Source of the DNA: a virus
Length of the DNA stretch: 27,368 nt
Virus record (IMG/VR): IMGVR_UViG_3300017991_000347
Coordinates: 1-27,368 of that record
Direction: 5' to 3' (one strand)
How positions within the stretch are numbered: position 1 is the first letter of the stretch; each line of letters opens with the position of its first letter. This document shows, one piece after another, positions 1 to 27,368 of the stretch. The notes beneath the pieces were generated by a model. The model did no database searches. It saw nothing but the letters and a program-made list of their open reading frames with translations, and had not been told where the DNA came from. A program made the translations under genes and the position numbers.

Positions 1-523
1 CTGAAATGATTGTTTGTAAGTTATAATCTTGCTGACCTGTTACTCTATCAACTGATGCTGAATATATTGGCGTCGTGCCACCAAAACCTGCTTCGGTTGC
101 GAGACCTTCTGAGATTCTACGAACATAACCATAATCAAATCTTGGATAACGCAAAGCAATGTTAGATCCTGATAAAGAACTGCCTGATACTATTTGTCCA
201 TCTGAATCGAAAGAGCCTGTGCTAGCACCAAGGTAGGAAGAAAGTGAGTTCTTTGTTTGGAATAGATTAACCAAATAAGAGTATTCTAAAACTGCTTCTT
301 CATAAGCAGCGTATACATTTCCTTCTGCCAACTCAATATCTAAAACATCGCCACCCAACTTCTTGTAAGTATAAGCAACTTGGTCAGCTGCACCAGATAA
401 AAACGCTGTTGAGCCTGCGTAGATGCCGAAAGGTAATGTTGTTGCGACACTGCCTGCTGCTCCCGTAACCGGAAGTATATTTGCATTTGAAGTTGATGCT
501 GGGTTTAAATTTGGAATTGCCAT
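1..523 (-). CDS. Probable head-tail connector/neck protein, 3' end outside window
   Basis: The frame opens with an ATG at 523 (MAIPNLNPAS...) and stays open to the left edge, so 174 codons are seen and the C-terminus is missing. An AACGAGGA ribosome site precedes the ATG. After a small-residue-rich N-terminus there is an acidic helical stretch (ELAEGNVYAAYEEAVLEYSY, residues about 64-83) of the kind found in phage connector and adaptor proteins, followed by a Ser/Gly-rich part. It follows the major capsid gene, where T4-like phages carry neck proteins (gp13/gp14). The connector role is an inference from position and the helix pattern; I do not recognise the family with certainty, and a virion structural role is the safer reading. 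Confidence 0.6.
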   Translation of the reverse strand, partial: MAIPNLNPASTSNANILPVTGAAGSVATTLPFGIYAGSTAFLSGAADQVAYTYKKLGGDVLDIELAEGNVYAAYEEAVLEYSYLVNLFQTKNSLSSYLGASTGSFDSDGQIVSGSSLSGSNIALRYPRFDYGYVRRISEGLATEAGFGGTTPIYSASVDRVTGQQDYNLQTIIS

Positions 524-549
524 AGAAGAATCCTCGTTTTGCTCTATTA

Positions 550-558
550 ATAAATAGA
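550..558 (-). promoter_or_regulatory. CTATTTAT-type motif upstream of connector gene
   Basis: Reads TCTATTTAT on the minus strand, 27 nt before the ATG at 523 and directly after the terminator-like hairpin. It is one of five near-identical motifs found just upstream of structural genes in this window. A late-promoter role is inferred from recurrence and position only. Confidence 0.35.
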
Positions 559-588
559 AAGCCCCACCTCAAAAGAGGCAGGGCTTTC
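557..588 (-). terminator. Hairpin terminator after the major capsid gene
   Basis: An 8-bp stem (GAAAGCCC with GGGCTTTC), a 2x2 mismatch, a further 4-bp stem (CCTC with GAGG) and a TTTT loop on the transcribed sense. It is followed by TATTTATT rather than a clean T run, so it is a moderate intrinsic terminator. It lies 28 nt after the capsid stop, where T4-like phages often limit read-through from gene 23. Confidence 0.6.
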
Positions 589-615
589 ATTATTTTGACC
601 TTAAGTCAGGTAGTG

Positions 616-2367
616 TTAGCCTACGAGACCTCGGCAGACAACCAAGCCGTACATGTCTGGACGGACCATCTTCTTGGCGTAACGGGTCATGACACCCTTA
701 CGAGGTACGAAGTCCTCTACACCGAAGATTGTTGGTGTGGTCTGTAGTGGTACGTAAGGTGCGTACACATAACCGCTCTCAAGGAAGCTGGAGCCACGTC
801 GACCAACGAGGATCAACTGACGTGGGAAGTATGGGTCAACCATAACATCAAACTTCTTGGAGAGGGAACCAACGCGAACAGCACCGATATCACCACGGTC
901 AGCATCGGCTGTAACGTTTGCACGGAAGCCAGCTGTGAACTCAAGGATGTTGGCAACTTCTGGTCCGCAGACGACGAAGTTGGCAGCACCGCGAAGAGTC
1001 TTACGGTGGATCTGAGCGGAGACGTCGTTGATTGTCTCAACGAGTGTCTCGTACCACTCGGATACGTTACCAGTGAAGTCAGCTACACCAGAAGCCAAAA
1101 CAGCACCTGTCTCTCGGTTTAGGAACTCACCTGGGTTACGGGACCAGTAACGAACACCAGCTGTAGCACCACGTACAAGATCCTCAAGGATCTCGCGATC
1201 GATCTCAAGAGCAATCTGCTCAGAGAGGATCTGTGTAAGCTCAACCTCGGCGTCAAGGTTGTGGTAAGCGTTGAGGTCTTGACCCAACTCTGGTGTCCAC
1301 TTAGCCTTGAGCTTCTTGGTTACAGCTGTGACTGCTACGGAATCGACCTTGATGTCGATCTCTGGGATATCCTCAGAGCCCTCTAGACCCCAGTCAGCCT
1401 GACCAAGGACGGAACCGAGAGCACCACCGGGATCGAAGTTGTCTTCCATAGCGAATGTGATAGCAGTACCACCGCCAGAACCACTTGCGAGTGAAGCGGA
1501 AAGGGCGCCGGCTGATGCAGCTGCATCGTAAGAAACGAGTGTTAGCAAGATTGTATCACCATCATCAGCAACGATGTCATCAAAACGAGTTAGACGACGA
1601 ACCAAGTTTTCATTAGCAGAACCTGTGTAAGTAATAGTAATGAAGTTGTTAGGGTTCAATTCAGAACCAGCGGCTGTATCAACAGCAGCCTTGCTGATTG
1701 TACCAACAGCGAATGAAGAGCCAGATGGAAGATCTGGATCGAACTCCAGCAAACGGTCAACGTTGTAGCCAGCGGTTGGGAATGAACCGTTGCCAACAAC
1801 AGAACCTGTACCAACTATACCGAAAGCAACAATTGTAGGCTTTAGGCTTACGGAACCTGTTGGAGAGGAGTAGCCGTTGTTGAGTGCGTAAGGACCACGC
1901 TCGGCGTTGTCCTGCGCGAGGTCAACACCACCTGTGATCTCGGAACCAACTCGTCCACCACCGTAGAGTGATGTGTTTGTCTGGTAACCAAGACGTGGGT
2001 TATCAGCTGTCTGATCATCACCAATCTCCTGAGAGAAGGTGAAGTCAAGGAAGAAAATGAGACCTGATGGAAGGCTCATTGGCTGAACGCTTACGAGATC
2101 GTTAGCGATCAAGGAACCGAATACACGGCGTACAAGTGGGAATGCAACAGCGGCAAAGCCCTCTACGTCACCAGCAGCCATGCTGGAAGACTCACGGAGA
2201 AGCTCCTTTGCCTGATTCTCAAGCAAACGGGCCATACCGTTTCTCTGTGTATCATCAGAGATGCCCTCAAGAAGACCGGTCTGCTCCCACTTGTTGATAA
2301 GTGCGGCACCCTCGGCTGAGAGATCACGATTGACGATACCCTCTGTCAATCTTTGTACAATAGACAT
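616..2367 (-). CDS. 23: Major capsid protein, T4 gp23-like
   Basis: This 583-residue protein builds the icosahedral head. The block at about residues 69-108 (GFAAVAFPLVRRVFGSLIAN, then DLVSVQPMSLPSG) matches the conserved N-domain of T4-type gp23, where T4 reads VRRAIPSLIAFDVCGVQPM. It is a little longer than T4 gp23 (521 aa). In T4 the N-terminal ~65 residues are removed by gp21 after Glu; here LRE at residues 57-59 and DVE at 67-69 are candidate cleavage sites. The ATG at 2367 has a strong AGGAGGT site 8 nt upstream. It follows the scaffold gene by 27 nt and precedes a hairpin terminator, as expected for a highly expressed late gene. Confidence 0.96.
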   Translation of the reverse strand: MSIVQRLTEGIVNRDLSAEGAALINKWEQTGLLEGISDDTQRNGMARLLENQAKELLRESSSMAAGDVEGFAAVAFPLVRRVFGSLIANDLVSVQPMSLPSGLIFFLDFTFSQEIGDDQTADNPRLGYQTNTSLYGGGRVGSEITGGVDLAQDNAERGPYALNNGYSSPTGSVSLKPTIVAFGIVGTGSVVGNGSFPTAGYNVDRLLEFDPDLPSGSSFAVGTISKAAVDTAAGSELNPNNFITITYTGSANENLVRRLTRFDDIVADDGDTILLTLVSYDAAASAGALSASLASGSGGGTAITFAMEDNFDPGGALGSVLGQADWGLEGSEDIPEIDIKVDSVAVTAVTKKLKAKWTPELGQDLNAYHNLDAEVELTQILSEQIALEIDREILEDLVRGATAGVRYWSRNPGEFLNRETGAVLASGVADFTGNVSEWYETLVETINDVSAQIHRKTLRGAANFVVCGPEVANILEFTAGFRANVTADADRGDIGAVRVGSLSKKFDVMVDPYFPRQLILVGRRGSSFLESGYVYAPYVPLQTTPTIFGVEDFVPRKGVMTRYAKKMVRPDMYGLVVCRGLVG

Positions 2368-2394
2368 TTTTATATACCTCCTGAATGTTATTGT

Positions 2395-3444
2395 TTATTT
2401 ATTCAAACCTGCTAAACGCAGCATACGACCCATTGCTGGATCCTTAGTTGCCTCGTTGTTTCTCTTAGAATTGATCAAAAGCGACGTAGGTCTTTGAACC
2501 GCTTCACGTAGTGTTTGTGGACGTTTTCTCTGATCAGGAGTGTTCCCCACTGCGTTTTGAATTGTTTCAAAAATCATACTTGCTTCTTCAACAGAATTGG
2601 CAGATTGAACAGCTTCGACAATTTGTGCTTTTTGTCGCTCATTCAAGGAGGCGCTATTCAAAGCCTTGTTTTGATAAACAAGCTTGGCGTTATCAAGATT
2701 CAACTTTGTAAGTTGATCCTTGGCTTCAACAATGAGAGCACGAAGCTCTCTGTTAGATTCTGTAAGTTCGGAGATCTTTGCTTCATGAAGTTCTACTGGC
2801 ACAACATCTGGTGCGGTATCTTCTTCAATCTCCTCTTCCTCTTCTTCCTCAAGGTGTGCTTTCTTAGCAGCTGCAATAGCATCATTATTTGCTTGCATCA
2901 CGCTATTGTAAGCACCACCGAGTGAAGAGAAACCTGCTGGTGATGTATCCATATCAACAACAAGCTCTTCTACTAGTTCTTTAATAAAGTCTTCGGACAA
3001 GTTGAGATCATCGTCTTCTTCTGGGGGCTCGACTGGCTCTGCACCTAGTTCAGCAGTATCTTCCTCGGCAGAAGCTTCAAGCTCTGGGGCCATCTCGCCA
3101 CCAACCATATCGTCAGCCATCTTTAGAGCATCGTTAAGGTCTTCTTCCTCAACAACTTCATCTTCCTTTTCTAAACGAGCCTTGAGAGCATCAAAATCGA
3201 TCTCAACGATCTCATCATCTTCTGGAGCGTCTAACTCTTCGTTCTGAAATGCGTAAGGAACTTCGTTTGTAAACTCGGATAGTGTATCGTCTTCGGCTGC
3301 GGGCTCTTCTTGTTCTAGCAAAGTATCTAAGGCTTTCTTAACTTCACCAGAATACTTTTCCAATACAACGTTTTCAGCATTCTTCAATGCTGCTTCCTTA
3401 AGGGCTTTGGCGTCCACGATCGCCTCTTCTAATAGTGAAGACAT
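2395..3444 (-). CDS. 22: Prohead core scaffold protein, gp22-like
   Basis: A 349-residue, very acidic, Glu-rich and largely helical protein lying directly upstream of the capsid gene, which is where T4 carries the gp22 core scaffold. Acidic low-complexity tracts run through the middle (for example EEEEEEEIEEDTAPD), followed by a coiled coil (about residues 220-265). The start is the ATG at 3444 (MSSLLEEAIVDA) with GGAG 9 nt upstream; a TTG 15 nt further upstream in the same frame overlaps that ribosome site and is less likely. The C-terminus ends in RMLRLAGLNK, resembling RWQKIAGISKK at the end of the large protein at 8458-10527. The sequence is too low-complexity to prove homology, but position and composition agree with gp22. 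Confidence 0.8.
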   Translation of the reverse strand: MSSLLEEAIVDAKALKEAALKNAENVVLEKYSGEVKKALDTLLEQEEPAAEDDTLSEFTNEVPYAFQNEELDAPEDDEIVEIDFDALKARLEKEDEVVEEEDLNDALKMADDMVGGEMAPELEASAEEDTAELGAEPVEPPEEDDDLNLSEDFIKELVEELVVDMDTSPAGFSSLGGAYNSVMQANNDAIAAAKKAHLEEEEEEEIEEDTAPDVVPVELHEAKISELTESNRELRALIVEAKDQLTKLNLDNAKLVYQNKALNSASLNERQKAQIVEAVQSANSVEEASMIFETIQNAVGNTPDQRKRPQTLREAVQRPTSLLINSKRNNEATKDPAMGRMLRLAGLNK

Positions 3445-3478
3445 AAAAATTAACTCCAAACACGATAGCTCGTCAAAA

Positions 3479-3487
3479 ATAAATAGT
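3479..3487 (-). promoter_or_regulatory. ACTATTTAT motif upstream of scaffold gene
   Basis: Exact ACTATTTAT on the minus strand, 35 nt before the scaffold ATG. It also lies inside an A+T-only inverted repeat (AAAAATAAA and TTTATTTTT). Candidate late-promoter element by recurrence; the 127-nt gap around it contains no open reading frame. Confidence 0.35.
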
Positions 3488-3571
3488 GTTTTATTTTTCT
3501 AAATGACGAAAACTGTTTTATTTAAGAAGCGTAAAGTTAAGGTACTCGTTTGTACAGTATGAAAAGTTTAA

Positions 3572-4321
3572 TTATGGAGTAGCCGTGTACTCAAAGCCAT
3601 TGAGAATAACTTTATAAAGCCTGTGAGTCTCCTCAGTTGCGGAGCCAGCATAAAATGATATTGCGATTCGGACGGCACCGCCGGCGGCGTCCCAGAGCTC
3701 GTCGGTGTCGGTCCAACTTGGCGTTGCGGCTGTGCCGCCTTCACGGAACGAAACTGTCTGGCTCACACGCTTAATACCAATCCATCTTGCTGTGGTTCTG
3801 GCTAAATTTGAAGTTCCGTTGTGTATAAGTGCGCGGGAGGCGAAGGCGCCCATTCCATAGTATTTGGCGTTCGCCGTGGACCATCTTCCGTACCTATGAC
3901 CTAGCCAGTGCGCTTCATTAACCGCGTTGCCGCCGCCTGCCATTATAGCGATCTCTGTATATAAATTCGCAACACTTCCTGGGTTATCGGTGTATATGGC
4001 AAAATCAAAATCCCCCATAAGAAGATTGGGGTATTGAATTTTCCCATTAGTTAAAAATCCGTTCCCGTTGGTCGGCGCGAAGGTTCCACCGGTCCCCTGA
4101 TCAAATTTAATATTGCATGTGGAGCCATCATCTGTTATGGCGTTAAAAACCCCATTTGGATCTTTAACTTCCCACCCACTTAACATCCCAGCATCTAATG
4201 TAGCACCATCTGCAATGCTAGATGGAGTTCCAGCTGAGGGGGACAAGGTCTGTGCAACAGTTGTGACATTGCTCCCGCCTGCCTGTAACTTCCATACACC
4301 ATTTTCTAATACTAATGCCAT
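3572..4321 (-). CDS. Adhesin-like virion protein, shared N-terminal anchor (distal copy)
   Basis: A 249-residue, Gly/Thr/Ala-rich, probably all-beta protein. Its first residues (MALVLENGVWKLQAGG) are nearly identical to those of the next gene upstream, while the rest differs, which is the pattern of a conserved attachment tip carrying interchangeable distal domains. A WIGIKR segment near residue 180 and a hydrophobic strand-rich C-terminus (AVRIAISFYAG) could belong to a lectin/laminin-G-like sandwich; that fold is a guess. Parts of the C-terminal half (about 3660-3740 and 3830-3930) are richer in G+C than the N-terminal half, suggesting mosaic origin. It lies after the fibre and adhesin cassette and before the scaffold gene. 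Role inferred: surface decoration or receptor binding. Confidence 0.7.
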   Translation of the reverse strand: MALVLENGVWKLQAGGSNVTTVAQTLSPSAGTPSSIADGATLDAGMLSGWEVKDPNGVFNAITDDGSTCNIKFDQGTGGTFAPTNGNGFLTNGKIQYPNLLMGDFDFAIYTDNPGSVANLYTEIAIMAGGGNAVNEAHWLGHRYGRWSTANAKYYGMGAFASRALIHNGTSNLARTTARWIGIKRVSQTVSFREGGTAATPSWTDTDELWDAAGGAVRIAISFYAGSATEETHRLYKVILNGFEYTATP

Positions 4322-4363
4322 TTTATAATCTCTTATGTTGCCGAAACAATTGCCCAGCCGAGA
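4281..4363. repeat. Direct repeat, copy A, of the adhesin cassette
   Basis: An 83-nt segment about 90% identical by eye to 5145-5228 in the same orientation. Read on the minus strand it holds the end of a fibre C-terminus (GWAIVSAT and stop), a short spacer with ribosome site, and the start of an adhesin gene (M-LVLENGVW-LQ). The two copies bracket the G+C-rich gene. Confidence 0.9.
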
Positions 4364-4368
4364 TCATT
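4333..4368 (-). pseudogene. Orphan C-terminal remnant of a fibre gene
   Basis: Twelve codons on the minus strand read NDLGWAIVSAT and stop, matching the last residues of the fibre gene at 5198-6751 (NGLGWAIVSAT). There is no start, and upstream of the remnant is the end of the unrelated G+C-rich gene. It is best explained as the 3' tip of a fibre gene left or carried by recombination when the neighbouring gene was acquired. Confidence 0.8.
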
Positions 4369-4387
4369 TCTACGGGCCCCCGGCTGT

Positions 4388-5185
4388 CTAGGACGGATCG
4401 AGCGTGTAGAAGCGCAGTCGCTTCAGAATCGGCGCGGTCGACCACTTCCCCGCCACCGCGATGCACAACGTCCGCGAGCTGGCCGCGAACGCCTCCGGCG
4501 TGAACCAATCGGGGTCCTGTGCGCCCGTGGCGTTCAGCGACGGCGAAGGGCTGGCGTGAGTCGCGAGCGACGGCGCCGAGGGGGGGGTGCCGGTCCCGCC
4601 GAAAGCCTGCACGGCGACAGGCTCGATCAGCATGCCGATCCACGACGGCTGCATAAGCTCGGCGGCGGAGCCGAAATCGCCGGCGCTAGCCTGTGACCGA
4701 AAGCCGCGAACCCCCGCGCCGGACGCGGTCCCCACGAGCTGCGCGGAGCAGAACCGAGTCGCGGACGACCCCGAGCCGCCCGAGCCCGTACCCGTGTCGG
4801 CCGCGAGATCCAGTTGCCGTGTGATCGTAGTCCCGGGATCCAGCGCGGCGGCGAACTCAAGCGTGACCCACATGGGCTTGGTGAGGTACCACGCCCCGGC
4901 CGAGAACACCTCCGCGAGATCGACGTGAAGCCGACCCGTGTCGCGGTTGTCCGCCTCGTGCGTGGTACCGGTCTTGCTGTCCATCACCACGCCGGTCGTG
5001 CCGTTCGGCCCGATTGTGTCCATGCGCGCGGTGTTGATGACGGCGACGTCGATGCCGTCGACGGTCTGCTTCCCGTCAGACCACGATGCAGAGGCGAGCG
5101 CCGCAAAGTTGAGGTCTGCGAGGAGCAGCGAGCGTGCGGTGTCTGCCTGTAATTGCCATACACCATTTTCTAATACTAATCCCAT
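4388..5185 (-). CDS. G+C-rich adhesin-like virion protein (inserted cassette)
   Basis: A 265-residue protein starting MGLVLENGVWQLQAD, sharing its first ~14 residues with the next gene downstream; beyond that there is little resemblance. By eye the gene is roughly two-thirds G+C with G/C-ending codons, against the mid-40s for its neighbours, and the change of composition begins just after the shared N-terminal codons. The protein is Ala/Gly/Thr/Ser-rich and probably beta-structured, with a WIGMLIEP segment near residue 180 that may correspond to WIGIKR in the neighbour. It is flanked by direct repeats and followed by an orphan fibre C-terminus. An AAAAGGATT ribosome site precedes the ATG. Inferred to be a recently exchanged receptor-binding or decoration module; the specific ligand is unknown. 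Confidence 0.75.
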   Translation of the reverse strand: MGLVLENGVWQLQADTARSLLLADLNFAALASASWSDGKQTVDGIDVAVINTARMDTIGPNGTTGVVMDSKTGTTHEADNRDTGRLHVDLAEVFSAGAWYLTKPMWVTLEFAAALDPGTTITRQLDLAADTGTGSGGSGSSATRFCSAQLVGTASGAGVRGFRSQASAGDFGSAAELMQPSWIGMLIEPVAVQAFGGTGTPPSAPSLATHASPSPSLNATGAQDPDWFTPEAFAASSRTLCIAVAGKWSTAPILKRLRFYTLDPS

Positions 5186-5228
5186 TCTATAATCCTTTTA
5201 TGTTGCCGAAACAATTGCCCAGCCGAGA
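5145..5228. repeat. Direct repeat, copy B, of the adhesin cassette
   Basis: Partner of 4281-4363, same orientation, starts 864 nt apart. Differences are a handful of substitutions and one single-base indel in the intergenic spacer. Recombination between the copies would delete the G+C-rich gene exactly and leave an intact fibre gene followed by an intact adhesin gene. Confidence 0.9.
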
Positions 5229-6751
5229 CCGTTTGTTGAAGACGAAATAGCCACCACAGTCATAGCTCCATAGTTTGTCGCTATCTTAGCAGCGGTACCG
5301 CCATCAATATTTTGTGAGCCAGATGGCTCAATAACAATATCGTTTGTACCAGCGTTTCCTCCGGAGTCTTTAATAATAAATGTAATACCATAATCATCTG
5401 AAGAATTTACGCCAGGAAGTGTGCCGGTAACAACTGAACTGTTGGTGTCAACAAGAAAAACTTGTGCATCGCGAATATTAAAGTTGCTTGTCTGTTCTCC
5501 AGAGACACCTTGATAGAAATTGGTCTTGTTTATCCTAAATTCATTTTCAAATACATCAAGACGATTAACTCCATCAAATACATAGCTTATTCCTTCGCCA
5601 ATATTGATAGACCCATTGGTAGAAGATGTTACCATCACTCCAACAGATGCTGTAATTGTTGGAACTGCCAACACATCAGAAGTAAATGTGAATGGAGAGT
5701 AACTTGTGATTTGACCGTTAGTGGTTGATACCAATACTCTGTCTGCCGGCACACTAGACACAAAAGCGTCTTCTACGTACAAGCCTGATCCCGAGATGTT
5801 CCCTGAGCCCGAGATATCGCCCCCTACCGTAAGAGTATGGTCTGGGTTTGTGTTGTTGATACCAACTCTATTGGCCGAGGCTGAAACAAAGATTGTGCTG
5901 TCTTGGATTGCTTGGTCTGTTTCGTTCCCGACAAATATATATCCTTTATCCAAGTTTGGTGTTGCGTTTGTTCTGCCGGCGCCACCGACTTTGATTTGCG
6001 CATCGCCACCGCCGCCGTTGCGCATAACCTTACCCATGTTCTGTAGGAGATTACCCGAGCCAGTGGGGGCGACATTTGTTAGTTTACCCGCATTGCCGCC
6101 GGAACCGGTCTGAACATACAAAATATCACCAACCGCGAATGTTTGGTCATATAGGCTTGTTAAGTCCAGATTTTTGATAGACCCAAAAGTTACAATCTGA
6201 ATATCATTGTTGTTCGCGGCAGTTTCTCCTGCTAGACCAAAAGCAGGCATCTTGCTAGCATCGTCACAGGCAGCCAAACCAACTGTTGGGGTCTGACCCG
6301 AAATACCGTTAATGTAAACTACCTGACCTCTAGTGATGCCGCCAACTTCATCTACTTGTGCCGGGAATCGAATGGCGCCTTGGAGGTCGCCGTAGAACTC
6401 ATAATCTTCCTGAACGCGAACGTTACCAGTAACTAAAAGATCGTTCGAGCCCGTATTCCAAGTTAGATCAGCTGATCCACTTAGATCCCCAGATACAGGA
6501 GAGTCAAATCTAAACTGCAGAGAGAACTCTGGACCGTCAGCAACTTGAACTGCTGATGCTGTGACGCCAGTTAGGTTAGAGCCGTCGCCATAAAAGGCAG
6601 ATGCTGATATGTTTGCGGATGCTGATAAGTTTCCTGCACCGTCTGTAGTTAATAACGCAGATCCGCTAAAAGATCCGCTGCTGTTAAACTGTATATCTCC
6701 ATTTGCGCCTCCGGGGGTGCCACCGCTTCCCGGTCCAAATACCCATGACAT
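5198..6751 (-). CDS. Fibre-like virion protein
   Basis: A 517-residue Gly/Ser/Asn/Thr-rich protein with features of phage fibres: FYGDGSNLTGV near residue 58 (a common fibre motif), alternating short beta repeats (LLVTGNVRV, DISGSGNISGSGL), and an RVGINNTNPDHTLTVGG segment of the type found in fibre shafts. No S74 intramolecular chaperone domain is seen at the C-terminus, which instead ends NGLGWAIVSAT. The ATG at 6751 has GGAGA 9 nt upstream and an ACTATTTAT motif further up. It lies in the head module next to scaffold and capsid genes, so it could be a head fibre as well as a tail fibre; the sequence does not decide. Its 3' end forms part of the direct repeat that bounds the adhesin cassette. 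Confidence 0.75.
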   Translation of the reverse strand: MSWVFGPGSGGTPGGANGDIQFNSSGSFSGSALLTTDGAGNLSASANISASAFYGDGSNLTGVTASAVQVADGPEFSLQFRFDSPVSGDLSGSADLTWNTGSNDLLVTGNVRVQEDYEFYGDLQGAIRFPAQVDEVGGITRGQVVYINGISGQTPTVGLAACDDASKMPAFGLAGETAANNNDIQIVTFGSIKNLDLTSLYDQTFAVGDILYVQTGSGGNAGKLTNVAPTGSGNLLQNMGKVMRNGGGGDAQIKVGGAGRTNATPNLDKGYIFVGNETDQAIQDSTIFVSASANRVGINNTNPDHTLTVGGDISGSGNISGSGLYVEDAFVSSVPADRVLVSTTNGQITSYSPFTFTSDVLAVPTITASVGVMVTSSTNGSINIGEGISYVFDGVNRLDVFENEFRINKTNFYQGVSGEQTSNFNIRDAQVFLVDTNSSVVTGTLPGVNSSDDYGITFIIKDSGGNAGTNDIVIEPSGSQNIDGGTAAKIATNYGAMTVVAISSSTNGLGWAIVSAT

Positions 6752-6772
6752 ATTTAAATCTCTCCTGCTTTC

Positions 6773-6781
6773 ATAAATAGT
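6773..6781 (-). promoter_or_regulatory. ACTATTTAT motif upstream of fibre gene
   Basis: Exact ACTATTTAT on the minus strand, 22 nt before the fibre ATG, in a 77-nt gap. Candidate late-promoter element by recurrence. Confidence 0.35.
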
Positions 6782-6828
6782 TGGTCAAAGTCAAAAACTC
6801 AAAGCAAGTCTGTCTGGGCTTAGATGAT

Positions 6829-7338
6829 TTATCTATCAACACTATCAATAACTCTAAAAGTTCCTTCTCGTGCTCTTACACATTCGGCGCTTATCTGAAA
6901 CTTGTGTTCTACTTGACCAAAGTAATATCTTGTGTCGTTATACGTTTTTACAATCTCGTAAAACAAATCACCATACTGAACAAAATCACCAGCACGAACA
7001 AAAAGATCTTGATCTTCTGTTAGGCGGCGGCGATGAAAATTAACTGTTAGTTTAGATTGGTATTCGTATCCATACTTTTGGTTTGTTTGCTCATTCTCTA
7101 CAACAACGTAAGCAAACACACGAACAGGCGGAAGCGTAACTTTGTCTATTGCTTCTCCATATGTTTCATTAAAATTAGAGTGCTCAATGCTTATAGGATA
7201 ATAAGCAACTGTTTGTCCAACAACTCTTTCAGCTAACTCATCATTAACTTGTTTTACAAGGTCACGCTCTTTTTGGCCAAAGAACATTGGCGGGGGTGGC
7301 GCATCAGGTTGCGTCCATTTGTTCTTTGGATCAGACAT
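6829..7338 (-). CDS. Neck protein, possibly gp14-like
   Basis: A 169-residue protein. Residues about 110-155 (RAGDFVQYGDLFYEIVKTYN, then DTRYYFGQVEHKFQIS) resemble the T4 gp14 neck protein segment around [20 protein letters not shown] and FYQLGQNAIRKI: a 'GD..-y..-lFeI' strand pair followed by '-yfGQ...k-qI'. T4 gp14 is longer (256 aa), so only the core would be shared. gp14 closes the filled head and joins the tail. The N-terminus is Pro-rich (DAPPPPMFF). It lies 6 nt after the preceding small structural gene. The gp14 call is from remembered family sequence and needs a profile search; a head-tail joining role is the main alternative. Confidence 0.5.
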   Translation of the reverse strand: MSDPKNKWTQPDAPPPPMFFGQKERDLVKQVNDELAERVVGQTVAYYPISIEHSNFNETYGEAIDKVTLPPVRVFAYVVVENEQTNQKYGYEYQSKLTVNFHRRRLTEDQDLFVRAGDFVQYGDLFYEIVKTYNDTRYYFGQVEHKFQISAECVRAREGTFRVIDSVDR

Positions 7339-7344
7339 GGGTTA

Positions 7345-7746
7345 TTACCCCACAAGAGCTGCTAGAGAGCCAGACCAGTTAGAGCCAGAAGGAGAGACGG
7401 CAATATTGTCAATTTTTTCATTTTGAATATGCGTCAATCCAGCCATGACTGAAACAGCACCAGAGGCTCCTGATAAATGCAGTTGTGTAGCCTTAATGTC
7501 AAATTTTGGGGTTACCACGGCACCTTGAATTGTAAACTTGTTTGCATTTAGAACGCCGTTTAACGAGAAGCCCACATGGCATACAGCATTATCGGCAACA
7601 CTAATAGAAATCCAACTTGTTACAGAAGGAAACGTAAGGGAAACATTACCACTTGACAAGTCGAGCGCCCCTGTGACATATGGAACTCCTGATACTTGAA
7701 ATGAGGCTGCGTTCCCGAGCCCTGGTGTGTAATTATACGTTGACAT
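7345..7746 (-). CDS. Small beta-rich virion protein of unknown role
   Basis: A 133-residue protein of alternating hydrophobic and Ser/Gly/Thr residues, without Cys pairs, signal peptide or membrane segment (one Cys near residue 55). The composition matches small decoration or fibre-associated proteins. The ATG at 7746 has CGGAGA 7 nt upstream. It sits between bS21 and the neck-like gene, all in the same direction. I do not recognise the family; a structural role is inferred from composition and neighbours. Confidence 0.6.
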   Translation of the reverse strand: MSTYNYTPGLGNAASFQVSGVPYVTGALDLSSGNVSLTFPSVTSWISISVADNAVCHVGFSLNGVLNANKFTIQGAVVTPKFDIKATQLHLSGASGAVSVMAGLTHIQNEKIDNIAVSPSGSNWSGSLAALVG

Positions 7747-7762
7747 TTATGATTCTCCGTTA

Positions 7763-7771
7763 TTAAATAGT
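7763..7771 (-). promoter_or_regulatory. ACTATTTAA motif upstream of small structural gene
   Basis: One-base variant of the recurrent motif on the minus strand, 17 nt before the ATG at 7746. Candidate promoter element. Confidence 0.3.
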
Positions 7772-7785
7772 AAAGTAAAACAAGA

Positions 7786-8007
7786 TTACCTAAACAAATT
7801 ATCTTGTTCTTTTCGCATTTGTTTCTGCTGTTCGCGAATTGCTTTCTGTTTTTTCAATCTTTTTGTGATAGACGGCTTGATATAGTAATCAGTTTTTTCT
7901 CTATACTCTTGGACAATCTTTTGCTTTTTGCATTTGCGGTTAAAACGACGAATTAGTTTCTCATCTGACTCGCCGCGTCTCTTGACTACCTTAAGGTTAA
8001 CAGCCAT
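7786..8007 (-). CDS. rpsU: Ribosomal protein bS21 homologue
   Basis: A 73-residue, strongly basic protein matching bacterial bS21 along its length: N-terminal beta strand (VNLKVVKRRGES), helix with FNRKCKKQKIVQEYREK, then YYIKPSITKRLKKQKA, corresponding to the bS21 pattern 'RRFKRSCEKAGV...-R.-.YEKPT..RKRAKA'. In bacteria bS21 sits on the 30S platform near the anti-Shine-Dalgarno end of 16S rRNA and aids initiation. Length is normal for the family. Phage-encoded bS21 is documented in several marine phages and can enter host ribosomes. The gene lies within the head module, so it is probably expressed late. The inferred role is to bias host ribosomes towards phage mRNAs. Confidence 0.88.
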   Translation of the reverse strand: MAVNLKVVKRRGESDEKLIRRFNRKCKKQKIVQEYREKTDYYIKPSITKRLKKQKAIREQQKQMRKEQDNLFR

Positions 8008-8011
8008 TTTG

Positions 8012-8461
8012 TTACTCTCTTTCTTTCATTTCGTTCATATGAGCGTTCCAGTTTCTGCCTACTGCTCCGAAGAGACTAGAGATATCTACGCCTGGATCAC
8101 TTGGGCTTTGTCCGGACATTGGAGAAGCCTGTGCAGATGGAGACGCTTGTGCTGGTGCTGGAGTTGTTCCTTCAAACAAATCAACACCGTTGTAAGCTGA
8201 ACCGCCAATAGCAGCCATAAGCTTTTTCTTATGCTCTTTTAGTTTACCGGACTGTTCTTTGTTGAAAGCATTTGCTTTCATTCTTTCCATAACAGGATCT
8301 ACTTTTGGTTGTGGCGCCTTTGTCTCAACAATAGTTTGCGAAGACATGCCCTTGACAACCTCGGCAATAATGCCGGAAATCAAACCATCTTCAAGAAGTG
8401 ACTCTTTAATACACTCTTGAACAATAGGTTTGATTAGTTTTTTGAATTCTGACTTTTTCAT
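8012..8461 (-). CDS. Small prohead-core-type protein of unknown function
   Basis: A 149-residue protein starting at the ATG at 8461 (MKKSEFKKLIKPIVQE), which overlaps the upstream stop codon as ATGA and has AGAAGG close upstream; a TTG further upstream in frame is less likely. The N-terminal helix resembles that of the upstream gene product (MKISEGRLKEIIKEELL). It contains L/I-x-E sites (IKE, LLE) of the sort cut by gp21-type proteases. The middle is charged and helical, and the C-terminal third is Pro/Ala/Ser/Gln-rich linker. Likely a component of the prohead core or an internal head protein; function otherwise unknown. Confidence 0.6.
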   Translation of the reverse strand: MKKSEFKKLIKPIVQECIKESLLEDGLISGIIAEVVKGMSSQTIVETKAPQPKVDPVMERMKANAFNKEQSGKLKEHKKKLMAAIGGSAYNGVDLFEGTTPAPAQASPSAQASPMSGQSPSDPGVDISSLFGAVGRNWNAHMNEMKERE

Positions 8462-10527
8462 AGAACCTTCTTGCTGATACCGGCAATTTTTTGCCAACGT
8501 TCGAGAAGCGGTTCATTTTGTACCTCTTGTTTAACCAACGGACCTTGTTTACTAAGTTCTTTGTAAACCATATTGACGATTGCATTTTTGAGTTTTCTAA
8601 GCTGTTTGTTGTCAAGACCTGCTAAGAACTCTGGGCGACCCTGATCATTCCCAATAGAGAAAAGTCTGTGTAGATAGCGTGAGAGTGACATGGACCGACG
8701 TGAGCGGCCACCCTTCTTGATTGCAATTCTTGGATCTTTGTTCTTGTATCTTCTTCTTTTCGGTCTAGAGCCAGCTAGTTTAGCGCGACCGGTACCCTTC
8801 TGTACTATTGTTTCTCCTTCTCCAAGTCTCATAAAGTCTCTATCATCAATATCAAAGTAATCTGCGCCGCGCTCGCGAGCACTTTGCATCCAACTTTCAA
8901 TTCTGCCTACCAAGTCTTCGACATCGGATTCATCCATATCCATTCCGTTGTCTTTAGTAAATTTGATAATAGCATTCTCAACATCCATGAGTGGGAATTC
9001 GTATGGCTTTTCAGGCTTCTCATATTTTACGGGTTCGGTGGGAGGCGAATCTGTAGGAGGTGGACCTGCCGCCCGAGATCGATCCCCTGCGCGTGGATCT
9101 GTAGGAGATGGATCTGTAGGAGGTGTCTCTGCGGGTGGTTCAACAACCTCAGTGTTTTCAAATGGCTGTAATTCCTTTGATAAATCTTTTAATAGTTGAG
9201 CACGGGAAGACTTTTGCCCTTTCATTCTGATTAGCTTGACTGCTGCGCCAGCAGTGGCAAGCCCGATACCAAGTGTGGTTGCGAGAGTGCTTGCGGCTGC
9301 AAGCTGCCCTGCTGCAACTGCCGCACCACCACCAGCACCGAGAGTGCCAAGATTTTTGGTTACTGATTGGACTATCTGCGATGTAGCTTTTGCGCCCTTG
9401 TCCAAGTAAAAATCTTTATTTGATGCAGGGAACATTTCTCCAAGAGTTTTAGCACCACTTTTTACTGCTTGGGCGTAAGCACCCTGATCAGCACCAAGCT
9501 GGAAAAATTGTGTAGGATTGTTTGGATCTATCCCCAAAGATTTAACAGCCTTGAAAAACACATTCGGGTCTGTGTTTGGACCAAAAGCGCCCGGATCGCC
9601 CGCTGTAAGCCTGCCAACCATTTGTACGAAGCCTTCGCCATCAGCAGGTCCAAATGTCTTTGTTATTTTTTTCATACCTGTGGTTATTTGTTCTGCATTT
9701 TTAAGTCCTCTAAGCTGTTTCAAGGCTGACAGAGCCTGCGGGGAAGCTGCAAATAAACCTGCCAATACAGCCGCTGCGCCGGTTAATCCAAGGATAGCGG
9801 GGAGTTTATTGCTCGCAAGACCATCAAGTGTCGCTGAGTCTACAGCATCACCCTTTACTCCGCGTTTAGTGAAAGTTTTTTGATTTGCAGCCTGCTCAAG
9901 CTCATCATCTACGGGGGCACCACCTTTACCAACTTCTTCTTCTATCTCCTTGCCTTCAGTGAAATGCTTGTAGACATCAGCCAATTGATAATCAAGCAAG
10001 TATTTGACGTATTCTCTTAAAGCCTCAACAACGCCATTGGCTGCATCGGCAGTCATTTCGCCTTTTTTTACTGCTTCGTCAATCGCATCGTATGAAGCAG
10101 CAATTTCATAAAGTGCATTCAAAAACTCTGGCTTGTCCTTCATGTTAGGAAATTCTTTGTATTTTTCTTCAATATTTTTTCTTAAATCTTTGATAACAGA
10201 ACTGCCTGCTTTTTCAATTGCAGCCTCTAGCTTATCAACGGCTTTAATATGGCGCATTTTTCTGTCACCAAATATCTTACCGCCCTTTTCCAAAGAGCCA
10301 AGCTTGCCAACATAGTATTTAATACTGTCCCAGATGCCTTCTTCTAGAGTGGAAACATCAAAATCTTCACCGCGCTCTAGCTTTGCATATTCTTCAGCAA
10401 TCATAGAGAGATAATCTTTTCTCTCAGAAGCAAGTTTCTTGTGCTCAACCACGATCTTTCTATTGAGCTTCATAACTAATAATTCTTCTTTAATGATTTC
10501 TTTTAATCTTCCTTCTGAAATTTTCAT
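8458..10527 (-). CDS. Large putative internal head protein with hydrophobic segments
   Basis: A 689-residue protein. The N-terminal ~200 residues are charged helix, beginning MKISEGRLKEIIKEELL. Two Ala/Gly-rich hydrophobic segments follow, about 243-262 (KLPAILGLTGAAAVLAGLFA) and 395-432. Then come a Pro-rich acidic linker (about 463-510), an acidic helical domain, a highly basic patch (RPKRRRYKNK, about residue 590) and the C-terminus LLERWQKIAGISKK. An LEE site at 61-63 fits gp21-type cleavage. A GGAG site precedes the ATG. Virion proteins with buried hydrophobic helices next to the protease gene may be packaged and ejected with the DNA, or form core; this is inference. The shared C-terminal motif with the scaffold supports a place in the prohead. 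Confidence 0.6.
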   Translation of the reverse strand: MKISEGRLKEIIKEELLVMKLNRKIVVEHKKLASERKDYLSMIAEEYAKLERGEDFDVSTLEEGIWDSIKYYVGKLGSLEKGGKIFGDRKMRHIKAVDKLEAAIEKAGSSVIKDLRKNIEEKYKEFPNMKDKPEFLNALYEIAASYDAIDEAVKKGEMTADAANGVVEALREYVKYLLDYQLADVYKHFTEGKEIEEEVGKGGAPVDDELEQAANQKTFTKRGVKGDAVDSATLDGLASNKLPAILGLTGAAAVLAGLFAASPQALSALKQLRGLKNAEQITTGMKKITKTFGPADGEGFVQMVGRLTAGDPGAFGPNTDPNVFFKAVKSLGIDPNNPTQFFQLGADQGAYAQAVKSGAKTLGEMFPASNKDFYLDKGAKATSQIVQSVTKNLGTLGAGGGAAVAAGQLAAASTLATTLGIGLATAGAAVKLIRMKGQKSSRAQLLKDLSKELQPFENTEVVEPPAETPPTDPSPTDPRAGDRSRAAGPPPTDSPPTEPVKYEKPEKPYEFPLMDVENAIIKFTKDNGMDMDESDVEDLVGRIESWMQSARERGADYFDIDDRDFMRLGEGETIVQKGTGRAKLAGSRPKRRRYKNKDPRIAIKKGGRSRRSMSLSRYLHRLFSIGNDQGRPEFLAGLDNKQLRKLKNAIVNMVYKELSKQGPLVKQEVQNEPLLERWQKIAGISKKVL

Positions 10528-10530
10528 TTT

Positions 10531-11130
10531 TTAATCTCCAATAATTTCATTCATAAGATTTATAATCTTATTATTTTTTTCAATTTGCTCATTTACGAGT
10601 TTCCCCTCGGACAGAGCCATAAAAGCATTTGGTGTTGATGGCTCTGATACAATGTCAAAACAAATCAACTGAAAGTCATCTTCTACGATGGTCTTACCCA
10701 TTCTCTCGCTTACAGATCCCATACCACGAGATGAGATACCAATCTTGACACCCGAATCCACAAGGGCACGTAGAATCTGACCGGATGGAGTGTCGAGAAC
10801 TTTACACTTACCCATTACGGCTGGCCCGTCCATCCAAACCTCCGTAATCATATGGGACACGTTGGCTAAATTAATAATAGAAGAATCCGGATGATCCAAC
10901 TCGCCAAGAGCACGGCGGTCCTCAACTACCTTTGCGTATCGCTTAACTTCTCTTTCCAATATACGGCGAGGATATACACGTCCGTTTCCGTTCTGAACCT
11001 CTGCTTCTTGTAGCTTGCCTGTTAGCATCATTCCGCCGTCGCGAACAAACTGCTTTTCAGATTCGGTTAGAAGGTCTTGGCAGACACCACCTTCGCATAG
11101 TTCATAAAATTCTCGTAGTAGTTTAGCCAT
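10531..11130 (-). CDS. 21: Prohead core protease, gp21-like
   Basis: A 199-residue serine protease that matures the prohead by cutting scaffold, capsid and internal proteins after Glu. Catalytic His80 lies in GELDHPD and Ser133/134 in KIGISSRGMG, matching His85 and Ser140 of T4 gp21; the QNGNGRVYPRRIL block near residue 46 is also typical. Length is close to T4 gp21 (212 aa). The ATG at 11130 has only a weak GAGAG site, and a G+C-rich hairpin lies 25 nt upstream, so expression may be held lower than that of neighbours. Its candidate substrates (scaffold, capsid protein and two probable core proteins) are encoded downstream in the same direction. Confidence 0.93.
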   Translation of the reverse strand: MAKLLREFYELCEGGVCQDLLTESEKQFVRDGGMMLTGKLQEAEVQNGNGRVYPRRILEREVKRYAKVVEDRRALGELDHPDSSIINLANVSHMITEVWMDGPAVMGKCKVLDTPSGQILRALVDSGVKIGISSRGMGSVSERMGKTIVEDDFQLICFDIVSEPSTPNAFMALSEGKLVNEQIEKNNKIINLMNEIIGD

Positions 11131-11154
11131 TGTTATTCTCTCAAAAAAGATTTA

Positions 11155-11178
11155 ACGTGGGGGCTTTCACCCCCACGT
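11155..11178 (-). terminator. G+C-rich hairpin upstream of the protease gene
   Basis: A perfect 9-bp stem (ACGTGGGGG with CCCCCACGT) and a 6-nt loop; on the minus strand it is followed by TAAATC and then TTTTTT. The T run is displaced by about six bases, so this may be a weak or partial terminator, or an RNA structure that protects the message end or limits translation of the protease. Confidence 0.6.
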
Positions 11179-11182
11179 AAAT

Positions 11183-11233
11183 TCAGCTACCGGAGCAGCA
11201 GCGGCGTACAGGCTGGATTTGCCACTTTTTCAT
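11183..11233 (-). CDS. 16-residue microprotein with consensus ribosome site
   Basis: The frame MKKWQIQPVRRCCSGS begins at an ATG that overlaps the stop of the upstream membrane-protein gene (ATGA). It is preceded by AAAGGAGGTGA, a complete match to the anti-Shine-Dalgarno core, 3 nt before the ATG if counted from the end of GGTGA and about 7 nt from GGAGG. The peptide is basic with a Cys-Cys pair. It ends just before the hairpin at 11155-11178. The ribosome site is the main evidence; no family is recognised and translation is not proven. Confidence 0.5.
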   Translation of the reverse strand: MKKWQIQPVRRCCSGS

Positions 11234-11547
11234 GATTCACCTCCTTTATGGACCAATTTGATCCCGAAATCATTTACCACCATACTCAGCAAGTATGATG
11301 TTCCAGCGCTAATACACCCGCAAATAAAAGCATTTACAAGTGTACGATCAAAATTAAATAGTTCTGTATATGGACTTATGCCCCAGAGAAATACTCCAAC
11401 CCAAAATCCCATACACAAACAGCAGTGAAATAAACGACCAAAGCCACCCCAAGCAGAGCAGGCTGGTCGTATTTTATTGAAGATATGTCCGTGAACAATA
11501 ATGAAGGTCATGCCGTAAGCGGCAAGAATAAAATGTAATAGTTCCAA
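11230..11547 (-). CDS. Small inner-membrane protein with Cys-rich motif
   Basis: A 105-residue protein with hydrophobic helices at about 3-20, 43-57 and 70-90, and the motif FHCCLCMGFWVG at about 40-51. It resembles a small membrane family seen in large phages and bacteria with a CxxCxGFW signature (DUF1360-like, from memory and unverified). The start is TTG at 11547 with AGGAACAGG upstream; the first internal ATG (residue 13) would cut into the first membrane helix and has no ribosome site. Cys residues could bind metal or form disulfides. It is a membrane protein inside a head-assembly operon, and its function is unknown; membrane attachment of prohead assembly is one possibility. Confidence 0.65.
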   Translation of the reverse strand: MELLHFILAAYGMTFIIVHGHIFNKIRPACSAWGGFGRLFHCCLCMGFWVGVFLWGISPYTELFNFDRTLVNAFICGCISAGTSYLLSMVVNDFGIKLVHKGGES

Positions 11548-11548
11548 T

Positions 11549-12055
11549 CTAATACCTGTTCCTTAGTGGGTAATAGTAGTAGCCCGGGCGCATAGAGCCC
11601 TTCTCGGCATACTGTGGCACTTCGCCGTATTCGGTGGAGTCGCGATCGGATGGGCGTGTGTACATATCCTCCAACTCCTTCTCGTATTCGTCGGCAATTC
11701 TTTCGTGTTCTGCTTCATACTCAATAAACTCTGCGATTACAAACGTTGCAGCCTGTAGGGCGTTGATGTCGTCATTCTCAAACAACTTGCCTTCTAGGGA
11801 ACGGAAGACATTTCCACCCTGGATAGAAGATCTATCAACAATGCCCTTATCAGCCAGAAGCTCTAGTAGTCGATCTTGATAATCATACACGTCCTCAGAG
11901 ATAGTGGTCTTAGGCATTGTAGTGACTTTCATTTGCTTTGGCATCACGGCGATATCAATCTTGTTATGGTCCATAATAAGAAGCGAACCGTCAAGAGCCC
12001 TGCGGGCTTTGAGTTCTACTGTAGCCTGTGGTCCACCGACTTTGATCTTAATCAT
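11549..12055 (-). CDS. Unknown head-module protein
   Basis: A 168-residue protein with a beta-rich N-terminal third (MIKIKVGGPQATVELKARRA), an acidic helical middle with EFIEYEAEHERIADEYEKEL (about 110-129) and a Tyr-rich tail (RPGYYYYPLRNRY). It overlaps the preceding gene by 8 nt, indicating coupled translation. No family is recognised. In T4 the small prohead core proteins gp67 and gp68 lie between portal and protease genes, so this gene occupies that position, but no sequence similarity to them is evident. Confidence 0.65.
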   Translation of the reverse strand: MIKIKVGGPQATVELKARRALDGSLLIMDHNKIDIAVMPKQMKVTTMPKTTISEDVYDYQDRLLELLADKGIVDRSSIQGGNVFRSLEGKLFENDDINALQAATFVIAEFIEYEAEHERIADEYEKELEDMYTRPSDRDSTEYGEVPQYAEKGSMRPGYYYYPLRNRY

Positions 12056-12860
12056 TTTGAGTTAGTTCCTGAACAAGTTCTTGTGTTTTGAGAACCTTGT
12101 TTAGATCGTCATCTGTAAACTCGCGCTTACGAAATTCCTCAAGATACTCGGACACTTCGTTTAGTTTTTGCGAAATGAGAGGTTCGACAGTATTTTGACT
12201 CGCGTCACTAATTAAGCTCTTAAGCCTTTCCAATTCTTCGTTCAAGTAAATACGAAGTTCGAACCCGTCATCTGCAAAACTTGTGATGTACCGATTAAGA
12301 AGATCTTTCTGCTCTTTAAGAAGGGTGGTGTACTTCTCGTTAAACTTCTTAATAAAAGAGTTGTAAGTTAGGTTGTCCAAAGACTTCATTTTGTTAGACT
12401 CGGTAAGAGGTTGTTCAGCGCTCATTGAATCTACGATCGCCTGCTCAAAAAGAACTTTACTTTTTACAGGTGTCTTTGTGTTGAAGATAGCATTTACGGA
12501 AGCAAGAGACTTAAAGTTTGGAACAAAGTTAGACCATACATCCTGTCCTAGCTGCTTGTTGATAGCAGCAATTATACGAGACTGTGCGTCAAAAACCTCG
12601 GAGGAATCCAACTTTGAATAAGCAAACTTTGTTTCTTGAAGCATTCTTTCGGCAAGATTGGGTTGAATATTTTTTGTCTCAAGCAAAGTCTTGTAAAGAG
12701 AAAGTTCTTTTGCTAATGTTGAGTCGCCACCAAATCCTTCTTTGATGATCGCAAGAACAGTTTCTTTTCTACTACTATCCTTATCAACGATTGCCTTTGT
12801 TAGTTCTCTTGTAAGCGTTTCATAAATAAAGGCTGTATTTCTTTTTTTATTATGCTTCAT
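12048..12860 (-). CDS. Helical head-module protein of unknown function
   Basis: A 270-residue, almost entirely helical protein rich in Lys, Glu and Leu, starting MKHNKKRNTAFIYETLTREL. No signal peptide or membrane segment is seen. It overlaps the portal gene by 11 nt and the next gene by 8 nt, so all three are translated together. It occupies the position of prohead core proteins (T4 gp67/gp68), and a core or scaffold-associated role is inferred. A related N-terminus is, from memory, common in environmental T4-like phages, but I cannot name the family. Confidence 0.7.
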   Translation of the reverse strand: MKHNKKRNTAFIYETLTRELTKAIVDKDSSRKETVLAIIKEGFGGDSTLAKELSLYKTLLETKNIQPNLAERMLQETKFAYSKLDSSEVFDAQSRIIAAINKQLGQDVWSNFVPNFKSLASVNAIFNTKTPVKSKVLFEQAIVDSMSAEQPLTESNKMKSLDNLTYNSFIKKFNEKYTTLLKEQKDLLNRYITSFADDGFELRIYLNEELERLKSLISDASQNTVEPLISQKLNEVSEYLEEFRKREFTDDDLNKVLKTQELVQELTQND

Positions 12861-14817
12861 TTTTCTCTTCCTCTTTGCTCTCCATTTGTTCTACTAACAT
12901 ACGAACTTTATTGGTGTTCTCAAAAAGTGTGTGCTCATCTTTAGTATAAGTAGGCTTGAGATTCTCTTCTAGACCAACTAGTGCTCTCATATCAGGAACT
13001 CCTACTTTACCGGGATGCACGGTTCTAGAAGTTGTTCCCATCTCTGGTCCGCGAACCATTCGCTTGATTTCGCGCTTCATCGGACCTTGCGAGTGTCTTG
13101 TTGAAGAGCCTTTTCTTTTATCGACAGCAACGGGCTTGTAAGCCGCTCCCTCGTGTTTTGTAGGATTGTCTTCCCGTCTACCTGGGGTTGCCAATAAAAC
13201 GTCATCCCCGCCGCCTTCAGGCGCCTCTCCACCTTCATCGCCACCGAGATCCAGATCACCGCCAAGGTCGCCACCCAAGTCTCCACCAAGGTCGCCGCCT
13301 AAATCACCACCGAGGTCTCCTCCGAGACCACCGCCTTCGGCGCCGCCAAGCTCAGCGCCTTCGTCAACAATCGATTCAAGAGCCTGCTGATATTTACGAT
13401 CATAGAAAGTTTCGCGCTGGTTGCGAAGGAACTCGGAATCGGACATTCCAAGAATGTTGGCTGCAACCCAACGCTTTGAGAATGTGCCTTCTGGAACTGA
13501 TGTGGCGGTCTCGAACTTTGTCTTCATGTATTCAAGCTGCTGTAGCTCGGCAAGACGCGAGGGGTTGTTCAAAGTAATCTTAAATCCTAAAAGGTCTTGA
13601 CCTCTAAAGCCTAGTGTGTAAAGATGCACTATCGCCATCTTCTCCAACTCGGAAACCAACGATCTTTGAAGTCTATGAATAGTTCTTGCGAAACGGATAT
13701 CCTTCTGTGCTAGGGTAGTTTTATCTTCTGTACCGCCTTCAAGGTTGGTTAGATAAGACTGTGGAATCTTAATTGCTGCGAACAACTTATCACGAAGATA
13801 CTTAACATCCTCAATGTCGTCCAAAGACTTGGCGCCAGGGAGCGATGTAATCTCCGACCCAACGCCACCACGCATCGGAATAAAGTAATCTTCTTCAAGT
13901 GATAGCGGGTTGTAGCGAAGATCCACACGACCAGTTGAAGCATTTACAAGAGAGTTACGCTTCATTTCCGACTTGACTTTTTCCATATACTGTGGAATGT
14001 CTTGTGGTGGAATGTTGCCTACGTCAATCTTGAATACTCGGCGTTCTGGCGCACGAACAACGCGATAAGCAATCATCGCATCTTCTAGAAGTGTAAGTTG
14101 TCGCCAAATACGTCGGGCAGGATCCAAAACAGATGTGCCGTATGGCGAGTAACGATCGTTGCCCAAAATGCGGAAGTGCGCAACCTGCCAGTTCTCAAAG
14201 GTCATACCGGCACCATTCCACTGATACTGAACGTAGTTAGGGTTTGTTTGGTCCTGACCTTCAAGACGCTCTACTTCGTTGTTCGGCATACCAATAAGGG
14301 ATGTGATGCCTAACTTCTCGTCAATGTCCATATAAAGGAAAAAGTCACCGTACTTACACATAGAGCGTGCCCAACCAAAGCAGTTGAACTCAATGTTTAG
14401 AACATCGTAGAATAGAGACTCAAGGATAGTTTTGATTTCGTGGTTAAGACAATCAATGTTTAGAAGACGATCATACTCGTTTGATGTCGTCATCTCGTCA
14501 GCGTAGATATCAAGAGCAGTAGCAATCTCAGGCATGTATTCCATTTGCTCAAAGTCAATGTAACGCTCTGCTCTGTTTTGGTTACGGAATGCTGCTGATG
14601 TAAAAAGGTTGTAGTTCTGAGACATGTTAGAATCGTGTCTCTTAAACTCCTGACCAGACATAGAACGGAAACGATAACGATATTTATCTAGATCTGCTCT
14701 TCTTTCTTGTCTACCAACTTGTGTGCGGTAGTTAACGACCGGGCCAGATAGAAGTCTGGTTAGTCTTTTGAATAACGGCGATGCCGGATTTCTTGGGTTG
14801 TTCTCTTTCTTAGCCAT
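12850..14817 (-). CDS. 20: Portal protein, gp20-like
   Basis: A 655-residue protein forming the dodecameric portal vertex through which DNA is packaged. Typical gp20 features: YIDFEQMEYMPEIATALDIY (about 86-105), ARSMCKYGDFFLYMDI (about 149-164), RAPERRVFKIDVGNIPP (about 255-271), YFIPMRGGVGSEITSLPGA (about 312-330) and IPQSYL near residue 354. T4 gp20 has 524 residues; the excess is a C-terminal extension with GGDL tandem repeats (about 498-521) and a basic, Ser/Thr-rich tail. It sits directly after the terminase gene, the standard T4-type order. A GGATAG site precedes the ATG. Confidence 0.95.
   Translation of the reverse strand: MAKKENNPRNPASPLFKRLTRLLSGPVVNYRTQVGRQERRADLDKYRYRFRSMSGQEFKRHDSNMSQNYNLFTSAAFRNQNRAERYIDFEQMEYMPEIATALDIYADEMTTSNEYDRLLNIDCLNHEIKTILESLFYDVLNIEFNCFGWARSMCKYGDFFLYMDIDEKLGITSLIGMPNNEVERLEGQDQTNPNYVQYQWNGAGMTFENWQVAHFRILGNDRYSPYGTSVLDPARRIWRQLTLLEDAMIAYRVVRAPERRVFKIDVGNIPPQDIPQYMEKVKSEMKRNSLVNASTGRVDLRYNPLSLEEDYFIPMRGGVGSEITSLPGAKSLDDIEDVKYLRDKLFAAIKIPQSYLTNLEGGTEDKTTLAQKDIRFARTIHRLQRSLVSELEKMAIVHLYTLGFRGQDLLGFKITLNNPSRLAELQQLEYMKTKFETATSVPEGTFSKRWVAANILGMSDSEFLRNQRETFYDRKYQQALESIVDEGAELGGAEGGGLGGDLGGDLGGDLGGDLGGDLGGDLDLGGDEGGEAPEGGGDDVLLATPGRREDNPTKHEGAAYKPVAVDKRKGSSTRHSQGPMKREIKRMVRGPEMGTTSRTVHPGKVGVPDMRALVGLEENLKPTYTKDEHTLFENTNKVRMLVEQMESKEEEKNEA
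13253..13324 (-). repeat. Six 12-nt tandem repeats coding GGDL in the portal tail
   Basis: Six consecutive Gly-Gly-Asp-Leu units. The DNA units differ at synonymous positions (GAC CTC, GAT TTA, GAC CTT, GAC TTG, GAT CTG), so the repeat is kept at protein level and is not a fresh slippage product. Confidence 0.85.
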
Positions 14818-14825
14818 TTTCTATC

Positions 14826-16409
14826 CTAGCCTTTTAGTAATCCTATATATTGGTATTGAAGCTTTTTCGCCTTTTCAATACGCTCGGTTTCTTTCGTCAT
14901 CTTATGTCCCTGCATACCAGGGATTGTTGTAGAAATAGATGTTTTTGCCGTGCTGATAGCAGACAAGAAAGATTTGCTGTACTCTACGTTCTTTTGACTT
15001 TCTATAATCACGGTATCTCTCACCCAGCATCCAATAGCGAACGACATTGTTAGATCGTCGTTGTAGCTTCTCATCGCCTGCGGTCTTCCGTGATGCCAAA
15101 TAAATGTTTTCATTTCGGAAAGCAAACGATTTGAGTTAATCGTAATTAGTTTATTTCTCATAAACTCTTCCATTTTCGCAACGATCAAAGGTCTTGTTTT
15201 GGAAGAAGTTGTAAAACCGGGTATTACGTTTGATTGCCATTGTGCGGTTAGGGGATCAACATATTGGTGATCTCCCTTTGTTGTGTAGTAGAGATTAGGA
15301 TACCCTTTATCAATCAACTTTTTAAGAACAGCAAAGCCAATATTATTGTTTTCTATCACCAACATAGGGTTGCCGTATTCAGCTGCTACATTAGAAAGAA
15401 TGTCTGCAAAGTCGTCTGGTGTTGGCTTACCCACATATTCAGCGACTTGTTCAAGGCTTGCAAGTTCTATAATATGAAAAGCGCTGTTATCTTTGCCGTC
15501 GCCACGAGCAACGTCGGCAACAATCAAATAATGGCTCTCTGGATTATATTGTTTCCAAATCCAATAATTTCTATCAAAACCAGTGCGATACTCTGGTGCG
15601 CAAGCTTTTTCCAAATACCATTGTAGATCGTCTGGGTGGATAACAGTTTCACCAGAAACATTGAAGTTACACTCCAACTCCTGAGCGATCTGGCGCTTGG
15701 ACATGTTTCTGGTTTCTTTTTCAAACCATTTCTTGTCTCGCTCAGGGTGAACGTCCCACATAAGGGTCGTCATATGAAAATCATTTATACCTGCTTCTGC
15801 TTCAACACAGTTTTGGTGGAACCAGTTACCTACACCGTTAGGAGTGGATAGTGCAATGCAGCGACCACCTGTGGATAGTGTAGGGTAAAGCGCGGTCCAT
15901 AGATCTTCTAGTTTCTCAACGTGAGCAGCCTCATCAATGATTAGAAGCGAAAGTGCCTCGGAACGACCAGCATCGCCGGATGTTGATGAACCTTTGATCT
16001 GCGAACCATTGGAAAGCTCAAAAGATGTTCTGTTATCTACTGTAATATCAGAAATCTGCATCCATTGCGGCAGGTTCTTGATGATAGACTTAACTTTTTT
16101 GACTAAGTTAGTAGCCGTTTGAAGCTTGGTAGCAACGACAAGAATGTTCTTGTCTTTGTGAAACAACATCAGCCACGCCACATACGCAGCACTAATAGTA
16201 GAAATGCCCAGCTGTCGGGCTTTAAGAATAATATTAAAACGATAATCGCGGAAGTCTTTTAAAAGATCCTGTTGATAATCGAATGCTTTGAAAGGAATTA
16301 GACCTTTCTGCGGGTGTGAGATGCGACAGTAGTTTGTTGTAAAGTAAACCGGATCTTTGCCGGCTTTAACAATCTCTTTTAGAATCTCTTTCTTTGTAAG
16401 CGCAGCCAT
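14826..16409 (-). CDS. 17: Large terminase (packaging ATPase/nuclease), gp17-like
   Basis: A 527-residue motor that cuts concatemeric DNA and pumps it through the portal. ATPase domain: Walker A-like KARQLGIST (about 63-71; T4 has SRQLGKTT), Walker B LLIIDEAAHV (about 155-164) with catalytic Glu160, coupling motif ALSTPNG (186-192). RNase-H-like nuclease domain: Asp299 in IVADVARGDGKDNSAF, Glu353 in LVIENNN and the Asp pair in SYNDDLTMS near residue 460. All catalytic residues are present and the length is close to the family norm (T4 gp17, 610 aa). No recognisable small terminase gp16 is adjacent. Confidence 0.96.
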   Translation of the reverse strand: MAALTKKEILKEIVKAGKDPVYFTTNYCRISHPQKGLIPFKAFDYQQDLLKDFRDYRFNIILKARQLGISTISAAYVAWLMLFHKDKNILVVATKLQTATNLVKKVKSIIKNLPQWMQISDITVDNRTSFELSNGSQIKGSSTSGDAGRSEALSLLIIDEAAHVEKLEDLWTALYPTLSTGGRCIALSTPNGVGNWFHQNCVEAEAGINDFHMTTLMWDVHPERDKKWFEKETRNMSKRQIAQELECNFNVSGETVIHPDDLQWYLEKACAPEYRTGFDRNYWIWKQYNPESHYLIVADVARGDGKDNSAFHIIELASLEQVAEYVGKPTPDDFADILSNVAAEYGNPMLVIENNNIGFAVLKKLIDKGYPNLYYTTKGDHQYVDPLTAQWQSNVIPGFTTSSKTRPLIVAKMEEFMRNKLITINSNRLLSEMKTFIWHHGRPQAMRSYNDDLTMSFAIGCWVRDTVIIESQKNVEYSKSFLSAISTAKTSISTTIPGMQGHKMTKETERIEKAKKLQYQYIGLLKG

Positions 16410-16410
16410 A

Positions 16411-16953
16411 TTAGACCTTCACATTTGAAGGCTTCTTAGCTTTGTCTCTCCCTAGTGCAAGAAAATCTCTGATTGCTTTATCAACGCGCTCTTCATCAGA
16501 GCCACCGTTAACCTCAACAACGTCAGTTAAACCGCCGATGCGATAATCACAATGAGCCTGTGTATCAGTGCGGTAGTTAGAAATGCGCTGAACGAGAATG
16601 TGTGGCTCACCTTCTTTTGTTAAGGTTAGTGTATCACCCGTGACGGCTTTGTATTCTTTCTTTAGGAAGTTAGCAATGTCTTGTAGACGCTGCTCAATCT
16701 CGCCTTCAAAGCCTTTGTCTTGGACTTCTTTAATTCTTGTCTCTGCTTGGTAAGTAATGCGGAGAATTGGACCGTGGAACTTAACACCAAAACCATCCAT
16801 TACGCGGCGATCGTGAATGTAGTGTCCGTTCTCTCTTTTAAGACCTACTTCTCTTGCTCTGTCATCTGCCTGTAACGTAGCGTCGTGGGCTCCGTCATAA
16901 GCATTTGCAGCCGCTTGGCTGATTCCTTTTACAATGTCGTATACTGATGCCAT
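16411..16953 (-). CDS. Unknown protein directly upstream of terminase
   Basis: A 180-residue protein beginning MASVYDIVKGISQAAANAYD at the ATG at 16953, which has AAGGA 8 nt upstream; longer frames upstream overlap another gene and are unlikely. It mixes helices with strands (VKFHGPILRITYQAE, about 57-71; EPHILVQRISNY, about 115-126). It ends one base before the terminase ATG region and is probably co-translated with it. The position is that of T4 gp16, the small terminase, but the sequence lacks the central coiled-coil look of gp16, so I do not assign that function. Confidence 0.7.
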   Translation of the reverse strand: MASVYDIVKGISQAAANAYDGAHDATLQADDRAREVGLKRENGHYIHDRRVMDGFGVKFHGPILRITYQAETRIKEVQDKGFEGEIEQRLQDIANFLKKEYKAVTGDTLTLTKEGEPHILVQRISNYRTDTQAHCDYRIGGLTDVVEVNGGSDEERVDKAIRDFLALGRDKAKKPSNVKV

Positions 16954-16954
16954 T

Positions 16955-17341
16955 TTATTGTTCCTTGTTTGGTCTCCACCCGTTCTTCCATCTTTCTTCT
17001 CTTCCGCCATCAATGTATTGAATGTAACATTTAAAGCAAGCTTCAAACTTATTCATATACAAATCATCCCGAGGATGAAAAGAATATTTGGAACAAACAG
17101 GACAAGTCCTATTATTATCTCTATTAAGTAGTTTTTTGTTTATTAAAAATCCGTCTGCTTCTATTTTGTCTTGAGATTCAGCATTCTTCGCAAACTTCTG
17201 CTGTTCTAACTGGGATTGCTGGATATATTCTTTTTCTTTGTCCTCGTCCCAATAGCGTCTTGGATTGTGTGTGGCTTCTTCGCCATACTTTTGTGAAATA
17301 GCTTTTTCTAACTTAACGATGTAATCTTGTTTATCGCTCAT
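16955..17341 (-). CDS. Zinc-ribbon protein of unknown function
   Basis: A 128-residue protein starting at the ATG at 17341 (MSDKQDYIVKLEKA), which overlaps the upstream stop as ATGA, with GGAG upstream. The N-terminal ~65 residues are charged helix; the C-terminal part has C80-P-V-C83 and C102-F-K-C105, a four-Cys zinc ribbon, followed by REERWKNGWRPNKEQ. It lies one base before the next gene, two genes upstream of terminase. Such small ribbons often bind nucleic acid or act as transcription cofactors, but nothing here fixes the role. Confidence 0.75.
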   Translation of the reverse strand: MSDKQDYIVKLEKAISQKYGEEATHNPRRYWDEDKEKEYIQQSQLEQQKFAKNAESQDKIEADGFLINKKLLNRDNNRTCPVCSKYSFHPRDDLYMNKFEACFKCYIQYIDGGREERWKNGWRPNKEQ

Positions 17342-17787
17342 TGCTTTACAATCTCCGTAGATAAAGCAAAGATACCTAATGAAGTAAGAGTACCAACACC
17401 AAACCCTAACGCAACCCATAGTGGGCCCTGACTTGGCTTTTGTTTTACAATCAAATCTGTTAAGCGATCATTCTCTGCTGCCTTCAATATCATCATTGAC
17501 TCGTATCTATCTTTCCAAGATGTAATCTCAATATCTTTAAAGTCAAGTTGTAGCTCATAGTTTTCTTTTAGAAGGCTTAGCTGATACTCTAAACGCAGAT
17601 CGCACTCTTCGTCTGTAAATCTTTTATCGTTTAGAACCTTTGCCGCAGCGTCCAAAGATAGTAAGACACCATCAAAAGGAACAGGGTCGCCTTTCTTCAC
17701 TGAAAGAACTGTGTTGTCTTGGGCATATGCTACGTTTGGTGCTAATAAGCTAAGAACCAAACAAAAAAGTAATAATTTTTTAACCAT
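17338..17787 (-). CDS. Exported, membrane-anchored protein; possible spanin component
   Basis: A 149-residue protein with an N-terminal signal peptide (MVKKLLLFCLVLSLLAPNVAYA, cleavage likely after AYA or AQ), a charged periplasmic part with coiled-coil character (about 60-105), and a C-terminal membrane helix (PLWVALGFGVGTLTSLGIFA, about 122-141). The KKGDPVPFDGVLLS segment after the signal peptide recalls small phage envelope proteins seen beside lysis genes. It overlaps the preceding membrane protein gene by 8 nt. A role in lysis or in envelope modification during infection is inferred; it has no lipobox, so it is not a classical o-spanin. Confidence 0.65.
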   Translation of the reverse strand: MVKKLLLFCLVLSLLAPNVAYAQDNTVLSVKKGDPVPFDGVLLSLDAAAKVLNDKRFTDEECDLRLEYQLSLLKENYELQLDFKDIEITSWKDRYESMMILKAAENDRLTDLIVKQKPSQGPLWVALGFGVGTLTSLGIFALSTEIVKQ

Positions 17788-18187
17788 TTTCTAATCCAAA
17801 AGCGTCGGCTATTTCCTTAGCCAACTTCTCTGGATCATTATAACTTTCATCTACAAGCTTTTTAAGTTCTGCTTCTTTTCTTCTATCCAAAAGCTTGCCT
17901 TCTTTTTCGTATTGCTCTTTAACTTGCTTTGTAATCTTTAGGTGCTGCTCAAGTCTAAGGTTCTTCTCGGACACTTCCGTATTGTGAATATGCGAGAGTG
18001 TTTCCATTTCTTGATCGTGCTGGTCTCTCTTAGCTTGAAGAAGATCCATAACTCGCGCTAGTAGCACTCCGTTTCTCATAAGAGCAGAAGCTAATGCTGC
18101 GCCTATAAACAATAGGACAATAATGATTGCCCACCAAAACTTTTTGGCCCATAGCCAAGCTTGTTTTGCAAGTAATTTAAGTTTCAT
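17780..18187 (-). CDS. Membrane-anchored coiled-coil protein, Rz/i-spanin-like
   Basis: A 135-residue protein with a basic N-terminus, one membrane helix (FWWAIIIVLLFIGAALASAL, about 17-36) and a long charged coiled coil (about 45-110), ending in a short amphipathic segment. This N-in/C-out layout matches inner-membrane spanins such as lambda Rz. It overlaps the holin-like gene upstream (ATGA) and the exported protein gene downstream. The spanin role is inferred from topology and neighbours, not from sequence homology; other membrane-tethered coiled-coil roles are possible. Confidence 0.6.
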   Translation of the reverse strand: MKLKLLAKQAWLWAKKFWWAIIIVLLFIGAALASALMRNGVLLARVMDLLQAKRDQHDQEMETLSHIHNTEVSEKNLRLEQHLKITKQVKEQYEKEGKLLDRRKEAELKKLVDESYNDPEKLAKEIADAFGLENG

Positions 18188-18384
18188 CGGTCCCCAAATC
18201 CTTTAAGTTTGGTTACGGCATCAATAACAGTTTGACCACCAATGTAAACAGTAGTGATTATAACCCAATCCGCTGATTGTAAATCAGAAAATAAAAGCAA
18301 GCCAGTTGCTGTTGCCCAAGCTAAAAGCTTTCTTGAAACTACCTTCTCTAATCCTTTATCTATTGCGTGTCTCATGCGTCCCAT
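18184..18384 (-). CDS. Small two-helix membrane protein, holin-like
   Basis: A 66-residue protein with two hydrophobic segments, about 19-34 (RKLLAWATATGLLLF) and 39-55 (DWVIITTVYIGGQTVID), joined by a short polar turn and flanked by basic residues. Size and topology fit a class II holin, the protein that permeabilises the inner membrane at lysis. An AAGGAG site precedes the ATG at 18384; a second ATG at residue 4 is possible. Its stop overlaps the next start. The holin call is inferential: no endolysin lies in the window, and other small phage membrane proteins look alike. Confidence 0.55.
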   Translation of the reverse strand: MGRMRHAIDKGLEKVVSRKLLAWATATGLLLFSDLQSADWVIITTVYIGGQTVIDAVTKLKGFGDR

Positions 18385-18439
18385 TATGCACTCCTTCGTA
18401 AATAATTAGAATCAGTTACTTGAGTTGGAACGTATTAAT

Positions 18440-18502
18440 TTATTTCTTCTTTTTCTTAAAAGCCAAGCCGCCTAAAAGCGCTTCCCAAAATGCTGCGTTC
18501 AT
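18440..18502 (-). CDS. 20-residue amphipathic, Lys-tailed microprotein
   Basis: The frame MNAAFWEALLGGLAFKKKKK starts at an ATG overlapping the stop of the nuclease-ATPase gene (ATGA) with GCGAGG about 8 nt upstream. The first 15 residues could form a short hydrophobic/amphipathic helix; five lysines end the chain, as in peptides that bind membranes or nucleic acid. It lies just upstream of the holin-like gene. No family recognised. Translation is supported by coupling geometry and ribosome site, not by homology. Confidence 0.55.
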   Translation of the reverse strand: MNAAFWEALLGGLAFKKKKK

Positions 18503-21500
18503 TGGTTAATCCTCGCGTATCCCTTGTCCTTCTCAATGGTTATCTCCATATCAACGATATCTTTTAGAGAATCCAAGTGAGAAATAAGAATGACTGTCTT
18601 GAAATACGTTTTGACTAGATCAAGCATCCGAATAAAGCCTTCCATATTCTCTGCGTCCAAAGCTGTTCCTGGCTCGTCTAGAATAAAGATGTTACCCTTC
18701 GGCAACGACGACACAGATAGAAGCGCCAAACGTATACCCATTGATGCTAGAGTCTTCTCTGCACCTGAGCCCATCTCAATAGGACGTGCTTCGTAGTTAG
18801 GATGCTTGATAAGCACGTCCAACTTGTTACCAGACTCTTGGAAGAAAACTTCAAAGTCAACAATGTTTGAGATTGTCTTTGCAATCTCTTCGTTAATAAC
18901 AGGCAGTCGTCTCTTAATAATATCGTAAGCAATACCGTTGGAATGCATGCAACGCATAAACAAATCATAAGCAGCGAATTCAGCACGAATATCAAGTAGC
19001 TCCTGCTTTTTATCTTTAAGTGTCTCTACCTTCTGCTCTAGTGAGCCGATTGTTCTGTTGTGAGTTGATAGACCTTCCTCAAAAGCTTCGATGTCTCTCT
19101 TATTAGCCTCAATCATCTCCGCAACCTCATTCCGCGAAGAAATAAGATTTTCGATATTCTGGATAGCTTCTTTGTTGTCCTCGTACAATGCAATCTTTTC
19201 ATTTGTCTCGGACAAATCAGAGGTCATCGTTTTAATCTTTGCGAACTGCTTCTCAATTGAAACCTTGTTGTCTCGCTTCTTAATCTCAATAGCATTCTTC
19301 GCAATGATTGTTTCATTGTATCTATCAATCAACTCAACCATCTCGGCAGAGTTAACTGACACTATCTTCTCTTTGTAGCCCTTAGCTTCCTCAATCTTCT
19401 TAACGATCTTCTTCTCAAGCAGAGGCAACTCCAATGAAGCGCTGTGAGCATCTGAAATAAACTTACAAGACGAAACATAAGCACTGCCGCAAGGAACCTC
19501 ATCAAGAAGTGTGAGTTTCTTAGACATAGTCTTATAATCGTTGTCCATAATGCGCGCACGGTTTACGGTGCTGTCGTAACGTTGCTTGAAGTCGTCGTAC
19601 TGCTTCTTCTCTTCTAGCAACTCCTCAATGTTGATCGTTGTTAGGAAATCATCATAAGTCTTAAGCTTGTCGTCAAACTCTGAGATCTCATTCTTAAGCT
19701 CGGAAATATTTTCCTTTGTGTCCTCGATATTGTTGGTTAGCTGCGTTCTTCTCTCAACCAGCTCCTTGATGTTTAGACGCTCAGTCGGGATTGAATCAAT
19801 CTGTTCAGTCAAATCTCTATATGTTTGTTCGTTTTGAGCCAACTGTAGACGTATTGCATCGCATCTTTCGGTGTCAGCTTGTAGTTCCTTCTGTGCCTCT
19901 TCGCAATGAACCTCTGCAATTGCTATGTCTTTATCATAGTCTACGTCACCAATACGTCGTAGGACAGCTTTTAAGTCAGAAGAGTCTTCTTTTGCCAGCT
20001 TAAACTTCTTCTCAAAGATCTCTAAATCCAAGAACTTAGCAAGGATCTCCTTTCGTTTTGTAGACCCTTCCTTGATAAAGCTTAAGGAATCAAGCTGGCT
20101 AGCCATTGACGTCAGCAAAAAGTCTTCAATCGTGCCAAACTGCTTGCGAATGTTGGCATCAGTTTCGTTACGGGTTGTGCCGTTAAGACTCAAATCACTG
20201 TCCTGTGTAAAGTCCAAGAATGTTCTGGCCTCATTAGTTTCCACACCCTTGAGGCGCTTTACATACTTCTCTGACTTCCTCTCAATGGTATAAGTCTTCT
20301 CGCCAATCTGAAGCTCTATCGTACCACTACAGTTCTTTTTGTTTTGATTGATGATGTTATAGTTCTTGCGCTCGTTCTTTGACGTTGTATTGAACATAGT
20401 GTAAAGCATTCCATCAATAACAGATGACTTGCCTGAATAGTTCTTTCCAAAGATCCCGACAATACCGTTGAGATTTGTAAAGTCAAGAGTGTTGTCTTCA
20501 CCGTAGTTGAACAGATTGTCCCACTCAAAGCGGTTGATATTCCAGTTTACGTTTCTCGCAATGTCTTCGTTCTCTTCAATATGAGAGTTATACTTGCGGT
20601 TTAGTTCGTAAACTTTCTGTAAGACAGCCTCAGAAGGCTCGTAATCTTGTAGATACTCACGAATATGCTCTTCCTGAACTGCTACATCTCGTAAGTTCTC
20701 AATCTTGAAGTTCTTTCCAAGACTAATATCACCTCTTTCGCCTGCTGCTCTGTTTAGGAACGAGATTGATTCCGGCTTGAAACGAGACTTTGCGACCTCA
20801 ACAGCCTTGCGCATTACGTCCAGAGGCAGATTGTTGTTACTTACAAGACGCAGACGCGCACCAGAAGGAATATTTGTGCCCTTCGGCATCCGACCCTTTG
20901 GTGTTAGTTCAATAGTAACGAAAGGCTTGGGGTTTAAAAGAACGTGATGTTTGACAGTAAAGTCATCTTTACTACGAATTTCCCAAGTTAAGAATCCTTT
21001 ATCATTAGTTTCGCCGTGGTTCTGCTGGACGGTTGAGCCTGGATAAATCGCGAGGCATTGTGCTTTTCTAATCTTGTTTTCTTCTACTATCTCCCAACCG
21101 TCTTCAAGGTATTTATCAAGATCTTTTTCATCAACGATTTCTTCTTTCCATTTTGACTGAACTACCTGATTTGTTTTGTGGATGTCTCCAAGCATCGCAT
21201 AATCGTGACCAGCAAACACCCCAATGTCGTGATCGCCGTGATCCATTACCCAGCCAACGTCAGTTGAGACACCACCAATAGCACCGTGATACAAAGCAAT
21301 ATTGATGCGTGTTGGATCGCTTGGAGCAACCCAGTTCTCCTCATCAAATACAGACAGCACATTGAGCGCGAGATCGGGCTCTAAGATCGTTTCACCAGCA
21401 TCTTTGAGTAGGTGAAGGTTAGGGAGGTTCAAAGCGCTTACAATGGGCGACAGAGCGTCCTGACGGCTGCTGTTCTTTAGGTTTCCGTCGTGGTTTCCAA

Positions 21501-21735
21501 GCAGAACATAAGTTGGTGCGATTGCTTCAAGATTTCTAAAAAAATCTGAGCACAACTCAACGAACTCCGGAGAGATTTGTGTTTTTGTGTGGGCAATATC
21601 ACCAGTATGAACAATGTAGTCCACATTTTCCTCACGAAGTTTTTGATAAAGTTGCTCAAAAACAACACGATATTCGTAGTGGTATTTTAGATTTTTGATG
21701 TGGGTATCACTAATATGTCCAAATTTGTATCCCAA
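18499..21735 (-). CDS. Fused Mre11-Rad50 (SbcD-SbcC; gp47-gp46-like) recombination nuclease
   Basis: A single 1078-residue chain. Residues about 1-390 are a calcineurin-type nuclease with all metal motifs: D10-T-H12, GD46, GNH82D, H150 (LYHGA), AGH177 and GDIH186. Residues about 400-1078 are a Rad50-type ATPase: Walker A GIFGKNYSGKSS (427-438), long coiled coils, a hook region with C749 and C757 (C-x7-C rather than CxxC), signature MGSGAEK (988-994), Walker B IFILDEPG (1016-1023) and H-loop His1053. The complex resects DNA ends for recombination-driven replication; in T4 it is two proteins, gp47 and gp46. The start is TTG at 21735 with GGGAG 7 nt upstream and no nearby ATG. A terminator lies just upstream. 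Confidence 0.93.
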   Translation of the reverse strand: MGYKFGHISDTHIKNLKYHYEYRVVFEQLYQKLREENVDYIVHTGDIAHTKTQISPEFVELCSDFFRNLEAIAPTYVLLGNHDGNLKNSSRQDALSPIVSALNLPNLHLLKDAGETILEPDLALNVLSVFDEENWVAPSDPTRINIALYHGAIGGVSTDVGWVMDHGDHDIGVFAGHDYAMLGDIHKTNQVVQSKWKEEIVDEKDLDKYLEDGWEIVEENKIRKAQCLAIYPGSTVQQNHGETNDKGFLTWEIRSKDDFTVKHHVLLNPKPFVTIELTPKGRMPKGTNIPSGARLRLVSNNNLPLDVMRKAVEVAKSRFKPESISFLNRAAGERGDISLGKNFKIENLRDVAVQEEHIREYLQDYEPSEAVLQKVYELNRKYNSHIEENEDIARNVNWNINRFEWDNLFNYGEDNTLDFTNLNGIVGIFGKNYSGKSSVIDGMLYTMFNTTSKNERKNYNIINQNKKNCSGTIELQIGEKTYTIERKSEKYVKRLKGVETNEARTFLDFTQDSDLSLNGTTRNETDANIRKQFGTIEDFLLTSMASQLDSLSFIKEGSTKRKEILAKFLDLEIFEKKFKLAKEDSSDLKAVLRRIGDVDYDKDIAIAEVHCEEAQKELQADTERCDAIRLQLAQNEQTYRDLTEQIDSIPTERLNIKELVERRTQLTNNIEDTKENISELKNEISEFDDKLKTYDDFLTTINIEELLEEKKQYDDFKQRYDSTVNRARIMDNDYKTMSKKLTLLDEVPCGSAYVSSCKFISDAHSASLELPLLEKKIVKKIEEAKGYKEKIVSVNSAEMVELIDRYNETIIAKNAIEIKKRDNKVSIEKQFAKIKTMTSDLSETNEKIALYEDNKEAIQNIENLISSRNEVAEMIEANKRDIEAFEEGLSTHNRTIGSLEQKVETLKDKKQELLDIRAEFAAYDLFMRCMHSNGIAYDIIKRRLPVINEEIAKTISNIVDFEVFFQESGNKLDVLIKHPNYEARPIEMGSGAEKTLASMGIRLALLSVSSLPKGNIFILDEPGTALDAENMEGFIRMLDLVKTYFKTVILISHLDSLKDIVDMEITIEKDKGYARINQ

Positions 21736-21753
21736 GATTTACTCCCAATAAAA

Positions 21754-21787
21754 AACTCTACCGTCAGTATATACCAACGGTAGAGTT
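21754..21787 (-). terminator. Intrinsic terminator upstream of the nuclease-ATPase gene
   Basis: A perfect 11-bp stem (AACTCTACCGT with ACGGTAGAGTT), a 12-nt loop and, on the minus strand, a run of T residues directly after the stem. It lies 20 nt after the stop of the 118-residue protein gene and 19 nt before the TTG start, so most transcripts of the resolvase-primase group should end here. Confidence 0.85.
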
Positions 21788-21806
21788 AGTCAAGTGTTAT
21801 TTTAGA

Positions 21807-22163
21807 TTATAAAGGACTTTGATCTCGTGGATCATCACCGATCTGTGGAAGCATATCTGAGTCGCCCGTTGGAGCATACATCTTATCAGAAAGAATATGG
21901 CGAAGTGTAGCAACCATCGACGCATCCAAATCTGTAGCAAGATCTTCCAACTCGGCGCGGGTCATATTACCCAGAGCTTCCCGGGCTCTGATAAGAGTAA
22001 GAAGACGTCCTTCCGGAGAGTCGAATGCTCGGTCACGGTCAACAGTCTCTTCATCCTCTGGCTGAGGAATGTCTTCAATGCCTGCGCCTAGGCGGTCAGC
22101 ACCGAGCATAGCGTCTTCCTCTTCGTTGATGAACTTTTTAAAGTTTTCCATTATAAGTTTCAT
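21807..22163 (-). CDS. Small acidic protein with T4 internal-protein-like N-terminus
   Basis: A 118-residue acidic, mostly helical protein. Its N-terminus (MENFKKFINEEE from Met5) matches the pattern of the capsid-targeting leader of T4 internal proteins (MKTYQEFIAEA), which is removed by gp21 after Glu; INE here is a suitable site. Two starts are possible: ATG at 22163 (MKLIMENF, AGAAGG 9 nt upstream) or ATG at 22151. The rest includes a conserved-looking helical stretch (RLLTLIRAREALGNMTRAEL, about 53-72). Inferred to be packaged in the head and perhaps injected with the DNA; its function in the cell is unknown. It lies between primase and a terminator. Confidence 0.6.
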   Translation of the reverse strand: MKLIMENFKKFINEEEDAMLGADRLGAGIEDIPQPEDEETVDRDRAFDSPEGRLLTLIRAREALGNMTRAELEDLATDLDASMVATLRHILSDKMYAPTGDSDMLPQIGDDPRDQSPL

Positions 22164-22178
22164 TTTTATGTTTCCTTC

Positions 22179-23114
22179 TTACACCGACATAGCGAGCGTC
22201 AGAAGTAAATAGTTGTCTGATGTGATAAGGGTCGCTTTGTTCAAACATTTCTGGAAGTTGTCTTTTGACATTGACCCAACATCTTCGTTCTCTCCGATGT
22301 TTACTTTCCAAACTTCAATATCAAAATCCAACAAAGTTTTGATGATCTCCAACTCTTTCTTTCTTGCGTCAGGATCCAAAGCGATATAAACGCCTGCATC
22401 TTTCTTAACAATCTTTTGCAGAAGAGCAGAGTTTTGATTTAGTGTGGATCCAAGAAGAGGTACAGAATTACGACCGGCAACCACAGCATCAAACACCCCC
22501 TCCACCAAAATAATGTCCGAACTCCAATCCACAAACAAATCGTTGAATATAATGTTCTTGCTTGCTGGCGGGTTCTTATACTTTGGATACGCTTTTCTAT
22601 CATAGGACCGAGAAACAAAGTAGTTCAAATCGCCTTCATCATCAAACGAAGGAATGACGATACGATTTTCATACTCTCCTTTGCTACAATAGCCCATCTT
22701 CCACCAAACAATATCTTGCTTTGTGATACCGCGCTTTCGCAGATAGTTTCGGGCAGCAAATCCGGTAGGTGGAATATCTTTATTCGCCAAAGACACAAAG
22801 CCTTCGGGCATATCAAGTATTTGTTTTTCTTCTACTTTCTCGGCAAAAAGATCTTCAAGCTTCTCATAATCAACGGTGCCTGTGATATCACGCCATTGAG
22901 ACTTGTGATTGTGGGTTCCATACTTCCGTATTATCCTGTAAAGATTTTTACCTCGTGTATCGCACGTCCAACATTTGAAATATCCCTTATCAAGGTTGAT
23001 AGACATTTTCTTTTTATGATGATTACAATAAGGGCAGTGAAAAAGAAACTCATTGTTTGAGCGATAAGGTGCTCCGAGAACATTAGTTAGGATTTTGAGC
23101 TTCTTGTCTTTCAT
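22179..23114 (-). CDS. 61: DNA primase, gp61-like (zinc ribbon plus TOPRIM)
   Basis: A 311-residue primase that makes RNA primers for lagging-strand replication. The N-terminal zinc ribbon has C27-P-Y-C30 and C48-W-T-C51. The catalytic TOPRIM domain has E205-G in IILVEGVFDAV and the D248-P-D250 pair in YIALDPDARK. Length is near that of T4 gp61 (342 aa). The ATG at 23114 lies inside the end of the resolvase gene (32-nt overlap). No helicase (gp41) is in the window. The DnaG-type CHC2 plus TOPRIM order is clear; the gp61 label rests on phage type. Confidence 0.9.
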   Translation of the reverse strand: MKDKKLKILTNVLGAPYRSNNEFLFHCPYCNHHKKKMSINLDKGYFKCWTCDTRGKNLYRIIRKYGTHNHKSQWRDITGTVDYEKLEDLFAEKVEEKQILDMPEGFVSLANKDIPPTGFAARNYLRKRGITKQDIVWWKMGYCSKGEYENRIVIPSFDDEGDLNYFVSRSYDRKAYPKYKNPPASKNIIFNDLFVDWSSDIILVEGVFDAVVAGRNSVPLLGSTLNQNSALLQKIVKKDAGVYIALDPDARKKELEIIKTLLDFDIEVWKVNIGENEDVGSMSKDNFQKCLNKATLITSDNYLLLTLAMSV

Positions 23115-23619
23115 TTATATACCCCGCTTTTGCTATCACGTAACTGTCGGCGCGGTCAGCATAACCGGGCTTTGGATTACCGTGACGGGTATACTCTACA
23201 GTAAAGTCTTCCACGTTGTCAATAACAAACTTCATAACGACTTCTTTCGCTTTCTGGCCCTTGGGAACTTTGATGCCGACCAACTTTCTAGCAGATATGG
23301 CTGCGAGATATTGAGGTTGTAAGCCAAAGATCTTATAACATTGCCAAGAAACTATACCATTGATCTTTGATAAAAGCGAAAGCGTTTGTGCTGATGAGAA
23401 CCCTGAACGAAATGATTGAAGCGATTGCTCTACGTAAACTTTGCTTATATGAAAACGATGTGAGATATAATCAAGTTTCTTCTCAATCATTTCGGCTTTC
23501 TTAAAGAAGTTCTTTTCTTTGCGCATATCAACATGATCGCAGTAAAGAATGTCGCCAGTTTCGGGGTCCAATATTGTTAAGCCAGTAATACTGGTTGAGA
23601 TGTCAAGTCCTAAAATCAT
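23083..23619 (-). CDS. RuvC-like Holliday junction resolvase
   Basis: A 178-residue RNase-H-fold nuclease. Acidic metal ligands match the RuvC plan: D6 in ILGLDISTSITGL, E64 in VYVEQSLQSF, and D155/D158 in YADRADSYVIA. The SGFSSAQTLSLLSKINGIVS helix (about 72-91) is also typical. It would cut branched DNA made by recombination or replication so that it can be packaged; T4 uses the unrelated endonuclease VII (gp49) for this. The ATG at 23619 has no strong ribosome site; it follows a structural gene by 12 nt. It overlaps the primase gene. Confidence 0.85.
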   Translation of the reverse strand: MILGLDISTSITGLTILDPETGDILYCDHVDMRKEKNFFKKAEMIEKKLDYISHRFHISKVYVEQSLQSFRSGFSSAQTLSLLSKINGIVSWQCYKIFGLQPQYLAAISARKLVGIKVPKGQKAKEVVMKFVIDNVEDFTVEYTRHGNPKPGYADRADSYVIAKAGYINERQEAQNPN

Positions 23620-23631
23620 ATCCGAATAATA

Positions 23632-24840
23632 TCAGATGTCAAGCTTGATCTTAAATGTGAAATCTCGCTCTACAGTTTTCTTTACTGGTGTTGCGACCTT
23701 AGCAATGCCGATAAGGTTTTTGTCTTCATCGTAGATACCGATCTTTGAGATGTATGTTGTTTTCTCGAATGATCCGGTTGGGTCAGCGTAAGCGGAGCTA
23801 ACGACGTTTTTAACTTTTCTTGTCGCCAATTCCAAATAAGCTTGAGAACTTGTGGCCGCGTAGTTGCCTGCTCCGTACTCTAAATACGTTGGGTTGTTTG
23901 AATGGTTCAGATCACCCTTCTGTGCTGTCGCAAACATAGTTAGTGTTTGGGTGTAGGATGTGCCACTCAGCTGCATGATATAAGATGAACTCGGAGCTGT
24001 GATAGACCCAGAAATTGATTGAGCAAAATATACCCACTTCGGATTATCGTTCCCTGGTAGGTAAGCATCACTGCTTCCGTTTAAGTTTTCTGAACCTGTT
24101 AAGATCAGTATTCCCTCAGAATATAAAGCCAGCCCTATAGCGCTGCCTGAGCCCACACCATATGTAGAATACAGAACTCCATCTCTGTTTGTGTCCTGTG
24201 CTCTTCCGATCAAGGTCCCGGTGAAGTAATATTCAAGGTTAATTGATCCTTTCTTAATCTGCGAACCATAAAATACAGTCGGTATATTTACTAATCCAAC
24301 TTCTGCTGTATCGAGATCTCTTTGGTACAAAGAAGAGGAATAAGCAAAGTGCGGATTTACATAATTGTAGTGATTGATGGTGTTTTTGAGAGCACGAAGA
24401 TGAGAAACGTAACCATCCGTTAACGTTGAGACCGTTCCTATTCTAGGCGTTGCAGTATCGTAATATTCTTTTGCTATACTTGATGTGTAGGGGTAAGAGC
24501 TTGCCAGAACATCGCCATAGGATGCCGAATTAAAAGAAGGTTCTGTAGATGTTCTAAAATCTATTCTTGTGCCATTCTTGACCACAAAAGGAAAAATTAA
24601 GCCATTGTCATTGACTTGCCCAATGGATCTCCCCGTAGAAGAAGAAACTCTATCAATGTTTAATTCGTATAACGATACATTTCCGGCATCTGTTAACCTG
24701 ATGGGATTAGCAAATGCACCGGATATGTTAGGGGTGTTATTGTAATACGCAGAGCCAGAGTAAACTACAAATTTAACGCTTGGATAAGTCTTTAAAGTAT
24801 TTTTGAATACTTCATTTCGTTTAAACTTGTAGTAAGGCAT
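23632..24840 (-). CDS. Virion structural protein, paralogue 2
   Basis: A 402-residue Ser/Tyr/Asn/Thr-rich, beta-structured protein. Its C-terminal ~40 residues (YISKIGIYDEDKNLIGIAKV, then ATPVKKTVERDFTFKIKLDI) parallel those of the gene just upstream, and further matches occur at IKKGSINL and at NHSNNPTYLE (NYSANQTYLS in the paralogue). This indicates gene duplication. The ATG at 24840 has no clear Shine-Dalgarno. No enzyme motif or signal is seen. A tail or baseplate role is likely from neighbours; the family cannot be named. Confidence 0.7.
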   Translation of the reverse strand: MPYYKFKRNEVFKNTLKTYPSVKFVVYSGSAYYNNTPNISGAFANPIRLTDAGNVSLYELNIDRVSSSTGRSIGQVNDNGLIFPFVVKNGTRIDFRTSTEPSFNSASYGDVLASSYPYTSSIAKEYYDTATPRIGTVSTLTDGYVSHLRALKNTINHYNYVNPHFAYSSSLYQRDLDTAEVGLVNIPTVFYGSQIKKGSINLEYYFTGTLIGRAQDTNRDGVLYSTYGVGSGSAIGLALYSEGILILTGSENLNGSSDAYLPGNDNPKWVYFAQSISGSITAPSSSYIMQLSGTSYTQTLTMFATAQKGDLNHSNNPTYLEYGAGNYAATSSQAYLELATRKVKNVVSSAYADPTGSFEKTTYISKIGIYDEDKNLIGIAKVATPVKKTVERDFTFKIKLDI

Positions 24841-24860
24841 AACATAACCGTTTAACCACT

Positions 24861-25928
24861 TTAGTAATCAAGTCTTACTCTGATTGTAAACTCGGTGCTT
24901 GGATCTTTCTTGAGAGGCTCGGACAACTTCGCGACCGCAAGCAACTCGTTGTCTGGCGAGTAAAGACCAACCGAAGTCACATAAGATACTGGAAGATCCT
25001 GTGAGTTTGTCTTAACAACCATCTTACTTGATGAAAGATAAGTTTGGTTTGCAGAGTAATTGAAATCAGTGTTGTTCGCTCTGCAGAAGTAAACTGTGGA
25101 GTTTAGTTCGGTTGTATTGTTGAAAGACACATTCTGAACTCTATGGCGAATACCATCAGCGTTACCAGAGATTGCGGTGCCGCTCAAGAACTGATCGATT
25201 CCACTTGGGTTTGCTGTACTCATGCTTACCGGAGTTGTTAATAGTGAACTAAATACAGAAGCTGTCACTACAGCTATGCCTGCTTGGTAGTAAAGCAAGC
25301 CAGCCGGTACTCTACCAGAACCGTCTACTGCAGAGGCTGTCAACGCAGAGCCAGTAGCATATAGGATACCATATTCGCCTGCAGGGGAATTTACTTTGTA
25401 ACCGTTCGAGCCACTGGAGTCAACCAAGTCGATCGTTGTTCCGCCACCAAACGGAGTGCCATAGGCACCGCTGACACCCAATGTTAGTGTAAACGAACCT
25501 TTCTTGATCTCGTCCTTAACAAGAAGTCTTGTAAAGTTAAAGAAATAAGCTTCATTTATCTTTGTTCCGCCAGACAAATCACCGTCTTCATCAAAGCGAC
25601 GGACGGCGCCGTTCTCATCAAATCCAACTAGAACCTGTGCCATCTGATTGTAGATATTAATCTTTTTAGCATTCTGCGTAGATGTGGCGCCGGAAAGACC
25701 AGAGACTGCGGCATAACCACAAGTTAAATCAATAATGTGGTTTGCTGAAGAGCTTAAGTAAGGATAATCGTAAACCGACTGGAACATACCATGAGCGAAG
25801 TTTTTGATGTTTCCATCTGCATAAGTGCCTGATAGTATAGATCCAGTGATTGGAATCGCTTCATGGAGGAGGTTCCTCGTAACAACGGAATCTCTTGATG
25901 ATTCTAATTCTTTAAATGAAGTTGCCAT
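24861..25928 (-). CDS. Virion structural protein, paralogue 1
   Basis: A 355-residue beta-rich protein starting MATSFKELESSRDSVVTRNL. It shares with the next gene the IKKGSFTL segment (about 138-145), a GLLYYQAGIAVVT strand and the C-terminal block YVTSVGLYSPDNELLAVAKL, then SEPLKKDPSTEFTIRVRLDY. AAAAGGATAT precedes the ATG. The N-terminal halves of the pair differ more, consistent with a shared assembly interface and distinct exposed parts. Structural role from context; exact location in the virion unknown. Confidence 0.7.
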   Translation of the reverse strand: MATSFKELESSRDSVVTRNLLHEAIPITGSILSGTYADGNIKNFAHGMFQSVYDYPYLSSSANHIIDLTCGYAAVSGLSGATSTQNAKKINIYNQMAQVLVGFDENGAVRRFDEDGDLSGGTKINEAYFFNFTRLLVKDEIKKGSFTLTLGVSGAYGTPFGGGTTIDLVDSSGSNGYKVNSPAGEYGILYATGSALTASAVDGSGRVPAGLLYYQAGIAVVTASVFSSLLTTPVSMSTANPSGIDQFLSGTAISGNADGIRHRVQNVSFNNTTELNSTVYFCRANNTDFNYSANQTYLSSSKMVVKTNSQDLPVSYVTSVGLYSPDNELLAVAKLSEPLKKDPSTEFTIRVRLDY

Positions 25929-25943
25929 TATAATATCCTTTTA

Positions 25944-26894
25944 TTAACTAGTCTTCTTAACAAATCTTACTGGAACATCCAGAGTGTAGCCCGTAGAAAC
26001 ACCCGAGATTCTTACTGTTGAATCAATAAATCTGTAGTTTGCAGCCAGCAAAGTATTGGTGCCACTAGTGATGTTAGAGGTTCCGGCAGAACCTAACTGA
26101 TTGAATAAGAATGTACTTGTTCTTAAGTCTAATGATGCCGCAATCTTAAATTGAACTCTAGTTCCTAGAGGTCCGTTTATGGATGATGCTGCGCCGGCGC
26201 CCGGAGAACTGATGATTCCCGTATCATCGTTTGAAGAAAAGATGTAAGTTGCGATGTTATCATCATCTATAGAAGAAGGCTGAATTCTGGCGTTCTGCCC
26301 TTCAGTCTGACTGCCTCTACTTCGTAGTTGTCCAAGTCGGTTGTCGATCTGAACAAAATATTGTGTCTCTACAAGAGTGGAGTCAATATCTGCTAGCGTC
26401 TGCTGATTGCTTACCTCTGTCGTATCCAGTCCCTGGTCCGCTGCTACGTAACGGGCGCCTTGGGTTGGCTCATAGCCATTTAAGATACCATTAGCTAGAG
26501 AGGAACCGTTTGTTGGAGTTAAAGCGTCAACCGTGGTTTCATCAACCAAAACAACATAAGAGTTTAGTCCGGACAAGAAAGGCTGTAGATCTGTGTTGGT
26601 CAATATAACCGGCAAGTAAAGAAGGTCACTTCTAGAATAAGAAAGCAATCGGGACTTCATGCTTGACATGTTATTGGTGAATGATTCCAAAACAGGAGTT
26701 TGTAGAATGTTTAGATCGTAGTAAGATGAGCCACTTGGATGGTTTTTATCGTATAGACCGTAATCTATCTCATCATCTCCTAAAGCAAACTTTGTAATTT
26801 TAAATCTGCCATTTCCTTCTGCTAGGCGCTTTCTACCTAAATCGGTTAAAACAGCGTCTAAAATAATATCACCTGAATTGTCTAAGAATCCCAT
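25944..26894 (-). CDS. Conserved virion structural protein
   Basis: A 316-residue protein opening with MGFLDNSGDIILDAVLTDLG and RKRLAEGNGRFKITKFALGD, then EIDYGLYDKNHPSG. From memory this N-terminal block is widely conserved in large environmental myoviruses and annotated only as structural; I cannot attach a T4 gene number. The remainder is variable, Ser/Thr/Asn-rich and beta-structured. An AGAGGA site precedes the ATG, with an ACTATTTAT motif 18 nt upstream of the start. It leads the structural group that includes the two paralogues. Confidence 0.72.
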   Translation of the reverse strand: MGFLDNSGDIILDAVLTDLGRKRLAEGNGRFKITKFALGDDEIDYGLYDKNHPSGSSYYDLNILQTPVLESFTNNMSSMKSRLLSYSRSDLLYLPVILTNTDLQPFLSGLNSYVVLVDETTVDALTPTNGSSLANGILNGYEPTQGARYVAADQGLDTTEVSNQQTLADIDSTLVETQYFVQIDNRLGQLRSRGSQTEGQNARIQPSSIDDDNIATYIFSSNDDTGIISSPGAGAASSINGPLGTRVQFKIAASLDLRTSTFLFNQLGSAGTSNITSGTNTLLAANYRFIDSTVRISGVSTGYTLDVPVRFVKKTS

Positions 26895-26911
26895 ACTATT
26901 GTCCTCTTCAT

Positions 26912-26920
26912 ATAAATAGT
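26912..26920 (-). promoter_or_regulatory. ACTATTTAT motif upstream of conserved structural gene
   Basis: Exact ACTATTTAT on the minus strand, 18 nt before the ATG at 26894 and just after the stop of the upstream gene. Candidate late-promoter element by recurrence. Confidence 0.35.
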
Positions 26921-26934
26921 GTTAAAATTTGTTA

Positions 26935-27368
26935 TTAACTTGGATTTGTAACCCCTGAATTTTTGAAGGTAATATTTAAATCCATTTTCCTGCCGGTCTT
27001 TTTGCTTGTAACTCTAATTTTAAACTTTTCCTGCCAGCATTTACTTTCAGCAACTCCCAACAAACTGTCCTGCGGTATTTCGTCTAAATCTGATGGAGCC
27101 GGTATTGTTGTGTTTGGATCCAAAGCAACTTGTTGGAAACTTGGCTCTATGTAAATAAATCTTCTGCCCTGCTTGATGTAAGTTGGCTTTTCCTGTTTAA
27201 AAGTAAATACCTGCTGTCTTAAATAGATTTGACCTTCGTTATTAAACATCTCTATCTCAAAAATATAAGTTGGGTTAGAGATATTCCCATGAACGTCTAC
27301 AGATCTAGCGCAGTAATAATACTTTCTATTTGGAATAATGATATCTTCAAAATAGCCTGGAGTGCCAA
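26935..27368 (-). CDS. Virion structural protein with Fn3-like segment, 5' end outside window
   Basis: The frame is open from the right edge to a stop at 26935, so 143 codons are seen and the true start lies beyond the window. An internal ATG at 27249 should not be taken as the start, because the coding sequence upstream of it continues a recognisable domain: IPNRKYYYCARSVDVHGNIS followed by NPTYIFEIEM has the pattern of the last strands of a fibronectin type III repeat. The C-terminal part is basic (IRVTSKKTGRKMDLNITFKN). Probably the end of a long, multidomain tail or baseplate protein; the identity depends on the missing part. Confidence 0.75.
   Translation of the reverse strand, partial: GTPGYFEDIIIPNRKYYYCARSVDVHGNISNPTYIFEIEMFNNEGQIYLRQQVFTFKQEKPTYIKQGRRFIYIEPSFQQVALDPNTTIPAPSDLDEIPQDSLLGVAESKCWQEKFKIRVTSKKTGRKMDLNITFKNSGVTNPS

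Follow-up and report, generated by a model that had tools for sequence, protein, structure and literature searches.

A putative receptor-binding-module slot with a conserved leader and exchangeable domains behind the fibre gene of an uncultured T4-like phage lineage

What is the role of a GC-rich gene that lies between two direct repeats behind the fibre gene of a phage? The question is raised by the window, i.e. the whole stretch of 27,368 nucleotides analysed here (its record comprises 27 kb; related contigs reach 88 kb). All features named below are on the minus strand. The fibre gene (5198..6751, an ORF of 517 aa) ends in a conserved C-terminal tip, ...NGLGWAIVSAT, and over 17-27% of its length the fibre has matches in 13 phage records (identity 33.6-40.2%), which are mostly annotated as tail fibre-like or fibritin. 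It is followed by ADH1 (4388..5185, an ORF of 265 aa, MGLVLENGVWQLQ..), in which a GC-rich body stands behind a 14-codon leader (5144..5185, MGLVLENGVWQLQA), and by ADH2 (3572..4321, ORF and structure model, 249 aa, MALVLENGVWKLQ..), which consists of the leader MALVLENGVWKLQA and another body. Then come a spacer (3445..3571), where several replacement alleles rejoin, and two syntenic anchors, namely a prohead scaffold-like gene (2395..3459, 354 aa by the first start) and the gene for the major capsid protein gp23 (616..2367; Pfam Gp23, 6e-72). The scaffold function was assigned by position only; of 80 capsid loci, 77 have this gene beside the capsid gene and three begin at most 64 nt from the capsid gene, and the homology of relatives begins at an internal MSSLLEEA.

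The first-pass annotation had described the GC-rich gene as bracketed by direct repeats of 84 bp and about 90% identity. Repeat search and self-BLAST confirmed the bracketing and corrected the figures: positions 5143-5228 and 4279-4363 align over 86 columns at 93.0% identity with 5 mismatches and 1 gap (E = 2e-29), and the repeat search returned two segments, 52 nt at 92% and 40 nt at 93%, with a spacing of 864/865. At E ≤ 1e-3, self-BLAST gave no further direct match within the window and one inverted match of 34 nt, and neither method found in the window an inverted copy of the repeat arms, of the kind that an invertase-driven tail-fibre switch would use. In each copy, the C-terminal end of a fibre is indeed followed by a ribosome site and by the 14 codons with which the following gene opens. 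Copy B (5143..5228) contains the fibre tip, stop codon, a spacer with the ribosome site and the leader of ADH1, and copy A (4279..4363) contains an orphan fibre tip, stop codon, spacer and the leader of ADH2. The orphan C-terminus, ..NDLGWAIVSAT* (4333..4369), lies between the two putative adhesin genes as had been reported, starts 18 nt past the ADH1 stop codon and has no fibre gene attached. The GC content is 0.67 in the ADH1 gene and 0.69 in its body, as compared to 0.38 in its leader and 0.434 in the whole window, and GC3 is 0.87 in ADH1 versus 0.46 in ADH2.

We consider it probable that this uncultured T4-like phage lineage has here a slot for receptor-binding modules, consisting of a docking leader and exchangeable, stackable lectin-like domains. 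The fibre gene ends in a conserved tip, and the next gene starts with 14 conserved codons and varies in the rest. Most likely, the 14 residues would serve as a docking peptide and keep a second protein on the fibre, and the remaining ~225-265 residues would form an interchangeable, probably carbohydrate-binding domain. Domains are replaced between relatives and modules can be stacked, the window carrying two of them, each with its own leader.

When relatives were compared, the same fibre-tip/leader junction was found to be followed by genes that differ in kind and in number, as expected if the annotation's idea of an exchange slot holds. Among 11 genotypes with this leader four carry two genes and seven carry one, and three body families are represented. 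Near-identical contigs were merged (L002, L003 and L004 with the window, L005/L008 at 99.96%, L024/L026 at 99.8%, L029/L030 at 100%, L018/L020 at 99.85% and L041/L045 at 97.5%); L085 and L025, which share 144 identical bases at overlapping ends and have names that both begin with 3300029258, were assumed to be one genome. L041 and L045 were spotted by eye and stand outside the arm/body alignment and the leader/body identity tables, and the BLASTP comparison covered the set without L045. The capsid proteins of the window and L005 are 95% identical, the adhesins 36%. Between the window and L085 the capsid value is 78% (read on L025 and hence dependent on the assumption that both contigs are one genome), ADH2 is 100% identical and the gene pair shows 99.6-100% DNA identity, i.e. 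L085 has the same ADH1/ADH2 pair amid otherwise more diverged surroundings. L025 and L026, with 93% capsid identity, carry two genes versus one. In six of seven gene comparisons dN/dS was 0.12-0.27, the window ADH1 value resting on 4 differences; the seventh, the two tandem adhesins of L013 (58-60% identical), was saturated. The spacer before the scaffold gene is 125/127 identical in L026 and 94% identical over 71% of its length in L020, and has no match in L013 and L015. Since these two contigs carry further genes between slot and scaffold gene and their right boundary is without match, the right end of the slot is not universal.

A junction in which copy B and copy A are merged, which the annotation had proposed to look for as a deletion allele, is present in L026 and L032. 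The left arm of L026 matches copy B at 63/65 positions and copy A at 48/64, and its body matches ADH2 at 630/708 positions and ADH1 at chance level (56%). Shuffled DNA gave means of 54-58% in these alignments and reached 72% at a length of 65 nt and 76% at 42 nt; body values of ~56-61% and several arm values of L064, L013 and L015 were therefore not taken as evidence of homology. For L032 the single-gene state was read from the 83 nt present upstream of the leader. Within the window's own species no deletion allele was seen, as the window, L002, L003 and L004 all carry both genes. Judged from the joints, the most economical history of the window would be an unequal joining of a fibre-ADH1 parent with a fibre-ADH2 parent, the joint falling 37 nt short of the end of the fibre gene of the second parent; this would have produced both the orphan tip and the direct repeat. 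The two repeat copies are not the same, but L085 shares each of them with the window in (nearly) identical form, and they therefore look like the arms of two parents rather than an in-place duplication. Recombination between the repeats would remove ADH1 and leave the reading frames intact. From these sequences the single-gene alleles may have arisen from two-gene alleles or may have preceded them. Of the proposed gain, loss and stacking of modules, the exchange slot with different content and number is thus borne out by the relatives, and loss and growth stand as alternative directions. The host-range switching envisaged by the annotation, with the phage's own end-resection and resolvase proteins at work, would be a possible use of such a slot.

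The leader itself proved to be conserved as protein. In 12 aligned leaders, M1, L3, V4, G8, W10 and L12 are invariant and L5, E6 and Q13 have one exception each, with synonymous codons varying; the variant leaders of L041 and L045 also keep all six invariant residues. Two leader patterns matched the same 16 stretches in 15 contigs, each of which belongs to this lineage. In the best-matching gene pairs of 45 genome pairs, 8-14 of 14 leader residues were identical, with body identities from 100% down to 21%. When leader type (residues 2 and 11, G/Q or A/K) was set against body family (ADH1-like or ADH2-like), all four combinations occurred. Sequence comparison hence revealed a short conserved N-terminal peptide combined with an exchangeable domain, in an adhesin gene directly behind the fibre gene. 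The annotation had further proposed that the conserved gene ends act as DNA homology arms, and this was not upheld. Among codons for the same residue, 304 of 504 (60%) were identical in the leader, as compared to 74% in the fibre start, 76% in the scaffold start, 81% in the capsid start, 69% in the whole capsid gene and 45% in the start of the small gene G73, a rough control in which the sets differ in genome pairs (53 gene pairs for the leader, 10 for G73). Because its DNA shows no special conservation and lies below four of the five control sets, the leader looks like a protein module, not a DNA arm. In L026 as in L020, the shared DNA on the left runs hundreds of bases into the fibre gene.

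The clearest case of exchange was observed in L020, where the leader is fused after codon 14 to 1039 bp from a high-GC phage type. Positions 3126-4164 of L020 and 5985-7023 of L120 are 94.9% identical without gaps over the 1039 bp, with the joint at codon 14/15, and L018, from another metagenome record, has the same joint. L120, of which 12.7 kb are available, has a GC content of 0.65-0.70, and these 12.7 kb contain no match to the fibre, scaffold, capsid or three small neighbouring genes of the window. Sequence comparison shows that at least one domain came from an unrelated phage type, with the left joint at the leader end and the right end in the pre-scaffold spacer; the captured piece comprises one domain and a little donor DNA beyond it, and sits behind the recipient's own leader. 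Left of the joint, the recipient and L120 are not similar, so homology arms were seemingly unused in this capture; the comparison is limited, as L120 is related to the donor at 95% identity and is not the donor itself.

The body of ADH1 is related to the L020 and L120 genes (27-33% aa identity), and a near donor of it was not found. Megablast of window positions 1-25000 against phage records gave no match, and tblastn searches of 50,697 phage records with five queries, namely ADH1, ADH2, the adhesin and the 88-aa gene of L020 and the 509-aa gene of L120, gave none at E ≤ 0.01. In bacterial contigs, the ADH1-body and ADH2-body alignments yielded 89 and 178 pattern matches and no confirmed relative; the search needs exact peptide patterns and leaves room for a bacterial source. 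ADH1 and ADH2 bodies reached a best BLAST E of 0.36 and an hhalign probability of 11% (E 0.003), and the L005 body links weakly to ADH1 (BLAST E 2e-5), values that we take as compatible with common descent of the two bodies as well as with separate origins. Since neither ADH1 nor ADH2 matched a Pfam or PHROG family at E ≤ 0.1, both are adhesins in a putative sense. The ADH1 structure model (pLDDT 34) was unusable. For ADH2 (pLDDT 72) a concanavalin-A-like lectin/glucanase fold is predicted, with a beta-sandwich at residues ~18-245 and the leader outside it. Concanavalin-A-like matches of the model had Z scores of 13.8-14.9, the highest being VIA Z 14.9 (6t2p; rmsd 3.5, 193 aligned residues). 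Foldseek found legume lectins with a query-normalised TM of only 0.41-0.56 among the matches listed; against viral models it gave many low-TM matches, a few of them named concanavalin-A-like, and a PDB sequence profile search with the ADH2 alignment gave 0 matches at E ≤ 1. With the fold predicted for ADH2, the exchangeable bodies are probably carbohydrate-binding domains. In the ADH2 model the pLDDT of the leader is below 50, as would be expected of a free docking peptide but also of a plain lack of signal.

The strongest competitor of the receptor-binding slot, although we rate it as rather doubtful, is capsid decoration, in which the fibre and a lectin-like partner would sit on the head and stick to surfaces or polymers, so that exchange would reflect habitat and not receptor choice. 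The genes are located among head genes, between the S21/prohead-protease cluster and scaffold-capsid, and in L120 and L130 the homologous gene stands behind genes of unknown family, within a structural block located upstream of the L120 tape-measure gene. However, the fibre stretch resembles proteins mostly annotated as tail fibre-like, and position alone is a weak argument: Flavobacterium phage immuto and Mel-JY01 have no annotated fibre between protease and capsid, and immuto has a short 'tail fiber protein' directly behind the capsid gene. Less likely still, the 14 codons would be a translation-start or expression element, or would be inherited with the fibre end, and have no docking role. 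The leader codons are AT-rich and the starts of other genes are conserved too, but the invariant and near-invariant residues persist despite varying synonymous codons, and another conserved leader class, in L067 and L069, precedes bodies remotely related to ADH1.

An in-place tandem duplication of the fibre-tip/leader segment, with the enclosed gene as a diverged copy, would explain why one gene is flanked by a direct repeat, and it is plausible for the tandem adhesins of L013. For the window it is disfavoured, and we regard it as improbable, given the missing direct BLAST relation between the bodies, the low hhalign probability, the GC3 difference and the arms that differ mutually and are kept between the window and L085. 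That the GC-rich gene is an assembly chimera, as its abrupt GC change might suggest, appears very unlikely, because L002, L003 and L004 have the same structure and agree with the window to 99.96-99.98% across stretches of 8.0-12.4 kb that span the region, and L085 has the same pair in diverged surroundings, keeping the frame despite a 9-base deletion.

The receptor-binding slot favoured here has parallels in known systems. In Klebsiella KP34-type phages, second receptor-binding proteins (RBPs) begin with the conserved heptapeptide MALxxLV, and K1E, K1-5 and SP6 are also named (Latka et al. 2019, PMC6872550). As described there, a very short conserved N-terminus is proposed for attachment with a variable functional domain behind it, horizontal transfer is heavy and several RBPs reuse the same type of element; an anchor RBP is the partner in that system and the domains have depolymerase function, whereas in the window the conserved partner end would be the C-terminus of the fibre, whose gene is adjacent, and a lectin-like domain is predicted. 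The leader and this heptapeptide were compared in the letters MAL only, and a Pfam scan of the fibre at E ≤ 0.1 listed no T4gp10-like docking domain. The ltfA-ltfB locus of DT57C and DT571/2 is a double-gene receptor-binding locus with long direct repeats, and was described as a potential hot spot for mutation (Golomidova et al. 2016, PMC4728585). Recombination between these repeats gives single-gene alleles; they lie inside both fibre genes and deletion fuses the genes, whereas the repeat of the window is a gene junction and deletion would leave whole genes. According to that report gene loss was observed in the laboratory, and in the window lineage it would be a matter of inference. In the T2-type gp37-gp38 system (PP01, S16), a separate distal-tip adhesin with a variable receptor part interacts with the fibre through its N-terminus, and a swapped N-terminus restores the fit (PMC12892980); N-terminal attachment in the window would be analogous. 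There, an N-terminal part of 113 aa was swapped and the receptor domain has the form of a polyglycine sandwich, versus 14 aa and a predicted concanavalin-A-like fold here; no gp38 match (Pfam/PHROG) was found for ADH1 and ADH2 (E ≤ 0.1) or for nine proteins from other loci (E ≤ 1). Alteromonas phages have host recognition modules common to distant, morphologically distinct phage families (PMC10579305), and the capture in L020 resembles this crossing of receptor-binding modules; the Alteromonas module comprises fibre plus chaperone, the one in L020 a single domain and the short piece of donor DNA behind it.

That phages exchange receptor-binding proteins as modules is already well known; here one can see the recipient leader, the joint and also a contig closely related to the donor, and a 95% DNA-identical domain of an unrelated phage type sits exactly behind a 14-residue leader. 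Tentatively, the arrangement may work as a general plug and socket, in which any lectin-like domain joined in frame, even one of an unrelated high-GC phage, would be displayed at once, stacking would give one virus several tips, and the repeats, by allowing clean removal of one gene, would provide a reversible repertoire without a dedicated recombinase. The leader is a testable candidate for a minimal attachment tag for phage fibres, and the one- and two-module alleles form a natural series for studying how phages gain a second binding specificity.

The virus record, 27,368 bases long, is that of a T4-like phage in which a gp17 terminase, a gp20 portal, a gp21-type protease and a gp23 capsid protein are recognisable. 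Megablast against 50,697 annotated phage records gave no match to window bases 1-25000, and in the annotated phage collection no best placement of terminase or capsid reached 60% identity; Flavobacterium immuto phages and Microcystis phage Mel-JY01 were among the highest-ranking matches. Judged by sequence, this collection is without close relatives of the phage. On the - strand, the fibre gene (517 aa, 5198-6751) is directly followed by the presumed adhesin gene ADH1 (4388-5185), an orphan fibre tip, a second presumed adhesin gene ADH2 (3572-4321) and, after it, the scaffold-like and capsid genes. The head-gene cluster includes a homologue of ribosomal protein S21 (7786-8007, Pfam 6e-11); Mel-JY01 likewise has one between protease and capsid. 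One long reading frame (18499-21735) combines a calcineurin-like phosphoesterase with an SMC/RecN-like ATPase, presumably resembling a gp47-gp46 resection pair in fused form. An intergenic inverted repeat of 34 nt (88%) at 21754-21787 is a candidate hairpin.

Behind the fibre gene lies a slot of varied content, with stacked genes and one foreign capture. The capsid search yielded 583 relatives, of which the best 80 were examined; the fibre search yielded seven loci, only one of which (contig 3300029258_000823, L085) was absent from the capsid list. The scaffold start plus at least 900 nt upstream was present in 40 of the 80 capsid loci. Among these 40, a strict leader was found in 14 and a variant leader in two (L041, L045; MALVNQNGVWRL, MALVKENGVWRL), M[AS][NR]IK, a second and looser motif, occurred somewhere upstream in six, and 18 had none of these types, counting L018, whose contig starts inside the leader. 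In a scan of viral contigs, two leader patterns, which miss variants such as L041, matched the same 16 stretches on 15 contigs, all of this lineage. After merging contigs at least 97.5% identical, 11 genotypes remained, four with two genes (window type, L085, L013, L064) and seven with one (L026, L032, L030, L005, L020, L015, L041). The bodies following the leader fell by BLASTP into three families weakly linked to each other: ADH1-like (window ADH1, L085, L020), ADH2-like (window ADH2, L026, L032, L030, L005, second gene of L064) and a third (both L013 genes, L015, first gene of L064, L041). The expectation of the first-pass annotation, that different genes or gene numbers stand behind the same junction, was thereby borne out. 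The right boundary was not universal: in L013 and L015 extra genes follow the slot, and the spacer is without match.

The second motif was a gene start in the slot in four of the six loci. These MANIK.../MSRIK... genes (L034:242-1111, L056:2663-3532, L067:7894-8676, L069:410-1198) form another conserved leader class heading slot genes before the scaffold gene; the bodies in L067 and L069 are distant relatives of ADH1 (E 7e-8 and 6e-5). The remaining two loci were L068, 99.95% identical to L067, and L010. A 169-aa gene beside the fibre (MSDPKNKW..; window homologue 6829-7338) is doubled in tandem in several relatives (L005:2461-4536, L013:723-2981, L030:1666-4170, L010:2550-5009), the second copy continuing into a fibre-like body; the cluster may have a further graft site here.

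The direct repeats noted earlier were confirmed by self-comparison of the window (86 columns, 93% identity, E=2e-29) and were its only direct self-match at E<=1e-3. Each copy, B at 5143-5228 and A at 4279-4363, contains the fibre tip LGWAIVSAT with its stop, a spacer of 11-12 nt and the leader M[GA]LVLENGVW[QK]LQA. In copy A, fibre-tip sequence sets in 18 nt past the stop codon of ADH1, at a distance of 37 nt from the end of the stop codon that closes the tip. Comparison of the window with L085 showed no difference in copy A over tip and leader; copy B had the same tip in both and 2 differences in the 48 bases on its leader side. Since the copies differ from one another within the window, yet each is the same or nearly so in both phages, joining of two parental arms would fit better than duplication in place. 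Identity along the region forms a patchwork. Window and L085 share an identical ADH2 body (708/708) and an ADH1 body with 744 identities in 747 aligned bases and one deletion of 9 bases, at a capsid identity of 78% (capsid read from L025); compared with L005, the capsid is 95% identical and the adhesins only 36%; L025 and L026 have 93% identical capsids, yet two genes versus one. All four combinations of leader types G2/Q11 and A2/K11 with two body families were present (window ADH1; L026 and L032; window ADH2; L020) and therefore indicate leader-body exchange, barring convergent changes at both sites.

Recombination between the repeats had been proposed to delete ADH1, and junctions of this type exist. 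At sites distinguishing the copies, L026 was of copy-B type at 10/10 in the tip and 5/5 in leader bases 1-44, and ADH2-type at three of the last four; L032, seen for only 83 nt upstream of the leader, was B-type at 8/10 and 4/5, then ADH2-type at 3/4. Their bodies are ADH2 at 89% and 84% DNA identity. However, these phages have diverged in other respects, and the merged allele is explained equally well by an older state with a single gene; none of the four contigs belonging to the window's own species showed a deletion allele. The conserved gene ends had also been read as DNA homology arms, a role that the codons spoke against. Identical codons among same-residue codons amounted to 304/504 in the leader, 78/105 at the fibre start, 201/263 at the scaffold start, 353/434 at the capsid start, 10,726/15,583 over the full capsid gene and 44/97 at the start of G73, a small control gene. 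At the DNA level the leader thus shows no special conservation, so that the conserved ends seem to persist for their protein sequence, DNA homology being a by-product.

A donor type came into view when scanning with the ADH1-body alignment turned up L120, a 21.3-kb contig with a GC content of 0.65-0.70 over 12.7 kb. In its gene of 509 aa, an ADH2-like part precedes an ADH1-like one. Over 1039 bp, L020:3126-4164 and L120:5985-7023 align ungapped at 94.9% identity, a match that starts immediately past the 14-codon leader in L020 and between both donor domains in L120, and takes in the following 88-aa frame; dN/dS between the L020 body and the L120 copy was 0.14. About 250 bp more of GC-rich DNA in L020 (4165-4410) had no match to L120; it separates the captured piece from the scaffold spacer and holds a short lipoprotein-like frame. 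L018, 99.85% identical to L020 over 4664 bp (7 mismatches), contains this joint together with some 23 nt of the leader, in another metagenome record whose sample is possibly not independent. An ADH2-like gene (50% aa) was also present on another contig of high GC, L130, which matches L120 collinearly in seven reading-frame pairs of structural genes. Neither contig matched the fibre, scaffold or capsid gene of the window, or its three small neighbours; a tape-measure protein was recognisable in L120, and one L130 and two L120 proteins had no relative among 50,697 phage records. At the left joint, L120 and the leader showed no obvious homology, so that illegitimate joining followed by selection would suffice for capture of the foreign domain; the captured allele could then spread by homologous exchange via fibre end and scaffold spacer.

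The leader would dock the domain on the fibre tip, and the docked domain may bind receptors. This is suggested by leader residues kept over three body families, by gene order, by low confidence for the leader in the ADH2 model, and by analogy with short attachment peptides and gp37-gp38 pairs, already published (PMC6872550, PMC12892980). The model (8 sequences) had pLDDT 72 and pTM 0.76, with pLDDT <50 for residues 2-17, essentially the leader. The 50 VIA-align matches listed (Z 13.8-14.9, 173-202 residues aligned) were dominated by glucanases, GH43 enzymes and alginate lyases; a carbohydrate-binding module of the Lactobacillus phage J-1 Dit was among them; many legume-type lectins were among the Foldseek matches listed (TM by query 0.41-0.56). 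A fold shared by a predicted model is no proof of sugar binding.

We regard the reading of the locus as a slot for receptor-binding modules as fairly probable; it is tempered by the control with G73, by the exceptions at the right boundary and by the little upstream sequence of L032. Receptor-binding proteins of modular build that carry a short peptide for attachment are known; the comparison drew on PMC6872550, PMC4728585, PMC6957217, PMC12892980 and PMC10579305. A full-text search, at the level of titles and abstract starts, found no description of this locus, which is no proof of absence. New here are the lineage, a cross-phage donor type in view, and the stacked arrangement with repeats at the gene junction.
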